A stretch of 64,000 nucleotides of DNA, taken from contig NZ_CYPW01000006.1 in assembly GCF_001458175.1 (NCBI RefSeq), forward strand, positions 323,337-387,336. The letters are read 5' to 3'. The notes below the pieces were generated by a model that was given only the letters and a program-made list of their open reading frames with translations, made no database searches and had not been told where the DNA came from. The DNA is from Shimia marina. Its GTDB lineage: Bacteria; Pseudomonadota; Alphaproteobacteria; Rhodobacterales; Rhodobacteraceae. The position numbers and the translations under genes were made by a program. Below are positions 1-64,000 of the stretch, piece by piece; within the stretch, counting starts at the first letter, position 1, and each line of letters opens with the position of its first letter.

Positions 1-444
1 CCCGCCCCAACAGAGCCCGCGCCAATCCTCAACCGCTTCACCACAGAGACCGCCAGCTTTGCGTTCTCCATGTCTGATGCCCTCCCACCTGCGGATACCA
101 GCCGCAGCCCCGCAGAGCGCCTGCTTAATCTCACAGGGGATGAGCCCGCGCGCCTCACCCGCCTGATCACACGGGCTCTTATGGTGCCCATGGCCGGGCT
201 GCTCGCACTCGCCGCCCTTGTGGTCGCGCCCCGCGGGGCACTGCGCATGATCTCCCTGCCGCTGGCCGCGCTCCTGATGCTCTGCGTTGATGTGGCCAGC
301 CGTGCCGCCATTACACCACTCTCTGCGAGCCTGTCCGCACCGCTGCTGATTGCACTGGCCTCTGTGCTCTATCTAGGTCCACCTCTGCTTGTGCTTGGCC
401 TGCGCGGCGAGGCGCTGATGACTCCAGACAGGTCCCGCACATGA
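1..444 (+). CDS. LptF/LptG-family permease, C-terminal part (5' end outside the window)
   Basis: The frame is open from base 1, so the gene starts upstream of the window. At least three hydrophobic segments are visible (starting near VPMAGLLALAALVV, then MISLPLAALLMLCV and LSAPLLIALASVLYL), preceded by a short polar stretch. This matches the end of YjgP/YjgQ permeases, where an amphipathic region is followed by three C-terminal helices. Such proteins form the membrane part of the Lpt ABC transporter that moves lipopolysaccharide out of the inner membrane. The stop overlaps the next start as ATGA, so the two are translationally coupled as an LptF-LptG-like pair. The setting beside a glycosyltransferase and a phosphatidyltransferase suggests a paralogue for another lipid. 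The family call rests on topology and the partner gene. Confidence 0.55.
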   Translation, partial: PAPTEPAPILNRFTTETASFAFSMSDALPPADTSRSPAERLLNLTGDEPARLTRLITRALMVPMAGLLALAALVVAPRGALRMISLPLAALLMLCVDVASRAAITPLSASLSAPLLIALASVLYLGPPLLVLGLRGEALMTPDRSRT

Positions 445-1586
445 TCTGGCGCAGCCATACGGGCCTCGCCGTGCGCACGATGATGCGCACGGATCTTTCC
501 GTGATCGCCTTCCTGATGTTCACGCTGCTGGTGGTGGCGCTCACCATTGACCTGGCCAAATGGCTGCCCTCTGTGCAAGCCCGCGCAGACACCACGCACA
601 CACCCTTCGCAAAAACGCTTCTCACCTATGTGAGCTACCGCAGCATCGACATTGTCACCCGCCTGCTGACCATGGCCTGTGTGGCGGGCGGTTTCGTCGC
701 CGCCTTGTTGCGCCATCAACGTCTGGAGGATGTGGTGCTGTCCGCCGCTGGCGCAGGCCCCTCGCTGCGCTTGGCCGCGGTCTTGCTGTCGGGCCTTTTG
801 CTCGGCACCATACAATGGGCCGGCGAAGCATGGCTGCGGCCCATTGCAGTGGCGGCGCAGGTACAGGAAAATCTCGGCGACTACGGACACCGCTATCACA
901 ACAGGGACACCGGCACACAATGGCTGGTACAGGAGGGCATCGCCCTGCACGGCACGCTCATCCGCGGCCCAGACATGCATCTCACCAATGTGAGGCTCTT
1001 TGGCGGCGTCGATACTCCAGAGCTGACCCACCTGCTCCATGCCGAGAGCCTGCACCCCGGCCCGCGCCCCGGCCTCTGGACCTTCACCAATGCTACCCTC
1101 TGGCATCTCAACAGCGATCGTCCCACAGAACAGCTTGCAACACTCACAACGCCGCTGCCCTTTGATGCCATGCGCCTGCGCTGGTTTGGCATTGATGCCT
1201 ATTACATGCCCACAGCTGTGGCCCGTCACATCGCCACGCAGCCTCATGCCCCCAATGCCTCGGATGCGGCAACAGCCGTGGCCGTGCGCCGTGCCGCGCC
1301 CGTCTTGCCGGGTATCTTTCTGCTTCTGGGTATCAGCCTTGCCAGCCTCGCCACAGGCCCCCGCCGCCTCTCTCCGTTTCGCCTGCTGGCCTTGGCCGCT
1401 GTGGCCTATCTCTGCGTTGTCTCCGTCAAAACCTTCTGGGCTCTGGGCATCCATGCCGTCCTGCCCCCGGCTGCCACCGCCACCTTGCCAGCCTTCTTTG
1501 CGCTCGCCGTGGCCACGCTCATACAGCTCCACCATGCGGGCAAACTGCGCGGCATCCTTCCCATCTCGCACAAGAGGCATCCATGA
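441..1586 (+). CDS. LptG/LptF-like (YjgP/YjgQ family) permease
   Basis: A protein of 381 residues, normal for LptF/LptG. Topology fits the family: a first helix near residues 20-40, two more near 62-90 and 105-125, a large soluble domain of about 150 residues (the periplasmic jellyroll in known structures), then three helices near 285-305, 315-335 and 345-365. In the family two such permeases pair with the LptB ATPase to extract lipid from the inner membrane toward the outer membrane. It overlaps both neighbours by 4 bp. The usual lptFG context (lptD, surA, pdxA) is absent, so I infer a paralogous exporter for the lipid made by the downstream genes. No ATPase for it lies in the window. Confidence 0.6.
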   Translation: MIWRSHTGLAVRTMMRTDLSVIAFLMFTLLVVALTIDLAKWLPSVQARADTTHTPFAKTLLTYVSYRSIDIVTRLLTMACVAGGFVAALLRHQRLEDVVLSAAGAGPSLRLAAVLLSGLLLGTIQWAGEAWLRPIAVAAQVQENLGDYGHRYHNRDTGTQWLVQEGIALHGTLIRGPDMHLTNVRLFGGVDTPELTHLLHAESLHPGPRPGLWTFTNATLWHLNSDRPTEQLATLTTPLPFDAMRLRWFGIDAYYMPTAVARHIATQPHAPNASDAATAVAVRRAAPVLPGIFLLLGISLASLATGPRRLSPFRLLALAAVAYLCVVSVKTFWALGIHAVLPPAATATLPAFFALAVATLIQLHHAGKLRGILPISHKRHP

Positions 1587-2719
1587 AAATCGTGCAAATC
1601 ACGCCCTACGCCATGGACCGCCCCGGCGGGGTGCAAAGCAATATCCGCGACCTGTCTGCATGGCTGCGCCAACAGGGCCACGAGGTCAAAATCATCGCCC
1701 CGCCCAGTACAGACCTGCCCGGTGAGATGCGCACAGTTGAGCCCGGCGTGATGACAGTGGGCACCGCGCGACCATTCTCCGTCCATGGCACGCAGTTTGA
1801 AATCAGCCACGCCACAGCGCGCAGCCGACGTGAAACGGTGACAGCCCTGCGAGACTGGGGCGCAGAGGTGGTGCATTTGCACACGCCCTGGACGCCGCTG
1901 ATGCCATGGCAGATCTGGCGCGCGCTCAAACTGCCCGCCATCGCCACATTCCATGCCACCCTGCCAACAGGCAGCGGATTTGATCCCCTCGCCGCCGCCC
2001 TGCGCCGCGTCGGGCATCACTTCAACCGTCATCTCCACCGCATTGTTGTCCCCTCCGAAGCGCCCTTCATGCAATGGAAGACCGCAGGGGCAGACCCGCT
2101 ACCTCTGATCCTGCCCCCGACAATTGACCTTGCGCCATGGCGCGCAGCCGCCGATGAGATCCGCAAGCCCGCCAACTTTCGCGCTGTCTACATGGGGCGG
2201 CTTGAGGCCCGCAAAGGCGTCTCTGTATTGCTCACGGCATGGCATAGGGTTCAGCACGCCCTGCCTCAGGCGCAGCTGATCATCGCAGGCACCGGCGAAG
2301 AAGAGGCGACCCTGCGCGCACAAGCACAGGATCTGGCGCTGGCAAATGTCACCTTCCAAGCGCCCCCCAGCCAAGCCGCCGCCAAAAGCCTCATCGCAGG
2401 GGCGCATGCCTTTGTCGCCCCTGCATTGCATGGGGAAAGCTTCGGCCTTGTGCTGATTGAAGCCATGGCGGCGGGCGCGGTGCCCGTTGCAGCCGCCAAC
2501 GATGGCTTCGCCACGGTTCTCACCGAGGCGGGCAAATCCCTGCTCTGCCCGCCGGGCGATGCCGTCGCTCTGTCCGAGACACTGCTGCACCTCGCCACAT
2601 CCCCGGCGCGCTACAACGCGGCCCGCGACTGGGCCAGATCCCATGCTGCCCGTTTTGACGTCACCACCGTTGGCCCGGCCTATGAAACCCTTTTGCAGGA
2701 GGCCCTCTTGCATGGCTGA
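1583..2719 (+). CDS. GT4 glycosyltransferase resembling PimA (phosphatidylinositol mannosyltransferase)
   Basis: A GT-B fold glycosyltransferase of 378 residues. The N-terminus has PGGVQSN at residues 14-20, the sugar/lipid-acceptor loop seen in PimA (GGVQSH). ATFHATLP, GRLEARKGVSVLL, AGTGEEEATLRAQA and GESFGLVLIEAMAAG (with the E-x7-E pair of retaining GT4 enzymes, near residues 283-291) follow in the order and spacing of actinobacterial PimA. Known members transfer a hexose from an NDP- or GDP-sugar to phosphatidylinositol at the cytosolic membrane face. ATGA overlaps the permease gene upstream. Acceptor and donor are inferred: the phospholipid is probably the product of the CDP-alcohol transferase two genes downstream. 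It could be a general GT4 glycolipid enzyme. Confidence 0.7.
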   Translation: MKIVQITPYAMDRPGGVQSNIRDLSAWLRQQGHEVKIIAPPSTDLPGEMRTVEPGVMTVGTARPFSVHGTQFEISHATARSRRETVTALRDWGAEVVHLHTPWTPLMPWQIWRALKLPAIATFHATLPTGSGFDPLAAALRRVGHHFNRHLHRIVVPSEAPFMQWKTAGADPLPLILPPTIDLAPWRAAADEIRKPANFRAVYMGRLEARKGVSVLLTAWHRVQHALPQAQLIIAGTGEEEATLRAQAQDLALANVTFQAPPSQAAAKSLIAGAHAFVAPALHGESFGLVLIEAMAAGAVPVAAANDGFATVLTEAGKSLLCPPGDAVALSETLLHLATSPARYNAARDWARSHAARFDVTTVGPAYETLLQEALLHG

Positions 2720-2814
2720 TCACAGCACAGCTCTTGCCAAAGCACAGACCACATGCCAGACCTTCAGAGCATTCATTTGCATATTTTTTAAGACCAGACT
2801 TGGGCATAAAGCCA

Positions 2815-4335
2815 TTGATTGAAGGCGATCTTGTCATCTCTGCCGACTTCGGCACCTCCGGCGTGAAAGTCGGCGTTGTGGACAGCTCCCTGACCATTCT
2901 GGCACGCGTCACCGCCGCCTATCCCCTCAATCTCGCCCCCGGCGGCATCGCCGAACAAAACCCGACAGACTGGTGGGAGGCGCTGGCACAGGCGCTGCAC
3001 GCGTTGCATCAGGAGCTTCCTGAGCTGAAATCCCGCGCCGCCGCATTGGTGTTTTCTTCCCAACTGCTCGGGCTGGTGTGCTGTGCCGAAGATGGCACAC
3101 CGCTGCGCCCCTGCCTGACATGGCTGGACAAACGCGCGGCCCCTTTGGGCAAAAAACTCGTGGGCGGCTTTCCCGAGATCCATGGGTATAACGCGCCGCG
3201 TCTGGCCCGCTGGCTGCGCATCGCCAATGGGGCGCCTGCCAAAAACGGCATGGACCCAACCGCCAAAATGCTCTGGTTCATGCAGCAGGAGCCCGACATC
3301 TACGCCAAGACCCGCTGGATGGTGGATGTCAAAGACTGGCTGGTGCATCGCGCCACCGGCACCATGACCACCTGCCCCGAAAGCGCCAATCTCACATGGG
3401 TGATGGACACGCGCCTTGGCCGCGAAGGCTGGTCTGAAACACTCTGCGCCCTCACCGGCATCAATCAGAGTAAACTGGCCCCGATCACACAGGCCGACAC
3501 GGTTGTGGGTCCGCTCACGCCGCAAGCCGCCACAGATCTTGGCCTGCGCGCCAATGTTCAGGTGCTGGCAGGCACATCAGATGCCATGGCCTCCACACTT
3601 GGCTCCGGCGAAGTGGCCGATGGGGCGCTGCATGTCTCTGTCGCCACCTCCGCATGGATCGCAGGTTTCTTTCCCAACCGCCGCCTCAGCGTCGCGCATT
3701 CCTACGCCACGGTCACCTCTGGCCTCAACTTCCGCCCGCTCCTGATCGCCAGTCAGGAAAACGCCGGCTCCGCACTGGATTGGGTGGCCGCAATCACCGG
3801 CGGCGGCGAACACCCCTATGCCGATATCGGCACACCACAGCCGGATGATCCGCTGTTTCTGCCCTGGCTCGCCGGCGAACGCGTGCCGGTGGACAATGAC
3901 CGCCTGCGGGGCACTTTTCATGGCCTCAGCCTGCATCACGACGCCGCCGCCCTGCGCCGCGCCGCCATCGAAGGCGTCGCGCTCAATCTGCGGTGGGCCA
4001 TGTCCAAAGTTGCGCGAGAGAAAGGCGCGCAAACTTCCGGGACGCTCTCCATCACCGGCGGTCTGGCCGCCAATCCTGCCTTTGCCCAAACCCTCTCAGA
4101 TGCTCTGGGACGCAACGTGCGCGTCTGCGCCGCCCGCCACGCAGGCATGCTGGGCACAGCCACCCTCGCCGCCCCACTCATGGGCTGGGCCGACAGCGTC
4201 ACAGGGGCCGCCGCCCGCCTCAAATCCCGCAGCTCTGCCACCTACACACCCGATCCTGAGCGCAGCGACGCGCTCACGCACCGCGCACACAGCCTCGACA
4301 AAATCCGCCGCCACACCATCCGCAGCTACACCTGA
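2815..4335 (+). CDS. FGGY-family carbohydrate (polyol) kinase
   Basis: Two-domain sugar kinase of about 506 residues. Seen: N-terminal phosphate loop ADFGTSGVKVG, CLTWLDKRA (substrate region with Asp/Arg), GTSDAMASTLGSG, and the C-terminal adenosine motif ITGGLAANPAFAQTLSDALG. The family phosphorylates xylulose, ribulose, glycerol or other polyols with ATP. Which one is not readable here. The start is uncertain: no in-frame ATG precedes the phosphate loop. TTG at 2815 puts the loop at the usual distance; TTG at 2734 would add 27 residues over an AT-rich stretch that looks more like spacer or promoter. Its place between a PimA-like transferase and a CDP-alcohol phosphatidyltransferase suggests it supplies the phosphorylated polyol that becomes the lipid headgroup. 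Confidence 0.72.
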   Translation: MIEGDLVISADFGTSGVKVGVVDSSLTILARVTAAYPLNLAPGGIAEQNPTDWWEALAQALHALHQELPELKSRAAALVFSSQLLGLVCCAEDGTPLRPCLTWLDKRAAPLGKKLVGGFPEIHGYNAPRLARWLRIANGAPAKNGMDPTAKMLWFMQQEPDIYAKTRWMVDVKDWLVHRATGTMTTCPESANLTWVMDTRLGREGWSETLCALTGINQSKLAPITQADTVVGPLTPQAATDLGLRANVQVLAGTSDAMASTLGSGEVADGALHVSVATSAWIAGFFPNRRLSVAHSYATVTSGLNFRPLLIASQENAGSALDWVAAITGGGEHPYADIGTPQPDDPLFLPWLAGERVPVDNDRLRGTFHGLSLHHDAAALRRAAIEGVALNLRWAMSKVAREKGAQTSGTLSITGGLAANPAFAQTLSDALGRNVRVCAARHAGMLGTATLAAPLMGWADSVTGAAARLKSRSSATYTPDPERSDALTHRAHSLDKIRRHTIRSYT

Positions 4336-4346
4336 AGGAGACCGCC

Positions 4347-4970
4347 ATGATTGATGGTCTGATGAAATCCACCATCGACCCGCTCTGGGAAGCCATGGCC
4401 ACCCCTCTGGTCAAGGCGCGCCTCACGCCCAATCAGGTCACTTTCATCGGGCTTGTGCTGATCATTCTGGTGTCCCTCGCCTATCTCTGGCACCAGTCCG
4501 CCGCGCTCTATGGGCTCACCCTCGCGCTGGCCTTTGTGTTTGACGCGCTGGACGGTGCCGTGGCGCGGCGGCGCAACATGTCCACCAAAGCGGGCGGCTA
4601 TTTCGATGCCATGGTGGACCGGTATCAAGAGCTGGTGGTGCTCGCCACGCTGGCCCATCTGCACGACGTCTGGCCTCTGGCACTGGCCTGTTTCTCAGGC
4701 TCTGTCATCACCTCTTACGCCAAGGCGCGCACGGCCATTGAGATGCCAATCTCCAACACCGACTGGCCCGATGTCTTCGAACGAATGGAGCGCATCATCT
4801 ATCTCTGTGTCCTGATGCTCGCCGCTGGCCTGCTGGGCACAGGGCTGATCGCTTGGGGCTTGGCGCTCTTTGCTGTGCTGACCCATGCCACCGCCCTGCA
4901 AAGGGCGCGCCGCGCCACACAGATGCTGCGCGCTCAGGATGCGGCTGATGAAGAGATCACAGACCCGTAA
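4347..4970 (+). CDS. CDP-alcohol phosphatidyltransferase (phosphatidyl-polyol-phosphate synthase candidate)
   Basis: Membrane protein of 207 residues with the complete family signature D-x2-D-G-x2-A-R-x8-G-x3-D-x3-D: Asp66, Asp69, Gly70, Ala73, Arg74, Gly83, Asp87, Asp91. Hydrophobic helices flank it (about 30-48, 52-66, 95-125, 138-172). The family condenses CDP-diacylglycerol with an alcohol or alcohol phosphate, releasing CMP; the four Asp bind the metals. ATG follows AAGGAG at good spacing and lies 11 bases after the kinase stop. With a PimA-like transferase and a kinase in the same operon, a phosphatidylinositol-phosphate-like product is more likely than phosphatidylglycerol phosphate, but this is inference. 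Its 3' end overlaps the convergent gene by 37 bases. Confidence 0.85.
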   Translation: MIDGLMKSTIDPLWEAMATPLVKARLTPNQVTFIGLVLIILVSLAYLWHQSAALYGLTLALAFVFDALDGAVARRRNMSTKAGGYFDAMVDRYQELVVLATLAHLHDVWPLALACFSGSVITSYAKARTAIEMPISNTDWPDVFERMERIIYLCVLMLAAGLLGTGLIAWGLALFAVLTHATALQRARRATQMLRAQDAADEEITDP

Positions 4971-5728
4971 GCCCCGCGACTGCCGCGCCAGGCGCACCAC
5001 ATGTCCGGCACATAACTTGTGACGTAAAACAGAAATCCACTTAACAGCAGCAACTCGGTGCTGGCATAGGCCGCATAGACCTCATAGCGATAGGCCTCCG
5101 GCGCATATCCCTTGCCCAGAAACAGGCACAGATACACCACACCAAGAACAATCGGCACCCAGACATAGCCCCGCCGCCAGCGCCCAAAACGCGGTGACCA
5201 CACCCGCCCCACCACGGTCCCCTCCGGTCCCATGGTGGCATAGCTGCGCGACAAAACCTCTCCGGTCACAATGGCAAAGGCCTGAGAAAAGAAAAACAGA
5301 TAGCTCCCCGCCATATGCTGATCACGGAACTCCGGGAAACGATACTGGCTCAACACCACCATGCCGACAGACGCCAGCGCCTGCAGGGCCACCAGCAACC
5401 ATGTCAGACCGACAACACGCGGGCTTGCGCGCCCATGCCGTTGCAGTTCCCGCAAGGCCGGAAGACTGACGAGCACAACGCCGACAAACAGCGCCACAGC
5501 CGACAGCAGCAACCAAATGGCAAAAGGCTCTCCAATGCGCGGATCCGCTATCGACTCGCTGATAGTGCGCGCGCGCGTCGCACTGAGGTCAGGATAAAAT
5601 GCGGCAAACTTCCAGCGCGCGGTATAAATCTGGACATTTACTGTCAGCGTCACAAACAGCGTGGCGATCAGCGCTATCAACATCGCCCACCCTGTGCCTC
5701 GGCTGGGAGCCCATTGCCTCTGCGTCAT
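4934..5728 (-). CDS. Frag1/DRAM/Sfk1-like integral membrane protein (tentative)
   Basis: A 264-residue membrane protein with about six hydrophobic helices (near 14-34, 70-92, 104-126, 142-158, 188-206, 218-242). After helix 1 comes a loop with ISESIADPRIGEPF, then RDQHMAGSYLFFFSQA, and the last helix ends in FYVTSYVPD. This pattern resembles Frag1/DRAM/Sfk1 proteins (first extracytoplasmic loop with an IS-x-n-P motif, a D-x-H segment, a final aromatic-Asp motif), a family tied in eukaryotes to phosphoinositide or GPI-lipid handling. Molecular function in bacteria is unknown to me. ATG lies 4 bases after the ABC transporter stop, so the two are one operon. If the family call is wrong it remains a polytopic protein of unknown role. 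Confidence 0.4.
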   Translation of the reverse strand: MTQRQWAPSRGTGWAMLIALIATLFVTLTVNVQIYTARWKFAAFYPDLSATRARTISESIADPRIGEPFAIWLLLSAVALFVGVVLVSLPALRELQRHGRASPRVVGLTWLLVALQALASVGMVVLSQYRFPEFRDQHMAGSYLFFFSQAFAIVTGEVLSRSYATMGPEGTVVGRVWSPRFGRWRRGYVWVPIVLGVVYLCLFLGKGYAPEAYRYEVYAAYASTELLLLSGFLFYVTSYVPDMWCAWRGSRGAYGSVISSSAAS

Positions 5729-5732
5729 GATG

Positions 5733-7430
5733 TCAAATCTCTTTGGTCAAATACTCATCTGACACGATGCGCCCTGCGTCCATCTTGATCAAGCGGTCAC
5801 ACTTCCCAAATTGGTGATCATCATGGGTCACCGCCAAAACGAGCCGCCCGGATGCGGATAATTCCGGCATCAACACATCATAGAAAAACGCCCGGTTCGC
5901 CGGATCCTGATCCGCAGCAAACTCATCCAAAACAATGATCGGCCGCTGCTCGGCCAATGCCACCGCCAGCGCCAGCCGACGGCTTTGCCCCGCAGACAAG
6001 CTTGTGTTGGAAAACTTGTCCCCTAACAGCTGCACACGTTTGGCCAACCCCAACTGCGCAATACGCGCTTGAAGCGCCTCCAACTCGCTTTCAGGGAGGC
6101 CATAGGCATGATCAAACAGATGAAACTGAGCAAAGACCGCAGAAAACAACTCACGGTATCCAGCAGTTGTCGCATCCGTCAACGCCACGCCGTCCAAAGT
6201 GATCTCGCCCTTGGCCGGGTGCCGCATCCCCGTGATCAAAGACAAAAGCGTGGTCTTGCCAGAGCCGTTGCCTCCACAGATGAACACCGTCTCCCCCGGA
6301 TGAAACGTCAGATCCACAGGCCCCAGATGAAAGGGCACCACGCCCTCACGCGCCTCCCCCACATCGGCTGTCACCTGACGCAGGGCAATTTCAGAGAACG
6401 CTGCGACGGTCTGCTGTGGTGCGGCCAGCGCAAGGCTTTGTGCCGCCATAAGATCCGCTTCAACCTGTTTGATTTTAACATAGCTGCTCTCGGCTTTGCT
6501 CAGCATCGGCAAGGCCGCGAAAACCATCTCGGTCGGGCCATTGACCAAAAACACGATGGTCAGCACCTGAAACATCGCCACGGCCCCGCCAGATTGTAGA
6601 TAGGGCAGGGCAATCACCACAAAGCACAACAACAGCGCCACCGCCGATTGCGCGCCTGCGGTGCTGCCCGCGAACAACCGCTCTGAGCGCATTCTGCGAA
6701 ACACCTGTGTTTCAATCACACCCTGTGTCTCTGCCTCCAGAGCCGCCCGGCGACTGGCCCGCAGCCGCAGTTCCTTCCAGCCTCCGAGCATATCGGTAAC
6801 CCGATCACAATAAAGCGCAAAGGAATCCGCCGCCCGATAGGCCCACCGGCGCGCCGGCCCATCCAGGAACGCAAAGGAAATCCCCCCAATGATCAGCGCG
6901 CCAAGCGCAGCCAGCCCGGCAATCCAGCTCACATAAAACAGATAAGGGATGGCAAAGAGCAAAACCACACAGGCCCCGATGCCCTCCACCAGAAACACCA
7001 CCGCCTGTGCCAGCTGGGTGACCTCAGCGGTCATGGCCCCATAGACTTTTCCGTGGCGCCCGCTGATCAGGAAATCAATATTGGCCCGCAGCAACAATGT
7101 TGAAAGGCGATTGCGCATCTGTGCTTCGATCCGGGTGATCAGCGTAAAGGCACGCACCTTCTGCAGATAGCCAAAGCCAACCATGCTCACCACGCAAAAC
7201 AGCAGCATCACCACCGGCCAGCCGAAGCCTTCGCCATGGCGGCGCGCGGTTTCATTGATCGCAAAAATCATACCTGCGCGGCTGAGCCCAGACAGCAAGG
7301 TGTAAAACACAATGCGATCTTTCACACCGCCCCCGGCCCCCAGAAGGAAGCGCACCACTTCAAGACGCAAACGCAGGGTATTTTTTGGGGCCACCTCTGG
7401 CGACGTCGTCATTTCAAAATTCACGCTCAC
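5733..7430 (-). CDS. Cyclic-peptide-type ABC exporter, fused membrane and ATPase domains
   Basis: 565 residues: about six helices in the first 330, then an ATPase domain. Walker A is GGNGSGKTT, the signature is SLSAGQSRRLALA (LSAGQ instead of LSGGQ), and Walker B runs into DEFAADQDP, the diagnostic block of the cyclic peptide transporter group (PvdE, SyrD; usually DEWAADQDP), with VTHDDHQF as H-loop. Known members export siderophore precursors or lipopeptides as homodimers. No non-ribosomal peptide synthetase lies in the window, so the cargo is unknown. The start used is GTG; an ATG at 7412 is possible. The Frag1-like gene follows after 4 bases and may be its partner. Confidence 0.82.
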   Translation of the reverse strand: MSVNFEMTTSPEVAPKNTLRLRLEVVRFLLGAGGGVKDRIVFYTLLSGLSRAGMIFAINETARRHGEGFGWPVVMLLFCVVSMVGFGYLQKVRAFTLITRIEAQMRNRLSTLLLRANIDFLISGRHGKVYGAMTAEVTQLAQAVVFLVEGIGACVVLLFAIPYLFYVSWIAGLAALGALIIGGISFAFLDGPARRWAYRAADSFALYCDRVTDMLGGWKELRLRASRRAALEAETQGVIETQVFRRMRSERLFAGSTAGAQSAVALLLCFVVIALPYLQSGGAVAMFQVLTIVFLVNGPTEMVFAALPMLSKAESSYVKIKQVEADLMAAQSLALAAPQQTVAAFSEIALRQVTADVGEAREGVVPFHLGPVDLTFHPGETVFICGGNGSGKTTLLSLITGMRHPAKGEITLDGVALTDATTAGYRELFSAVFAQFHLFDHAYGLPESELEALQARIAQLGLAKRVQLLGDKFSNTSLSAGQSRRLALAVALAEQRPIIVLDEFAADQDPANRAFFYDVLMPELSASGRLVLAVTHDDHQFGKCDRLIKMDAGRIVSDEYLTKEI

Positions 7431-7496
7431 AGGGCCCTCAAACGCACTTTTTTGGGTCTTGTTAACGAGTTAGGCCCGAAAAATCACACCTACGCA

Positions 7497-7528
7497 ATAC
7501 AGACGTGAAACAGACGTAATACAGACAC
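7497..7528. repeat. Short tandem CAGAC repeats between exporter and sensor kinase genes
   Basis: Three copies of a unit built on ATACAGAC or AACAGACGT follow each other at spacings of 9-10 bases, about one helical turn. They lie upstream of the exporter gene and just past the end of the sensor kinase gene. The regular spacing would suit a multi-site regulator upstream of the exporter. No function is shown. The unit is too short and too few for a CRISPR array. Confidence 0.4.
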
Positions 7529-7568
7529 CCCGTGTTTGAGCCCAATTTCAGCACCTGTGTCGCATTGC

Positions 7569-9572
7569 TCAGCACCCTGCCGCCGGGAACCAGACATGAA
7601 ATTCGGTGCCCTGCCCCAGCCTGCTCTGCGCCTCAATAGCCCCATCATAGCGTGCCACCAACTTACTGGTGATGGAAAGGCCCAGTCCGGTGCCTTCTCC
7701 TTGTTTTGTCGTGAAAAAAGGATCGAAAATCCGGGTCAGATGTTCCGCCGTCATGCCAATCCCCGTATCTTTGACGATGATCAAAACACCCTCACGCCCC
7801 TCTCTCTGCTGATCTTCGGCAGCAAGCGTCAGATCCCCGCCCTCTGGCATCGCATGTATGGCATTAACCATCAGATTGATCAGGATTTGTTGCAGCTCCG
7901 TACGGTTGATGGCAACCGTGTTAAGACTGTTCAACTCCTGATGCAGCACGATCTCACTGTTGCTCAGTAGGTGCTGCACCAATGGCAAGGTGTCCAAGAG
8001 GATGTCCGCCGGGCGATGCTGCGCACTGCCCTCAGCATATTCATCCGGGCGCGTGAACTGTAATAGCTTGTTTACAATTAGGAAAATTGAATGAGTCTGC
8101 TCATCAATGAGACGCAGCTCCGTCTTGATCTGATCCGCCTCAGCGCCCAGCTGCACCCGAACCACATCCAAATTGCCCTGTATCACCTGCACAGGGTTGT
8201 TGATCTCATGTGCAATCCCAGCGGCAATCTCCCCGATGGCGGCCAGTTTCTCGGAAACCACCAACTGTTTGGTGGTCGCCTCCAGCCGCCGGTTGACCTC
8301 TTCCAGATCCTGCGTCCGCGCCGCCACGCGCCGCGTAAGCTCCCGATCTCGCTCCTGAATTTGCTCTAACAGACTGTCCATCTGTGCCGCCACACGGCCA
8401 ATTTCACCGCCAGAATTCTCCACGCCGGTGCGCGCCCCAAGGTTGCCCTTTTCCACTTTTGAAATCGTCCGCAGCATGCGCTCCAGCGGGGCAAAAATCT
8501 GCTGTGCCCAGCGCAGGAAAATGGGCACGGAAATCAAGACGATAACCGCAAAAGCCACGGCAAAAGTCAGAATAGTGGAGAATTTTGCATCCCGGAACGG
8601 CTGATCCAAAAAGCCGACGTACAGCATGCCCACACGCCTTCCGAAACTGTCCGTGATCGGCTCATAAGCTGAGATATACCAATCGTTTACCACAAAGGCG
8701 CGATCCAACCAGACCTCTCCGTGATCCAGCACCGCTTCCCGCACAACACCGGACACACGCGTGCCCAGCGCGCGTTCGTCCTGAAACAGGCGCACATTGG
8801 TGGACACCCGCACATCATCCAGAAACAGCGTCGCCGTCCCCTGACTGCCTTCGGTCAAACTGGCTGTCGGATAAACCAAGTCATTGATTGTATCGATAAA
8901 AGTGAGGTTTCGATTGAGCAGAACGCCCCCCACAAGCGCCCCGCTGCGCCCATTGCCAGAGATCGGCGTGGCCGCATGCACCATCATGCCACGGGCCTCT
9001 ACCTTCCGCTCTGTCGGCACCGCAGCCTGCGTCGGCACAAGATCAATCCGCGCCTTATTCGCCAAATACGGAGAGACCTGCCCAAGATCAGAAGCTTCAA
9101 AAACATCAATCCGGGCAGACCCTTGCCCCGCCAAGGCCCCGGCAACAACAGGCCATTTCGTCAGCCCCAGATCATCGACAAACTGGGGCGACGACAACAC
9201 CGAGCCTTCCGGCGTGATGTAATACAGAAAATCCAGTTCCAGCTTCGCACGCTGATATTCCAACAGGGCCAGAATGCCTTTGCTGTCATTCTCCGCCACC
9301 CGGCTCACGAAGCCTGCGGAATCGGCGATAGCCTGCATGCGCAACGTGCTGTTTTCAAGCAATTGGGAGAGATATTGGTCCGCAATGGTCAGCTCCCCAT
9401 TCACCTTTGCGATCAATAGGTTGTCAAATCTCGATGACCAATTGATCGCTGTGATAATGAAGAAAATCGGCATGATGACCAGCGTCGGCAACAGCGCGAT
9501 CGCCAACAATCGCATGCGCACCGATGTCGGCCGACGCTTTGGTCGTGGTGCCCTGTCAAGCCTATCAGTCAT
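7569..9572 (-). CDS. DctB-like sensor histidine kinase
   Basis: 667 residues. Helix 1 is near 20-44, a periplasmic sensor region of about 285 residues follows (cache-like, inferred), helix 2 is near 331-355, then HAMP and coiled coil to about 440. The phosphoacceptor box GEIAAGIAHEINNPVQV has its His at 455, followed by N-box NLMVNAIHAM, DTGIGM, FFTTKQGEGTGLGLS. This is the HisKA_4-type kinase core that pairs with NtrC/DctD regulators. ATG at 9572 overlaps the end of the regulator gene by 8 bases (ATGACTGA), so the pair is translationally coupled; a longer frame upstream lies inside the regulator gene and is rejected. The position after the formate dehydrogenase genes suggests it senses something linked to formate respiration. 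Confidence 0.85.
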   Translation of the reverse strand: MTDRLDRAPRPKRRPTSVRMRLLAIALLPTLVIMPIFFIITAINWSSRFDNLLIAKVNGELTIADQYLSQLLENSTLRMQAIADSAGFVSRVAENDSKGILALLEYQRAKLELDFLYYITPEGSVLSSPQFVDDLGLTKWPVVAGALAGQGSARIDVFEASDLGQVSPYLANKARIDLVPTQAAVPTERKVEARGMMVHAATPISGNGRSGALVGGVLLNRNLTFIDTINDLVYPTASLTEGSQGTATLFLDDVRVSTNVRLFQDERALGTRVSGVVREAVLDHGEVWLDRAFVVNDWYISAYEPITDSFGRRVGMLYVGFLDQPFRDAKFSTILTFAVAFAVIVLISVPIFLRWAQQIFAPLERMLRTISKVEKGNLGARTGVENSGGEIGRVAAQMDSLLEQIQERDRELTRRVAARTQDLEEVNRRLEATTKQLVVSEKLAAIGEIAAGIAHEINNPVQVIQGNLDVVRVQLGAEADQIKTELRLIDEQTHSIFLIVNKLLQFTRPDEYAEGSAQHRPADILLDTLPLVQHLLSNSEIVLHQELNSLNTVAINRTELQQILINLMVNAIHAMPEGGDLTLAAEDQQREGREGVLIIVKDTGIGMTAEHLTRIFDPFFTTKQGEGTGLGLSITSKLVARYDGAIEAQSRLGQGTEFHVWFPAAGC

Positions 9573-10947
9573 TCCACATGGCACATTTACGGTCGATGGT
9601 CTTGCGTGAAATACCCAACCGTCGCGCCGCCTCTGCCCGGTTGCCATCACAGGCATTGAGCACGGTCAGAATATGGCGCCGCTCCACCGCCGCAAGACTG
9701 TCCACAGCCGCCACTTCCTCATCGGATCCATTGGCCGCAAATTCCGCAGGCCATTCGCCCACAATCAAAGACCGTTCAATCAGATTGCGCAACTCTCGCA
9801 CATTGCCCGGCCAGTCATAGCGCGCCATGTTCAACAAAACCCCTTCTGACAGGGTGAGAGGCGGCACGCCCAGCGACCGGGAAATCTCCTGCAAAAACAT
9901 CAACGCCAGCTCTTTCAGATCGCCATTGCGCGCGCGCAGCGGCGGCATCTGAATATTCAACACATTGATCCGATGATACAAATCTTCACGCAGACGCCCC
10001 TCTTTGACGGCGGCTTCCAGATCCGTGTTGGTGGCAAACAAAAACCGCAGATCAAGCGGCACCTCGCGTGAGGAGCCAACAGGCCGCACCTTCAGGTGCT
10101 CAATCACCCGCAGCAAAGCCGCCTGAACGGGCAGGGGCAATTCAACAATCTCATCAAGATAGAGCGTACCGCCATTGGCGTTCATAAACACACCGTCATG
10201 GCGCACCGTGCGGCCACCTGCATCCTGACGGATATGCCCAAACAGCTCATGTTCGATCATATCTCCCGCGATGGTCGCACAATTGATCGGAACAAAGGGC
10301 TTATCTGCACGGGGAGACATCATATGCAAGGCCCGCGCCGCCACTTCTTTGCCGGTTCCAGTGTCCCCTGTCAGCAAGACGGGCGTCGGCAAAGGCGCGG
10401 CCCGCGCCATCGTTACGCGGATCGTCTCAATTTCCGGAGAACTGCCAAGCAACCGCGCCCGGACCTGTTCATTTCCAGACGCAAGCTCATACTTCAAAAG
10501 GTAATTTTCACGCCGTAGGTTCACCCGATCCAAACAGCGCGCAACCGCATTGAGGATCTGGTTGGAGCGAAATGGCTTGAGCACAAAATCCACAGCTCCG
10601 GCCCGCATCGCCTCAATCGCCGTATCCATATCGGCAAAGGCTGTGATCAGGATCGTATCCGCAAAAAAGCCCAGCTTGCGCTGATCACTCAGCCATTCAA
10701 GGCCCGTGGTGCCCGGCATAACATTGTCCAAAATCACAATATCAAAGTGATTGGCATCAAGCATGCGGCTGGCAACTTCGGTGTTGGCCGCCTGCTCGAT
10801 ACGCCCCACGACAGGATCGAGGATTTTGACAATGAAGTTACGGATACCCGGCTCATCATCCACAACCAAAACAGAGGCTGTGGACAGCCCCATGCCAAAT
10901 TCGGACGGCGCTTTGAGTTGCGGACGGAGCCGCTCGATCTGAGTCAT
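9565..10947 (-). CDS. NtrC-like response regulator lacking the GAFTGA sigma-54 motif
   Basis: 460 residues: receiver domain (Asp30/Asp31, phosphoacceptor Asp74, Lys124), AAA+ domain with Walker A GDTGTGK at 194-200 and GGTLYLDEI near Walker B, and a Fis-type helix-turn-helix ending NRAEAARRLGISRKTI. Between ELFGH (234-238) and the Walker B region, the loop that should read GAFTGA reads QDAGGR at 241-246 with no change in length. Known biology: GAFTGA contacts sigma-54, and natural regulators without it (Rhodobacter capsulatus NtrC) act with sigma-70 polymerase. I infer that this one does not activate sigma-54 promoters. It follows the cytochrome gene and precedes its kinase in one transcription unit. 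Confidence 0.9.
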   Translation of the reverse strand: MTQIERLRPQLKAPSEFGMGLSTASVLVVDDEPGIRNFIVKILDPVVGRIEQAANTEVASRMLDANHFDIVILDNVMPGTTGLEWLSDQRKLGFFADTILITAFADMDTAIEAMRAGAVDFVLKPFRSNQILNAVARCLDRVNLRRENYLLKYELASGNEQVRARLLGSSPEIETIRVTMARAAPLPTPVLLTGDTGTGKEVAARALHMMSPRADKPFVPINCATIAGDMIEHELFGHIRQDAGGRTVRHDGVFMNANGGTLYLDEIVELPLPVQAALLRVIEHLKVRPVGSSREVPLDLRFLFATNTDLEAAVKEGRLREDLYHRINVLNIQMPPLRARNGDLKELALMFLQEISRSLGVPPLTLSEGVLLNMARYDWPGNVRELRNLIERSLIVGEWPAEFAANGSDEEVAAVDSLAAVERRHILTVLNACDGNRAEAARRLGISRKTIDRKCAMWND

Positions 10948-10951
10948 CGTG

Positions 10952-11077
10952 TCAGTCCAATCTTACGGAACTCCCGCTGGCCTGATCAGAGGTGGCAAAA
11001 CCAGCTTCGTGCAGGCCGTAGTACGCAACCACGGAAATAACGGCAACCGCCACACAGGCCATAAAAAACGTCTTCAT
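10952..11077 (-). CDS. Predicted 41-residue single-span membrane peptide
   Basis: A short frame of 41 codons opens with ATG one base after the stop of the WD40-cytochrome gene (TGA-C-ATG) and ends 4 bases before the regulator gene, so it fills the gap exactly. GAGGACCA precedes the start at ribosome-binding distance. Residues 4-20 (beginning FFMACVAVAVISVVAYYG) form one hydrophobic helix, followed by a polar tail rich in Ser and Asp. It looks like a small membrane subunit or a signalling peptide of the formate dehydrogenase/two-component unit. I recognise no family. Ribosome binding and placement support it; expression is unproven. Confidence 0.6.
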   Translation of the reverse strand: MKTFFMACVAVAVISVVAYYGLHEAGFATSDQASGSSVRLD

Positions 11078-11078
11078 G

Positions 11079-12377
11079 TCATTGGTCCTCAATATCGCTG
11101 TATAGGCGCAGATAAGCGATCAAATCTGCGCGGTCTTCGGCGCGGGCAATGCGTTGAACTGGCATTTTACTCCCCGCAATATACACGTCTGGCCCCAAAT
11201 CAAAAAGCGCATCAATGGTTTGTCCATTCCAGACGATCTCTGCGTCCTGAAGCGTTTTTGAATAGGTGTAATCCGGCACTGTTCCTGCCGGACGTCCAAA
11301 CAAATCTTTCAACGTCGGCCCTGCCCGACGCGCGCTGTCTCCTGTCAGCGTGTGGCAAATGGAGCATTTACGCTGAAACTGGCGCTCGCCGTTGGAGGCG
11401 CGGTCATTGCCGTTAAGAAAATCCCGATCCTCGGCCACCATGCGGGGCGCATCGCGCGGATCAGACAGGGGCCAGCTGAACATGGCATCATCCAGTCCCC
11501 CGGCATGGATGTTCTGACCATCCGCCGCAAAGGCCAACGCCCAGATCGGCCCACGATGGGTTGCTTTGATATCGCTGGCAATCGACCAATCCACCCTATT
11601 CAGCAAGAGGATATACCCTTCCCCATCACCAACAGCGAGCATCCCTCCATCGCGGCTCATGTCCATCGCCAGAACAGGGCGGCGTTCAAGAGTGATGTCC
11701 TTGATCACCTCGGCACTGTCCAAAGACACGATCTTGGTCACGCCATCCACCGCACCAAACGCCAGCCAGCCAGCCGCTTCATTCAAAACCAGCGTGTTCA
11801 CACCAAAGCCATTGGACAAAAACAACTGCTCCAATGTGCCCCTGTCAAAATCAAATACCCGAATGCGCCCATCCGCTGAGGCCACAAAAAGCACCCTGCC
11901 TTGTTGTGCAAAGGCCACGTCGTTGACGTTGGCACCCACCTGTATGAAACGCGGTGCGGCCCCTGTCAAAGACCATACGCCAAGGCGACTATCCCAACTG
12001 GCACTTACCACATACTGCCGATCCGGTGACACGGCCAAAGACAGGACCTTGCCCAGATGATGGCCAAGCACGCTGGACTGACCAGTCGCCAGATCCCACT
12101 GGCGCACCGCAAAATCATCGCCTGCGGAAACCGCGCGCGCCTCATCAACAAAAGCCACCGCATTCACCGCCGCATCATGCCCCTCCAGCCACTGTGGTTG
12201 TCGGTTGACCCACAGCCCCAGTGCATTGTCAAAACTCGCAGTCAATATGCGACTGCCATCGGGAGACACGGCGATGCCTTTGATGGGCCCACCGTGTCCT
12301 TTCAACTGAAAGAAATCTTCTGCCACAGCCTCCAAGGGCCAAAGGCACAATGCGATCAGCAGCCCGAGATAGCGCAT
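11079..12377 (-). CDS. Periplasmic WD40 beta-propeller fused to cytochrome c
   Basis: 432 residues with a signal peptide (cleavage likely after AVA at 17-19). Residues about 22-305 carry seven WD-like repeats (for example GHGGPIKGIAVSPDGSRILT and KVLSLAVSPDRQYVVSASWD). The C-terminal 110 residues are a class I cytochrome c: CSICH haem site at 338-342, and GSKMPVQR with Met405 as probable axial ligand. Fusions of this kind occur in alphaproteobacterial respiratory clusters. It starts 2 bases after the formate dehydrogenase gamma stop, so I infer a periplasmic electron acceptor, assembly factor or redox sensor input for that enzyme or for the adjacent sensor kinase. Confidence 0.82.
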   Translation of the reverse strand: MRYLGLLIALCLWPLEAVAEDFFQLKGHGGPIKGIAVSPDGSRILTASFDNALGLWVNRQPQWLEGHDAAVNAVAFVDEARAVSAGDDFAVRQWDLATGQSSVLGHHLGKVLSLAVSPDRQYVVSASWDSRLGVWSLTGAAPRFIQVGANVNDVAFAQQGRVLFVASADGRIRVFDFDRGTLEQLFLSNGFGVNTLVLNEAAGWLAFGAVDGVTKIVSLDSAEVIKDITLERRPVLAMDMSRDGGMLAVGDGEGYILLLNRVDWSIASDIKATHRGPIWALAFAADGQNIHAGGLDDAMFSWPLSDPRDAPRMVAEDRDFLNGNDRASNGERQFQRKCSICHTLTGDSARRAGPTLKDLFGRPAGTVPDYTYSKTLQDAEIVWNGQTIDALFDLGPDVYIAGSKMPVQRIARAEDRADLIAYLRLYSDIEDQ

Positions 12378-12379
12378 AT

Positions 12380-13570
12380 TTATTCGGCAGGGGTCGCCTG
12401 ATCCGGCGCGGCATCTGATTTGGCCATTTCTTCCTCATACCAAAGCGAATGGTGCTCTTTGGCCCATTGCTCATCCACTTCACCGGTGGCCATGGTCTCA
12501 AGTGCGCCCTCCATACCCACACTGCCAAGGTAGATATGCGCAATCACGATCGCGATGAAGACAAAGGCCACAATCCCATGCCACAGCTGGCTCAGCTGCA
12601 TCTCTTCATAAGGCGACAGTACCTCTGGCAGAGCGCCCCCAGCGAACAGTTGCGGCAGCCCCGTCATATTGAGCGCATGGAACGTCTTGGCAAACATCGG
12701 CAGCTCAAACGGAAAGAGCAGCGCCAGCCCCGACATGGAAATGGAGACCCCAAGCACAATCACCGCCCAAAAGACAATCTTCTGACCCGCGTTGAACTTC
12801 TTGGCCGGGGGATGCACGCCCTTGGTAAACAATCCGCCCGCCTGCGCCATCCATTTGATATCCGTGCGATCAGGAATGTTGTGCTTCACCCACATCACGA
12901 AAACCATGATCAGAGCCAACATGAAGGCCCAGGCCACATTGTTGTGCACCCATTTGCCCGCCTGCGCGATACTGGCATAGGCCTCATGCCCAAGCCATGG
13001 CAGCAAAAACTTGCGCCCCGCGATCAGGAAAAGCCCGGTCAGCCCCAAAAGAATGAAGGACACGCCCATCACCCAATGCGAAAAGCGCTCAATCGCCAGA
13101 AAACGGATGATGTTGCGTCCGGTTTTGGCCCCTTCAATCATGATCTTGCCGCGCATGGCCCAGAACACACCAATCACCAGCACCATGCCGCCCAACAGAT
13201 ACAAACCATAGGTCAGCAGCGGCCCCTCACGGAAGGCGAGCCAGGCCATGCCGCTGTCCTGAATCAAAAGGCCGGTGGTCGGCCCGCGCGCAGATGTATT
13301 GGTGTCCGCACTCCCGTACCGTAGCGCCCGGAACACATCGGCATCAGAGGCCACGCCCCTTGTGCCCAACTGCCCGATCAGGGCCTCGACATTGCCTTGC
13401 CCGGTGGCATCACGGCGAAAACTGTCATCCAGCTTTTCGCCACGCTGACGGGCCATGATATCTTCAAGCGTTTGGGCTCCGCCTGTTGTGCTCCGATCAG
13501 GAGCCGCATCCTGCGCCACCGCAGGCAGCGTCAGAAACAGGGAAAGAACGATCCAGAGAAGCGCGCGCAT
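12380..13570 (-). CDS. Formate dehydrogenase gamma subunit, cytochrome b556
   Basis: 396 residues from ATG at 13570, preceded by GAGGATGTG and giving a clean signal peptide (ALLWIVLSLFLTLPAVAQ). A longer frame upstream lacks this. An N-terminal periplasmic region of about 100 residues is followed by transmembrane helices. ERFSHWVMG and the later HNNVAWAFM and LWHGIVAFVFIAIVIAHIYLG carry the His that bind haem b in FdnI/FdoI-type subunits. The subunit anchors the alpha-beta dimer in the membrane and passes electrons to quinone. It lies downstream of the beta gene, separated by about 130 bases that hold a strong stem-loop. Confidence 0.9.
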   Translation of the reverse strand: MRALLWIVLSLFLTLPAVAQDAAPDRSTTGGAQTLEDIMARQRGEKLDDSFRRDATGQGNVEALIGQLGTRGVASDADVFRALRYGSADTNTSARGPTTGLLIQDSGMAWLAFREGPLLTYGLYLLGGMVLVIGVFWAMRGKIMIEGAKTGRNIIRFLAIERFSHWVMGVSFILLGLTGLFLIAGRKFLLPWLGHEAYASIAQAGKWVHNNVAWAFMLALIMVFVMWVKHNIPDRTDIKWMAQAGGLFTKGVHPPAKKFNAGQKIVFWAVIVLGVSISMSGLALLFPFELPMFAKTFHALNMTGLPQLFAGGALPEVLSPYEEMQLSQLWHGIVAFVFIAIVIAHIYLGSVGMEGALETMATGEVDEQWAKEHHSLWYEEEMAKSDAAPDQATPAE

Positions 13571-13656
13571 CACATCCTCATGTTGTTTGAGCCACATGCA
13601 TTCACCGGAGGCCTCGTGCCTCAACGGAGCATGTTTGAATTCTTCAAATTAGAGTG

Positions 13657-13684
13657 TCCTACGGCGGCAAAAGCCGCCGTAGGA
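13657..13684 (-). terminator. Perfect 12-bp stem-loop between formate dehydrogenase beta and gamma genes
   Basis: TCCTACGGCGGC at 13657-13668 and its exact complement at 13673-13684 enclose a 4-base loop. In the transcript there is no U-run after the stem, so it is not a standard terminator. It lies just after the beta stop in the direction of transcription. More likely it is an mRNA processing or stability element that sets the ratio of gamma to alpha/beta, or a partial attenuator. Confidence 0.5.
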
Positions 13685-13697
13685 ATCAAAAGCCGCC

Positions 13698-14291
13698 TCA
13701 GCCGCCCTTCTGTTCATAGGCTGTCCCCCAGCCCCAGGCACCTGTGCCAAAGCCACGCGCCACAACCCGCTCACGATAGATGGCGGACACAACGTCACCG
13801 TCACCTGCCAGAAGCGCCTTGGTGGAGCACATCTCCGCACACAACGGCAGCTTGCCTTCAGCAATACGGTTGCGACCGTATTTGGCAAACTCCGCGGTGG
13901 AGTGGGTTTCTTCGGGGCCACCGGCACAGAAGGTACATTTGTCCATCTTGCCGCGGCTGCCAAAGTTGCCCGCCTGCGGATACTGCGGCGCACCGAAAGG
14001 ACACGCATAGAAACAGTAGCCGCAGCCAATGCAGAGATCTTTGGAGTGCAGAACCACACCTTCTTCGTTCTGGTAGAAACAATCCACCGGGCACACGGCC
14101 ATACAGGGCGCATCGGAACAGTGCATACAGGCCACGGAGATAGACCGCTCACCCGGATTTCCGTCGTTGATCGTCACAACGCGACGCCGGTTGATGCCCC
14201 AAGGCACCTCGTGCTCGTTCTTACAGGCCGTGACGCAGGCGTTACATTCGATGCAGCGTTCCGCGTCGCAGAGAAACTTCGCTCTTGCCAT
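13698..14291 (-). CDS. Formate dehydrogenase beta subunit, four-cluster ferredoxin
   Basis: 197 residues with four cysteine groups for [4Fe-4S] clusters: CIECNACVTAC, CMHCSDAPCMAVC, CIGCGYCFYAC and the split CTFC with the later CAEMC. This is the FdxH/FdnH/DmsB-type electron-transfer subunit that links the molybdopterin subunit to cytochrome b. It is shorter than E. coli FdnH (about 294) and lacks its C-terminal transmembrane anchor. No signal peptide is present, as expected for a partner carried across the membrane with the Tat-exported alpha subunit. AAGGAGGAAG precedes the ATG. Twelve bases separate it from the alpha gene. Confidence 0.93.
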   Translation of the reverse strand: MARAKFLCDAERCIECNACVTACKNEHEVPWGINRRRVVTINDGNPGERSISVACMHCSDAPCMAVCPVDCFYQNEEGVVLHSKDLCIGCGYCFYACPFGAPQYPQAGNFGSRGKMDKCTFCAGGPEETHSTAEFAKYGRNRIAEGKLPLCAEMCSTKALLAGDGDVVSAIYRERVVARGFGTGAWGWGTAYEQKGG

Positions 14292-14303
14292 TTCTCTTCC
14301 TCC

Positions 14304-17198
14304 TTATGCTGTCCAGATTTTGCAGAGAGTCGCTTTGGTCTCCTGCATCTGGGTCACGCTGTCATAGCCATAGGTCTGCGCCGTGTTGGTGCTTTCACCC
14401 AACACGTAAGGATCGGCCCCTTCCGGATATTTGCTCCGCAAGTCCTCTCCTTCGAAGTGCCCCCCAAAGTGGAACGGCATGAAGACCACACCTTCGCCAA
14501 CACGGTTTGTCACCATGGCCATCACTTTGACCTTGGCACCTTCCGCACCTTCGACCCAGACCTGCGCCCGATCACGCACGCCAAGATTATTCGCATCGCG
14601 CGGATTGATCTCGATGAACATGTCCTGCTGCAACTCTGCCAACCAAGGGTTGGAGCGGGTTTCTTCCCCGCCACCTTCGTATTCCACCAGACGTCCAGAG
14701 GTCAGGATCAACGGATAGTCCTTGCTGAAATCCTGTTTCTGGATGGAGGCATACATGGTCGGCAGGCGATAGAATTTCCGATCCTCATAGGTCGGGTAAT
14801 CCGCAACCAGATCACGACGATTGGTGTAAAGCGGCTCACGGTGCACCGGCACAGGATCCGGGAAGGTCCAGACCACGGCACGGGCCTTGGCATTGCCAAA
14901 TGGCGCACATTCATGCTTGATCGCCACCCGCTGAATACCGCCAGACAGATCGGTTTTCCAGTTGGTCTTTGGCCCGGCAACCGCATCAATCGCTGCACGC
15001 TCTTCTGCGGTCAGATCACCATCCCAACCCAGATCCATCAGCATCTGCATGGTGAATTCTGGATAGCCATCCTGAATCTCGGAATCGAGACTTGCCACAC
15101 CTTCGGCCAGCAGATTGTCACCATCCCGCTCCACACCAAAACGTGCACGGAACGTCAGACCACCCTCAGAGACACGTTTGGACATGTCATAGAGGTTCGG
15201 CGTGCCCGGATGGTTCATCTCTGCCGTGCCCCAGCAGGGCCATGGCATGCCATAGTAATCCCCATCAGCGGGACCACCGTTGGCCTTCAGCGTGGTGCGA
15301 TCAAAGGTATGCTGGTTCGCCATATGCAGCTTGATGCGCTCGGGCGACTGACCGGTATACCCAATCGTCCACATGCCTTTGTTGAATTCGCGCGTGACGC
15401 TCTCAACAACTGGGGTGTTTTCATCTTCCATTTCGATGTTGCGGAAGAAGCGATCAGCCCAGCCGAACTTGTTGGCAAAGAGCCCCATGATTTCATGGTC
15501 AGGCTTGCTTTCAAACAAGGGCTCGATGATCTGATCACGCCACTGCAAAGACCGGTTGGACGCGGTCGCAGAGCCACGGGTCTCAAACTGAGTACAGGCC
15601 GGAAGCAGATAGACCCCATCGGTACGGTCATGAAGCACAGCGGAAACAGTTGGGAACGGGTCAACCACGACCAGCATGTCCAGCTTTTCCATCGCGGTCT
15701 TCATTTCCTTGCCGCGGGTCTGAGAGTTCGGCGCGTGGCCCCAGAGTACCATGGCCCGTACCTTATCGGGGTTGTCCATGTTGTCCGGGTCTTCCAGAAC
15801 ACCGTCAATCCAGCGCGACACCGGAATACCGGTGAGGTTCTGAAGTGATTTCTCTTTGCCATCTGCGCCAGTGGTCTTGGCAAACTGGCCAGCCAGCCAT
15901 GCGTCATCTTCTTCCCAAATACGGCCCCAGTGCGCCCATGCGCCTTTGGACAGGCCATAGTAGCCCGGCAAGGTGTGTGACAGAACGCCAAGGTCTGTGG
16001 CCCCCTGCACGTTGTCGTGGCCACGGAAGATGTTGGTGCCGCCGCCTTCTGTGCCCATGTTGCCAAGAGCCAACTGAAGGATACAATACGCACGCGTATT
16101 GTTATTGCCATTGGTGTGCTGTGTCCCGCCCATGCACCAGATCACGGTGCCGGGACGATTGTTCACCAGTTGGCGTGCCACACGACGCAGCTGTTCTCCC
16201 GGCGCGCCAGTGACGCGTTCAACTTCTTCCGGGTTCCACTGCTTCACTTCTTCCTTGATCTGATCCATGCCCCAAACACGGGTGCGGATGAACTCTTTGT
16301 CCTCCCAACCGTTTTCGAAGATGTGCCAGAGAATACCCCATACCAGCGCCACATCGGTGCCGGGACGGAAGCGCACATATTCATCCGCATGGGCCGCCGT
16401 GCGTGTGAAGCGCGGGTCACATACGATCAGAGGCGCATTGTTGCGCTCTTTCGCGCGCAGCACGTGCAGCAGCGAAACCGGGTGGGCTTCGGCTGGGTTG
16501 CCGCCTATGATGAAGATAGCCTTGGAGTTGTGAATGTCATTGTAGGAGTTGGTCATGGCGCCGTAGCCCCATGTGTTCGCAACACCCGCAACCGTGGTGG
16601 AGTGACAAATCCGCGCCTGGTGGTCCACGTTGTTTGTGCCCCAATAGGCAGCAAACTTGCGGAACAGATAGGCCTGCTCGTTGTTGTGCTTGGCAGAGCC
16701 GAGCCAATAGACGCTGTCAGGGCCGCTTTCTTCGCGGATCTGCATCATGCCGTCGCCGATCTCATTGATCGCCTGTTCCCAGCTGATGCGCTTCCACTCA
16801 CCACCCTCTTTTTTCATTGGGTACTTCAGGCGACGTTCGCCGTGGGCGTGTTCACGCACCGACGCGCCTTTTGCACAATGCGCGCCAAGATTGAACGGGC
16901 TGTCCCAGCCCGGCTCCTGGCCGATCCAGACTCCGCTTTGCACTTCCGCCACAACTGTACAGCCCACAGAACAGTGGGTGCAGACAGATTTGACAGTTTG
17001 CACAGCAGTGTTGATTGCCTCTTGCGCATGCGCCTGAGTGACGGTGCCACCAGTGGCACCAATCGCTGCCAATCCGCCAATGGCGAGACCGGATCCCCGC
17101 AAGAATGTACGGCGATCCACAGCTTTTTCAGCTGCGACAGACAGGATACTTGTCCGCTGGGGGCGTCGCGCAACCCCGTTGGTCTTTTTCCTAAGCAT
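14304..17198 (-). CDS. Formate dehydrogenase alpha subunit (molybdo/tungstopterin), Tat-exported
   Basis: 964 residues from ATG at 17198 (preceded by GGGGAGGAAACT). The Tat leader has DRRTFLRGSG at residues 28-37 and a cleavage region at AHAQ. A [4Fe-4S] site follows (Cys73, Cys76, Cys80, Cys108). The metal ligand is Cys198 in QARICHSTTV, so this is a Cys enzyme, not a selenoprotein, and there is no internal UGA. The C-terminal domain carries the cofactor-binding half (LTSGRLVEYEGGGEETRSNP). It oxidises formate to CO2 in the periplasm and feeds beta and gamma. A tungstate transporter 8 kb away makes tungsten a plausible metal, by inference. The upstream frame extension has no ribosome site and hides the Tat leader. 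Confidence 0.95.
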   Translation of the reverse strand: MLRKKTNGVARRPQRTSILSVAAEKAVDRRTFLRGSGLAIGGLAAIGATGGTVTQAHAQEAINTAVQTVKSVCTHCSVGCTVVAEVQSGVWIGQEPGWDSPFNLGAHCAKGASVREHAHGERRLKYPMKKEGGEWKRISWEQAINEIGDGMMQIREESGPDSVYWLGSAKHNNEQAYLFRKFAAYWGTNNVDHQARICHSTTVAGVANTWGYGAMTNSYNDIHNSKAIFIIGGNPAEAHPVSLLHVLRAKERNNAPLIVCDPRFTRTAAHADEYVRFRPGTDVALVWGILWHIFENGWEDKEFIRTRVWGMDQIKEEVKQWNPEEVERVTGAPGEQLRRVARQLVNNRPGTVIWCMGGTQHTNGNNNTRAYCILQLALGNMGTEGGGTNIFRGHDNVQGATDLGVLSHTLPGYYGLSKGAWAHWGRIWEEDDAWLAGQFAKTTGADGKEKSLQNLTGIPVSRWIDGVLEDPDNMDNPDKVRAMVLWGHAPNSQTRGKEMKTAMEKLDMLVVVDPFPTVSAVLHDRTDGVYLLPACTQFETRGSATASNRSLQWRDQIIEPLFESKPDHEIMGLFANKFGWADRFFRNIEMEDENTPVVESVTREFNKGMWTIGYTGQSPERIKLHMANQHTFDRTTLKANGGPADGDYYGMPWPCWGTAEMNHPGTPNLYDMSKRVSEGGLTFRARFGVERDGDNLLAEGVASLDSEIQDGYPEFTMQMLMDLGWDGDLTAEERAAIDAVAGPKTNWKTDLSGGIQRVAIKHECAPFGNAKARAVVWTFPDPVPVHREPLYTNRRDLVADYPTYEDRKFYRLPTMYASIQKQDFSKDYPLILTSGRLVEYEGGGEETRSNPWLAELQQDMFIEINPRDANNLGVRDRAQVWVEGAEGAKVKVMAMVTNRVGEGVVFMPFHFGGHFEGEDLRSKYPEGADPYVLGESTNTAQTYGYDSVTQMQETKATLCKIWTA

Positions 17199-17250
17199 AG
17201 TTTCCTCCCCTTGCTGCCCCGCTTCAGGGCTGGCTAGGTCTTTCTCAAAT

Positions 17251-17285
17251 CCCGACCGGTGGGCGTCACGCAACCGGTGGTCGGG
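17251..17285. repeat. Inverted repeat ahead of the formate dehydrogenase alpha gene
   Basis: CCCGACC (17251-17257) and GGTCGGG (17279-17285) are complementary, with a 21-base loop that contains two ACCGGT-like blocks. It lies in the 108-base gap between the TAT-target gene and the alpha gene. It could fold in the mRNA and adjust alpha expression. No U-run follows. Confidence 0.35.
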
Positions 17286-17306
17286 GGCGGGTGAAAACGT
17301 CCGGGA

Positions 17307-17498
17307 TCAGAACCGGGCGCTGTCGAGATATGCGCGGGTATGCGCGGTGTCCTGCATCTTGTCGCTGGACAGATCCACGGGCTGGGCTTCCGCCGCATCT
17401 GGCGAAAGGGCCACCGCCGCGGCGGCTGCCGGGGCTGCCGCTGTTGCGAGCTTCAGAAAGTCACGCCGGCTTGCGCCTTTGTCTTCTGGCTGGCTCAT
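17307..17498 (-). CDS. Formate dehydrogenase region TAT-target small protein
   Basis: 63 residues. SRRDFLKLATAAAPAAAAAV is a textbook twin-arginine leader, and what remains after a cleavage near AEA is only about 25 polar residues. Small proteins of this type are a recognised family found only beside formate dehydrogenase genes. Their role is unknown; a helper for Tat export or assembly is usually supposed. AAAGGAGC precedes the ATG. It lies between torD-like and alpha genes in the same direction. Confidence 0.9.
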   Translation of the reverse strand: MSQPEDKGASRRDFLKLATAAAPAAAAAVALSPDAAEAQPVDLSSDKMQDTAHTRAYLDSARF

Positions 17499-17548
17499 AG
17501 CTTGCTCCTTTAAAGTGTCGGTTGGGGCCCGACGGTGTCAGTTGACGT

Positions 17549-18157
17549 TCACTCCGCCCCCATGCGGAACGCCTGTGTTTCGATGTCCAGAAACGCTTTG
17601 CCCACCGTGCCGACCGGCGCATAAAAGACCGAGTTCTGTGCAGCTTCGAGATCTGTGAAAAAATGCTCGGCCCAGGGCGCGATATGGGTAAAGTAAAAAT
17701 CTTTCTGCCGGGTCAGGGGCACCGGTGCGCCAAAGCGCCCCCGGATCATGCCCGCCATCATCTCCAGCAGGCTGGCAATGTTATCTTCAGGCTCATAGAC
17801 ATTTGGCGCGCGACTGATGCGCAGCGCGCCCATATCGGCACGCAAGGTGGCCAAAGGTTTCTCGTTCAAGAACCCCGTCAGATAGTAAGAGGCAAAAGGC
17901 ATCAGCTCACCGCGCCCAAGCCCGATGAACAAAGCATTGAACTCGCGCTCCACAGCTTTTTCATTGGTCGCCTGTGCCACCCGCGCCAAAGTTCCAATGG
18001 CCTGCCCCAAGGCGCTTTCGTCTCCTCCAAGAGCAGCAGCCTGGGCCAACACCGCCTTACCCGGTGGATTGGCAAACAAAGCGGCGAGAAAATCATAAAG
18101 ATCCGCACGCAGCAGATCTTCTTCAGCTACCTCAAATTCAGGTGCGGCTTGGCTCAT
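17549..18157 (-). CDS. TorD/DmsD-family chaperone
   Basis: 202 all-helical residues. LRADLYDFLAALFANPPG at the N-terminus and the later FYLTHIAPW with acidic surroundings (YFTHIAPWAEHFFTDLE) match the TorD family, in which E-x-x-Y/F-x-x-D-H-x-P carries the signature. These cytosolic chaperones bind the Tat leader and the apo-form of molybdopterin enzymes until the cofactor is inserted. Its start overlaps the DUF3306 gene by 4 bases. Its client is very probably the alpha subunit two genes downstream. Confidence 0.85.
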   Translation of the reverse strand: MSQAAPEFEVAEEDLLRADLYDFLAALFANPPGKAVLAQAAALGGDESALGQAIGTLARVAQATNEKAVEREFNALFIGLGRGELMPFASYYLTGFLNEKPLATLRADMGALRISRAPNVYEPEDNIASLLEMMAGMIRGRFGAPVPLTRQKDFYFTHIAPWAEHFFTDLEAAQNSVFYAPVGTVGKAFLDIETQAFRMGAE

Positions 18158-18813
18158 GGCTGGGCCCTTTCTTCCGTGGTCTCTGCTGCGGCAAAAGCGA
18201 ACCGCAAACGCCGACGCACAGGCGCACTCTCCTGCGGGTCTGGCGTCTCATCTTTTGAAGTGTCAAAATTGTCTGTGGGTGCAGCCTCAGAAAAGGCAGG
18301 CATCGGCGTTGCCTCAATCTCCACCTCTGCCACGGCCTCCAGGGGCGCGTCGTCCTCCTCAGACACATCGCCTTCAGGCAAGCTGTCTTCGGACCGGGCT
18401 TTTTCTTCAGCTTGACGCGCCATTTCTTCGACATGTTTCAACATGCCTTTGCCGATCTGATAGGCCGTCTGCATGCCTTCAACGACCATCGCACTGTCGG
18501 TAAAGTCTTCGCCGTAATCGACCAGCTCATCAACGTTGGCGAGCACCGGATTGGACAGCCAAAGCTTACGCAAGGCGCGGCGACGAATGCGCTCAGGCAC
18601 CGCTTTGGCCAGAAAAACCGAAAAGTCATCCCCCTGCGCCAATGTATCAGGATCCGGCAACGCCAGTTCCTCAAGAATTTCGGCATCGCTTTTCTCTTCA
18701 AGCGCCGCGTGCTGCGCCTCAAGCGTTGCGGCGGCTTCCGCACGCGTATCCGCTTCAGCCTCCGCCGCGACGGCCGCCTTCCGGCGCGCCCAGAAATCTC
18801 CGCCCCGGCTCAA
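18154..18813 (-). CDS. DUF3306 protein of formate dehydrogenase clusters
   Basis: 219 residues. The N-terminus (FWARRKAAVAAE) and the central block DFSVFLAKAVPERIRRRALR followed by KLWLSNPVLANVDELVDYGEDF match DUF3306. The last 90 residues are acidic, low in complexity and probably disordered. Function is unknown. In known genomes it co-occurs with DUF3305, TorD and the TAT-target protein, which points to formate dehydrogenase maturation. It overlaps both neighbours by 4 bases. No enzyme motif and no Cys cluster are visible. Confidence 0.85.
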   Translation of the reverse strand: MSRGGDFWARRKAAVAAEAEADTRAEAAATLEAQHAALEEKSDAEILEELALPDPDTLAQGDDFSVFLAKAVPERIRRRALRKLWLSNPVLANVDELVDYGEDFTDSAMVVEGMQTAYQIGKGMLKHVEEMARQAEEKARSEDSLPEGDVSEEDDAPLEAVAEVEIEATPMPAFSEAAPTDNFDTSKDETPDPQESAPVRRRLRFAFAAAETTEERAQP

Positions 18814-19367
18814 TGCGGCCTCCCGCTGCGCGGCGCGCGATATACATCGGACAATTGGGAAATACGTGCATCCCCGCGCCCGTCTTCCACCAAATCCATG
18901 CGCTTCTTGTCGCGGCGGCGTTTTACAAACACCTCTTCTTCGTGATGTGCCTCCACAAAGTCGCGCACAAAAGCCACCAGACCTTCCGGCATCGGCACAA
19001 GCTCCAGCAGCTCTTCACCACTGTCAGCATAATCCTGAAATTCATAAGCGGAGACTGTGGCCAACAAGACATCATAAGGATGTTCACCACTCGGACCGTC
19101 CTGTTCCCGCATCACAACCCCAACAGAGGGCACGCGCGCAGACAGAGAGGCCAAATAGGCCTCGGTATCCGAATGCCAAAGCTCCAGAGGCACGGTTGCC
19201 GCGTGAAACTCCAAAACATCGCCCTCTTGGCGCAACACCTGCCAGTCCGCCTGCGCCGCTCCGGGAACAACCGCAACCACCTTCCACGAAAAAGGCACCC
19301 ATCGGCTTGCCGAGGGTGTTCTGCGGATAACGATGCCCAAAGGCAATGAAACCGGCGCTTGGCGCAT
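18810..19367 (-). CDS. DUF3305 protein of formate dehydrogenase clusters
   Basis: 185 residues from ATG at 19367, preceded by GGAGGAAG. A much longer frame upstream runs through the promoter region and is rejected. VSLPLGIVIRRTPSASRWVP and the following SWKVVAVVPGA are the DUF3305 N-terminal signature. The C-terminus is basic (KRRRDKKR). Function is unknown. It is the first gene of the leftward formate dehydrogenase operon and is coupled to DUF3306 by a 4-base overlap, so the operon promoter should lie in 19368-19691. Confidence 0.85.
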   Translation of the reverse strand: MRQAPVSLPLGIVIRRTPSASRWVPFSWKVVAVVPGAAQADWQVLRQEGDVLEFHAATVPLELWHSDTEAYLASLSARVPSVGVVMREQDGPSGEHPYDVLLATVSAYEFQDYADSGEELLELVPMPEGLVAFVRDFVEAHHEEEVFVKRRRDKKRMDLVEDGRGDARISQLSDVYRAPRSGRPH

Positions 19368-19691
19368 GAAGTCTTGCTTCCTCCCAAACCTGCACAGAAT
19401 ATTTTTTTGCAGGTGAGACCATGTTCTGCCCTTTGACCCGCCTTGCCAAAGGAAAACGCAAAACCGTTCCGAAACGCGCTGAAATCTGGACATTTTGATC
19501 CAGCCAAAGAGTCGCTTAATTTCCGTAAGGACAGAATGTCCACAAGCCGCAAAGACCCATAGAATCACTAGGATTTTTGCGCAGCATGCAACGTGCCCAA
19601 ACAGCAGGCCTCGGGACTTTACGCCGCTGAGAATTCGTGCATTTCTGAAACACCTAAGCGTCAGAAACACAGCCACCCTCGGGAGCCAAAT
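19368..19691. promoter_or_regulatory. Divergent control region of the periplasmic formate dehydrogenase genes
   Basis: 324 bases without a supported gene separate the leftward operon from the rightward poly-ferredoxin gene. TGGACATT (19487-19494) and its exact inverse AATGTCCA (19535-19542) lie about 40 bases apart, four helical turns between equivalent positions. TGGA and TCCA also flank CATTTTGA at 19487-19502. These are candidate operators, perhaps for the NtrC-like regulator of this cluster. No clear GG-N10-GC (sigma-54) promoter was seen, which agrees with the missing GAFTGA. Confidence 0.45.
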
Positions 19692-21662
19692 ATGTCCAAG
19701 ACACTGATTTTGTGTAATTGTTCCAATAGCATGAACTTGGACACAGCCCATCCAACCGCACAGGGCGAGATCACCTGCTCCAAAATACACAGCGGGCTCT
19801 GCACCACGCAGACACAAGCGGCTGCGGATTTGATCACCGCCGCAGGTGGTGGGGAGAATGCCCTAATTGCCTGCCAGCAAGAACAGGACTTCTTTGTCGA
19901 ACTGGCCGCAGAGCTTGAGACGCAAACGCCCCAATTTGTCGATCTGAGAGACCGGGCTGGTTGGTCAGATGAAGCCGCGCAGGCTGGCCCTAAAATGGCG
20001 GCACTGTTGGCAGATGCGTTACGCCCGCAAACCCCGACCAAGACATTTGATATCACCTCCGAAGGCCAGTGCCTGATCCTGGGTGCGCCGAATGTCGCCT
20101 TGGCCGCCGCCGATCAATTGCAGGATTTTCTCAGTGTCACCGTGCTGTTGCCCTCCGGAATAACCGCCCCAGAGGAACGCCGATACGATGTGGTTGCAGG
20201 GCAGGTGAAACGCGTGACCGGCGCACTTGGCAACTTCGCGGTCGAGATTGACGCATTGCAACAGCTTGATCCAAGCGGGCGCGGCGCATTGCGCTTTGGA
20301 GAGGCGCGCGATGGCGCAAACACGATCTGTGACATCATTCTCGATCTGCGCGGCGCACCAGCTCTGGTTCCAGCACCGGAAAAGCGCGAAGGCTATCTGA
20401 AGGCAGATCCCAAGAGCCTGCCAGCGGTTGCCGCAGCCATCCTTGAAGCCTCCCATCTTGTTGGCACCTTTGAAAAACCGCTCTATCTCTCTCTGGAGCC
20501 CAGCATCTGTGCACATGCGCGCGCCGAACAAACCGGCTGTACCAAATGTCTCGATGTCTGCCCAACCTCCGCGATCCGACCTGCGGGCGACCACGTCGAT
20601 ATTGATCCCAATATCTGTGCCGGATGTGGCTCCTGCGCGGCGCTTTGCCCCTCAGGCGCGATCACCTATGACGACCCGCCCACCAGCGCAGTCTTTGCGC
20701 GCCTGCACGCCCTTGCAGACGCCTACCGTGCCGCAGGGGGCATCGCCCCGCGCCTGCTGGTGCATGACCGCAGCTTCGGGGCAGAAATGATCGCTTTGGC
20801 AGCACGGCATGAGAGGGGCCTGCCCGCTGCGGTGATCCCACTGGATCTCGAACGGATCAGCGGCTTTGGTCATGCAGAAACCTTGGCGGCATTGGCCAGC
20901 GGTTTTGCCAGCGTGGATATTCTGGTCGCCCCCACAACAGACCGCGGTGCCTTGGACAGCGAAATGCAGCTCGCACAGACACTTTCGGGCACGCCAGACA
21001 GGCTGCGCCTGATTGAGCCGCAGGATCCCACAGCCCTGTGTGATCTGCTTTACACGGCACATCCTGCTGCCCTGCGCACCAACCCCGTCCTGCCGCTGGG
21101 CAATCGGCGTCAGGTCACACGCCTCGCCGTCAAAGCGTTGCGGGACGATAGCACAGCCTTTACCCTACCTGAGAACGCACCATACGGCAGCGTACAGGTC
21201 AACAAAGACGCCTGCACACTCTGTCTGTCCTGTGCCTCCCTCTGCCCCGCTGGCGCGTTGGGAGACAATCCTGACAAACCCCAGCTGCGGTTTCAGGAAG
21301 ATGCCTGTCTGCAATGTGGTCTCTGCACACAGGTCTGTCCGGAAAACGCCATCTCATTGGTGCCGCAGTTTAATCCGTCTGACAGCGCGCTATCACAGCA
21401 AATCGTGCATGAAGAAGAGCCTTTTGACTGTATCGAATGCGGCACCCCGTTTGGTGTGAAATCCACCATCGAGCGCATCATTGAAAAGCTGGAAGGCAAA
21501 CACCCGATGTTTGCCACATCCGATGCCGCTAAGATGATCCGCATGTGTGACGATTGCCGTGTGAACGCACAGTTCCATCAGGACAACAATCCCTTCGCTG
21601 CGGGACAACGCCCCGCCACCCGCACCAGCGACGATTACTTCAGCAAACGCCGAGATCACTGA
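19692..21662 (+). CDS. Cytosolic poly-ferredoxin of formate dehydrogenase clusters
   Basis: 656 residues from ATG at 19692 (CCTCGGGAG upstream). Two paired ferredoxin modules are visible: CTKCLDVCP plus CAGCGSCAALCP in the middle, and CTLCLSCASLCP plus CLQCGLCTQVCP near the C-terminus, giving four probable [4Fe-4S] clusters. Extra Cys pairs lie at the N-terminus (CNCSN) and C-terminus (CIECG, CDDC). No signal peptide and no flavin or quinone site are recognised. Such proteins occur beside alphaproteobacterial formate dehydrogenases; the electron partner is not known to me. It is divergent from DUF3305 and its last 7 bases overlap the cytochrome gene. Confidence 0.75.
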   Translation: MSKTLILCNCSNSMNLDTAHPTAQGEITCSKIHSGLCTTQTQAAADLITAAGGGENALIACQQEQDFFVELAAELETQTPQFVDLRDRAGWSDEAAQAGPKMAALLADALRPQTPTKTFDITSEGQCLILGAPNVALAAADQLQDFLSVTVLLPSGITAPEERRYDVVAGQVKRVTGALGNFAVEIDALQQLDPSGRGALRFGEARDGANTICDIILDLRGAPALVPAPEKREGYLKADPKSLPAVAAAILEASHLVGTFEKPLYLSLEPSICAHARAEQTGCTKCLDVCPTSAIRPAGDHVDIDPNICAGCGSCAALCPSGAITYDDPPTSAVFARLHALADAYRAAGGIAPRLLVHDRSFGAEMIALAARHERGLPAAVIPLDLERISGFGHAETLAALASGFASVDILVAPTTDRGALDSEMQLAQTLSGTPDRLRLIEPQDPTALCDLLYTAHPAALRTNPVLPLGNRRQVTRLAVKALRDDSTAFTLPENAPYGSVQVNKDACTLCLSCASLCPAGALGDNPDKPQLRFQEDACLQCGLCTQVCPENAISLVPQFNPSDSALSQQIVHEEEPFDCIECGTPFGVKSTIERIIEKLEGKHPMFATSDAAKMIRMCDDCRVNAQFHQDNNPFAAGQRPATRTSDDYFSKRRDH

Positions 21663-22420
21663 TGCGCAATGGGGGCGCCCAAATCCGCCGGAACAATCGT
21701 GGCGGTATATGCCACGATGTTCTCCAACTCTTCCAAGGTCAGCCGCACCGGGCTGATCGGGGAGGGGCGTGTCTCGTCAAAGGGCAAGGTCACATCCGGA
21801 ATAACCGTGAAAGCCGGATGTGGGTTCAAGGCATAAAAAGCAGTGAAACGTTCCATCCAATCCTCCAGACTGCGCAGCACAGCAAAGCTGGGTGTGGAAC
21901 CGATGCCCGCCATCTGATTGATCTCGCCAACCACATGACACCGCCCACAGGCCTGCAAAGCCAGCCGCGCACCGCGATTGGCATCCCCCTCAATGAAGAC
22001 ATCCTCAGGTGTGGACTGTGGCGCAACGGGCGGGGCAAAAAGCGTCTCACCGTCCGGTTTGAAGCTCAAAACCGTGCGCAGCCCAACCTCCCCCGTCAGC
22101 CATTGCGCAAAACGCGCCATATGCGGATCCGCCACATCCGTCACCGTCAAACCATAGGTGACATCCGCTTGGGAGAACACAGGTGTGCTCCCCTCGACAT
22201 GCAACATCCCTGCGGCCTCAGCTGTGTCATCAACAATCGTGACCCGAACCCCATGTTTCAACGTAAACCGGGGCAAGATGTATGCAATCAACCCCGTGTC
22301 CCGCAGATCCTCTGCCACAAACAGCTCCGTGGCCTTGCCTTCGGCCCAGCCGGCCGAAGCAAGGGCACAGCTGATCCCGAAGGCAGATAGACTTTGGTAC
22401 AGAATTCTCAAAAAACCCAT
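21656..22420 (-). CDS. Cytochrome c with an N-terminal TupA-like (tungstate-binding) half-domain
   Basis: 254 residues with a signal peptide (cleavage near GWAEG) and one haem site, CGRCH at 158-162. The C-terminal part is cytochrome-like. Residues 30-131 are not. DTGLIAYILPRFTLKHGVRV aligns with NSGLADVLLPEIEADLGLEV of the TupA encoded 3 kb away, and ADPHMARFAQWL...GETLFAPP aligns with KHPHVKADLAQKL...GRLFTFNA at the TupA C-terminus, with the middle of the binding protein missing. I therefore read a shortened periplasmic binding-protein fold joined to a cytochrome. Function is unknown. It is divergent from the DUF6494 operon. Confidence 0.65.
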   Translation of the reverse strand: MGFLRILYQSLSAFGISCALASAGWAEGKATELFVAEDLRDTGLIAYILPRFTLKHGVRVTIVDDTAEAAGMLHVEGSTPVFSQADVTYGLTVTDVADPHMARFAQWLTGEVGLRTVLSFKPDGETLFAPPVAPQSTPEDVFIEGDANRGARLALQACGRCHVVGEINQMAGIGSTPSFAVLRSLEDWMERFTAFYALNPHPAFTVIPDVTLPFDETRPSPISPVRLTLEELENIVAYTATIVPADLGAPIAHQ

Positions 22421-22499
22421 CCCCCAAGCCTAGGCGCGGCGCTTGCCTTACGTCAACATGGGGCGATCGGCGCCCACTCCAGGAAAGGAACACCCCCAG

Positions 22500-22700
22500 A
22501 TGAGCGATGACTTCAACATGAGCATGCGCAAATTTCTCAAGCAGGTTGGCGTGACAAGCCAGCAGGCCATTGAGGACGCCATGCGCGCGGCCGGAAGCGA
22601 CACCACTGCGGGACAGACATTTGAAGCCAAGATGACCCTGACGATTGATGGAATCGACATGGAACATGTGGTCACTGGCCAGATCAAAGGACGTGATTAA
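22500..22700 (+). CDS. DUF6494 small protein
   Basis: 66 residues from ATG at 22500, preceded by AGGAAAGGAA. NMSMRKFLKQVGVTSQQAIE followed by DAMRAAGSD matches the small family named DUF6494. No transmembrane helix, Cys or catalytic motif is present. It is the first gene of a tightly coupled set: its TAA stop abuts the ATG of the Mrp ATPase gene. Function is unknown. The link with an Fe-S carrier ATPase and formate dehydrogenase genes suggests an assembly role. Confidence 0.75.
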   Translation: MSDDFNMSMRKFLKQVGVTSQQAIEDAMRAAGSDTTAGQTFEAKMTLTIDGIDMEHVVTGQIKGRD

Positions 22701-23765
22701 ATGACGAACCGCGACGAAGTTCTCAACATCCTCAAAGGCTTCACCGATCCCGCCACAGGGAGCGATCTGGTGGCCAGCGGCATGGTACGCGCTCTGTCCG
22801 TTGAGGCTGGCGAAGTGCGTTTCGTGATGGAAATCGATCCGGCCCGCGCCCAGGCCATGCAGCCGATCAAAGTGGAGATCGAAGACAGGCTCTCCGCGCT
22901 GGACGGTGTCTCCAAAGTCTCAATTGTGATGACCGCACATGCCGCTACCAAACCGCCACCGGATCTTAAAGCTGCACGTCCCGCAGAGCCCAAAGGGCCA
23001 CAGAAGATCCCCGGAATCGATCGCATTCTCGCCGTGGCCTCCGGCAAGGGCGGCGTTGGCAAATCTACGGTCTCCGCCAACCTTGCTGTTGCGCTGGCCG
23101 CCGAAGGACGGCGCGTGGGCCTGCTGGATGCGGATGTTTACGGCCCGTCCCAGCCCCGCATGCTGGGCGTCTCCGGCCGTCCAGCCAGCCCGGATGGCAA
23201 AACCATCCTGCCGCTGCGCAACCATGGCGTGACGATGATGTCCATGGGGTTGATGACCCGTGAAGAAGAGGCTGTGGTCTGGCGTGGTCCTATGCTGATG
23301 GGGGCGCTGCAACAGATGCTCACACAGGTGCAATGGGGCGCATTGGATGTGCTGATCGTGGATCTGCCGCCGGGCACAGGGGACGTCCAGATGACCCTCG
23401 CCCAAAAGGCAGAGCTGACCGGCGCCGTGGTGGTCTCCACCCCTCAGGACATTGCCCTGCTGGATGCCCGCAAAGGCATCAACATGTTTGAAAAACTCGG
23501 CACCCCCATCGTGGGCATGATCGAAAACATGAGCACACATATCTGCTCCAACTGCGGGCACGAAGAACATGTGTTTGGCCATGGCGGCGTTGCGGCAGAA
23601 GCCGACAAGCTGGGTGTGCCTCTGCTGGCTGAAATTCCTTTGTCGCTCAACATTCGTGTTGCCGCAGACGGGGGCGCACCGATTGTAGTCTCTGAACCGG
23701 ACTCTGCACAGGCACAGGCCTTCCGCACACTGGCGCGCCAATTGATCACCGACGGCAACGCATGA
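22701..23765 (+). CDS. Mrp/NBP35 (ApbC-like) Fe-S carrier P-loop ATPase
   Basis: 354 residues. An N-terminal MIP18/DUF59-like domain (about 1-95, beginning RDEVLNILKGFTDPATGSDL) is followed by the ATPase: deviant Walker A ASGKGGVGKSTVSANLAVAL, DADVYGPSQPRMLG, and VDLPPGTGDVQMTLAQ. The C-x2-C that binds the bridging cluster is CSNCG in HICSNCGHEEH. Known members bind and transfer [4Fe-4S] clusters to target proteins. It shares a 4-base ATGA overlap with the next gene. Alphaproteobacteria usually also have a general mrp elsewhere; this copy may serve the formate dehydrogenases, which need many clusters. Confidence 0.92.
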   Translation: MTNRDEVLNILKGFTDPATGSDLVASGMVRALSVEAGEVRFVMEIDPARAQAMQPIKVEIEDRLSALDGVSKVSIVMTAHAATKPPPDLKAARPAEPKGPQKIPGIDRILAVASGKGGVGKSTVSANLAVALAAEGRRVGLLDADVYGPSQPRMLGVSGRPASPDGKTILPLRNHGVTMMSMGLMTREEEAVVWRGPMLMGALQQMLTQVQWGALDVLIVDLPPGTGDVQMTLAQKAELTGAVVVSTPQDIALLDARKGINMFEKLGTPIVGMIENMSTHICSNCGHEEHVFGHGGVAAEADKLGVPLLAEIPLSLNIRVAADGGAPIVVSEPDSAQAQAFRTLARQLITDGNA

Positions 23766-24487
23766 GCAACACAGTACACTTCCCGCCGCTGTTTCATGGC
23801 ATGGCCCTCACGGGCACGGCGGATCCCTTTGCCAAAGCACAGGCACAGGCCATCATGGGCTGTGATGCGGGGCTTGTGGTGTACAATCTTGCGGCGGATC
23901 AGCTCCGCGCAGCGATGGTTTTTGCCCCCGAGGTGCCCCTGCGTGCGGCCATGCCCGTTCTGATCAGCTGTGCCATCGGCTTTCAGAACGCGCTTGGCGC
24001 ACTGGCACCCCCAGAGGTCGGTGTCCATCTGGAATGGCCCGGCACCATCCGGGTCAATGGCGCGCGCTGCGGCCGCCTGCGCATCGCCGCCTCCCATCAG
24101 GATCCGGCGGCGGAACCGGATTGGATTGTGGTGGGACTAGAATTGCCCCTCATTCCCGCCAATGCCGACACGCCGGGCATCACCCCGGATGATACAGCTC
24201 TCTATGAGGAGGGCTGTGTGGACATCCGCACCGATGATCTGCTCAGCGCATGGGTGCGCCACAGCCTCGTCTGGATCAATCGCATGGAGGAAGAGGGGCT
24301 CAAACCATTGACCACAGAATGGCGCGGCCTTGCCCATGATCTGGGGGAAGAGGTGAACTGGCCGCTCTCTGCCCCCCCTGAAACCGGCACTTTTCTAGGC
24401 ACCGATGAACATTTCGGCGCACTCCTGCGCAGCGGCGAAACAACCCGCCTGCTGCCGCTCACCCATCTCTTGGAAGGAACGACATGA
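23762..24487 (+). CDS. Biotin/lipoate ligase-like protein (DUF4444 type), catalytic Lys not evident
   Basis: 241 residues. The first 150 follow the biotin/lipoate protein ligase fold pattern (GTADPFAKAQAQAIMGCDAG, PEVPLRAAMPVLI, EWPGTIRVNGARCGRLRIAA). In true ligases the last block contains an invariant Lys (KxAG or KKISG) that binds the acyl-adenylate; here the segment reads NGARCGRLRI, so that Lys is not evident, and the GRGRxGR loop of biotin ligases is also missing. The C-terminal 70 residues correspond to DUF4444. Substrate is unknown. It is coupled by 4-base overlaps on both sides to the Mrp and DUF6505 genes. It may act as a binding protein or modify another cofactor. Confidence 0.65.
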   Translation: MSNTVHFPPLFHGMALTGTADPFAKAQAQAIMGCDAGLVVYNLAADQLRAAMVFAPEVPLRAAMPVLISCAIGFQNALGALAPPEVGVHLEWPGTIRVNGARCGRLRIAASHQDPAAEPDWIVVGLELPLIPANADTPGITPDDTALYEEGCVDIRTDDLLSAWVRHSLVWINRMEEEGLKPLTTEWRGLAHDLGEEVNWPLSAPPETGTFLGTDEHFGALLRSGETTRLLPLTHLLEGTT

Positions 24488-24966
24488 TGCTGCTGGCGCG
24501 TGCCATTCACTTTGACGAAAGCGATCAACGCATCTTTTTCAATCCCGCGCGCACCGGCGAATGGGCTATCAGCGGCGGCTTTGAGTTCTCCAACTGGTCC
24601 GAGGCCGATCTGACCGGCAAAGCCCGCCAGGCGTTTTCAAATGGCTGGCTTGGGGTCGAGACCTTTGGCCGTGTGACCTTTGTGGCCGTTACCAGCATTG
24701 AGCCTGCGGAACTGGAGGCGCTCACCACACAACTGGCGCAGCATTTCGTAGAGGTCTACGGTGCCCCCTCTGTTGAGGCCGCTCTCCCGGTCGCCGCAGA
24801 GGAACTTGCACATATGTCAGAGCTCTGCGCGGATCATGATCCAAATACGTTGCTCACCGTCGCGCGCGAACTGACCGAAGCCGGGGTGAAAGAACAGTTC
24901 CGCTCCATCGCACCGGCGGACGCAGATCTGGAACAATTCGCCATCCACGCCACACCAGACAGCTGA
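24484..24966 (+). CDS. DUF6505 family protein
   Basis: 160 residues, soluble, no signal peptide. The N-terminus (LLARAIHFDESDQRIFFNPA) and GEWAISGGFEFSNW fit the small family named DUF6505 as I recall it; recognition is moderate. The central part looks alpha/beta (TFVAVTSIEPAELEALTTQL), the C-terminus is acidic. It is the last gene of the DUF6494/Mrp/BPL-LplA-like set and ends just before a bidirectional terminator. Function is unknown. Confidence 0.6.
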   Translation: MMLLARAIHFDESDQRIFFNPARTGEWAISGGFEFSNWSEADLTGKARQAFSNGWLGVETFGRVTFVAVTSIEPAELEALTTQLAQHFVEVYGAPSVEAALPVAAEELAHMSELCADHDPNTLLTVARELTEAGVKEQFRSIAPADADLEQFAIHATPDS

Positions 24967-24970
24967 CAAA

Positions 24971-25005
24971 AACGGCGCGCTCCATAGCGCGCCGTTGTCC
25001 TTTTT
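24971..25005. terminator. Bidirectional intrinsic terminator
   Basis: AACGGCGCGC at 24971-24980 pairs with GCGCGCCGTT at 24987-24996 around a 6-base loop. A T-run (CCTTTTT) follows on the plus strand, and the plus-strand A-run before the stem (ACAAAAAC) gives U-rich RNA on the other side. It separates the convergent DUF6505 and tupA genes and serves both. Confidence 0.9.
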
Positions 25006-25810
25006 ACTGGGCGTTGAATGTGAAAAGCCGCCCGCCTTCCAGCGTGTAGCCATCAATCAGAGCCTGCGCGCGCGGGCTCACCAGCCAGGTTTCCAGCTTC
25101 TGCGCCAGATCCGCCTTCACATGCGGATGTTTGGCGGGGTTGACCGGCAAATAGGCATATTGATTGAACAGGTCCGGATCCCCGGCATAAAGCAGGGCTA
25201 AGGCCCCCTTATTGCCAAATTTAAGCCAGCTCGCACGGTCACTCATGATGTAAGCGTTCAGCCCCGATGCGGTGTTGAGCGACGCCCCCATACCCGCACC
25301 TGCTTCTTTATACCACGCCACATCGCGCTGTTCTGCATCCACGCCCGCTGCGGCCCACAAAGACAGCTCCTTCTTATGCGTGCCACTGTCATCACCCCGG
25401 CTGACAAAGGGCGCCTGCACCTCGGCAATCAGGCCCAAAGCCTGCGTTGCGGATTGCGCTTCTTTGATCTGTGCCGGATCCTCCGACGGACCGATGAAGA
25501 CAAAATCATTATACATGATTTCGCGGCGATGCGTGCCATAGCCTGCGGCGACAAACTTTTCTTCGGAGGCTTTGGAATGCACCAAAATGGCATCCACATC
25601 TCCAGCCTCACCCAGTCGCAAAGCCTGACCGGTGCCCACCACCAAAAGCTGAACCTCCAGCCCCAGATCTGCCTCGATCTCTGGCAAGAGCACATCTGCC
25701 AGCCCCGAGTTATGGAAAGACGTGGTCACGGCCATCTTCATGTTCTCTGCCTGCGCCGTCAAAGCACTACAGCACAAAAGCGTCGCCGCAATAATCGTTC
25801 CAAGTTTCAT
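25004..25810 (-). CDS. tupA: Tungstate ABC transporter, periplasmic binding protein
   Basis: 268 residues with a signal peptide (ATLLCCSALTAQAE). AVTTSFHNSGLADVL holds the TTTS-type oxyanion loop (here VTTS), and FVSRGDDSGTHKKEL is the second oxyanion motif that sets TupA apart from ModA and WtpA. TupA binds tungstate with much higher affinity than molybdate in characterised bacteria. The order is tupB-tupC-tupA, with a 4-base overlap to tupC. Tungstate uptake beside two formate dehydrogenase operons suggests that one or both use tungsten. Confidence 0.93.
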   Translation of the reverse strand: MKLGTIIAATLLCCSALTAQAENMKMAVTTSFHNSGLADVLLPEIEADLGLEVQLLVVGTGQALRLGEAGDVDAILVHSKASEEKFVAAGYGTHRREIMYNDFVFIGPSEDPAQIKEAQSATQALGLIAEVQAPFVSRGDDSGTHKKELSLWAAAGVDAEQRDVAWYKEAGAGMGASLNTASGLNAYIMSDRASWLKFGNKGALALLYAGDPDLFNQYAYLPVNPAKHPHVKADLAQKLETWLVSPRAQALIDGYTLEGGRLFTFNAQ

Positions 25811-26526
25811 TCGACAATATCTCCCTTCAGGAATGCGCGCGCTTCCTTGGATTTTGGATTTTCAAAAAACTGATCGGCCGGCGTGGTTTCCAGAATGCAG
25901 CCGTGATGGATGAACCAGATGTCTTCAGCGAGGCGGCGGGCCTGTCCGACATCATGTGTGGACATGACAATGCGTGTCCCGCCCGCGTGCGCGCCGCGCA
26001 GAATTTCTTCAAACTCGCGTGTGGCCTGCCCATCCAGATTGGCACAGGGTTCATCCAGAAACAGGATCTGCGGATCGCGGATCAACGCCCGTGCCAGCGC
26101 CATTTTCTGGCGCTCCCCCCCAGAGAGCACAGTGGCGCGTTTGTCGGCACTGTCGCTTAATCCAACCCGCGCCAGCCACTCTGCAGCCCGTGCCCGCGCC
26201 TGCGCGCGTGCCACGCCATGCACGATCAAGGGATAGGCCACATTGTCCAGGGCACTGCGCCGCATCATGATCGGTGCCTGAAACACAAAAGCCTGCGCGG
26301 CGCGCGCCTGCGGCTCGGGCACCTGCCACGTCAACCGCCCACCGCGTGCCAGACGCTCCATGCCATGCAACATGCGCAGCAAGGTGGTTTTGCCCGCCCC
26401 ATTGGGCCCCATCACAATCGACAAGCCTTCTGTGGCAACCTGCGTATTAACCGGCCCCAGCAAGACCTTGCCCCGGCGGCGCACAACCGCGTTTTCCACC
26501 TGCAACGGGAGAATCGATCCTACCAT
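25807..26526 (-). CDS. tupC: Tungstate ABC transporter, ATPase subunit
   Basis: 239 residues with Walker A GPNGAGKTTLL, a Q-loop region VFQAPIMMRRSALDN, signature LSGGERQKMALARALI, Walker B ILFLDEPCANLD and H-loop STHD. It lacks the C-terminal TOBE/Mop domain seen in ModC, which fits TupC. It energises uptake by TupB. It overlaps tupB by 7 bases and tupA by 4. Confidence 0.93.
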   Translation of the reverse strand: MVGSILPLQVENAVVRRRGKVLLGPVNTQVATEGLSIVMGPNGAGKTTLLRMLHGMERLARGGRLTWQVPEPQARAAQAFVFQAPIMMRRSALDNVAYPLIVHGVARAQARARAAEWLARVGLSDSADKRATVLSGGERQKMALARALIRDPQILFLDEPCANLDGQATREFEEILRGAHAGGTRIVMSTHDVGQARRLAEDIWFIHHGCILETTPADQFFENPKSKEARAFLKGDIVE

Positions 26527-27224
26527 CGTCCGCTCACCTCCGTGCGCGACAGCATGTGGATCACCAGATTGACAGCCACGGCCAGCCCGATCAGCACAAA
26601 GCCCAGCGCAAGGGCGAGGGCAAAGTTGCCCTTCCCTGTCTCAAGCGAAATCGCCGTGGTCAGCACCCGTGTGGCGTGGTCAATGTTGCCCCCCACAATC
26701 ATGATCGCCCCGACCTCACCAATGCCGCGCCCAAACCCAGCCAGCGATGCGGTCAGCAGGGCCCGCCGCCCATCCCAAAGCAGCGTGAGAATGCGCTGGC
26801 GCCGTGTGGTATTCAGCGAAATCAACAGGTCATGATACTCCGCCCAGAGATCCCGAATGGCCTGATGGCTGATCGAGGCAATCAACGGTGTGAGGATCAC
26901 CACCTGCGCAATGATCATCGCCGTGGGCGTAAACAACAGCCCAAAGACGCCAAATGGCCCAGACCGCGATAGCAGAATATAAACGATCAGCCCCACAACC
27001 ACCGGCGGCAATCCCATAAGGGCATTGAGCATCGCGATCACAATCCGGCGGAACCGAAATCGGCGCACAGCCAACCAGCAGCCCAGAGGCAGGCCAATCA
27101 AAGAGGCTACAAACACCGCGCTCAACGTCACCTGCAAGGACCGCAGGGAGATCTCGATGAGATCGGGATCCAATGTGAGTATCATTTGGCCTGCCTGCAG
27201 CAGACCGGACAGGATCTCATTCAT
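26520..27224 (-). CDS. tupB: Tungstate ABC transporter, permease subunit
   Basis: 234 residues with about five helices and the EAA loop near GFGRGIGEVGAIMIVGGN, typical of molybdate/tungstate permeases. SLRQVTLSAVFVASLIG-like beginnings (here SLRSLQVTLSAVFVASLIGL) are also family-like. ATG at 27224 has only a weak ribosome site; GGAGG lies about 20 bases upstream. It is the first gene of the operon, so its promoter and any tungstate-responsive operator should lie in 27225-27621. Confidence 0.92.
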   Translation of the reverse strand: MNEILSGLLQAGQMILTLDPDLIEISLRSLQVTLSAVFVASLIGLPLGCWLAVRRFRFRRIVIAMLNALMGLPPVVVGLIVYILLSRSGPFGVFGLLFTPTAMIIAQVVILTPLIASISHQAIRDLWAEYHDLLISLNTTRRQRILTLLWDGRRALLTASLAGFGRGIGEVGAIMIVGGNIDHATRVLTTAISLETGKGNFALALALGFVLIGLAVAVNLVIHMLSRTEVSGRW

Positions 27225-27621
27225 AGATAGGTACTGTGGTGCCTCCCTCGCCGCCTCTTGTAATCCAACAGGCGTCTTCCCGTGATTGTTTTATTTCTAG
27301 GGCTTGGCAAGCCGTCACGGAAGAAAAATGCACCAGCCCAATCGCGCCCTCACAAAATGGCACAAATTGTCCTGCGTCTCAGCTTCATCCGCGTCATTCT
27401 GTCCGTCAGGACCGGCATGGGCGCAAGAACAGCAATCTCATGATCGCGCGCGGTGCCGCTGAAATGTTCCAATCCGACGCCGCGCACAGGACCGGATTGA
27501 CCAAAATCTCCACGGCTCCAATCGCTGTTCTTAATTGCAGCCCCCTGTGCCCAACACCTACCCCAGCCACGTCAGGGGTCTTAGGTTAAGATCAACCAAC
27601 GCATTGATCGAGGAAGCGAAA
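27225..27621. promoter_or_regulatory. 397-base intergenic region between tupB and the cysteine synthase gene
   Basis: No gene could be supported here on either strand. It must hold divergent promoters for tupBCA and the cysteine synthase gene. GAGGAAGCG just before 27622 is the ribosome site of the latter. TCTTAGGTTAAGA around 27579-27591 is a short palindrome (TCTTA, 3 bases, TAAGA). I found no convincing ModE box or riboswitch. Confidence 0.4.
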
Positions 27622-28686
27622 ATGACCCGACAGACCGAAGGGCGCGGACGCCGTTACGACAGCATTCTGGACACAGTGGGCAACACACCCGTGGTGCGTC
27701 TCAACCGGATCGCCCCATCCCATGTGAACCTCTTTGTAAAATTCGAAGCCGCCAATCCCGCAGGCTCCGTCAAGGACCGTCTGGCACTTAACATCATCGA
27801 AGCCGCCGAAAAAGACGGCCGCCTGAAACCGGGGCAAACCGTGGTTGAAGCCACCTCTGGCAACACCGGCATTGGTCTGGCCATGGTCTGCGCCGCCAAA
27901 GGCTATCCGCTTGTCATCACCATGTCTGAAGCCTTTTCTGTTGAGCGCCGCCGCCTGATGCGCTTTCTCGGCGCGCAGGTCGTGCTGACACCAAAGGCGC
28001 AGAAAGGCTTTGGCATGTACACCAAGGCCAAAGAGCTGGCAGAGGCCAACGGCTGGTTCCTCGCAAGCCAGTTTGAAACCGCAGACAATGCCGACATGCA
28101 CGAAACCACCACCGCGCGCGAAATCCTCGCTGATTTTGCCGATACTTCGCTGGATTACTGGGTCACCGGCTACGGCACGGGGGGCACGCTTTCCGGCGTG
28201 TCGCGCGTCTTGCGCCGCGAAAGCCCAGACACCAAGATCATCCTGTCTGAACCCGCCAATGCAGCGCTTGTAGATTCAGGCTACATCAACAGCCGCAACG
28301 AAGCGCATCAGGCCACCGAAAGCCATCCGAATTTTGAACCGCACCCCATTCAGGGCTGGACCCCGGATTTCATCCCATGGGTGCTTCAGGAGGCGCTGGA
28401 TAAAAAGGGCTATGACCGCCTGATCAAAACCACCGGACCAGACGGTATCGTATGGTCTCGTCGTCTTGCCGCAGAAGAAGGCATCTTCGTAGGCATTTCG
28501 GCCGGTGCCACATTGGCCGCCGCAATTGAGGTGGCACAGGATGCACCCGAAGGCAGCAACATTCTGGTCATGCTGCCCGACACCGGCGAGCGCTACCTGT
28601 CCACCCCGCTGTTTGAGGGTGTGGCCGAAGACATGAGCGACGAAGAACGCGCGCTCTCACATTCCACGCCCAGCGCCCAGCTGTAG
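27622..28686 (+). CDS. Cysteine synthase (O-acetylserine sulfhydrylase), long form
   Basis: 354 residues from ATG at 27622. PLP Lys lies in NPAGSVKDR, the substrate loop is EATSGNTGIGLAM, the phosphate loop GYGTGGTLSGVSRV, and the C-terminal end carries MLPDTGERYLSTPLFEGV. The enzyme makes cysteine from O-acetylserine and sulfide, a sulfur source for Fe-S and molybdopterin sulfuration. It is about 40 residues longer than E. coli CysK; an insertion around FEPHPIQGWTPDFIPWVLQE is unlike the classic VSNEEAI region, so a related PLP lyase cannot be excluded. A 12-bp hairpin follows the stop. Confidence 0.85.
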   Translation: MTRQTEGRGRRYDSILDTVGNTPVVRLNRIAPSHVNLFVKFEAANPAGSVKDRLALNIIEAAEKDGRLKPGQTVVEATSGNTGIGLAMVCAAKGYPLVITMSEAFSVERRRLMRFLGAQVVLTPKAQKGFGMYTKAKELAEANGWFLASQFETADNADMHETTTAREILADFADTSLDYWVTGYGTGGTLSGVSRVLRRESPDTKIILSEPANAALVDSGYINSRNEAHQATESHPNFEPHPIQGWTPDFIPWVLQEALDKKGYDRLIKTTGPDGIVWSRRLAAEEGIFVGISAGATLAAAIEVAQDAPEGSNILVMLPDTGERYLSTPLFEGVAEDMSDEERALSHSTPSAQL

Positions 28687-28697
28687 CCCGCCCCCTC

Positions 28698-28727
28698 TGC
28701 TGGGCCGGTCCCCTCACCGGTCCAGCA
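28698..28727 (+). terminator. Strong hairpin after the cysteine synthase gene
   Basis: TGCTGGGCCGGT at 28698-28709 pairs with ACCGGTCCAGCA at 28716-28727 (one G-U pair) around a 6-base loop, 12 bases after the stop. No U-run follows, so it is either a weak terminator or an mRNA 3' end protector. Confidence 0.55.
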
Positions 28728-28824
28728 TGCGCCACTCTCCCACGCGCCAGAACCGGCAAGACTGGCACGGTGGCCACAAACCCGCTACAGAGTGAAGCCA
28801 ATCCTGCGAAAAGAGGGCCGCACA

Positions 28825-29709
28825 GTGATCAGCTTAAAAGATCTCGAATTCCTGTCCTCTCTGGCGCGCCATGGCCATTTCGCACGCGCCGCCGAAGAAT
28901 GCGGCGTATCCCAACCAGCCTTCAGCATGCGCATTCGCAAACTCGAAGAGCGGCTCGATGCGGCCATCGTCAAACGCGGCAACCGGTTTCAGGGCTTCAC
29001 ACCAGAAGGCGAAGCGCTGGTGCGGCACGCCCGCAAAATCATGGACAGTGTCAAACTGCTCGAAGAGGAATTCCGCTCTGCTGGCGGTGAGGTCACCGGG
29101 CAACTCTCGCTGGCGGTGATTCCCACCGCTGTGGGCTTTGCCGCACAGGCTATTGGCAAATTGCGTGCCGGCAATCCCGCCATCACCGTGCGTCTGCAAA
29201 CCGCCTCGTCACTGACCATTCAGCAAGGGCTGGAAAAACGCGTTTTTGATGCAGGCATCACCTATGGCGAAGGCGTCTCCCCCGAAATGATGCGCGTCGA
29301 GCATCTTTATGAAGAACGCTACGTGCTGGTGGCCCCCCAAACACTCGCCCCCCGTCTCTCTGGCACCGCCAGTTGGGCAGAAGCCGCAGAACTGCCGCTC
29401 AGCCTGCTCGACCCAAGCATGCAGAACCGGCGCATTCTGGATCTGGTCTTTCGCGAGGCTGGTCTCCTGCCTTCTGTGATTGCCGAAACCAGCGAGTTTA
29501 CCTCGTCGCTCCTGATGGCGGCCAACGGGGTGGCAGCGACGGTGATTCCCGAAAGCCTGCTCGAGGGGCTTGGGGACAGAAAAGGCATTGTGGCCCTCCC
29601 CCTTGGTGATCCGGCGGTTGAAAAAGACGTCAGTCTGGTGACGCCACACCGGCTGCCAGGCCTCTCCACGGTTGAAGCTTTACGTCGCGTCCTCAATCTT
29701 GGAGAGTGA
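28825..29709 (+). CDS. LysR-type regulator, probable regulator of the adjacent formate dehydrogenase
   Basis: 294 residues from GTG at 28825 (AGAGGG upstream; an alternative GTG at 28792 would add 11). The N-terminal winged helix reads LEFLSSLARHGHFARAAEEC then GVSQPAFSMRIRKLEERL. The effector domain starts near residue 87 (LSLAVIPTAVGFAAQAI). The gene directly precedes the NAD-dependent formate dehydrogenase operon in the same direction, with two palindromes between them. LysR-type FdsR controls fds genes in Cupriavidus; a similar role is inferred here, though an OxyR-like one is possible. One Cys (EECGVSQ) lies in the DNA-binding domain. Confidence 0.8.
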   Translation: MISLKDLEFLSSLARHGHFARAAEECGVSQPAFSMRIRKLEERLDAAIVKRGNRFQGFTPEGEALVRHARKIMDSVKLLEEEFRSAGGEVTGQLSLAVIPTAVGFAAQAIGKLRAGNPAITVRLQTASSLTIQQGLEKRVFDAGITYGEGVSPEMMRVEHLYEERYVLVAPQTLAPRLSGTASWAEAAELPLSLLDPSMQNRRILDLVFREAGLLPSVIAETSEFTSSLLMAANGVAATVIPESLLEGLGDRKGIVALPLGDPAVEKDVSLVTPHRLPGLSTVEALRRVLNLGE

Positions 29710-29719
29710 TAACTTTTGC

Positions 29720-29766
29720 TTATCTAAAGATAAAATCTGCCTGATTGATCATCACCAATAGTGATG
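29720..29766 (+). promoter_or_regulatory. Two palindromes upstream of the NAD-dependent formate dehydrogenase genes
   Basis: TTATC-TAAA-GATAA at 29720-29733 and CATCAC-CAATA-GTGATG at 29750-29766 are perfect inverted repeats, 16 bases apart. The DNA around them is more AT-rich than the flanking genes. Their position 33-80 bases before the ATG at 29799 and just behind a LysR gene suits operator and promoter DNA. Binding is not shown. Confidence 0.5.
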
Positions 29767-29798
29767 TCACCCTATGCCGATCTGGTAGGGAGAGCACT

Positions 29799-31490
29799 AT
29801 GGTACCGCTGGACGACTCAAAAGGCGTTTGGAAAAAGAAGGGCACCGGCAAATCACGCCGCACGCCCAAAGGGCGGCAGGTTGATGATGCCGCTTTAAAC
29901 GAGGTTCAGGCGCTGATCGGGGGCATGCCCCTGCGTCGCGATTTGCTGATCGAATATCTTCATCTGATTCAAGATGCTTATGGGCATCTCTCTGCGGCGC
30001 ATATCCGCGCGCTGGCCGAAGAAATGCGCATTGCGCAGGCCGAGATCTATGAGGTCGCAACCTTCTACGCGCATTTTGATGTGGTGGCCGAAGACGACAC
30101 GCCCCCGCCCGCGCTCACAATCCGCGTCTGCGATTCGCTGTCCTGCGAACTGGCCGGTGCCGAACAGCTGCGCAAAGCGCTGGAAATCGGCATGGACCCC
30201 TCCGAAGTCCGCGTGCTGCGCGCGCCCTGCATGGGCCGCTGTGACACCGCACCGGTGGTCGAAGTGGGCCACAACCACATCCCGCACGCCACCCATGAAA
30301 AGGTGAACGCCGCCATTCACGCGGGTGAGTTGCACCCGCAGATCGGCGACTATCAGCAATTTGCGGAATATATGGCCGATGGCGGCTATCAAACCCTGCA
30401 TGCTCTGCGCGACAATGGCGATTGGGAAGCGGTGCAGGAGCAAATCAAAGAGGCCGGTTTGCGCGGCCTTGGTGGCGCGGGCTTCCCGTCTGGCACCAAA
30501 TGGGGCTTTGTGCGCGCCAATCCCGGCCCCCGCTATCTGGCGGTGAACGGCGATGAGGGCGAGCCCGGCACCTTCAAAGATCGCCACCATCTGGAACGCA
30601 ACCCGCATATGTTTCTTGAGGGCATGCTGATTGCGGCATGGGCGGTCGAGGCCGTGACCTGCTTCATCTACATGCGCGACGAGAATCCCGGCGTGATCAA
30701 GATCCTGAAAAAAGAGATCGCCAAGCTCGTCGATGCGGGCATTGTCGCCGAAGATTACATCGAAGTCCGCCGTGGTGCAGGTGCCTATATCTGCGGCGAA
30801 GAAAGCGCGATGATCGAATCGATCGAAGGCAAGCGCGGCCTACCCCGCCACCGTCCACCTTTTGTGGCCCAAGTCGGTATCTTCAACCAGCCCACCCTCG
30901 TGCACAATGTGGAGACGCTTTACTGGGTGGCGCGAATTGCCCGTTTTGGCCCACAGGTGCTGAATGCGGTGGAGAAGAACGGTCGCAAGGGTCTGCGCAA
31001 CTATTCGGTGTCCGGCCGTGTGGCGGAACCGGGCGTCTATCTGCTGCCAGCAGGTTCCACCATTGAGGACATCATCGAAGCGGCGGGCGGCATGGCAGAG
31101 GGCCATGTGTTCAAAGCCTATCAGCCCGGCGGCCCCTCCTCCGGTCTGTTGCCAGCAACGCTGAATGACGTGCCGCTGGATTTTGACACGCTGCAACCTT
31201 ATGGCACCTTTATTGGCTCCGCCGCTGTGGTTGTGCTGTCAGATCAGGACAGCGCCAAAGATGCCGCACTCAACATGCTCAAGTTCTTTGAAGATGAGAG
31301 CTGTGGTCAATGTACCCCCTGCCGCACCGGCTGTGAAAAAGCGGTGAAGCTGATGCAGGCGGACAGCTGGGATCAACCCCTTCTCGAAGATCTGTGTCAG
31401 GTGATGGGCGATGCCTCCATCTGTGGTCTTGGACAGGCGGCACCCAACCCGATCCGGTTGGTGATGAAACACTTTGGGGAGGAGATCTGA
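29799..31490 (+). CDS. NAD-dependent formate dehydrogenase, fused FdsG-FdsB (NuoE-NuoF-like) subunit
   Basis: 563 residues from ATG at 29799 (GGGAGA upstream). The first 170 residues are a NuoE-like domain with the [2Fe-2S] ligands Cys111, Cys116, Cys144, Cys148. The rest is NuoF-like: GLGGAGFPSGTKWGF (NAD), NGDEGEPGTFKDR (FMN), and CGQCTPCRTGC with a later ICGLG for a [4Fe-4S] cluster. In Rhodobacter capsulatus these are separate proteins, FdsG and FdsB; here they are one chain with no frameshift. It takes electrons from the alpha subunit to FMN and NAD in the cytosol. One base separates its TGA from the alpha ATG. Confidence 0.9.
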   Translation: MVPLDDSKGVWKKKGTGKSRRTPKGRQVDDAALNEVQALIGGMPLRRDLLIEYLHLIQDAYGHLSAAHIRALAEEMRIAQAEIYEVATFYAHFDVVAEDDTPPPALTIRVCDSLSCELAGAEQLRKALEIGMDPSEVRVLRAPCMGRCDTAPVVEVGHNHIPHATHEKVNAAIHAGELHPQIGDYQQFAEYMADGGYQTLHALRDNGDWEAVQEQIKEAGLRGLGGAGFPSGTKWGFVRANPGPRYLAVNGDEGEPGTFKDRHHLERNPHMFLEGMLIAAWAVEAVTCFIYMRDENPGVIKILKKEIAKLVDAGIVAEDYIEVRRGAGAYICGEESAMIESIEGKRGLPRHRPPFVAQVGIFNQPTLVHNVETLYWVARIARFGPQVLNAVEKNGRKGLRNYSVSGRVAEPGVYLLPAGSTIEDIIEAAGGMAEGHVFKAYQPGGPSSGLLPATLNDVPLDFDTLQPYGTFIGSAAVVVLSDQDSAKDAALNMLKFFEDESCGQCTPCRTGCEKAVKLMQADSWDQPLLEDLCQVMGDASICGLGQAAPNPIRLVMKHFGEEI

Positions 31491-31491
31491 G

Positions 31492-34278
31492 ATGGCTGAC
31501 GGTGCACAACTGAACATGGTGACCTTCTCTCTGAACGGCAAAGATGTGACCGTGCCGGAGGGCACAACAATTTGGGACGCCGCCAATGGCGACGGCTTTG
31601 TGATCCCGCATCTGTGCCACAAACCGGCCAAGGGCTATCGCCCGGATGGCAACTGCCGCGCCTGTGTGGTGGAAGTGGAAGGGGAGCGCACACTTGTGGC
31701 CTCCTGTATCCGCCCCGCCAGCGACGGCATGGTGGTGCACACCGAGAGCACCCGCGCCAAGAAGGCCCGCGAGATGGTGATCGAGCTGCTGGCAGCGGAT
31801 CAGCCGGAGGTGAAACATGACGCCTCCAGCCATTTCTCCAAAATGGCCGAGCAGGTGGGCGTAGAAGCCTCCCGCTTCCCAGCCAAAGCGCCAGAGGCGA
31901 TCCCGCTTCTGGATGCCAGCCACGTGGCGATGAACGTCAATCTGGACGCCTGTATCAACTGTAACCTCTGTGTGCGCGCCTGCCGCGAGGTTCAGGTGAA
32001 TGACGTGATTGGCGTGGGCGGACGCGGTGCGGCTTCCCAGATCATTTTTGACCAGAACGACCCGATGGGCGCCTCTTCCTGTGTGGCCTGTGGCGAATGT
32101 GTTCAGGCCTGCCCGACCGGCGCGCTGATGCCAGCCACAGTGCTGGATGAGAATCAGGCGGGCGACAGCGCGGATTATGACCGCGAAGTCGAGAGCGTCT
32201 GCCCCTATTGCGGTGTGGGCTGTCAGATCAAGTTCAAGGTCAAAGACAACAAGATCAAATATGTCGAAGGCATTGACGGCCCGGCCAATGAAAACCGGCT
32301 TTGCGTCAAAGGACGCTTCGGGTTTGACTATATCCACCACCCGCACCGGCTGACCAAGCCGCTGATCCGGCGCGAGGATGCGCCGCCCAAGGGGTTGAAC
32401 GTGGATCCGGGCAATCTGATGACCCATTTCCGCGAAGCAAGCTGGGAAGAGGCGCTGGATGCGGCGGCTGGTGGACTGGCCAAGCTGCGTGCCGAGAAAG
32501 GCACCAATGTGGCCGGGTTCGGCTCTGCCAAATGTTCCAACGAGGAAGCCTATCTGTTCCAGAAGCTGATCCGTCAGGGCTTTGGCCACAACAACGTCGA
32601 CCACTGCACCCGCCTGTGCCACGCCTCCTCGGTGTCAGCCTTGCTGGAAAATGTCGGCTCCGGTGCGGTGACCGCCACTTTTAATGAGATCGAAAACGCG
32701 GATGTGGCGATCACCATCGGCTGTAACCCGATCGAGAACCACCCGGTTGCGGCGACCTACTTCAAGCAGTTCACCAAACGCGGCGGCAAGCTGATTGTCT
32801 GTGACCCGCGCGGCGTGGGGCTGGGGCGCTATGCCTCCCACAAGCTGCAGTTCAAGCCGGGCGCGGATGTCTCCATGCTGAACGCGATCATGCATGTGAT
32901 CGTGGAAGAAGAGCTTTATGATGAGACCTATATCTCGCAGTTCACCGAGAACTGGGAAGAGATGAAAGCCCATCTGAAGGACTTCAGCCCGGAAGCGATG
33001 GAGCCAATCTGTGGCATCGAGCCAGAGCTGCTGCGCGATGCGGCACGCACCTTTGCCAAAGGCAAGGCGGGCATGATCTTCTGGGGGATGGGCGTCAGCC
33101 AGCACATCCACGGCACCGACAATGCCCGCTGCCTGATCAGCCTTGCGCTGATGACCGGCAACGTGGGTAAGCCGGGCGCTGGCCTGCACCCGCTGCGTGG
33201 TCAGAACAACGTTCAGGGTGCCTCTGATGCGGGTCTGATCCCGATGTTCCTGCCGGACTACCAGTCGGTGATGGATGACGGTGTGCGGTCGGCTTTCACC
33301 AAGGTCTGGGACAGCGAGGATTTCTCTGCGCAGAAAGGCCTGACCGTGGTGGAGATCATGCATGCGATCCATGATGGCGACATCAAAGGCATGTATATCC
33401 TCGGGGAAAACCCGGCGATGTCTGACCCGGATGTGGATCACGCCCGCCAGGCGCTGGCGATGCTGGATCATCTGGTGGTGCAGGATATCTTCCTGACCGA
33501 GACCGCCAACTACGCCGATGTGATCCTGCCAAGCTCTGCCTGGTATGAGAAATCCGGCACGGTGACCAACACCAACCGTCAGGTCCAGATGGGCCGCCCT
33601 GTCACGCCGCCTCCGGGCGAGGCCAAGGAAGACTGGTGGATCGAGGTCGAGCTGGCCAAACGTCTGGGGCTGAACTGGTCTTACACGCACCCCAAAGAGG
33701 TGTTTGCGGAGATGAAGCTCAACATGGGCTCGCTCAACAACATCACCTGGGAGCGTCTGGAAGGCGAGGCGGTGACCTATCCGTCGCTGAGCCCGGAAGA
33801 TCCCGGTCAGGCCATCGTGTTTGGCGACGGCTTCCCGCGTGAAGGCAAGCGGGCCCGGTTCACCCCGGCCTCTGTGATTGCGCCGGATGACGTGCAGAAT
33901 GACGACTACCCGATGGTGCTGATCACCGGGCGTCAGCTGGAGCATTGGCACACCGGGTCGATGACCCGCCGCGCCACCACGCTGGATGCGCTGGAGCCGG
34001 AAGCAAACTGTTCGCTGCACCCCTCGACCCTGCGCAAGCTGGGTGTGGAGCCGGGCGAGTACGTACGCCTGACCACGCGGCGGGGCTCTGTGACGGTGAT
34101 GGCCCGTATGGACCGCGCCGTGGCACCGGACAATGTGTTCCTGCCCTTTGCCTATGTGGAAGCGGCGGCCAACATCCTGACCAATGCCGCTTTGGATCCT
34201 TACGGCAAGATCCCGGAGTTCAAATTCTCCGCACTCAAGGTGGAAAAGGCCGAAACGCCGACCATCGCCGCAGAGTGA
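31492..34278 (+). CDS. fdsA: NAD-dependent formate dehydrogenase, alpha subunit
   Basis: 928 residues from ATG at 31492 (GGGGAGGAGATC upstream). The N-terminus is NuoG-like: [2Fe-2S] ligands Cys42, Cys55, Cys58, Cys72, then two ferredoxin clusters (Cys154-164 and Cys197-207). The molybdopterin domain follows with its own [4Fe-4S] (Cys237, Cys240, Cys244, Cys271) and metal ligand Cys376 in CTRLCHASS. No Tat or Sec leader, so it is cytosolic. It oxidises formate to CO2 and reduces NAD through the fused subunit. A rho-independent terminator follows directly, so fdsC (fdhD-like) and fdsD do not form part of this transcript. Confidence 0.93.
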   Translation: MADGAQLNMVTFSLNGKDVTVPEGTTIWDAANGDGFVIPHLCHKPAKGYRPDGNCRACVVEVEGERTLVASCIRPASDGMVVHTESTRAKKAREMVIELLAADQPEVKHDASSHFSKMAEQVGVEASRFPAKAPEAIPLLDASHVAMNVNLDACINCNLCVRACREVQVNDVIGVGGRGAASQIIFDQNDPMGASSCVACGECVQACPTGALMPATVLDENQAGDSADYDREVESVCPYCGVGCQIKFKVKDNKIKYVEGIDGPANENRLCVKGRFGFDYIHHPHRLTKPLIRREDAPPKGLNVDPGNLMTHFREASWEEALDAAAGGLAKLRAEKGTNVAGFGSAKCSNEEAYLFQKLIRQGFGHNNVDHCTRLCHASSVSALLENVGSGAVTATFNEIENADVAITIGCNPIENHPVAATYFKQFTKRGGKLIVCDPRGVGLGRYASHKLQFKPGADVSMLNAIMHVIVEEELYDETYISQFTENWEEMKAHLKDFSPEAMEPICGIEPELLRDAARTFAKGKAGMIFWGMGVSQHIHGTDNARCLISLALMTGNVGKPGAGLHPLRGQNNVQGASDAGLIPMFLPDYQSVMDDGVRSAFTKVWDSEDFSAQKGLTVVEIMHAIHDGDIKGMYILGENPAMSDPDVDHARQALAMLDHLVVQDIFLTETANYADVILPSSAWYEKSGTVTNTNRQVQMGRPVTPPPGEAKEDWWIEVELAKRLGLNWSYTHPKEVFAEMKLNMGSLNNITWERLEGEAVTYPSLSPEDPGQAIVFGDGFPREGKRARFTPASVIAPDDVQNDDYPMVLITGRQLEHWHTGSMTRRATTLDALEPEANCSLHPSTLRKLGVEPGEYVRLTTRRGSVTVMARMDRAVAPDNVFLPFAYVEAAANILTNAALDPYGKIPEFKFSALKVEKAETPTIAAE

Positions 34279-34293
34279 TAGATCACTAATAAC

Positions 34294-34328
34294 AAAGGCC
34301 GCGTCCCAATCTGAGACGCGGCCTTTTT
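34294..34328 (+). terminator. Intrinsic terminator of the NAD-dependent formate dehydrogenase operon
   Basis: AAAGGCCGCGTC (34294-34305) pairs perfectly with GACGCGGCCTTT (34315-34326), and the second arm runs into TTTTT. The loop is 9 bases. The A-rich left flank may also serve the convergent glutathione transferase gene. Confidence 0.92.
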
Positions 34329-34350
34329 GGTGGTGTAATATCTTTTTTGA

Positions 34351-34965
34351 TCAATCACTTGGCATTGTGGCCAGCATGCTGTCGCGCTTGGCAAACTCCG
34401 CATACCAGCCAGCAAGCCCATCCCGACCCTGCCGCCAATTGCGATCTCCGTGGCGAAAATCCAGATAGCCCAACGCACAGCCCACAGCGATCTGCCCCAT
34501 ATCCAGCGGCCCAAACAGATGGCTCATCCAGCGTTCATTCAGCGCATCAAGCGCGCCCGCAACCTTGCCCCATTGCGCCTCAATCCAGTCCTCAAAAACC
34601 ATATTCTCAGGGCGCAGCCGTTTTTCATAGACCATGAGCACCGCCGCCTCGAGCATGCCGTCCGCTGTCGCCTCCAAGGTCAAGACATCCCAAAGGCGCT
34701 CTTCAGGATAGAGATCGGACTTGGCCCGGGCCACTAGATAGCGACAGATCACCCGGCTGTCATAGAGGGCCGGACCATCCGGACGCACAAGCGCCGGAAT
34801 TTTACCCAAAGGATTGGCTGCCGCCGCCGCATCCGCGGTCGAAAGCGCCGTGGTTTTCACACCCTCAAGCGTAACGTCTGCGCTCTGCCCTGTTTCAGCA
34901 AGAGTCACGGAAACTTTGCGCACAAACGGCGAGGAGGGGGAATGGATCAGTTTCAATTGGGACAT
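34351..34965 (-). CDS. Glutathione S-transferase family protein
   Basis: 204 residues from ATG at 34965; a GTG three codons earlier is possible. The thioredoxin-like N-terminal domain has the glutathione-site SPSSPFVRKV (Ser likely catalytic), NPLGKIPALV with the cis-Pro, and DSRVICRYL. The C-terminal domain is helical. Substrate is unknown. The gene is convergent with fdsA and divergent from none nearby; the PaiB-like gene upstream is in the same direction, 45 bases away. Confidence 0.85.
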   Translation of the reverse strand: MSQLKLIHSPSSPFVRKVSVTLAETGQSADVTLEGVKTTALSTADAAAAANPLGKIPALVRPDGPALYDSRVICRYLVARAKSDLYPEERLWDVLTLEATADGMLEAAVLMVYEKRLRPENMVFEDWIEAQWGKVAGALDALNERWMSHLFGPLDMGQIAVGCALGYLDFRHGDRNWRQGRDGLAGWYAEFAKRDSMLATMPSD

Positions 34966-35010
34966 ATCATTCACTCTGTTTCTAATGTGTTTCAGGTAAA
35001 ACCCGAAATG

Positions 35011-35640
35011 CTATACGTCAGCAAAAGGCGATTGCATCAGCGCCGCCAGTTCACGCGCCTCACTGCCAAAGCCATAGGCTGCCATATGCTGTGCAGCCGC
35101 CAGCCGAACCTCTGCAGGCTTGTTCTGGCCCAGTTTCCAGGTGCTCTGCACATCTTCTATGGTCAGCCGGAACGGCACAATCATACGCAGCATGCGCTCA
35201 AAACTGTCCCCCTGCATCTTCTCGCGAGTCCAAGGCGTCTTCGGCGACAACATCGCTTCAAAATGGGCCGAGAGCCGATCCAGCAGCGCGGGCAGATCTT
35301 CCTGCGGCAGTGGCTGCAAAAAACCCGTCAGATGCACCGCGACATAATTCCACGTCGGCACCTGATCCGCGACCTCATACCAATCCGGAGACACATAACT
35401 GTCCGGTCCGCTGACCGCGAGCCGCACCGCCCCGCCTGTGTGCAACGCACGCACCATCGGGTTGGAGCGCACAAGGTGCAAATCCGCGCTCTTGCCATCT
35501 TCCGCCACCAAAAAAGGCACATGGCTGATCAAAGGCGCCTGATCTGCAACGGAGGCCGCCAACATGCCAAAGCCACGCGCGCGCGCAAAGGCCAGACTCT
35601 CTTCTGTCTCGGTGCCTCGAAAGGCTGGATTGGGATGCAT
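35011..35640 (-). CDS. PaiB-like FMN-binding protein
   Basis: 209 residues. HPNPAFRG at the start, AVRLAVSGPDSYVSPDWYE and VPTWNYVAVHLTG are the hallmarks of the PaiB family (flavin-binding split-barrel). Bacillus PaiB is described as a negative regulator of sporulation and protease genes; most homologues are uncharacterised FMN proteins, so no regulatory role should be assumed. GAGGCG precedes the ATG. It is divergent from the FMN riboswitch and ribH, which supports a flavin link only by position. Confidence 0.85.
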   Translation of the reverse strand: MHPNPAFRGTETEESLAFARARGFGMLAASVADQAPLISHVPFLVAEDGKSADLHLVRSNPMVRALHTGGAVRLAVSGPDSYVSPDWYEVADQVPTWNYVAVHLTGFLQPLPQEDLPALLDRLSAHFEAMLSPKTPWTREKMQGDSFERMLRMIVPFRLTIEDVQSTWKLGQNKPAEVRLAAAQHMAAYGFGSEARELAALMQSPFADV

Positions 35641-35706
35641 GATCTGCGCCTCGTCTCTGGGTCACCGCGATGTTGCAAAGCTCTGCGAAGATTGGCAAGG
35701 TGCCAT

Positions 35707-35908
35707 CGTTCTCAGGGCGGGGTGAAATTCCCCACCGGCGGTATACGGGCACGACCCGTAAGCCCGCGAGCGGCGTCTTAGTGCAGATGCATCCACATCC
35801 CCAAAAGTGGGAACCGGTTTTGGGATCAGATGTGGAGCCAGCAAAGACGTGTCAGCAGATCTGGTGAGAGGCCAGAGCCGACGGTGAAAGTCCGGATGGA
35901 AGAGAACG
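35707..35908 (+). ncRNA. FMN riboswitch (RFN element)
   Basis: The closing helix is CGTTCTC (35707-35713) with GAGAACG (35902-35908). Conserved blocks follow in order: AGGGCGGGGTGAAATTCCCC, ACCGGCGGTA, GCCCGCGAGCG, GTCAGCAGATCTGGTGAGA, CCAGAGCCGACGG and AAAGTCCGGATGG. These are the invariant parts of the FMN aptamer. On binding FMN it lowers expression, usually by hiding the ribosome site in Gram-negatives. The ribH gene starts 82 bases downstream. The variable arm between GCCCGCGAGCG and GTCAGCAG is enlarged by a palindromic repeat. Confidence 0.97.
35793..35835. repeat. Alphaproteobacterial palindromic repeat inside the FMN riboswitch arm
   Basis: CCACATC (35793-35799) pairs with GATGTGG (35829-35835), and CCCCAAAA with TTTTGGG further in, around GTGGGAACCGG. 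The core (CCAAAAGTGGGAACCGG and TTTTGGGATCAGATG) is very like the short palindromes scattered between genes in Rhizobiales and relatives. Here it forms the tip of the variable helix of the riboswitch, which tolerates length change. Confidence 0.65.
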
Positions 35909-35989
35909 TGCGATGGGTGTGGCCGTGGGGCTGCGCCTTATGCGCGCGTAATCGCCTTGGGTGACGTGTCTGAACCAAAGGAGATTACG

Positions 35990-36430
35990 ATGACACACAC
36001 CCGATTCGCCTTCATCAAGGCACAATGGCATGCCGATATCGTCGATCAGGCGCTCAAAGGCTTTTGCGAGCTGATTCCAGAAGCCCAAGTGGATGTTTTT
36101 GACGTGCCCGGCGCGTTTGAAATGCCCCTGCTGGCGCGGGATCTGGCCGAAAGCGGCCAATATGGCGCGGTGGCCGCCGCCGCGCTGGTGGTGGATGGCG
36201 GGATCTACCGCCATGATTTTGTAGCCCAAGCCGTGGTGGATGGGTTGATGCGCGCCGGATTGGACAGCGGCGTGCCCGTGCTGTCCGTGTCCCTTACGCC
36301 GCACCACTTTCAGGAAACCGAACACCACATGGCGATCTACAAAGCGCATTTTGTGGAAAAAGGCCGCGAGGCCGCCCGCGCCGCGCTTGGTATCTTGAAA
36401 ACCCGCGAATCGCTTCAGAAAGCCGCCTAA
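35990..36430 (+). CDS. ribH: 6,7-dimethyl-8-ribityllumazine synthase, type II (RibH2)
   Basis: 146 residues from ATG at 35990 with AAAGGAGATTACG upstream. FIKAQWHADIVDQALKGF, FDVPGAFEMPLLARDL, VDGGIYRHDFVAQAVVDGL and VLSVSLTPHHF match Brucella RibH2 nearly block for block; RibH2 forms decamers and binds substrates in the TPHHF region with the catalytic His. The enzyme joins ribitylamino-uracil with dihydroxybutanone phosphate in riboflavin synthesis. It stands alone under the FMN riboswitch, away from ribD/ribE/ribBA, so it is probably the second, regulated lumazine synthase. It overlaps the convergent glutathione transferase gene by 4 bases. Confidence 0.93.
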   Translation: MTHTRFAFIKAQWHADIVDQALKGFCELIPEAQVDVFDVPGAFEMPLLARDLAESGQYGAVAAAALVVDGGIYRHDFVAQAVVDGLMRAGLDSGVPVLSVSLTPHHFQETEHHMAIYKAHFVEKGREAARAALGILKTRESLQKAA

Positions 36431-37080
36431 GCCGGTAAAATGTGCCCGCAGAACACTGTGGGCGCATCCCCCGCCTGCCAGACCGGCAGTTTGGGCATGA
36501 TGGTGGCAAAAGCCTCAGAGTCCAGAAACCGCGCCAGCCAGTGGGCGAGGTTTGGCCCCGCTTCCGCATCAAAGCGGGCTTTGTCGATAAAGGCAAACTG
36601 GCGCACAAAGGGCAGGATCGCCATATCCGCCAAGCGCGGTTTGTCTCCAAAGAGCCAGCCGTCGCCCAACTGATCTTCCAAACTGTTCAGAAACTGCATG
36701 GCTTCTGCGCGGCTCTCCTCGGGATCCGCATCTGCATATCGCGTGTGATACTTAGTGCGATCCAGCGCGCGTTTGAACGGGCCATCCGCCGTCTCAATCA
36801 GGGCAAAACCCGCCTCCGGCATCTCCAGCCAACCCTGCGGATCCTTCTGGCGCAGCGCCCAGAGCATCACATCAAGGCTTTCATCAATCACCTCTGCGCC
36901 GTCTTTCAGACAGGGCACAGTGCCGCTAGGCGAGGTTTCAAGAAAGGCCGCCGCCTTGTTGCGCAGCAGGATTTCCCGCAGCTCCACAGAGACGCCCGAG
37001 ACCGCCACCGCCAGCCGCGCCCGCATGGCATAGGGACAGCGCCGAAAGGAATAGAGAATGGGTCGCGTTTTTTCCCGCAT
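36427..37080 (-). CDS. Glutathione S-transferase-like protein with RCPY motif
   Basis: 217 residues from ATG at 37080; the frame extends 6 codons to a TTG inside an intergenic repeat. The thioredoxin domain starts ILYSFRRCPYAMRARLAV, with a CPYA glutaredoxin-like site, and TSPSGTVPCLKDG holds the cis-Pro. The C-terminal domain is helical (GDKPRLADMAILPFVRQFAF). The cysteine site suggests thiol transfer or deglutathionylation rather than classic conjugation. Substrate is unknown. Confidence 0.82.
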   Translation of the reverse strand: MREKTRPILYSFRRCPYAMRARLAVAVSGVSVELREILLRNKAAAFLETSPSGTVPCLKDGAEVIDESLDVMLWALRQKDPQGWLEMPEAGFALIETADGPFKRALDRTKYHTRYADADPEESRAEAMQFLNSLEDQLGDGWLFGDKPRLADMAILPFVRQFAFIDKARFDAEAGPNLAHWLARFLDSEAFATIMPKLPVWQAGDAPTVFCGHILPA

Positions 37081-37082
37081 GG

Positions 37083-37110
37083 CTTCATTTGACTCCAAAT
37101 ATCCCGGGGG
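37083..37110 (-). repeat. Dispersed intergenic motif, copy 1
   Basis: Read on the minus strand it is CCCCGGGATATTTGG followed by AGTCAAATGAAG. It matches copy 5 at 58459 almost base for base apart from a short stretch in the middle. Here it abuts the ATG of the glutathione transferase gene and supplies its only ribosome-site-like sequence (GGAG). Confidence 0.65.
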
Positions 37111-37145
37111 AATCGCGCCTGCGCGATGGGGGCTGGCCCCCTATC

Positions 37146-38423
37146 TTACGACGCCCGCAGCTGTGTCCCCTCGATGGCGGTGATCGCTGCAGTCACAATA
37201 CTGCCTTCCTGCTGGGGCACATCAAACTTCACCTCGGTGAATTGTTCCGTGCGGCCCATATGGGCGTTTTCCATCAGGATGTGATGGGTTCTGCCCAGCT
37301 GCGCGGCCAGATGCCGGGCCACCTGCGCCTCCCCCGCCGCACGCAGCGCGGCAGCGCGGGCCTTGATCACCTTGCCATTGACCTGACTGGGGATCTTCGC
37401 CGCTGGCGTGCCTTCGCGTTTGGAATAGGGGAAGACATGCAGCCAGGTGAGATCGCACTCCTCCACGAGCTTCAGTGAATTGGCAAAATGCGCGTCGGTT
37501 TCGGTGGGGAAGCCTGCGATGATGTCCGCGCCAAAGGTCATGGCGGGGCGCAGCTTTTTGGCCTCTTCACAGAATCGGATCGCATCATCGCGCAGATGGC
37601 GCCGCGCCATGCGTTTCAGAATCAGATCATCGCCATGTTGCAGGCTGAGATGCAGATGCGGCATCAGACGTGGCTCGGTGGCGATTGCCATCATCAGGTT
37701 TTCATCCACCTCAATGCTGTCAATCGAGCTGATGCGCAGGCGCGGCAGATCCGGCACCAGCTTGAGAATGCGCATCACCAGATCACCCAGCTTTGGCTGC
37801 ATCGGCTGATCCGCGCCCCAGCTGGTGAGATCCACACCGGTGAGCACCACCTCGTTAAAGCCTTTGTCCACCAGACGTTTGATCTGATCCACCACCACAC
37901 CGGCGGGCACAGAGCGCGAATTGCCCCGGCCATAGGGAATGATGCAGAAGGTGCAGCGGTGGTCACAGCCGTTCTGCACCTGTACATAGGCGCGCGAGCG
38001 GGTGCCAAAGCCATCAATCAGATGACCTGCTGTTTCGGTGACCGACATGATGTCGTCCACCTGTACCTTTTCGGTATTACCAATGAAATCCGGACCACGA
38101 GGGCGCGCCATATCCTGCCAGGTGCCGGGCTGCATCTTCTCGGTGTTGCCGACCACCTTATCGACCTCGCCCATGGCGGCAAAAGTCTCCGGCTCGGTCT
38201 GTGCCGCGCAGCCGGTGACGATGATTTTGGCGTCAGGGTTTTCACGGCGCAGGCGGCGAATCTCCTGACGGCTTTTGCGCACAGCCTCAGCCGTCACAGC
38301 ACAGGTGTTCACGATCACGGCGTTTTCCAGCCCGGCAGACTGCGCCATGTCTTTCATCGCCTCAGATTCGTAAGAATTCAGGCGACACCCAAGTGTGGTG
38401 AACTTTGGCGGGGCGACGCTCAT
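37146..38423 (-). CDS. mtaB: tRNA t6A37 methylthiotransferase
   Basis: 425 residues. UPF0004 domain with TLGCRLNSYE, VNTCAVT and TGCAAQ Cys for the auxiliary cluster, radical-SAM site GCDHRCTFCIIPYGRG, and a C-terminal TRAM-like region ending at EQFTEVKFDV. LGCRLN rather than GCQMN separates MtaB from MiaB. The enzyme makes ms2t6A37 in tRNAs that read ANN codons, including tRNA-Lys(UUU), whose gene lies 1 kb away. It overlaps dapF by 4 bases (ATGA). Confidence 0.93.
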   Translation of the reverse strand: MSVAPPKFTTLGCRLNSYESEAMKDMAQSAGLENAVIVNTCAVTAEAVRKSRQEIRRLRRENPDAKIIVTGCAAQTEPETFAAMGEVDKVVGNTEKMQPGTWQDMARPRGPDFIGNTEKVQVDDIMSVTETAGHLIDGFGTRSRAYVQVQNGCDHRCTFCIIPYGRGNSRSVPAGVVVDQIKRLVDKGFNEVVLTGVDLTSWGADQPMQPKLGDLVMRILKLVPDLPRLRISSIDSIEVDENLMMAIATEPRLMPHLHLSLQHGDDLILKRMARRHLRDDAIRFCEEAKKLRPAMTFGADIIAGFPTETDAHFANSLKLVEECDLTWLHVFPYSKREGTPAAKIPSQVNGKVIKARAAALRAAGEAQVARHLAAQLGRTHHILMENAHMGRTEQFTEVKFDVPQQEGSIVTAAITAIEGTQLRAS

Positions 38424-39265
38424 TTTGCGCGCTCCAGAAAAGCGGTGGTGAACTCTCCACTAAACACATGTTCAGTGCCACCCGTCATCCAGACGCCATC
38501 CTCAGCCCAGTCAATCCAGAGCGTGCCGCCATCCAGATCAATCTGTACCTTGCGGCCCGTGAGGCCCCGGCGCGCCGCCGCCACAGCAGTGGCACAGCTG
38601 GAAGAGCCAGAGGCCAGCGTGATGCCTACGCCGCGCTCCCACACCCGCATACGAATGTGATTCTCCCCAACAACCTGCGCGACCTGTACATTGGTGCGCT
38701 CAGGATAAAGCGGATGGTGCTCATGGGCCGCGCCAAAAGCAGGCAGATCCACCGCCGCCACATCCTCCACAAAGAAGGTGCAATGCGGATTGCCCATGCC
38801 TGTGGCCGTTGGGCCCCCGTCGATGGGCAGTTCAAGCGTGTCCATCTCATGGGAGAGGGGAATCTCATCCCACAGCAATTGCGGATGGCCCATATTTACA
38901 GACACAAGCCCCGCACCGGCCTCACGGGCAAACAATGTGCCACGATCCGTGGTGAGCGTCAGCGACGCAGCCCCGCCTTCATCCATCAAATGTCGTGCAA
39001 TACAGCGAGTCGCATTGCCACAGGCCGCTGAGGTCGACCCATCCGCATTGTAAAAAATCAGATGCGCATCGGCATTGTTGCCCACTGCACCCGGTGCAAT
39101 CACCGCAAGTTGGTCGAATCCAACACCTTTTTGGCGATCTGCGATGGCTGTGATTTGCGACTCGGTCAGCTCAAAGGCCCGCGCACGAGCGTCAACAACG
39201 ACAAAATCATTGCCAAGCCCATGCATTTTCATAAAGGGCAAAGGGGTGTTTGCGCGTGTATCCAT
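38420..39265 (-). CDS. dapF: Diaminopimelate epimerase
   Basis: 281 residues from ATG at 39265; the longer upstream frame crosses toward the tRNA gene and is rejected. KMHGLGNDFVVVD, the first catalytic Cys in SAACGNATRC and the second in ASGSSSCATAVAA are all present. It converts LL- to meso-diaminopimelate for lysine and peptidoglycan. It is coupled to mtaB by a 4-base overlap, a common order in alphaproteobacteria. Confidence 0.95.
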   Translation of the reverse strand: MDTRANTPLPFMKMHGLGNDFVVVDARARAFELTESQITAIADRQKGVGFDQLAVIAPGAVGNNADAHLIFYNADGSTSAACGNATRCIARHLMDEGGAASLTLTTDRGTLFAREAGAGLVSVNMGHPQLLWDEIPLSHEMDTLELPIDGGPTATGMGNPHCTFFVEDVAAVDLPAFGAAHEHHPLYPERTNVQVAQVVGENHIRMRVWERGVGITLASGSSSCATAVAAARRGLTGRKVQIDLDGGTLWIDWAEDGVWMTGGTEHVFSGEFTTAFLERAK

Positions 39266-39372
39266 TGGGCGGATATACGCTCGATCCAAATTAGTTTCCA
39301 GTGGCGCGATTTTTTTCTCAGAATCCGCTTGACCCCCCCGGCGCACAACACTAGAACCCGCCCTCACAGAGT

Positions 39373-39448
39373 GGGCCGTTAGCTCAGTTGGTAGAGCAAC
39401 TGACTTTTAATCAGTGGGTCATAGGTTCGAATCCTATACGGCTCACCA
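39373..39448 (+). tRNA. tRNA-Lys (anticodon UUU)
   Basis: A 76-base cloverleaf with encoded CCA. Acceptor GGGCCGT pairs with ACGGCTC (one G-U). The anticodon arm is ACTGA-CTTTTAA-TCAGT with anticodon TTT, and the T-arm is ATAGG-TTCGAAT-CCTAT. The D-arm has GCTCAGTTGGTAGAGC. It lies between the dapF promoter and the HU gene, on the opposite strand to both. Confidence 0.98.
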
Positions 39449-39640
39449 CTGAAATCAAATACAAGCTGATCCTTATAATGTCCCATGCAGGTACAGAGTA
39501 AGGATCGCTGTATTCGGTTTTTCTTCTCCTTGCTTACCGCTGACTTTCCGACCCTCTGGCGCGCCCTCCGCGCATTTGGCCGGCACATTCCCAGCCGCAT
39601 AGATTGCAGCCCCGAAAGCAAAGGAGAGGCCGCAAACAAA

Positions 39641-39666
39641 AAGGGCCGCTCAAAAGAGCGACCCTT
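39641..39666 (-). terminator. Intrinsic terminator of the HU gene
   Basis: On the minus strand AAGGGTCGCTC and GAGCGGCCCTT (one mismatch) enclose TTTT, followed by a T-run (39636-39640 read in reverse). It lies 23 bases past the HU stop. The rest of 39449-39640, between tRNA and terminator, shows no supported gene. Confidence 0.85.
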
Positions 39667-39688
39667 TCCGTAACTGTGATCAACGCGA

Positions 39689-39976
39689 TCAGCCGTTCAC
39701 GCTGTCTTTCAGCGCTTTGGCGATGGTCATTTTCACAACCTTGTCCGCCTCTTTCTTGATCTGCTCACCGGTGGCCGGGTTGCGAACCATACGCTCAGGA
39801 CGCTCACGGCAGTAGATTTTGCCAACGCCTGGCAGAGTCACTGCACCACCAGCAGACACTTCGCGAGTGATCAGCGCGCATACGGCTTCCAGAGCTGCGC
39901 CTGCGGATTTCTTGTCAGAACCCATTTCCTCGGCCAGAGCGGCAACGAGTTGGGTCTTGGTCATCGGTTTCGCCAT
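39689..39976 (-). CDS. HU-family DNA-binding protein
   Basis: 95 residues. MTKTQLVAALAEEM at the N-terminal helices, GGAVTLPGVGKIYCRERPER with the beta-arm start, and RNPATGEQIKKEADKVVKM with the conserved RNP at the arm tip. It bends and compacts DNA as a dimer. It is a single gene with its own promoter in the 131 bases upstream and a terminator. Confidence 0.95.
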   Translation of the reverse strand: MAKPMTKTQLVAALAEEMGSDKKSAGAALEAVCALITREVSAGGAVTLPGVGKIYCRERPERMVRNPATGEQIKKEADKVVKMTIAKALKDSVNG

Positions 39977-40107
39977 TTCAGGTCTCCATTAGTCTGCCCG
40001 AATATTGGGCCTCGTGGGCGGCATTTAACGGGATGTGGTAGGTGAACACAATAAATTGTGTCGCTAAAAACCAAGTTTTTATGGGTTTTCCACAAGTTTC
40101 CGTAGGG

Positions 40108-41586
40108 TCAGAGGAAAGCGGTCTCATCAAAAGAGCGCAATTTACGCGAATGCAAACGTTCCAGTGGCATTTCACGCAACCGTTCCATGGCACGGATCCC
40201 AATCAGCAGGTGCCGTGCGACCTGTGTCTTATAGAAGTCACTCGCCATGCCGGGAAGTTTCAATTCCCCATGCAGCGGTTTATCGCTCACACAAAGCAGC
40301 GTCCCATAGGGCACCCGAAAGCGATAGCCATTGGCCGCAATTGTCGCACTCTCCATGTCCAGCGCCACGGCGCGCGACTGGCTCAACCGCTGCACAGGCC
40401 CGCTGTGCTCCCGAAGCTCCCAGTTGCGGTTGTCGATGGTCGCCACCGTCCCGGTGCGCATCACGCGTTTCAGCTCATAGCCGGACAGCTCCGTCACCTC
40501 AGCAACAGCCTCTTCCAAAGAGGTCTGCACCTCCGCAAGCGCCGGGATCGGCACCCAGACCGGAAGGTCATCATCCAGCACGTGATCCTCACGCAGATAG
40601 GCATGCGCCAGCACAAAATCCCCAAGGCTCTGAGAATTGCGCAGCCCCGCGCAATGCCCCACCATGATCCAGGCATGAGGCCGCAAGACGGCGATATGAT
40701 CCGTCGCCGTTTTGGCATTGGACGGCCCCACACCGATATTCACCAGCGTGATCCCTGATCCATCCGCACGTTTGAGGTGATAGGTCGGCATCTGTGGCTG
40801 TTTGTCCACCGGATCCAGCGGCGCATCCGCCTCGGTGATTTCCACATTTCCGGTGCTGACAAAGCTGATGTAGCCGCTCTTTTTGTCCGCCAGCATCTGA
40901 CGGGCATAGGCCTCAAACTCTGTCACATAGAACTGATAGTTGGTGAACAGCACATGGTTCTGGAAATGCTCCGGATCCGTGGCCGTGTAGTGGCTCAACC
41001 GCGCCAGCGAGTAATCCACCCGTTGCGCGGTGAAAGGCGCCAGCGGGCCAACACCATCCATCCCCACACTGGCGGTGCCATTCACAATGTCATCATTGGT
41101 GGTCGACAGATCGGGCACATCAAAGATGTCGCGCAGCGTGAAATCCGCTGCCCCCTCCTGCGGCACGGTCATATCGCTGTGGGCGGCGACCGCAAAATGC
41201 ACTGGAATCGGCGTACTCGATGCGCGTACTGTCACCGGCACCTTATGATTCTCCAGCAGCAACCCAATCTGTTGCTCCAGATAATGCCGGAACAGATCTG
41301 GCCGCGTGATGGTTGCCGCATGCATACCGGGTTCTGCCACATGGCCAAAGCTCAAGCGGCTGTCCACCTGGGCAAAACTCATCGTGACCACCCGAACCTC
41401 AGGGTAAAACGCACGAATGCGATGTCCGTCCGGCCCCTTGCGCAGTGCACGGCCAAACTGCTCACATAGGTAAGAAGTCGCAATGCGGTACAGCTCTTCA
41501 AGACGCGCCACCGCCGCCTTGGGATCGGTGAAAGTTTCAGGGGCAGGCACCGCTGGGGAATGCACGGGAATATTCTGTGGAGTCAT
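40108..41586 (-). CDS. amn: AMP nucleosidase
   Basis: 492 residues, the usual size. An N-terminal AMN-specific domain (to about 190, with EVRVVTMSFAQVDSRLSFGH) is followed by the nucleoside-phosphorylase-like catalytic domain: NIGVGPSNAKTATDHIAVLR, WIMVGHCAGLR, ALDMESATIAANGYRFRVPY. The enzyme splits AMP to adenine and ribose 5-phosphate. It overlaps adenine deaminase by 4 bases, which is the next step, so the pair drains AMP to hypoxanthine and ammonia. Confidence 0.94.
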   Translation of the reverse strand: MTPQNIPVHSPAVPAPETFTDPKAAVARLEELYRIATSYLCEQFGRALRKGPDGHRIRAFYPEVRVVTMSFAQVDSRLSFGHVAEPGMHAATITRPDLFRHYLEQQIGLLLENHKVPVTVRASSTPIPVHFAVAAHSDMTVPQEGAADFTLRDIFDVPDLSTTNDDIVNGTASVGMDGVGPLAPFTAQRVDYSLARLSHYTATDPEHFQNHVLFTNYQFYVTEFEAYARQMLADKKSGYISFVSTGNVEITEADAPLDPVDKQPQMPTYHLKRADGSGITLVNIGVGPSNAKTATDHIAVLRPHAWIMVGHCAGLRNSQSLGDFVLAHAYLREDHVLDDDLPVWVPIPALAEVQTSLEEAVAEVTELSGYELKRVMRTGTVATIDNRNWELREHSGPVQRLSQSRAVALDMESATIAANGYRFRVPYGTLLCVSDKPLHGELKLPGMASDFYKTQVARHLLIGIRAMERLREMPLERLHSRKLRSFDETAFL

Positions 41587-43391
41587 TTCACCGCCTTAAT
41601 CACGTCAGTCATTTCAAATTTTGTCACATCTACCAGCCCCAGATCGCTAATCCGCAACTCCGGGATCACCACCAGCGCCAGAAGCGAATGCTGCATATAG
41701 GCGTTGTTGAGCGTACAGCCGCAGGCCTCCATCGCCTCAACCATTTTCTGCGCCTTGGCCGCAACCTCCGTGGCAGGCGCATCTGACATCAGACCGGCAA
41801 TCGGCAACTCCACCAGCGCAATCTCTTCGCCATCCTTGAAGACAGTCACGCCGCCGCCCACAGCGCCAAGCCGGTTGGCGGCCTGCGCCATGCTCGCACG
41901 ATCCGTGCCCACCACAATCATATGATGGCTGTCATGCGCCACTGTGGAGGCCATCGCCATTTTACCGGTGTAGCCAAAACCGGACACAAAGCCATTGGTC
42001 ACACCTCCGGTGCCCAAATGCCGCTCCACCAGTGCGATCTGGCACACATCCTGCGCCCTATCACCTTCCACCACGCCATCGACAACCATCAGATCCGCCG
42101 TCAGAGCCTTGGTCGGGGCTTGGTTTTCAATCACGCCAATCACATTGGCCGTAACCGCCTGCGCGCCCTCTGGTGCGGCCACCTCAAAATCCGCCGCCGT
42201 GCGGTTGCGCCCCAGATTGACCGTCTGACGCGCATGCTCTGGCCAGTCATAATGCGGGCAATCCACCAAAACCTCGCCATCTTTGGCCACGGTTTTCCCA
42301 CGCGCAATCACCTGCTCAATCGGCAGGGTTTTCAGATCACTGGTCAGAATCACATCCGCCCGCCGTCCCGGCGCAATGGAGCCCAGATCCCGCTCCAATC
42401 CGAAATGCGTTGCGGTGTTGACCGTCGCCATCTGCAAGGCCACCACCGGGTCACAGCCACAATCGATGGCATGGCGCACCACGCGGTTCATGTGACCATC
42501 GTTGACCAAAGTGCCGGAATGGCAATCATCCGTGCACAGGATAAATCCGCGCGGATCCAGCCCCTTTTCCGTCACTGCCGTGATCTGGGTTTCCACATCA
42601 TACCACGCAGATCCAAGCCGCATCATCATGCGCATGCCCTGCCGGACCCGTGCAATCGCATCCGCCTCACAAGTGCCCTCATGATCATCCGCCGGTCCCC
42701 CTGCGGCATAGGCATGGAAGTCCTTGCCAAGATCCGGCGAGGCATAATGCCCGCCCACGGTCTTGCCAGCCTTCTGTGTGGCCGCGATTTCCGCCAGCAT
42801 CTGCTGGCTGCCGTTGATCACACCCGGGAAATTCATCATCTCACCAAGGCCAATGATGCCGGGCCATTGCATCGCCGCCGCCACATCATCCGGCCCGATC
42901 TCATAGCCTGTGGTTTCAAGCCCCGGCGCAGAAGGCGCACAGCTGGGCATCTGCGTGAAGATATTGATGGGCTGCATCAGCGCCTCATCATGCATCATCC
43001 GCACCCCTTCCAAGCCCAGCACATTGGCAATCTCATGCGGATCGGTGAACATGGTGGTGGTGCCATGGCCGATCACCGCTCGGGCAAATTCCGCCGGGGT
43101 CAGCATGCCGCTTTCAATGTGCATATGCCCATCACACAGACCTGGGATCATAAAGCGCCCTTCGGCCTCGATGATCTCCGTGCTGGCACCAATACAGTGG
43201 CTGGCATCCGGCCCGACATAGGCGATCCGCCCTGCGATCACGGCAATATCATGCCCCGGCAAAATCTCGCGGGTGTGCACATTCACCCACTGTCCGTTTT
43301 TGATGACAAGGTCGGCCGGGCTGCGCCCCGCAGCCACTGCGACCAGTTGAGGGGCGACATCCGCCCAGCTCTGAAAATACGTCTGTTCCAT
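41583..43391 (-). CDS. ade: Adenine deaminase
   Basis: 602 residues from ATG at 43391 (a GTG at 43406 is possible). Amidohydrolase metal motif PGLCDGHMHIESGMLTPAEF, MFTDPHEIANVLG, TDDCHSGTLVNDGHMNRVV, and the family C-terminal domain (HDSHHMIVVGTD, EACGCTLNNAYMQHSLLAL). It converts adenine to hypoxanthine and ammonia with a binuclear Mn/Fe centre. It is the upstream gene of the amn pair. Confidence 0.93.
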   Translation of the reverse strand: MEQTYFQSWADVAPQLVAVAAGRSPADLVIKNGQWVNVHTREILPGHDIAVIAGRIAYVGPDASHCIGASTEIIEAEGRFMIPGLCDGHMHIESGMLTPAEFARAVIGHGTTTMFTDPHEIANVLGLEGVRMMHDEALMQPINIFTQMPSCAPSAPGLETTGYEIGPDDVAAAMQWPGIIGLGEMMNFPGVINGSQQMLAEIAATQKAGKTVGGHYASPDLGKDFHAYAAGGPADDHEGTCEADAIARVRQGMRMMMRLGSAWYDVETQITAVTEKGLDPRGFILCTDDCHSGTLVNDGHMNRVVRHAIDCGCDPVVALQMATVNTATHFGLERDLGSIAPGRRADVILTSDLKTLPIEQVIARGKTVAKDGEVLVDCPHYDWPEHARQTVNLGRNRTAADFEVAAPEGAQAVTANVIGVIENQAPTKALTADLMVVDGVVEGDRAQDVCQIALVERHLGTGGVTNGFVSGFGYTGKMAMASTVAHDSHHMIVVGTDRASMAQAANRLGAVGGGVTVFKDGEEIALVELPIAGLMSDAPATEVAAKAQKMVEAMEACGCTLNNAYMQHSLLALVVIPELRISDLGLVDVTKFEMTDVIKAVK

Positions 43392-43539
43392 GGCCCAAGG
43401 TGACACGCAGACTTCCGGGGTTCAAGCGCCTGTCGTTTGAAGATTTTGCGAAAGCACAGTTTGCGGGATGTCACCCCCTCCACCATCTGACACTGCCCAC
43501 CGTTTGCGCACCCCGGGGGAGGCCACCGCGCGCGGTGCC

Positions 43540-43667
43540 GGGGGCCGCGCCCCCAGGCTCAGCTCCGCTGAGCCACCGAGATACGCAGGGAGATACGCAC
43601 CAGGGAAACCTGTCTGTTTGCGACCCATTGCAAAGGTCGCAAATCGAACAGACCATCGGTTTTTCTC
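43540..43667 (+). promoter_or_regulatory. Hairpin-rich leader upstream of the class II aldolase gene
   Basis: Three structures follow each other: GGGGGC/GCCCCC (43540-43554), GGCTCAGC/GCTGAGCC (43556-43574), then a long stem GTCTGTTTGCGACC (43612-43625) with GGTCGCAAA (43635-43643) and AACAGAC (43647-43653), followed by GGTTTTTC. Between them GAGATACGCA is repeated 12 bases apart (43578, 43590). The last stem plus T-run looks like an intrinsic terminator 35 bases before the ATG at 43702, either attenuating that gene or ending an upstream RNA. The flanks from 43407 hold no supported gene. Confidence 0.5.
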
Positions 43668-43701
43668 CGTGCTGAACTGCGCCATAAGACGGAGGTACGC
43701 C

Positions 43702-44457
43702 ATGACAGTCAGCAGCCAACGCCCAAACATCGCCCATTGGCAGGATCGCGTGGATCTGGCCGCCGCCTTTCGCTGGACCGCGCGTCTCAACATGCATGAA
43801 GGCGTGGCAAACCACTTCAGCCTCGCCATTGATCCCGATGGCACCCGCTTTCTGATGAACCCCAATCAGCGCCACTTTGCCCGCATCAAAGCCAGCGACC
43901 TTCTGGAGATCGACGCCAACGCCCCTGATACCCTCCAAGGCCCTGATGCGCCGGACCCCACGGCCTGGGGGTTGCATGGCGGCATCCACCGCGCCTGCCC
44001 CCACGCACGCTGCGTCATGCATGTGCATTCGATCTTTGCCACCGTTCTGGCCAGCCTCGCAGACTCTCGCCTGCCCCCAATCGATCAGAATTGCGCCACC
44101 TTCTACAATCGTTACGTGATTGACGAAGGCTACGGCGGCCTTGCTTTTGAGGAAGAAGGCACAAGATGCGCTGCGCTGCTGACAGACCCAAAGAAAAAAG
44201 TCATGATCATGGGCAATCATGGTGTCCTCATCATAGGGCAGAGCGTCGCCGAGACATTCAATCGGCTCTATTACTTCGAACGCGCCGCAGAGACCTACAT
44301 CCGCGCCCTGCAAACCGGCCAGCCGTTGCGCATCCTGTCCGATGAGATTGCCGAGAAAACCGCGCAGGAGCTTGAAGATTATCCCGAACAGGACGTCCGC
44401 CATCTGGCGGAATTGAAAGCCATCCTCGATGAGGAAGGATCCAACTACGCCACTTGA
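43702..44457 (+). CDS. Class II aldolase/adducin domain protein
   Basis: 251 residues from ATG at 43702 with GGAGG at ideal distance. Metal-site His are visible in VMHVHSIFA and in MGNHGVLIIGQSV; the early catalytic Glu may lie in NMHEGVANHFSL. The family cleaves or dehydrates sugar phosphates and includes fuculose-phosphate aldolase; members of this adducin-like type are mostly uncharacterised. The frame runs open upstream through the leader but without conservation. A fatty acid hydroxylase gene follows in the same direction after 33 bases. Confidence 0.85.
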   Translation: MTVSSQRPNIAHWQDRVDLAAAFRWTARLNMHEGVANHFSLAIDPDGTRFLMNPNQRHFARIKASDLLEIDANAPDTLQGPDAPDPTAWGLHGGIHRACPHARCVMHVHSIFATVLASLADSRLPPIDQNCATFYNRYVIDEGYGGLAFEEEGTRCAALLTDPKKKVMIMGNHGVLIIGQSVAETFNRLYYFERAAETYIRALQTGQPLRILSDEIAEKTAQELEDYPEQDVRHLAELKAILDEEGSNYAT

Positions 44458-44490
44458 TGGCGGGACACGCGCATTTGGGAGGATCGCGTC

Positions 44491-45486
44491 ATGCCCCACG
44501 ACTTTGCAACCGACGCCGAAGCCGAGCGTTGGCACTATCGACCGCCAGAGCCAGTCCGCCTCAATCCGCTTTTTGACTGGCCCCCACGTCCAGCTGCCAT
44601 CCTGCATTGGTATCGTGGGGCCTGGCTCATGCTCACAGCCCTCACAATCCCGCTTCTGATCGCCCTCGTCATCTGGGCTTTTGTGCTGCCACCTCTGGAG
44701 CAGATGCAAAGCTTCCATATCAGCTGGATCGCCACGGTCTGGTTGATGAACGTGATCCCTCAGACGCTGATTGCAGGGGGGCTGCACTGGTGGCTCTATA
44801 TGCGCAAAGGTCAGGGCATGCGTAAGAAGTTCGACAAACGGGACCTCACGCGCAAAAACGGGACCTTCACGTTCAACAATCAGGTCCTCGACAACATATG
44901 GTGGACATTGGGCAGCGCCATGACCGTCGCCAGCCTATACCAATGCGTGATCTACTGGGTCATGGCCAATGGCTGGGTGCCCATGCTCAGCTTTGCACAG
45001 TCTCCACTGGCCTGTCTGCTCTGGATGGCGCTCATCCCGATGTGGTCCGGCTTGCATTTTTACTGGGTTCACCGGCTCGAACATCACCCCAAGCTCTACA
45101 AACATGTGCATGCCGTCCATCACCGCAACGTCAATGTGGGGCCCTGGTCAGGCATCTCAAACCACTGGTATGAGAACTTTTTCTACTTCACGACTTACTT
45201 CATCCATCTGATCATTCCCTCCGCACCACTGCATCTGTTGTTTCACAGCTATTTTCAACAGATCAGCCCGGTGTTCTCCCATTGCGGCTTTGAGAGGCTG
45301 ATCGCCAAAGACACAGAAGTCGCCAAATCCGGTGATTTTTTCCATCAGCTGCACCACAGGTATTTCGAATGCAACTACGGCACCTCCGAGATCCCCTTTG
45401 ATAAATGGTTTGGCACCTTTCACGACGGCTCCGCAGAAGGCACAAACCGCACCCGCGCGCACAAAAAACAGATGTACACGCGATAG
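44491..45486 (+). CDS. Sterol desaturase/fatty acid hydroxylase family membrane protein
   Basis: 331 residues with helices near 45-70, 77-100, 133-155 and 160-182, and the di-iron His boxes HRLEHH, HAVHH and HQLHHRYFE in the family order. These enzymes use O2 to hydroxylate or desaturate a lipid in the membrane. The substrate could be a fatty acid, hopanoid, carotenoid or ornithine-type lipid; the sequence does not tell. It is probably cotranscribed with the aldolase-like gene. Confidence 0.88.
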   Translation: MPHDFATDAEAERWHYRPPEPVRLNPLFDWPPRPAAILHWYRGAWLMLTALTIPLLIALVIWAFVLPPLEQMQSFHISWIATVWLMNVIPQTLIAGGLHWWLYMRKGQGMRKKFDKRDLTRKNGTFTFNNQVLDNIWWTLGSAMTVASLYQCVIYWVMANGWVPMLSFAQSPLACLLWMALIPMWSGLHFYWVHRLEHHPKLYKHVHAVHHRNVNVGPWSGISNHWYENFFYFTTYFIHLIIPSAPLHLLFHSYFQQISPVFSHCGFERLIAKDTEVAKSGDFFHQLHHRYFECNYGTSEIPFDKWFGTFHDGSAEGTNRTRAHKKQMYTR

Positions 45487-45489
45487 GCC

Positions 45490-46431
45490 TCAGCCCTGGC
45501 GCAGCGCGCGTGGTGTTGTGCCAAAGGCTTCCCTGAAGGCCCGCGTCATCGCCGCCGGGCTGGCGTAGCCCGCGCGCAAGGCAATCTCGGCAACCGACAG
45601 ATCGGTCTCTTCCACCAGCTTGCGCACCAGATTGAGCCGCAGCCGCCGATAGACCGCCGCTGGCACCGCGCCCAATTCGCGGCGCATGCGATGCTCCAGC
45701 GTTTTTTGCGTGGCGCCCGCCCGCGCCGCGACCTGCGCAATGGTCAGCGGATGCTCCAGATTCTCCTGCATCACGGCCAATGCCCGATTGACCAACCGTC
45801 CCGCCGGTGTTGCCCCCCCGCTGTGAGAGCGCGCGCTGTCTCGCATCATGAAAAGCTGCGCCACCTCCACTGCCAGCGCCTGCCCAAGATCCCGCCCAAT
45901 CAGATGCAGAATCAAATCAAAGGCCGCCATCGCCCCGGAGCAGGTGATCCTGTCGTGATCCATCACATAGCGTTCTCGCAAAACCTCCACCTCTGGGAAG
46001 CGTTCTGCAAATGCGGTCAACTCCTCCCAGTGAATGGTCGCCTGATAGCCATCAAGCAATCCCGCCTCCGCCAGCAGCCAACTGCCCGTGTCCATGCCGA
46101 TCACCTGATCAAAGCGCTGCGCGGCCGCACGCAAGGCGCGATGCGTTCCCCCACCCCCATGCGCGCGAAACCCATAAGAGGGCATCACGATCAAACAATC
46201 GCCCTGCACCCCACCAATGGCACTATGCGGTGTCACGGAGAGGCCCGACGAGCTGCTCACAACCGCGCCATCCAGCGAAACAAACTGCCATTCAAACAAC
46301 TGTCGCCCGGTCAAACGATTGACCGCGCGCATGGGCTCCACCGTGTTGGCCAGACAATGGTTGGAGAACCCGTCAAACAAAAGCACGGCCACATTCTGCG
46401 CCGCGGCGTGAGAATTTTCCCAATACTGCAT
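45490..46431 (-). CDS. GlxA/CdhR-type AraC regulator with DJ-1/PfpI domain
   Basis: 313 residues. The N-terminal GATase1-like domain runs from VAVLLFDGFSNHCLANTVEP to about 190, with the nucleophile-elbow position in IGMDTGSWLLAEAG (no Cys). The C-terminal AraC domain has two helix-turn-helices (TIAQVAARAGATQKTLEHRM; EIALRAGYASPAAMTRAFRE). In Pseudomonas this architecture includes CdhR, GbdR and SouR, regulators of carnitine, glycine betaine and sarcosine use. It is divergent from the acyl-CoA dehydrogenase of a CaiD-containing cluster, so a carnitine-type role is inferred. Confidence 0.85.
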   Translation of the reverse strand: MQYWENSHAAAQNVAVLLFDGFSNHCLANTVEPMRAVNRLTGRQLFEWQFVSLDGAVVSSSSGLSVTPHSAIGGVQGDCLIVMPSYGFRAHGGGGTHRALRAAAQRFDQVIGMDTGSWLLAEAGLLDGYQATIHWEELTAFAERFPEVEVLRERYVMDHDRITCSGAMAAFDLILHLIGRDLGQALAVEVAQLFMMRDSARSHSGGATPAGRLVNRALAVMQENLEHPLTIAQVAARAGATQKTLEHRMRRELGAVPAAVYRRLRLNLVRKLVEETDLSVAEIALRAGYASPAAMTRAFREAFGTTPRALRQG

Positions 46432-46508
46432 GATTTAGTGATAATTCCGCATCTTACCTTCGGTCAAGCGCCCTGATGCTTTCCCAAACACGCACATGGA
46501 GCCCCCGC

Positions 46509-47669
46509 ATGCAGTTTGGTTTGAGCGCAGAACAGGAGATGATCGTCTCCACCGTCCGCAGCTTTGTGGAAAATGAAATCTACCCACATGAGGCCGAGGT
46601 GGAGCGCAGCGGTCAGGTGCCGCTGGAGCTTGGCAATCAGATCAAACAGAAATGCATCGACCTGGGGTTCTATGCCTGTAACTTCCCAGAGGAGGTGGGC
46701 GGCGCCGGTCTGTCCCATCTGGACTTCACACTGGTGGAACGCGAACTTGGCCGTGGCTCCATGGCGCTCACCCATTTCTTTGGCCGCCCGCAAAATATCC
46801 TGATGGCCTGCAACGCCGATCAGCGCGAACGCTATCTGCTCCCGGCAGTGCGCGGTGAAAAAATGGACGCGCTTGCCATGACGGAACCCGATGCCGGATC
46901 GGATGTGCGCGGCATGAAATGCCAAGCCCAGCGCGACGGTGGTGATTGGGTCCTCAACGGCTCCAAACACTTCATCTCCGGCGCTGAGCATGCGGATTTC
47001 TTCATCGTCTTCATCGCCACCGGCGTCGATGACACCCCCAAAGGTCCCAAAAAGCGCATCACCACCTTCCTCGTGGATCGGGGCACACCCGGGTTTGAGG
47101 TGCGCGAAGGCTACAATTCAGTCAGCCACAAAGGCTACAAGAACTATATCCTCACCTTTGACGACTGCCGCCTGCCAGATGCACAGGTGCTGGGTGAAGT
47201 TGATGGAGGCTTTGCCGTGATGAACGAATGGCTCTACGCCACCCGTCTCACTGTTGCCGCGTTCTCCGTGGGCCGCGCGCGCCGCTGTTTTGACTACGCC
47301 TTAAATTATGCTGCCGAGCGCGAGCAATTCGGCCAGCCCATCGGCAAATTCCAAGGGGTTGGCTTTCAAATTGCCGATATGATCACCGAAATAGATGCCG
47401 CAGACTGGCTCACCCTCGCGGCGGCTTGGCGACTGGACAACGCCTTGCCCGCCAACCGTGAAATTGCCTCCGCCAAACTCTATGCGTCTGAGGCTTTGGC
47501 ACGGGTGACAGACACCACGCTGCAAATCTTTGGCGGCATGGGGCTGATGGATGATTTCCCCATCGAACGCTTCTGGCGCGACGCACGTGTCGAACGCATC
47601 TGGGACGGCACCAGCGAAATTCAACGCCATATCATCAGCCGCGACCTGCTGCGGCCCTTGGGCGCCTGA
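46509..47669 (+). CDS. Acyl-CoA dehydrogenase family protein, carnitine-type cluster
   Basis: 386 residues from ATG at 46509. AMTEPDAGSDVRGM and WVLNGSKHFIS mark the FAD/acyl-CoA site, REQFGQPIGKFQ and FGGMGLMDDFPIERFWRD the C-terminal domain. At the position where many acyl-CoA dehydrogenases have the catalytic Glu (YEGTS), this one has Asp (IWDGTSEIQR). Asp or other residues occur in dehydrogenases for unusual acyl groups. With caiD and a CoA ligase downstream it may act on gamma-butyrobetainyl-CoA or a similar quaternary-ammonium acyl-CoA; this is inference. Confidence 0.85.
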   Translation: MQFGLSAEQEMIVSTVRSFVENEIYPHEAEVERSGQVPLELGNQIKQKCIDLGFYACNFPEEVGGAGLSHLDFTLVERELGRGSMALTHFFGRPQNILMACNADQRERYLLPAVRGEKMDALAMTEPDAGSDVRGMKCQAQRDGGDWVLNGSKHFISGAEHADFFIVFIATGVDDTPKGPKKRITTFLVDRGTPGFEVREGYNSVSHKGYKNYILTFDDCRLPDAQVLGEVDGGFAVMNEWLYATRLTVAAFSVGRARRCFDYALNYAAEREQFGQPIGKFQGVGFQIADMITEIDAADWLTLAAAWRLDNALPANREIASAKLYASEALARVTDTTLQIFGGMGLMDDFPIERFWRDARVERIWDGTSEIQRHIISRDLLRPLGA

Positions 47670-47735
47670 TGGAAAGCATTGTGTTGCGCCCGCCCCTGCG
47701 GCACAACCTCCCAGACAGACGGAGGGAGACACCGC

Positions 47736-48011
47736 ATGAAACCCGTTGTGACAATCACCTACTGTGTGGGCTGCAAATGGCTTTTGCGGGCTGGATGGAT
47801 GGCGCAGGAGCTCCTGCAAACCTTCGAAGACACATTGGGAGGCGTCACACTCGCCCCAGCAGAGCTGCCCGGTACGTTCAAAATCACCGTGGATGGCAGC
47901 TTGCTGTGGGATCGCAAACGCGATGGCGGTTTTCCCGAAGCCAAAGAGCTGAAACAACGCCTGCGCGATGTGATCGCCCCAGAGCGCAGCCTCGGCCACT
48001 CGGATCGGTAG
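47736..48011 (+). CDS. Rdx/SelT-SelW-SelH family CxxC protein
   Basis: 91 residues from ATG at 47736 (GGAGGGAGAC upstream). ITYCVGCKWLLRAGWMAQEL carries CxxC at the site of the CxxU in selenoprotein W, and GTFKITVDGSLLWDRKRDGG with FPEAKELKQRLRD completes the thioredoxin-like Rdx fold. Redox function is supposed, with no known partner. It sits inside the carnitine-type cluster, which is odd for a general thiol protein. Confidence 0.9.
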   Translation: MKPVVTITYCVGCKWLLRAGWMAQELLQTFEDTLGGVTLAPAELPGTFKITVDGSLLWDRKRDGGFPEAKELKQRLRDVIAPERSLGHSDR

Positions 48012-48044
48012 CGACATATGGCGCAGCGGGGGCCAGCCCCCGCA

Positions 48045-48072
48045 CCCCCGGAGTATTTCCGGTCAGAAGAAG
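48045..48072 (+). repeat. Dispersed intergenic motif, copy 2
   Basis: CCCCCGGAGTATTTCCGG followed by TCAGAAGAAG. It lies 34 bases after the Rdx gene and points toward copy 3, which is inverted 120 bases further on. The 241-base gap between the two genes holds these two copies and no supported gene. Confidence 0.65.
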
Positions 48073-48193
48073 CCAAATGCGGTCCACCCCCCGCCATGGC
48101 GCAGCACAACGAGGGGCTTCTCCTGACGCGGCCATCGGCGCTCCCGCCTGTACCGCCCCCACAGCCTTCGCAATCTTGGTTAACAAAAGGTTA

Positions 48194-48222
48194 CTTCTTC
48201 TGGCCCAAAATACTCCCGCCGG
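48194..48222 (-). repeat. Dispersed intergenic motif, copy 3
   Basis: On the minus strand: CCGGCGGGAGTATTTTGGG followed by CCAGAAGAAG. It lies 30 bases before the CoA ligase start. Copies 2 and 3 form a large inverted pair around this gap. Confidence 0.65.
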
Positions 48223-48252
48223 AGGCATAAAATCTGTTGCGGAGCGCCAGAC

Positions 48253-50274
48253 ATGACGCGTGACCTGTCTCGCCTGATCCGCCCCAAATCCATCGCCGTG
48301 ATTGGGGGCGGGGCCTGGTGTGCCGAAGTGATCCGCCAGAGTGAAAAAATTGGTTTCACCGGCGACATCTGGCCTGTGCACCCCAAGGCCAACACCGTTC
48401 TGGGCCATCAGACCTATGCAACAATTGCAGATCTGCCTGCCCCCCCTGACGCCAGCTTCATTGGCATCAACCGCCATGCAACCGTGCAGGCTGTTGATGC
48501 GCTTGCTCAGCAGGGTGCAGGCGGAGCCGTCTGCTTTGCCTCAGGCTTTTCCGAAGCTGCTTCTGAGGATGCAGATGGGGCCGCATTGCAAGATGCGCTG
48601 CGCGATGCAGCGGGGGAGATGCCGATCCTTGGGCCCAATTGCTATGGGCTGATCAATGCGCTGGATGGGGCCGCACTTTGGCCCGATCAGCATGGCTGCT
48701 CCCCGGTTGACAGCGGCGTGGCCATCCTCACGCAAAGCTCCAATATCGCCATCAATCTCACCAATCAGCGGCGGGGCCTGCCGATTGCCTATGTGGCGAC
48801 CTGCGGAAACATGGCACAGCTCAATCAGGCGGAGATCGCGCAGGCCTTTCTGGAGGACCCCCGTGTCACCGCCATAGGCCTGCACATTGAGGGCTTCACC
48901 AACCTGCGCGCATGGGAGGCTTTTGCCAGACGCGCCGCAGAAAAATCCATCCCCGTGGTGGTGCTCAAAGTCGGCGCAAGCGCAGAGGCACAGGCGGCTA
49001 CCGTCTCTCACACGGCGTCTCTCGCAGGCAGTGACGCAGGCGCAAGGGCCCTGATCCGTCGGCTGGGCTTTGCTCGTGTGCATGAGTTGCCTGTTCTGCT
49101 GGAAACCCTCAAACTTCTGCACATGCAGGGCCCGCTCAAGAGCAACAGGATTGCCTCCATCAGCTGCTCTGGCGGCGAGGCCAGTCTGATGGCCGATACC
49201 GCGCTTGGCACCGGGCTCAGCTTTCCGCCTCTCAGCACCACACAGCATGCAGAGCTGCGTCAGGTGCTCGGCCCCATGGTCGCCTTGGCCAATCCGCTGG
49301 ACTATCACACCTATATTTGGCGCGATGCCACCGCCATGGCGGCAGCGTGGACGGCCATGGCGCCCCCAGACATCGCCATGACGTTCACAGTGGTGGATTA
49401 CCCCCATGAAAATCGCAGCGATTGGGCGTGCGCCACGCAAGCGGCCATCACCGCGCATGCCAACACAGAACGCCCCTTCGCCGTGGCCGCAAGCCTGCCA
49501 GAACTGATGCCAGAAGATGTCGCCAAAGAGCTGATCGCCGGCGGGGTGGTGCCGTTTTATGGGCTGCGCGAGGCCTTGGCCGCCACAGTCGCCGCCGCGC
49601 AGATCGCCCCTCCAGATCCCACGCCCCTCCTTCTGCCCGGCGATCCGATGGCCCCGGTTGTGTTGGACGAAGCCCGCGCCAAGGCGGAGCTTGAGGCCCA
49701 TGGGGTCGATGTCCCCCATAGCCAAAGCGCCCGCGGCGCGCTGACGCTTCAAAAAGCGGCCGAGGGATTGCAGCCTCCCTTGGTGCTCAAAGGGCTTGGT
49801 ATCGCCCATAAAACCGAAGCCGGTGCCGTGCGGCTGAATCTCACCGCCGCAACGCTTGAGAGCGCCGCACAGCCCATGCCGACAGAGCAGTTTCTCATCG
49901 AGGAGATGGTCACCGATGCTGTGGCAGAAGTGCTGATTGGGGTCACGCGGGATGCGGCCCATGGCTTTGTCCTGACCCTTGCAGCCGGCGGCGTGCTCAC
50001 CGAACTTCTGGAAGACAGCACCTCCTGCCTTATTCCTGCCAGTCGCACAGATCTCCGCGAGGCGCTTCTGAGCCTGAAGATCGCCAAGCAGCTGACCGGG
50101 TATCGCGGCGCGCCACCTGCCAGCATCGAGGCCATTCTGGACGCAGCAGAGGCGCTTCAGGCCTATGTACTTGCCAACCGCACCACCTTGGAAGAGGTTG
50201 AAATCAACCCGCTGATCTGCACCCCCACCCGCGCGGTGGCCGCAGATGCGCTGATCCGAAAGGAACTCACATGA
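48253..50274 (+). CDS. Acyl-CoA synthetase, ADP-forming type (fused alpha and beta domains)
   Basis: 673 residues. CoA-binding domain SIAVIGGGAWCAEVIRQ at the N-terminus, succinyl-CoA-ligase-like domains with the phosphohistidine loop TVSHTASLAGSD, then an ATP-grasp domain from about 480 (PLVLKGLGIAHKTEAGAVRL; VEINPLICTP). The reaction makes acyl-CoA from acid, ATP and CoA with ADP and phosphate released. Overlap with caiD by 4 bases suggests activation of carnitine, crotonobetaine or a related acid to its CoA ester. The acid is not fixed by sequence. Confidence 0.88.
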   Translation: MTRDLSRLIRPKSIAVIGGGAWCAEVIRQSEKIGFTGDIWPVHPKANTVLGHQTYATIADLPAPPDASFIGINRHATVQAVDALAQQGAGGAVCFASGFSEAASEDADGAALQDALRDAAGEMPILGPNCYGLINALDGAALWPDQHGCSPVDSGVAILTQSSNIAINLTNQRRGLPIAYVATCGNMAQLNQAEIAQAFLEDPRVTAIGLHIEGFTNLRAWEAFARRAAEKSIPVVVLKVGASAEAQAATVSHTASLAGSDAGARALIRRLGFARVHELPVLLETLKLLHMQGPLKSNRIASISCSGGEASLMADTALGTGLSFPPLSTTQHAELRQVLGPMVALANPLDYHTYIWRDATAMAAAWTAMAPPDIAMTFTVVDYPHENRSDWACATQAAITAHANTERPFAVAASLPELMPEDVAKELIAGGVVPFYGLREALAATVAAAQIAPPDPTPLLLPGDPMAPVVLDEARAKAELEAHGVDVPHSQSARGALTLQKAAEGLQPPLVLKGLGIAHKTEAGAVRLNLTAATLESAAQPMPTEQFLIEEMVTDAVAEVLIGVTRDAAHGFVLTLAAGGVLTELLEDSTSCLIPASRTDLREALLSLKIAKQLTGYRGAPPASIEAILDAAEALQAYVLANRTTLEEVEINPLICTPTRAVAADALIRKELT

Positions 50275-51056
50275 CCGACAGCCCTGTCAAAACCCGCCGC
50301 GACGGTGCCATTCTCGAAGTCACGCTCGACCGCCCCAAAGCCAATGCGATTGATCTCGCCACCAGCCGTATCATGGGCGAGGTGTTTCGCGATTTTCGCG
50401 ACAACCCGGACCTGCGTGTGGCCATCATCACCGGGGGCGGGGACAAGTTTTTCTGTCCGGGCTGGGATCTGAAGGCCGCAGCAGATGGCGACGCGGTGGA
50501 TGGCGACTATGGCGTTGGCGGCTTTGGTGGCCTGCAAGAGCTGCGCGACATGAACAAACCGGTGATTGCCGCCATCAATGGCATCGCCTGCGGCGGCGGT
50601 CTCGAACTGGCGCTCTCTGCCGACATTCTGATCGCTGCCGACCACGCCTCTTTTGCGCTGCCAGAAATCCGCTCGGGCACCGTGGCCGATGCCGCCTCCG
50701 TCAAGCTGCCCAAGCGCATCCCGTATCACATTGCCATGGAGCTTCTGCTCACCGGCCGCTGGTTTGATGCAGAAGAGGCCCATCGCTGGGGTTTAATCAA
50801 TGAAATCGTGCCCGCCGCCTCCTTGATGACGCGCGCATGGGAACAGGCCCGCCTGCTCGCCTCCGGCCCGCCGCTGGTCTATGCCGCGATCAAGGAAATC
50901 GTGCGTGACGCCGAAGATGCCAAATTCCAAGACGCCATGAACCGCATCACACAACGTCAGCTCCGCAGCGTCGATGTGCTTTATGACAGCGAGGATCAGC
51001 TCGAAGGCGCCCGCGCTTTTGCCGAAAAACGCGATCCTGTGTGGCAAGGCAAATAA
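50271..51056 (+). CDS. caiD: Carnitinyl-CoA dehydratase (crotonobetainyl-CoA hydratase)
   Basis: 261 residues. DGAILEVTLDRPKANAID, GDKFFCPGWDLKAAADG, CGGGLELALSADILIAAD and the end AFAEKRDPVWQGK match E. coli CaiD block for block, including the C-terminal FAEKRDPVW. Crotonase-fold enzyme that interconverts L-carnitinyl-CoA and crotonobetainyl-CoA. The oxyanion hole Gly are in GWDLKAA and CGGGLEL. It is the last gene of the cluster. Confidence 0.9.
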   Translation: MTDSPVKTRRDGAILEVTLDRPKANAIDLATSRIMGEVFRDFRDNPDLRVAIITGGGDKFFCPGWDLKAAADGDAVDGDYGVGGFGGLQELRDMNKPVIAAINGIACGGGLELALSADILIAADHASFALPEIRSGTVADAASVKLPKRIPYHIAMELLLTGRWFDAEEAHRWGLINEIVPAASLMTRAWEQARLLASGPPLVYAAIKEIVRDAEDAKFQDAMNRITQRQLRSVDVLYDSEDQLEGARAFAEKRDPVWQGK

Positions 51057-51170
51057 GGCCGCATCCCCGACGCTGAGAATATCAGCATATGCGCGTGCCT
51101 GCCCAAGGCGCGCGATCACAAATCCACGATCCCTCTTGCCCCCGCTCATGGAGAGGGGCAGGGTGCCGCC

Positions 51171-52025
51171 ATGACAAAGACACTGCTTTCCCTAGGTCAC
51201 GGCTATTCGGCCCAGGCACTTGCGGCGCGACTGCTGCCTGAGGGCTGGACCATCCTTGGCACCCATCGCGACCCTGCTCAGGCGGAGGCGCTGCGCGCAC
51301 AGGGCGTCACCCCCCTGCATTGGCCAATCGATTTTGAGGAGGCGTTGCAAAACGTCACCCATGTGCTCAGCTCCATTCGCCCTGACAAAGAGGGGGATCC
51401 GGTGCTGCGTGCTGGCAAGCAGGCCCTGCAAGCCGCCGCCCCCAATCTCACATGGGTTGGCTATCTCTCCACCACCGGTGTCTATGGCGATATGGATGGC
51501 GGCTGGGTCGATGAAGAAACCCCGCCTGATCCCGGCGGCATTCGCGGCAAGATGCGCGTCAAGGCCGAGGCCGAATGGCATGACGTCACCGGCCTGCCGC
51601 TGCACATCTTCCGTATTGCAGGCATCTATGGACCGGGGCGCGGCCCTTTTGCCAAGCTCCGTCGTGGCACCGCCCGCCGGGTCATCAAGAAAAATCAGGT
51701 CTTCTCCCGCGCCCATGTCGAAGACATCGCACAGGTGCTTGCGGCCTCCATGATCGCGCCCAATCCGGGGCGTGTCTATAATGTCTGCGACGACAGCCCT
51801 GCCCCGCCACAGGACATCCTGAGTTACGCCGCAGAGCTTCTGGGTATGGATCCACCACCGGAAGTGCCCTTTGAAGAAGCCGACATGACCCCCATGGCCC
51901 GCAGCTTCTATTCAGACAGCAAACGGGTGCGCAATAACCGCATCAAGGAAGAGCTGGGCGTGGAGTTGAAATATCCCAACTACCGCGATGCGCTGAAAGC
52001 GATGCTGGAGGCAGAAGAGACTTAA
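51171..52025 (+). CDS. NAD(P)-binding epimerase/dehydratase-like SDR protein (YeeZ type)
   Basis: 284 residues of Rossmann fold. The nucleotide loop is SLGHGYSAQALAARLL, a modified GxxGxxG seen in the YeeZ group. LSTTGVYGDMDGGWVDE has the Thr/Tyr region of extended SDRs though without a clear YxxxK. FRIAGIYGPGRGPF and VEDIAQVL are also present. Substrate is unknown. It stands alone between caiD and convergent dxs. Confidence 0.82.
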   Translation: MTKTLLSLGHGYSAQALAARLLPEGWTILGTHRDPAQAEALRAQGVTPLHWPIDFEEALQNVTHVLSSIRPDKEGDPVLRAGKQALQAAAPNLTWVGYLSTTGVYGDMDGGWVDEETPPDPGGIRGKMRVKAEAEWHDVTGLPLHIFRIAGIYGPGRGPFAKLRRGTARRVIKKNQVFSRAHVEDIAQVLAASMIAPNPGRVYNVCDDSPAPPQDILSYAAELLGMDPPPEVPFEEADMTPMARSFYSDSKRVRNNRIKEELGVELKYPNYRDALKAMLEAEET

Positions 52026-52075
52026 CCGCGTTTATGCCTCAAGCAGGCGTCCCAAATAGGCAGGGCGATCTCTTC

Positions 52076-53929
52076 TTAGACGGGATCGCCGCCCAGCACG
52101 TCCAGCACCTTGGCTTCAATCTGTTCCGCATTCATCGCGGCCACATCATACATCGCCTTAGGGCTCGCCTGATCAATAAAGACATCCGGCAGAACCATAG
52201 AGCGGTAGGTCAGCCCCTGATCAAAGACACCTTCCTCTGCCAAGAGCTGCGCCACATGGCTGCCAAAGCCGCCCACCGCGCCTTCCTCAAGGGTGATCAA
52301 CACCTCATGCCGGGCGGCAAGATCCAAAATCATCTCCCGGTCCAGAGGTTTGGCAAACCGTGCATCCGCGATGGTTGGCCGAATCCCCCGCGCCGCAAGA
52401 CGCTCCGCCGCCCGGCGCACCTCCTCAAGCCGTGTGCCCAATGACAAAAGCGCAACGCGCGCACCTGCCTGCACCACACGGCCTTTGCCAATCTCAAGCA
52501 CCCTGCCCCGCTCTGGCAGCTCCACACCCACCGCCTCGCCGCGCGGATAGCGGAAGGCAATCGGCCCCTCATCATAGGCCGCCGCAGTGGCCACCATATG
52601 TTTCAACTCCGCCTCATCGGCTGCGGCCATCACCACCATACCGGGCAGGTTCGCCATGAAAGCAATGTCAAAGCTGCCCGCATGGGTGGCCCCATCCGCG
52701 CCCACCAGCCCGGCGCGATCAATGGCGAAACGCACCGGCAGGCGCTGAATGGCCACATCATGCACCACCTGATCATAGCCGCGCTGCAAAAACGTCGAGT
52801 AGATCGCACAGAAGGGCTTCATCCCCCCTGCCGCCAGCGCCGCCGCAAAAGTCACCCCATGCTGCTCAGCAATGGCCACATCAAAACAACGGCTCGGGAA
52901 CCGCTCCGCAAACAGGTTGAGCCCTGTGCCATCTGGCATGGCGGCGGTGACCGCACAAATCCGGCTGTCCGCTTCGGCCTCCTGCAAAAGCGCCTGTGCA
53001 AAAACTGCGGTATAACTCGGCGCATTGGCCTGCGCCTTGTGCTGCTTGCCGGTGCTGACATCAAATTTTGCAGTGGCGTGCGCCTTGTCCGGCGCAGCTT
53101 CAGCCGGCTTGTACCCCTTGCCTTTCTGCGTCACCACATGCAGCAGAACCGGTCCGGTGGCCCGCTCCTTCAATTCCCGCAGCAACGGCAGCATCTGCGC
53201 CAGATTGTGCCCATCAATCGGCCCCACATAGGTGAAGCCGAGATTTTCAAACACTGTGCCACCCGCCGCACGCCCGGCATCCAGCGACGGGGCCTGCGCC
53301 GCCGCGCCCTGCAACGTGTCCCCTTCATACAGACCGGCTAGATATTCGCGCATTGCTCCAACGGGCGGGGCGATCGACATATCATTGTCATTGAGCACCA
53401 CAAACAGCCGCTTCTTCAGATGACCGGCGTTGTTCATCGCCTCATAGGCCATGCCCGCCGTGATCGCGCCATCGCCGATCACCGCCACAACATCCCCCAG
53501 CCCGCCCTCACAGACACCACCCAGATCACGCGCCACAGCAAAGCCCAGCGCCGCCGAAATCGAGGTCGAAGAATGCGCCGCCCCAAAAGGATCAAACAGG
53601 CTTTCAGACCGTTTGGTAAACCCTGACAGCCCGTCTTGCTGCCGCAAAGAGCGCATGCGCGCCCGCCGCCCGGTCAGAATTTTATGGGGATAACTCTGAT
53701 GCCCCACATCCCAGATAATCTTGTCACGCGGGGCCTCAAACACCGCATGCAGCGCCACGGTGAGTTCCACCACGCCCAGCCCCGCGCCCAGATGCCCACC
53801 GGTCTCACTGACCACAGAAATGGTCTCCACTCTCAGCTCATCTGCAATCTGCGCAAGCTCCGGATCCGAAAACCGTTTCAGGTCTTCTGGCAGTGTCACC
53901 TGATCAAGCAAGGGCGTCTGAGGTTTCAA
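52076..53929 (-). CDS. dxs: 1-deoxy-D-xylulose-5-phosphate synthase
   Basis: 617 residues. [16 protein letters not shown], the thiamine diphosphate motif [16 protein letters not shown], the catalytic Glu in [14 protein letters not shown], and [18 protein letters not shown] are all present. It joins pyruvate and glyceraldehyde 3-phosphate, the first step of the MEP isoprenoid pathway. It follows ispA, xseB and the HDAC-like gene in the same direction, a common alphaproteobacterial block. Confidence 0.96.
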
Positions 53930-53965
53930 AACTCTGTGTCTCCCTGACAGGGGCTGATGCCCTGA

Positions 53966-54835
53966 TCAACTGTCCCGTGCCACAACAAACCGGGCAGCGT
54001 CCCGCAACGCATCCGCCGCATCTCCATAGGCTGACAGCGCCTCACAGGCCTGCGCCACCAGACGGGCTGCCTGCGCCTTGGCCCCCTCAAGGCCCAACAG
54101 CGATACAAAAGTCGCCTTGCCCGCATCGGCATCTTTGCCCACAGCCTTGCCCACTGTGGCGGCATCGCCTTCCACGTCCAGAATGTCATCGGCAATTTGA
54201 AACGCCAGCCCCAGATCGGTGGCATAGCGTTGCAAGGGCGCGGTATCCGCCTGCGCCATCACCGCACCTGCGGTGGCAGACCAGACAATCAACGCACCGG
54301 TCTTACCTGCCTGAAGCGCCGTAATCTCTTCCAGTGTCAGGGGCGTAGATGCTGTTTCTGCGGCAATATCCAATGCCTGTCCCAGTACCATGCCCTGCGC
54401 CCCGGCCGCCCGTGCAAGTGAGACGGTCAGCGCCGCGCGCACCTCTGCATTGGGGTGACAGTCCGGGCGGCTCACACATTCAAATCCCAGCGTCTGCAAA
54501 GCATCCCCAGCCAGCACCGCTGTGCACTCATCCCATTTGATGTGGGTTGTGGGCAGACCACGGCGCAGATCATCATCGTCCATACAGGGCAGATCATCAT
54601 GCACCAGCGAATAGGCGTGGATCGCCTCAATCGCGGTCGCCGCCCAGATCGCATGCTCTGGTTTCACCCCATGCAAACGCGCCGTTTCCATCACCAGAAA
54701 CGCCCGCAGCCGTTTCCCGCCCGCGCTGGCATAGCGCATGGCAGCCACCACCGGCAGATCGCCCAAAGGCGCCATCACCTCGGTGAGATGCGCCTCAACC
54801 TGCTGAGCCGCCTCTTTCAATCGTGCTTCAAACAT
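53966..54835 (-). CDS. ispA: Farnesyl/geranyl diphosphate synthase
   Basis: 289 residues with the first Asp-rich motif DDLPCMDDDDLRRG and the second DDILD, plus GKRLRAFLVME. It condenses IPP with DMAPP and GPP. The residues before the first motif (IHAYSLVH) fit a short-chain IspA. It lies between dxs and xseB. Confidence 0.95.
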   Translation of the reverse strand: MFEARLKEAAQQVEAHLTEVMAPLGDLPVVAAMRYASAGGKRLRAFLVMETARLHGVKPEHAIWAATAIEAIHAYSLVHDDLPCMDDDDLRRGLPTTHIKWDECTAVLAGDALQTLGFECVSRPDCHPNAEVRAALTVSLARAAGAQGMVLGQALDIAAETASTPLTLEEITALQAGKTGALIVWSATAGAVMAQADTAPLQRYATDLGLAFQIADDILDVEGDAATVGKAVGKDADAGKATFVSLLGLEGAKAQAARLVAQACEALSAYGDAADALRDAARFVVARDS

Positions 54836-54846
54836 CAGAGCGGGGC

Positions 54847-55089
54847 TTACATGCCCTCAACCGGTGTCAAACCGGTCGGAGCGCCACGCCCATCCAGCGT
54901 GATGGCGGCCACTTTCTCTTCGGCTTCCTTAAGCTTGGCCTCACAGCGCGCTTTCAACGCCGCGCCACGCTCATAGAGGGCGATGGATTTCTCCAGCTCC
55001 ACATCACCACGCTCCAGTTGGCCCACGACCTGCTCCAGCTCGCGCATCGCCGCCTCAAAGCTCATTTCTTCCACAGCTGTGTCGCTCAT
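54847..55089 (-). CDS. xseB: Exodeoxyribonuclease VII small subunit
   Basis: 80 residues. MSFEAAMRELEQVVGQLERG and VELEKSIALYERG are the XseB helical signature. It binds XseA to form the nuclease that degrades single-stranded DNA. It overlaps the HDAC-like gene by 4 bases and precedes ispA, its usual neighbour. Confidence 0.95.
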   Translation of the reverse strand: MSDTAVEEMSFEAAMRELEQVVGQLERGDVELEKSIALYERGAALKARCEAKLKEAEEKVAAITLDGRGAPTGLTPVEGM

Positions 55090-56021
55090 CCGGCTCTCTC
55101 CATCAAAACCCTGACATGTGCCGCCACCGAGGCCGCCAAGGCGTTCAGATCATATCCGCCTTCCAAAGTCGAGACCACGCGCCCGCCACAATGCGCCGCC
55201 GCCAGATCACAGAGCTGTTCGGTCAGCCAGACAAAATCCGCCTCCGTCCATTCAAGCTGCGCCAAAGGATCGTCGCGATGGGCATCAAACCCCGCCGACA
55301 GGATCACCAGCTCTGGCGCAAACCGCCTCAGCGCCGGAAAAACCTCCGCCTCATAGGTGGCGCGCATCAAGCGCCCATCACTGTGCGGGGGCAGCGGCAG
55401 GTTCATGACGTTGTTGTGCCCACCGGTCTCCTCCGCCATGCCCGTGCCCGGCCAAAGCGGGTTCTGATGGCTGCCAATGAACAGGCTGCGCGGCTCATCC
55501 CACAGCAGGGCCTGCGTGCCATTGCCATGGTGCACATCAAAATCTACCACCGCCACACGGCTCAGACCATGGCGTTCCATGGCATGGCGCGCCGCGATGG
55601 CCGCTGTGCCAAACAGACAAAACCCCATGGGTGTGCTTTGTTCTGCGTGATGTCCCGGCGGGCGACAGGCCACAAAAGCATTGCCCACCTCTCCGGCCAT
55701 GACCGCATCCACCGCTGCCAGACAGCCGCCCACCGCATGGCGCGCCGCCTTCACAGAGCCCGGCGACATATGGGTGTCCGCATCCAGTGCCACAGAGCCG
55801 CTGGTTGGCTCGGCCCGGGTGATCGCTTCAAGATGGCTCTGCGGATGACACAGCAGGATGTCCGCATCCGAACATTCTGGCGCGCTGCGCCGCTCCAGCG
55901 TTTGAAAGTCCGGCTGGCTCAGCGCCTCTTGGATATGCGCAATCCGCGCCACCTGCTCCGGATGGCCGGGCGGCGTCACATGTGTCAGAGAACTCTCATG
56001 ACTGAACAAGGCTGTCGGCAT
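55086..56021 (-). CDS. Histone deacetylase-like (class II HDAC/acetylpolyamine amidohydrolase) protein
   Basis: 311 residues from ATG at 56021 (AGGGGAATG upstream; a longer upstream frame crosses an intergenic repeat and the petR-like gene end and is rejected). RPPGHHAE has the catalytic His pair, DFDVHHGNGTQ and SAGFDAHRDDP the zinc ligands, and LEGGYDL the closing loop. Bacterial members deacetylate polyamines or small amides. Conserved position with xseB in Rhodobacteraceae; substrate is unknown. Confidence 0.92.
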   Translation of the reverse strand: MPTALFSHESSLTHVTPPGHPEQVARIAHIQEALSQPDFQTLERRSAPECSDADILLCHPQSHLEAITRAEPTSGSVALDADTHMSPGSVKAARHAVGGCLAAVDAVMAGEVGNAFVACRPPGHHAEQSTPMGFCLFGTAAIAARHAMERHGLSRVAVVDFDVHHGNGTQALLWDEPRSLFIGSHQNPLWPGTGMAEETGGHNNVMNLPLPPHSDGRLMRATYEAEVFPALRRFAPELVILSAGFDAHRDDPLAQLEWTEADFVWLTEQLCDLAAAHCGGRVVSTLEGGYDLNALAASVAAHVRVLMERAG

Positions 56022-56031
56022 GGCATTCCCC

Positions 56032-56063
56032 TGCTTCTTCTGGCCAAAAATACTCTCGCCGAA
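56032..56063 (-). repeat. Dispersed intergenic motif, copy 4
   Basis: On the minus strand: TTCGGCGAGAGTATTTTTGG followed by CCAGAAGAAG. It lies between the petR-like and HDAC-like genes, close to the start of the latter. Confidence 0.65.
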
Positions 56064-56085
56064 GGCGAAATCCTCGCCAGCGGGA

Positions 56086-56787
56086 TCAATCCGGCGCCAG
56101 CATATAGCCCGCGCCGCGCACGGTCTGCAGATAACGCGGCTGTTTGGGATCTTCTTCAATCTTGCGGCGCAATCGCGTGATCTGCACATCCACCGCGCGT
56201 TCCTGCGCCTGCCCTTTGTCGCGGCCCAGCTCTTCCACCAGCGTGCCCCGGCTGACCGGCTCACCCGGCGTTTTGGAGAAAATCTTCATCAGCTGGCTCT
56301 CCGTGGCCGTCAGACGCAGCGGGGTTTCCCCCTGCCACATCTCGCCGCGGTCGATGTCATAGCGAATGTCTCCCAGATGCAGCACCTTGGGCACCGTGGC
56401 CGCTTCATCCACCTCCGGCATCCGCCGCAAGATCGCGTTGATGCGCAACAACAGTTCTTTGGGCTCAAACGGTTTGGCCAGATAATCATCCGCCCCTGCC
56501 TCAAGCCCGGCAATACGATCCTCGGTCTCGCCTTTGGCAGTGAGCAACATGATCGGCGTCTGCGAGGTTTCGCGAATGCCCTGCGTCAGCGACACGCCAT
56601 CCTCGCCCGGCATCATCACATCGAGCACGATCAGATCAAAATCCAAACCGGACAGCACCCGGCGCGCATGGGCCGCATCGCGCGCAGCAGACACCAGAAA
56701 CCCATTGCGCATCAGAAACTTGCGCAGCAGGTCGCGGATGCGCTCATCGTCATCCACAATCAACAGATGGGGGGCGATATCATTCAT
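56086..56787 (-). CDS. petR: OmpR-family response regulator (PetR-like)
   Basis: 233 residues. Receiver with DDD at 12-14, phosphoacceptor Asp56, LLTAKGETEDRI and Lys in YLAKPFEP; winged helix RAVDVQITRLRRKIEEDP. No histidine kinase is adjacent. The order MarR gene then OmpR gene and the sizes match petP-petR of Rhodobacter capsulatus, where petR is needed for cytochrome bc1 expression and growth. The symbol rests on this synteny and is a proposal. Confidence 0.78.
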   Translation of the reverse strand: MNDIAPHLLIVDDDERIRDLLRKFLMRNGFLVSAARDAAHARRVLSGLDFDLIVLDVMMPGEDGVSLTQGIRETSQTPIMLLTAKGETEDRIAGLEAGADDYLAKPFEPKELLLRINAILRRMPEVDEAATVPKVLHLGDIRYDIDRGEMWQGETPLRLTATESQLMKIFSKTPGEPVSRGTLVEELGRDKGQAQERAVDVQITRLRRKIEEDPKQPRYLQTVRGAGYMLAPD

Positions 56788-56813
56788 GGCTCACATCCTC
56801 TCCTGCCCGCAGC

Positions 56814-57311
56814 TTACTGACCAGCGTCCCGCAAGGACAGATACTGTCGATGCAGTTCACCATCCATCATCGCTTCCAGCACGCGCCGGAAGCCAGACAC
56901 CGCTTCAGGCCCCGCATCCCGAAAGGCGGTGCGCATCCGCACCCGCTGAGCATCCGACAGGCGATGCTCCAAGGCGGTGCCCGCCTCAGTCAGATAGAGA
57001 TTACGCTCACGCCGATCAGTGGTGCCCACACGGCTTTCCACCAGCCCATCTTCAATCAAAGTCCGCAACACCCGGTTAAGCGATTGCTTGGTCACCCCCA
57101 GAATCGCCAGAAGATTGGTCACCGTGGTGCCCGGCGCGCGGTTGATGAAATGGATCGCCCGGTGATGCGCGCGGCCATAGGCCATGCTCTCCAAAATGCG
57201 GTCGGGATCTGCGGTGAAGCCCCGATAGGCAAAATACATCGCCTCGATTCCCTGTCGCAGCTGTTCATCTGTCAGATACAACAGGCTTTCGCCCCTGATG
57301 CCTTCGCCCAT
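56814..57311 (-). CDS. petP: MarR-family regulator (PetP-like)
   Basis: 165 residues from ATG at 57311 (GGAGG close upstream). The winged helix reads TTVTNLLAILGVTKQSLNRV and the wing GLVESRVGTTDRRERNLYLT, with the conserved DRR-x5-LT. It precedes the OmpR gene by 26 bases and is divergent from ilvE. Symbol proposed from synteny with Rhodobacter petP. Ligand is unknown. Confidence 0.78.
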   Translation of the reverse strand: MGEGIRGESLLYLTDEQLRQGIEAMYFAYRGFTADPDRILESMAYGRAHHRAIHFINRAPGTTVTNLLAILGVTKQSLNRVLRTLIEDGLVESRVGTTDRRERNLYLTEAGTALEHRLSDAQRVRMRTAFRDAGPEAVSGFRRVLEAMMDGELHRQYLSLRDAGQ

Positions 57312-57489
57312 ACCGCCTCCAAAGATCACAATTGATCGCTTTCCCCGTCACAATACGTCAGCTTTGTTGACACTCCAAGAGCTAACTGGTAGCGAATCGC
57401 AGGATTTGCGCAACTTTGTGACCGGATCGGCCGCTTTCCGCGCAATAAATGAAAAATTTACCGCACTTTGAACGGCGAAAGGACATGCT

Positions 57490-58359
57490 ATGGCTGGTGC
57501 ATATGACGATCGTGACGGCGTCATCTGGATGGATGGCGAATTTGTTGACTGGCGCGAGGCCAAGGTGCACGTCCTGACCCACGCGCTGCATTATGCAAGC
57601 TCCGTGTTTGAAGGCGAACGTGCCTACAACGGCAAGATTTTCAAAAGCGTGGAACACAATGAGCGCCTGTTCAAAAGCGCCGAGGCGCTGGACATGCCCA
57701 TGCCCATCACGCTGGAAGAGCTGGAAGCCGCCAAACAGGAAACCCTGAAGCGCTCCGGCCTGAAGGATGCCTATGTGCGCGTTGTGGTCTGGCGCGGCTC
57801 CGGCGATGACATGGGGGTCGCCTCTGCGGCAAACCCGGTCCGAGTCGCCATCGCCGTCTGGCCTTGGGGCGCTTACTATGGCGACGCCAAAATGCAGGGC
57901 GCCAAGCTCGACATCGCGGAGTGGAAACGCCCCAGCCCGGAAACCATCCCGGTCCATGCAAAGGCCGCAGGTCTCTATATGATCTGCACCATCTCCAAGC
58001 ACAAAGCCGAAGCCAAAGGCTGCTCGGACGCGCTGTTCATGGATTACCGCGGCTATGTGGCAGAGGCGACCGGCGCCAACATCTTCTTTGTGAAAGACGG
58101 CGAGGTCCACACGCCCACACCGGATTGCTTCCTCAATGGCATCACCCGTCAGACCGTGATTGGCATGCTGAAAGAAAAAGGCATCACCGTGATTGAGCGC
58201 CACATCATGCCCGAAGAACTCGCTGACTTTGAGCAATGCTGGCTGACCGGCACCGCCGCCGAAGTGACCCCGGTGGGCCAGATTGGGGACTACACCTTTG
58301 AAGTGGGCGACATCACCCGCGACATCGCGCAGTCTTATGAGGCGCTGGTGCGCGCATAA
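57490..58359 (+). CDS. ilvE: Branched-chain amino acid aminotransferase
   Basis: 289 residues. HVLTHALHYASSVFEGERAY at the N-terminus, PLP Lys probably in the KAAGLYMICTISKHKAEAKG segment, and GYVAEATGANIFFV fold-type IV signature, with NGITRQTVIGMLKE. It transfers the amino group in the last step of Ile, Leu and Val synthesis. AAAGGACATGCT precedes the ATG. A strong terminator follows. Confidence 0.94.
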   Translation: MAGAYDDRDGVIWMDGEFVDWREAKVHVLTHALHYASSVFEGERAYNGKIFKSVEHNERLFKSAEALDMPMPITLEELEAAKQETLKRSGLKDAYVRVVVWRGSGDDMGVASAANPVRVAIAVWPWGAYYGDAKMQGAKLDIAEWKRPSPETIPVHAKAAGLYMICTISKHKAEAKGCSDALFMDYRGYVAEATGANIFFVKDGEVHTPTPDCFLNGITRQTVIGMLKEKGITVIERHIMPEELADFEQCWLTGTAAEVTPVGQIGDYTFEVGDITRDIAQSYEALVRA

Positions 58360-58384
58360 GCCTTCTTGCGAAGACAGGACCAGC

Positions 58385-58422
58385 ACGGGGGCCATCCAAT
58401 CGGATGCGCCCCCGTTGTTTTT
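58385..58422 (+). terminator. Intrinsic terminator of ilvE
   Basis: ACGGGGG (58385-58391) with CCCCCGT (58409-58415), extended by CATCC/GGATG inside, then TTGTTTTTA. It lies 25 bases after the ilvE stop. Confidence 0.92.
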
Positions 58423-58458
58423 AGGGGCGCTGCCCCTGCCACATCAGAGATGTGGCCA

Positions 58459-58485
58459 CCCCGGGATATTTTTGGTCAAATGAAG
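58459..58485 (+). repeat. Dispersed intergenic motif, copy 5
   Basis: CCCCGGGATATTTTTGG followed by TCAAATGAAG. It lies behind the ilvE terminator and before the end of the convergent malonyl-CoA synthetase gene. Confidence 0.65.
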
Positions 58486-58507
58486 GGCCATCCGTTCTGC
58501 AACCGCG

Positions 58508-60019
58508 CTATGTCGCCTGTGTAAACAGGTCGGCGTAGGTCTCCCGCAGTGCCTTCTTCTGCACTTTGCCCATCGTGTTGCGCGGCAGCTCGGGTAGGAA
58601 AATAATCTGCTTGGGCTGTTTGAACTTCGCCAGACTCTGCGCCAGAGGCGTGCTGATCTCTGCCTCTGTCAGGGTGGGATCGCTGCGCACCACCACAGCC
58701 ACCACCGCTTCGCCAAAGTCGGCATGCGGCACGCCAATGACCGCGCTTTCCAGCACGCCATCGAGATCATCTATCAAAGCCTCAAGCTCTTTGGGATAGA
58801 CATTGAACCCGCCTGTGATGACCAGATCCTTGGCGCGTCCGACAATGGTGACATAGCCATCGCCATCGCGTTGTGCGAGATCCCCGGTGATAAACCAGCC
58901 ATCCGCCAACAGTTCCTCAGCGGTCTTTTCGGGCATCTGCCAATAGCCCTTAAAGACATTGCGCCCGCGCACTTCCAGCACCCCGATCTCCCCCTCTGGC
59001 ACCTCGATACCATCGGCGCGGATGCGCGCCTCCACACCGGGCAGGGGGAAGCCCACCGTGCCCGCGCGCCGCTCCCCGTCATAGGGGTTGGACGTGCTCA
59101 TATTGGTTTCGGTCATGCCATAGCGCTCCAGAATCCGGTGCCCTGTGCGCGCTTCCCATTGCTCATGGGTGTCCACCAGCAAAGGGGCAGATCCGGAAAT
59201 AAAAAGCCGCATATTGGCCGCGCGCTCGCGGGTCAGGCGCGCATCCTGCAAGAGCCTTGTGTAAAATGTTGGCACCCCCATCAGGCTGGTTGCCCTGGGC
59301 ATGGCCTCAAGAATGGCCTCCCCCTCAAACCGCGCCAGAAAGATCACCGAGGCCCCGGCCAGAAGCGCCACATTGGTGGCCACAAAAAGCCCATGGGTGT
59401 GAAAGATTGGCAGCGCATGAATGAGCACATCCTCACGCGTGAACTGCCAATAGTCGCGCAGCATTTGGGAGTTGGACAGCAGGTTGTCATGGCTGAGCAT
59501 CGCCCCTTTGGAGCGCCCGGTGGTGCCAGAGGTATAGAGGATCGCCGCCAGATCCTGTGGCCCACGCGCCACCGGCACAAAGCCCTGCTGCGCTGCAGCC
59601 AGATCCACAAGCCTGCCTTCCCCCGCATCATCCAGCGTCAGCACAGCCGCGCCTTTGGCCACCTCAGAAAGCGCAGCGGCTTTAGCCGGATCACAGACCA
59701 GAACCCGGGGCGTGGCATCGGAGAGAAAATAGGCCACCTCCGCCGTGGTGTAGGCCGTGTTGAGCGGCAAAAACACGGCCCCCGCCATCACTGTGCCAAG
59801 ATACAGCTGAATCGCCGCAACAGTCTTCTCTACCTGTACCGCAACGCGATCTCCCGGCATGACGCCCTGCGCCACCAGCGCCGCTGCCATTCGTTCTGCC
59901 CCAGTAAAAAGCGCGCCAAAGGTGACATCTGCACCGCCGGGCACCTCGGCAAAAACCTCTCCCTCGCGCCCCACCGCGGCACCACTCAGCCCGGCCATCA
60001 AATGGTTGTCCTGATACAT
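58508..60019 (-). CDS. matB: Malonyl-CoA synthetase (AMP-forming acyl-CoA ligase)
   Basis: 503 residues from ATG at 60019 (GGAGGG upstream). AMP-binding motif ILYTSGTTGRSKGAMLSHDN, ERYGMTETNMSTSNPYDGER (the Arg-rich substrate pocket typical of MatB), GWFITGDLA and the C-terminal Lys in PRNTMGKVQKKAL. MatB makes malonyl-CoA from malonate, ATP and CoA. Decarboxylase and malonate transporter genes are not in the window. The longer upstream frame is rejected. Confidence 0.85.
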   Translation of the reverse strand: MYQDNHLMAGLSGAAVGREGEVFAEVPGGADVTFGALFTGAERMAAALVAQGVMPGDRVAVQVEKTVAAIQLYLGTVMAGAVFLPLNTAYTTAEVAYFLSDATPRVLVCDPAKAAALSEVAKGAAVLTLDDAGEGRLVDLAAAQQGFVPVARGPQDLAAILYTSGTTGRSKGAMLSHDNLLSNSQMLRDYWQFTREDVLIHALPIFHTHGLFVATNVALLAGASVIFLARFEGEAILEAMPRATSLMGVPTFYTRLLQDARLTRERAANMRLFISGSAPLLVDTHEQWEARTGHRILERYGMTETNMSTSNPYDGERRAGTVGFPLPGVEARIRADGIEVPEGEIGVLEVRGRNVFKGYWQMPEKTAEELLADGWFITGDLAQRDGDGYVTIVGRAKDLVITGGFNVYPKELEALIDDLDGVLESAVIGVPHADFGEAVVAVVVRSDPTLTEAEISTPLAQSLAKFKQPKQIIFLPELPRNTMGKVQKKALRETYADLFTQAT

Positions 60020-60140
60020 CAAAGCCCTCCGATCTGCGCGCCGCACTGTCCCTGCTCCTCCCCCAAAGATCAAGCCTGCCCCGCTTGCCAATACCACGTC
60101 CCTGCGTCACAGTTGCCCCATCTCAAACGCCAGGTCCCCC

Positions 60141-61064
60141 ATGCAGCCGCTCAAAGGCATTGCCTTCAAAGTCACCGCCATCGCCCTGTTTTCGCTTATG
60201 GCGGCGCTGATCAAAGCCACCAGCGATGAGATCCCCGCAGGTCAGGCCGTGTTCTTCCGGTCGTTTTTTGCGCTTTTTGTGATCTTTGCATGGCTGGTGC
60301 AGCGCGGCGAATTTCCTCAGGGCCTGCGGGTGAACAACGCCATGGGCCATGTCTGGCGTGGGGTGATTGGCACCACCTCGATGGCGATGAATTTCGCGGC
60401 CCTTGGCCTCTTGCCCCTGCCGGAGGTGACCGCCATCGGCTTTGCCGCCCCCCTGATGACCGTGATCTTTGCCGCCATGTTTCTGGGCGAAGAAGTGCGC
60501 GCCTTTCGCCTCTCTGCCGTCGCCCTTGGTCTTGTGGGGGTCTCTGTGGTGCTCTGGCCGCGCCTGACGCTCTTTGATCAGGATCAGGCCTCCGCACTGG
60601 CCACAGTAGGGGTGATGCTGGTGCTGGGGTCCGCCATGTTTCGCGCCCTGGCACAGATCCACATCCGCAAACTGGTGCAGACCGATCAGACCTCCGCCAT
60701 CGTGTTCTACTTCTCACTAACCGCCTCTGGCCTGTCCCTGCTGACAGTGCCATTTGGCTGGGTTGTGCCAAGCTGGGAGCAGGCCGGGCTGCTGATCACC
60801 GCCGGACTGATTGGCGGGGTGGCACAGATCATGCTGACCTCCTGCTACCGCTTTGCCCCCGCATCAGTGGTGGCACCCTTTGACTATGTGGCGATCCTCT
60901 TTGCCATCCTCATCGGTTATGTCTGGTTTTCAGAGATCCCCACCGCGCAGATGCTGATCGGGGCCTCCATTGTGATCTCCGCTGGCATTTTGATCATCTG
61001 GCGCGAACGCCAGCTCGGCCTGAAGCGCGGCAAGGCCCGCCCCGGCGTCACACCACAGGGTTAA
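60141..61064 (+). CDS. EamA-family DMT transporter
   Basis: 307 residues with ten predicted helices in two EamA repeats (first from FKVTAIALFSLMAALIKA, second from AMFRALAQIHIRKL). Conserved PLPEVTAIGFAAPLMTVIF and PASVVAPFDYVAILFAILIG match the drug/metabolite group that includes RibN- and S-adenosylmethionine-type importers. Substrate is unknown. It is divergent from matB. Confidence 0.85.
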   Translation: MQPLKGIAFKVTAIALFSLMAALIKATSDEIPAGQAVFFRSFFALFVIFAWLVQRGEFPQGLRVNNAMGHVWRGVIGTTSMAMNFAALGLLPLPEVTAIGFAAPLMTVIFAAMFLGEEVRAFRLSAVALGLVGVSVVLWPRLTLFDQDQASALATVGVMLVLGSAMFRALAQIHIRKLVQTDQTSAIVFYFSLTASGLSLLTVPFGWVVPSWEQAGLLITAGLIGGVAQIMLTSCYRFAPASVVAPFDYVAILFAILIGYVWFSEIPTAQMLIGASIVISAGILIIWRERQLGLKRGKARPGVTPQG

Positions 61065-61075
61065 GCGCGCTGAGC

Positions 61076-61747
61076 CTAAACCCAGCTTTCCGGCAGCTCA
61101 CGGCCCAGCTCAAACGCCAGACGCTGCGCAAAAAGCCGCATGTCCGCCGCCCGCGCATGGGCCATGGCACAGCCCGCCTCTGTCAACATGTCTTCTGGCA
61201 GACGAAACAGTTTAAGCGGCCAATGATCCAACGCAAAAGCGGTGTCATCCAGCGCGCGGTTTTCGGCAAAAGGATCATCCTCATCATAGAGCGCACGGCC
61301 CAAGGCCCCGCCCACCGCAAAGGTGCGCGCAATGCCAATCGCGCCCAGCGCGTCCAGCCGGTCCGCATCCCGCAAAATCCGCGCTTCAGGCGATTTAGGC
61401 TGCAATCCAGCCGAAAAACTATGTGCAGCAATGGCATGCTGTGCTGCGGCCACCTGATGATTGTCAAAACCATGGGTGCGCAGGATGGGGGCCGCCGCCG
61501 CAGCAGCCATGGTGCTGGCTTTGGCACGGCGCGGCGAATCCTTGGGGAGGTTCACCAGATCATGCAGATAGGCCGCCCCCAGCAAAACCTTCAGATCCGC
61601 CCCAGCTTCAAGTTCCGCGAGCTTCTGTGCGGTCTGCCAGACACGGTCCAGATGTGCGAGATCATGAGCGCTGTCCTGCGCCATGTGTTCCGCTGCCTCC
61701 TTGCGCAGCGCGAGGCGCAGCGGCTCCAATTCCAGACTGTCCAGCAT
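61076..61747 (-). CDS. HD-domain phosphohydrolase
   Basis: 223 residues from ATG at 61747. The first His is in HDLAHLDRVW, the HD pair in AAYLHDLVNL, and the last Asp in DADRLDALGAIGIAR, the metal set of HD hydrolases; the pattern resembles the YedJ/YpgQ group that acts on nucleotides. The start overlaps the aroC stop by one base (TGATG), so the two are coupled. Confidence 0.85.
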   Translation of the reverse strand: MLDSLELEPLRLALRKEAAEHMAQDSAHDLAHLDRVWQTAQKLAELEAGADLKVLLGAAYLHDLVNLPKDSPRRAKASTMAAAAAAPILRTHGFDNHQVAAAQHAIAAHSFSAGLQPKSPEARILRDADRLDALGAIGIARTFAVGGALGRALYDEDDPFAENRALDDTAFALDHWPLKLFRLPEDMLTEAGCAMAHARAADMRLFAQRLAFELGRELPESWV

Positions 61748-62853
61748 CAACCGATCTTGCCCTGATTTTCCCCCACCTGACCGCGATGCAGCAGCAGATG
61801 ATCCAAAATTACACAGGCCATCATGGCCTCACCAACAGGCACCGCGCGAATGCCCACACAGGGGTCATGGCGCCCCTTGGTGATCACTTCGGTGGGGGTG
61901 CCGTCTTTGCGGATCGACTGGCGCGGCGTCAGGATCGAACTGGTTGGTTTCACGGCAAAGCGCACCACCACATCCTGCCCGGTGGAAATGCCCCCCAGAA
62001 TGCCGCCTGCATGGTTGGAGGAAAACACCGGCTGGCCATCGTTGCCCATAAAGATTTCATCGGCATTCTCAGAGCCTTTCAGCCCCGCCGCCGCCATGCC
62101 TTCGCCAATCTCCACGCCCTTGACCGCGTTGATCGACATCATCGCCGCCGCCAGATCCGTGTCGAGCTTGCCATAAATCGGCGCGCCAATCCCGGCAGGC
62201 ACATTGCGTGCCACCACCTCGATCACGCCGCCCACGCTGTCATGCTCTTTGCGCAGCGCCTGAAGATAATCTTCCCACTGCTGCGCCACATCCGCCCCCT
62301 GTGGGATCCAGAAGTCATTGTCCTCAATAGCGTCCCAGTCAAACGCATCGCGATCAATCTCCAGATCGCCCATCTTGGTCATATAGCCTTTGATCTCAAG
62401 GCCGGGCACCAGCGCCTTGATGGCCTCGCGTGCAATGCCGCCCGCGGCCACACGCGCCGCCGTTTCGCGCGCAGAGCTGCGCCCGCCCCCGCGATAGTCA
62501 CGGTTGCCGTATTTCAGATGATAGGTGATATCCGCATGCCCGGGCCGGAAGGTCTGGCTGATCTCACCATAATCGCGGCTGCGCTGATCGGTGTTTTCGA
62601 TCATCAACTGGATCGAGGTGCCAGTGGTCTTGCCCTCAAACACGCCAGACAGGATTTTCACCGCATCCGGCTCATTGCGCTGCGTGGTGTTTTTGTTCTG
62701 ACCGGGGCGGCGTTTGTCCAGCCAATGCTGCAACATCGCCTCCGTGACCTCAACACCGGGAGGGCAGCCATCCACCGTCGCGCCCAACGCAGGGCCGTGG
62801 CTCTCACCCCAGGTGGTGACGCGGAAAAGGTGTCCAAAACTGTTCATCGACAT
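61747..62853 (-). CDS. aroC: Chorismate synthase
   Basis: 368 residues. [20 protein letters not shown], the [17 protein letters not shown] block and the N-terminal NSFGHLFRV are the three family signatures. It converts EPSP to chorismate with reduced FMN. GAGGAG precedes the ATG at 62853. Confidence 0.97.
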
Positions 62854-62927
62854 AGGCGCGGCTCCTCGTTTGAGGCACCTTTTAGCAGAATGCGCGCTAT
62901 GGGGAAGTCGCCTCTCGCGTCCTTATC

Positions 62928-63296
62928 CTAAAGAAAACACTGCACCTCGATCTGATAACCGTTCGGATCGGCGCAAAAGAAGCTATAGATGCCAAAACGC
63001 GCAATCTCTTCAGGTCCCGACAGCCCCCCTGCCACAGCCTCTTTAAGACGCAGATAGGCCGCATCCACGGCCTCTGAATCCGCCACAACGAGCGTGATCA
63101 TACTGCCTGCGGGCTGCACAACGCGCGCGCCAAACACCTCACAGAGCCCAATGCGCGCGCCCGGCGCGGTTTCAAAAATCATCGCCGTGCCCGCGTCCCG
63201 CACCACCGGAAGGCCCAGCACATCCCGGTAAAAGGCCACACAGGGCGCCAGCGTCTCGGTATAGACCCAGGTGATCTGGTTCAGGATGCCGCTCAC
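62928..63296 (-). CDS. VOC-family (glyoxalase/bleomycin resistance fold) protein
   Basis: 122 residues from a GTG that overlaps the channel stop by 4 bases. Two beta-alpha-beta-beta-beta modules are visible (TLAPCVAFYRDVLGLPVV; FFCADPNGYQIEVQC). The final Glu in YQIEV is a usual metal ligand, while the first-module His is replaced (ITWVYTET). Function is unknown. Confidence 0.82.
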   Translation of the reverse strand: MSGILNQITWVYTETLAPCVAFYRDVLGLPVVRDAGTAMIFETAPGARIGLCEVFGARVVQPAGSMITLVVADSEAVDAAYLRLKEAVAGGLSGPEEIARFGIYSFFCADPNGYQIEVQCFL

Positions 63297-63949
63297 TTCA
63301 ACCGTCCGACAATACGGCCAATGAAGATCGCCACAAACATGGTGCCCACAATCGCCTGCAATCCAGTAAGCATACGTGGCAGGCTCGCCGCCGGTGTGAT
63401 CTCGCCATAGCCCACTGTGGTCATGGTGATCATGGAAAAATAGACAAAGGGCGCGCGCTGTTGTCCCACATCATCCGGCAGATTGAACGAACCCGGATGC
63501 GCCACCTCGATCCGCCAGTAGATCAGCCCCCAGATCATGGCGATCAGCAGATAGCCAAAAATCCCGCTCGACAGCCGCTCATATTCGGAATGCACCGGCC
63601 CGATCAATTGCCGGAAACTGATCAACATGGAGCCAAACAGCAGGATCGCCGCAACCACCGCAAGGCTGCCGTCCATTTTTGCCCCCCAAAGCTCGCTCAC
63701 CAAAATCATCGCAAACCAGGCCACCACGGGCACCGCCATAATCAGGCGCAGCGTGGTCCGCCGTTCTGTTGCGCCCACGACCCCGAGAAACAGCAAACTC
63801 AGCCCCCAAAGCGCAATTGTATCGGCCCAGACAAAGTGGTCATCAAACCCGTCCAGCAGAATCAGCAGGGCCAAAAGCCCAAGCAAAATCGACCAGCGAT
63901 GTGTCACAAAAAAACCGGCATTCTCCGGAAGCTCTCTGGTTACGCTCAC
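63293..63949 (-). CDS. Potassium channel family protein
   Basis: 218 residues from GTG at 63949 (GAGGATAAAATA upstream). About four helices in the first 130 residues, then the pore module: FVYFSMITMTTVGYGEITPA with the K+ filter TVGYG, and a last helix QAIVGTMFVAIFIGRIVG. There is no RCK or cyclic-nucleotide domain. Bases 63950-64000 hold only its ribosome site and probable promoter. Confidence 0.9.
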   Translation of the reverse strand: MSVTRELPENAGFFVTHRWSILLGLLALLILLDGFDDHFVWADTIALWGLSLLFLGVVGATERRTTLRLIMAVPVVAWFAMILVSELWGAKMDGSLAVVAAILLFGSMLISFRQLIGPVHSEYERLSSGIFGYLLIAMIWGLIYWRIEVAHPGSFNLPDDVGQQRAPFVYFSMITMTTVGYGEITPAASLPRMLTGLQAIVGTMFVAIFIGRIVGRLK

Positions 63950-64000
63950 TATTTTATCCTCGCATTCCCCGATAAGTGTACTAATAGAGCGACAATACCC

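Follow-up and report, generated by a model that had tools for sequence, protein, structure and literature searches.

A ten-gene operon of Shimia marina, whose second half alone lies in the window analysed here (the whole stretch of 64,000 nucleotides), appears to direct the synthesis of a glycosylated inositol-phospho-sphingolipid and its export by an LptF/LptG pair of its own, a reading to which, on gene content, we assign a probability of roughly 0.6. A hexosyl-inositol-phospho-sphingolipid is the likely product, not a PIM-like glycerolipid; the PIM-type glycerophospholipid proposed by an earlier, sequence-only reading of the window is unsupported, since the gene run includes an SPT-like enzyme at its start, a TSC10-like reductase and a CdsA paralogue of its own, which point to a sphingoid anchor. 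That reading missed the sphingoid and synthase genes because they lie upstream of the window.

In 2024 the way in which bacterial sphingolipids get from the inner membrane to the outer one was described as unknown (PMC11324152, in the part available). Here the genes for synthesis, glycosylation and export are found in one compact operon of cultured marine genera (Shimia, Stappia), so that the steps can be tested singly by deletion; if the reading is true, inositol sphingolipids would be added to the roseobacters and the uncharacterised DUF4833 would gain a pathway. Among the literature matches listed, neither the operon nor inositol sphingolipids of roseobacters are reported, and 0 papers matched DUF4833.

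Organization of the Operon

Co-directed genes occupy some 5.4 kb before base 1, in the order SPT-like enzyme (AOS), DUF4833 protein, inositol-3-phosphate synthase, TSC10-like reductase (SDR), CdsA-like enzyme and LptF (Table 1). A run of 113 N within LptF ends just before base 1, so that the intactness of this gene cannot be judged. The five gene types recognised earlier in the window (LptF- and LptG-like permeases, PimA-like GT4, FGGY kinase and CDP-alcohol transferase) were all confirmed by family matches. Four-base overlaps join DUF4833 to the synthase, SDR to CdsA, LptF to LptG and LptG to GT4; the coupling by such overlaps that had been described for the genes of the window thus holds at the last two junctions, but not between GT4 and the FGGY kinase (a gap of at least 14 bases) nor between the latter and the transferase (11 bases). 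The true start of the FGGY gene is uncertain, because there are five possible starts between 2734 and 2878 and the protein matches its family from residue 34 onwards.

Table 1. Genes of the operon and its downstream neighbours. L004 is G000:C6:310000-329900; window position = L004 position - 13337. Positions without a prefix are window positions.
Feature	Position	Strand	Family match or remark
SPT-like AOS	L004:7908-9134	+	upstream of window
DUF4833	L004:9140-9817	+	upstream of window
Inositol-3-phosphate synthase	L004:9814-10923	+	upstream of window
TSC10-like SDR	L004:10928-11725	+	upstream of window
CdsA-like, second in genome	L004:11722-12600	+	upstream of window
LptF-type permease, 5' part	L004:12641-13224, then 113 N	+	PF03739 2.5e-15
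LptF-type permease, 3' part	1..444	+	cut by window start; alone without Pfam match
LptG-type permease	441..1586	+	PF03739 1.2e-16
PimA-like GT4	1583..2719	+	PF00534 1.1e-28
FGGY kinase	2734..4335, start uncertain	+	PF00370 2.4e-34, PF02782
PIP-synthase-like CDP-alcohol phosphotransferase	4347..4970	+	PF01066 5.6e-15
Frag1/DRAM/Sfk1-family membrane protein	4934..5728	-	PF10277 29.8 bits (cut-off 30.3)
Exporter-type ABC transporter, TMD-NBD fusion	5733..7430	-	TIGR01194 297.0 bits (cut-off 286.2)

The Proposed Inositol Headgroup Genes

An inositol-phosphate synthase, which the sequence-only reading had suggested looking for upstream of base 1, is indeed encoded there: it matches PF01658 (7.4e-35, above the cut-off), its closest PDB relative is the inositol-3-phosphate synthase 1gr0 (1.3e-105), and it matches TIGR03450 at 2.1e-113, yet with 379 of 638 bits. 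The transferase, present in 11/11 operon genomes, is proposed to link inositol phosphate to a CDP-lipid. Its top NCBIfam model is the archaetidylinositol phosphate synthase NF040950 (1.1e-35, under the cut-off), NF045883 is matched at 4.1e-21, also under the cut-off, and that of NF052561 is likewise unreached; to fall under both the PIPS and the AIPS cut-offs counts against our explanation. The catalytic aspartates, all reported earlier as present, are Asp 66, 69, 87 and 91, invariant in 38/38 distinct rows (each gene once, own row included); of 15 checked positions 14 are invariant in all 38 rows, the remaining one being K or R, and the own row equals the PgsA1 chain (PDB 6h53) at 15/15. Two PimA sequences are the top PDB matches of the GT4 (1.8e-39 and 2.1e-39; next 1.3e-12), for which we propose the transfer of a hexose onto the inositol of the headgroup. 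The PIM pathway of mycobacteria includes Ino1, PgsA1 and PimA, and the earlier claim of a PIM-like headgroup route is supported, synthase, PIP-synthase-like transferase and PimA-like GT4 all being present.

The FGGY gene is by family a polyol or sugar kinase; the xylulokinase model stays under its cut-off, and the best PDB matches are gluconate kinase and xylulokinases. The role proposed for it earlier, as the source of the polyol phosphate, is weakened by the presence of an inositol-3-phosphate synthase in the operon. A PgpA-type phosphatase occurs in one copy elsewhere in the genome, outside the operon, and inside the operon region in Stappiaceae loci.

The Proposed Sphingoid-Base Genes

The best PDB match of the AOS is serine palmitoyltransferase (5.2e-64); enzymes of AONS/KBL type follow closely (1.9e-60), and a cysteate fatty-acyltransferase is also among the matches. 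Its top NCBIfam model is BioF and no SPT cut-off is passed (276.5 of 640 bits for NF047600, 272 of 500 for NF047599, 203 of 670 for NF047603); the Chitinophaga SPT does pass NF047600. The AOS carries GT[LF]SKS..AS.GGF and DEAHS-type motifs, common to the E. coli BL21 and the model-confirmed Chitinophaga SPT and missing from the KBL, BioF and ALAS rows, as well as a Ser at the (A/G)SR site, with SKS..AS.GGF as in SPTs; we take these to be SPT-type active-site motifs. In the tree it is separate from the KBL and ALAS of the same genome, both of which pass their model cut-offs, and forms a deep clade of its own outside the known SPTs. On tree and motifs we reject KBL, BioF or ALAS, though cautiously, because this clade is a place where long branches come together. 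The SDR has the 3-ketodihydrosphingosine reductase TSC10 as its best PDB match (1.3e-22; next 1.8e-18), and a canonical CdsA is present in the genome besides the paralogue of the operon.

A ceramide synthase of known type was not found in the 11 operon genomes with a YghO query and a four-row CerS profile: the profile had a single match, at E 0.608, and the query gave weak partial matches in 9/11, of which that in the own genome was the best (1.9e-4 over 107 residues); inspection of the region of that match (G000:C40) yielded no candidate for a canonical enzyme. The DAGK_cat lipid kinase had 0 matches in the own genome, with 13/14 controls positive, and no CpgB-type ceramide kinase was found there; a ceramide-1-phosphate route would hence proceed without a Caulobacter-type kinase. 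In G246 the operon lacks both SPT and SDR, and its genome has no AOS match at E 1e-15, so that either the sphingoid anchor is not universal or this genome is incomplete; in G095 the operon lacks them too, and another AOS-SDR pair sits on a different contig.

The Permeases and the Neighbouring Proteins

The LptF/LptG-type permeases noted earlier as the operon's own are indeed a second pair, the canonical one lying on another contig (C27). The LPS-type equivalog models TIGR04407/TIGR04408 give 55.8 of 240 bits for LptG and 61.6 of 230 for the N-part of LptF (a partial sequence), both below the cut-off. In the permease tree, from which the own LptF was left out because of its N run, the LptF of five relatives form one clade with a permease of locus L119, apart from canonical LptF, and six LptG, own included, do likewise, apart from canonical LptG. 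The coupling-helix Glu is kept in 12/12 operon permease rows; the L119 LptF has Asp instead of Glu.

The DUF4833 protein looks secreted and is predicted to be beta-rich; a search with a model of pLDDT 90 gave no clear sign of an LptC-like or other known fold (Foldseek E 4.3e-3 at best, VIA Z 4.2). Convergent with the operon, and travelling with it in relatives, is a Frag1 protein, proposed as a lipid-remodelling or lipid-handling partner; of 16 homologues in the alignment, its own row among them, 15 match PF10277 with E values of at most 0.01, the lowest being 1.5e-14. Its fold search gave no clear match (best Foldseek E 0.098), and its profile found nothing better than E 0.2 among PDB sequences. 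Distant eukaryotic Frag1 relatives swap diacylglycerol for ceramide on GPI anchors. The ABC exporter, which adjoins the operon in relatives too, is a candidate flippase for the operon lipid. Stealth-type and NTP-transferase genes also occur among the neighbours in relatives.

Distribution

Through DUF4833 75 loci were found (68/75 frames were kept, of which 49 were taken to the next step), and 38/75 hold a core of DUF4833, synthase, CdsA, LptF and LptG, colinear on one strand in 38/38. DUF4833 occurs in 11/295 family genomes and the synthase in the same 11 and one more (Fisher 4e-19, ancestry ignored); that such a pathway is unusual in Rhodobacteraceae, as had been supposed, agrees with this count of 12/295 for the synthase. 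In G291 there is a synthase gene but no operon, and by eye the neighbourhood is unrelated. In a class sample of 385 genomes, two of the same genus exceeded the DUF4833 cut-off and one frame with stops lay below it; a wider contig profile search added Stappia, Aestuariivirga and Bacteroidetes. The Rhodobacteraceae MAG L119 combines within 11 kb DUF4833, a ceramide synthase of YghO type (which matches E. coli YghO at E 8e-67), ACP, KAS, the synthase, two permeases with PF03739 and an ATPase resembling LptB (238.4 bits, cut-off 240). In Chitinophaga (L137), SPT, YghO-type and epimerase-family genes follow one another at a distance of about 4 kb from DUF4833, and in Sediminibacterium L146 the order is synthase, PgpA, GtrA, PIP synthase, DUF4833.

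Proposed Pathway and Alternative Explanations

In the proposed pathway, the SPT-like enzyme would condense serine with an acyl thioester, the TSC10-like SDR would reduce the 3-ketosphingoid, and an N-acyltransferase encoded outside the operon would make ceramide; the synthase would convert glucose-6-phosphate to inositol phosphate, which the PIP-synthase-like transferase would place on the CDP-lipid that the CdsA-like enzyme would form from a lipid phosphate. The PgpA-type phosphatase would strip the extra phosphate, the PimA-like GT4 would put a hexose on the inositol, the neighbouring ABC exporter would flip the lipid, and the operon LptF/LptG with an LptB would draw it out in the direction of the outer membrane, possibly assisted by the DUF4833 protein. 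The transferase may use a CDP-sphingolipid directly or CDP-DAG with a later anchor exchange (perhaps by Frag1), and the kinase may serve inositol salvage or, alternatively, provide a headgroup polyol phosphate.

The same headgroup genes could build a PIM-like glycerolipid, CDP-DAG and inositol phosphate giving PIP and then PI, to be mannosylated by the GT4 and exported by LptF/LptG, with the sphingoid genes serving a separate lipid. This is suggested by the resemblance of the trio to mycobacterial Ino1, PgsA1 and PimA, by G246 and by four Hyphomicrobiales-type loci with GT4, FGGY, PIPS and DUF4833 and no SPT within about 10 kb on each side; PIP-DAG and PI-DAG also come before PI-dihydroceramide in Bacteroides (PMC9246714, in excerpt). 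We consider it unlikely, given the SPT-like gene in 35/38 and the TSC10-like gene in 36/38 core loci, in the same co-directed run, and a dedicated CdsA paralogue that would be superfluous beside the canonical CdsA.

An anchor of another kind, deoxy-sphingoid or sulfonolipid-like, would result if the AOS took alanine, glycine or cysteate; its deep clade, the BioF model ranking first with no cut-off passed and the cysteate fatty-acyltransferase among its PDB matches would fit, but the Ser at the (A/G)SR site, the SKS..AS.GGF motif common to SPTs, SPT as best PDB match and the TSC10-like partner make this improbable. Least credible is a mixed locus, with LptF/LptG exporting some ordinary glycan or a variant of LPS and lipid genes that are passengers without relation to them: the role of PF03739 permeases in LPS is known, and the Stealth-type and NTP-transferase genes near the operon in relatives would suit it, but gene order is fixed in all 38 core loci, four junctions overlap by 4 bases, a canonical LptF/LptG pair exists elsewhere and the permeases of the operon branch as separate lineages.

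Comparison with Known Systems

In Caulobacter crescentus, the CC_1152-1168 cluster for ceramide-phosphoglycerate includes LptC2/F2/G2. As in Shimia, where the gene is SPT-like, a second LptF/LptG pair lies close to SPT, and this pair is a proposed carrier of a phosphosphingolipid to the outer membrane (PMC11324152, as far as the excerpt goes); the main text of that paper mentions "inositol" 0 times. By contrast with Caulobacter, no CerS of YghO/CC_1154 type was found in 11 operon genomes and no DAGK_cat kinase in the own genome, and the Shimia operon has an SDR where Caulobacter has a reductase of epimerase type, and inositol instead of phosphoglycerate genes. The BT_1522-1526 inositol-lipid cluster of Bacteroides thetaiotaomicron leads to PI-dihydroceramide; it joins an inositol-phosphate synthase, a PIP synthase and a phosphatase of PgpA type to a sphingolipid made by SPT (PMC9246714, in the portion at hand), a combination that is proposed for Shimia too. 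In Sediminibacterium (L143, L146), DUF4833 adjoins PIP synthases of BT_1523 type (373.8 and 376.3 bits, over the model cut-off of 350); the Shimia operon differs in adding SPT-like, TSC10-like, CdsA-like, PimA-like GT and LptF/LptG genes in one operon, and no IPC synthase of BT_1522/AUR1 type is among its Pfam matches.

In E. coli BL21, spt also lies beside genes annotated lptG and lptF; these, unlike the operon pair, group with the canonical E. coli ones, and orthology of the two pairs is unsupported by the tree (own LptF left out). With the mycobacterial PIM pathway the operon shares the closest solved relatives of its synthase and GT4 and the checked PgsA1 positions, and it differs in having sphingoid genes and Lpt permeases. 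Fungal and plant inositol phosphorylceramides (MIPC, GIPC) are made by AUR1-type transfer from PI; the predicted product of Shimia falls in the same class, and with no AUR1-type gene in the operon the relation would be convergent. It is possible, if doubtful, that the operon makes a bacterial counterpart of fungal mannosyl-inositol-phosphorylceramide by other chemistry, in which the CdsA paralogue would yield a CDP-sphingolipid, the PIP-synthase-type enzyme would add inositol phosphate directly (or Frag1 would swap diacylglycerol for ceramide), the PimA-like enzyme would add mannose, and the operon's own ABC flippase and LptF/LptG would provide the route to the outer membrane.

Gene organisation at the start of the window

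The first 4970 nucleotides of the window (G000:C6:323337-387336, + strand; genome of 4.0 Mb in 45 contigs) encode, in order, the C-terminal part of LptF, an LptG-type permease, a PimA-like GT4 glycosyltransferase, a kinase of the FGGY family and a CDP-alcohol phosphotransferase (hereafter the transferase). Read in region L004, the upstream sequence extends them to a run of ten genes, of which these five are the downstream half, and the sequence-only reading was right to see a coherent pathway at this place. The best reading of its product would be a hexosyl-inositol-phospho-sphingolipid. We infer each chemical step from sequence; gene order, family membership and co-occurrence are observed directly. 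The DUF4833-synthase, SDR-CdsA, LptF-LptG and LptG-GT4 pairs overlap by 4 bases, and the remaining measured intergenic gaps are of 4 to 40 bases (GT4-FGGY, at least 14). The LptF sequence is incomplete, as 113 N (L004:13225-13337) end exactly before window base 1; in ten relatives measured, LptF frames span 367-405 aa. The nearest operon proteins (SPT 85%, synthase 89-90% identity) are those of the Shimia loci L089-L092, one of which is labelled Rhodobacteraceae only.

Coordinates of the operon genes and of related features (window position = L004 position - 13337)
Feature	Coordinates	Remark
SPT-like AOS enzyme	L004:7908-9134	first gene
DUF4833	L004:9140-9817	
Inositol-3-phosphate synthase	L004:9814-10923	
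Short-chain reductase (SDR)	L004:10928-11725	TSC10-like
CdsA-like enzyme	L004:11722-12600	
LptF	start L004:12641	
Genes inserted in operons of relatives	L023:12717-14893, L028:2865-5086, L024:10455-14018, L111:16770-20442	MobA-like NTP transferase, second CDP-alcohol phosphotransferase, Stealth-type protein, fatty-acid desaturase
ACP-KAS/PlsC-like genes near ABC exporter	L027:18043-19499, L164:43-2283, L025:2-1874	
AOS and SDR after ACP-ended protein	L062:7700-10558	G095:C164
Second DUF4833-like frame	L143:1208-1774, L146:1093-1683	Sediminibacterium
Cluster with YghO-type ceramide synthase	L119:9902-20453	Rhodobacteraceae MAG
Cluster with YghO-type ceramide synthase	L123:6805-11268	Natronohydrobacter MAG

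Distribution and conservation

Among 295 sampled genomes of the family, DUF4833 occurs in 11 and the synthase in 12, namely the same 11 and G291, whose synthase neighbourhood is, by eye, unrelated to the operon (Fisher's exact p = 4e-19 for the co-occurrence, ancestry not corrected for); the transferase is present in all 11 DUF4833 genomes, and ten relatives keep the order DUF4833, synthase, CdsA, LptF, LptG of the window genome. The SPT-like gene is found in 10 of the 11, eight times in place (once split across two contigs) and twice elsewhere, and G246 gave no AOS match at E 1e-15; in G095 the operon is without SPT and SDR, and another contig carries an AOS (42% identical) with an adjoining SDR (37%). 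A DUF4833 scan of named genomes yielded 75 loci, including Shimia, Pseudooceanicola, Salinihabitans, Stappia, Aestuariivirga and Chitinophagaceae; Shimia haliotis DSM 28453 (L096) and Stappia indica (L117, L121) are examples of carriers in culture. The core of DUF4833, synthase, CdsA, LptF and LptG is present in 38 of them, always colinear and on a single strand, together with SPT in 35 and SDR in 36; the other 37 include 14 with DUF4833 only and 15 with DUF4833 and a PIPS (PIP-synthase-like) homologue. Loci were viewed to 10 kb, a limit which may account for missing FGGY or transferase genes in some.

In some relatives further genes, several on the opposite strand, are inserted within the operon; absent from that of the window genome, they are perhaps headgroup and anchor decorations.

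Headgroup and lipid anchor

The inositol-phosphate synthase which the sequence-only reading had suggested seeking upstream of base 1 is there, its top solved relative being inositol-3-phosphate synthase 1gr0 (1.3e-105). The two top solved relatives of the GT4 enzyme are both PimA (1.8e-39 and 2.1e-39), the next being far weaker (1.3e-12). The nearest models of the transferase are archaetidylinositol phosphate synthase and PIP synthase, with scores under their cut-offs; 14 of 15 checked positions are invariant in 38/38 distinct rows, the remaining one being K or R, and the window genome's own row equals a PgsA1 chain at 15/15. The FGGY kinase is xylulokinase-like, with a score under cut-off.

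These headgroup enzymes fit the PIM-like glycerolipid that had been proposed, which is the main rival product; the headgroup side of that proposal was well guessed, and it is in the anchor that it probably fails, the latter being probably sphingoid. Among solved structures the AOS enzyme comes closest to serine palmitoyltransferases (5.2e-64), AONS/KBL-type enzymes following by a small margin (1.9e-60), and it reached no cut-off of the curated AOS models; its motifs fit SPTs, not KBL, BioF or ALAS. A 68-row tree groups the operon enzymes in a single clade, which lies apart from KBL and ALAS of the genome (each above its model cut-off) and also from canonical SPTs; several long branches leave the deeper order unsure. 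The top solved relative of the reductase is the 3-ketodihydrosphingosine reductase TSC10 (1.3e-22; runner-up 1.8e-18). The CdsA-like protein retains the KR..KD..GG..D..D signature and has, in 14/14 rows, QGG in place of the GHGG of the genome's canonical CdsA, encoded on contig C25. For the N-acylation step, no YghO-type ceramide synthase was found in the 11 operon genomes, and for a ceramide-1-phosphate route no DAGK_cat lipid kinase in the window genome.

On contig C164 of G095, AOS and SDR follow immediately on a protein with a C-terminal phosphopantetheine (ACP) domain, which by eye resembles a polyketide synthase; the pair may perhaps make a PKS-fed sphingoid base. In the two genomes with no SPT or SDR in the operon, the surroundings of the ABC exporter, to a distance of some 3 kb, include an ACP-KAS pair and a divergent PlsC-like acyltransferase, which are candidates for acyl supply or N-acyltransferase.

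Putative export genes and DUF4833

Two LptF/LptG pairs occur in the genome, the canonical one on contig C27 and that of the operon. In a tree of 22 rows, operon LptF (five relatives) and operon LptG (own and five relatives) each form one clade with the permeases of the MAG locus L119, away from canonical rows, and the spt-linked E. coli LptF/LptG groups with the E. coli canonical pair. The Glu at the position of E. coli LptG 88 / LptF 84, a residue that contacts LptB, is retained in 12/12 operon rows, and L119 LptF has Asp there. The DUF4833 protein begins, by eye, with a signal-peptide-like stretch; its predicted structure is beta-rich (pLDDT 90), and structural comparison of the model gave no clear relative.

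In G282, G126 and G152 FGGY and transferase lie away from the operon, adjoined in all three by a homologue (42-54% identity) of the ABC exporter found just downstream in the window. Two of these genomes also have Frag1 there, and two have Stealth and desaturase genes.

Comparison with known systems

In Sediminibacterium (L146) the gene order is synthase, PgpA, GtrA, a further gene, PIP synthase and DUF4833, a cluster which resembles the Bacteroides inositol-lipid cluster (PMC9246714); the PIP synthases of L146 and L143 exceed the NCBIfam BT_1523 cut-off. By eye, both clusters have a second DUF4833-like frame several kb before the first. Twelve Stappiaceae-type loci carry a PgpA-type gene between CdsA and LptF on the opposite strand (Pfam confirmation for L111). 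L119 combines DUF4833, KAS, ACP, a YghO-type ceramide synthase, the synthase, two PF03739 permeases and an LptB-like ATPase, and L123 has DUF4833 with YghO-type ceramide synthase, ACP and KAS; these two clusters differ from the operon and represent another arrangement on its theme.

In E. coli BL21 spt adjoins lptG and lptF. In Caulobacter, ceramide-phosphoglycerate is the product of an SPT region that includes LptC2, LptF2 and LptG2 (PMC11324152). No literature report of a combined operon was among the matches listed. Two known kinds of system, the Bacteroides inositol sphingolipids and the sphingolipid-linked LptF2G2 of Caulobacter, are here joined with PimA-type glycosylation in one operon.
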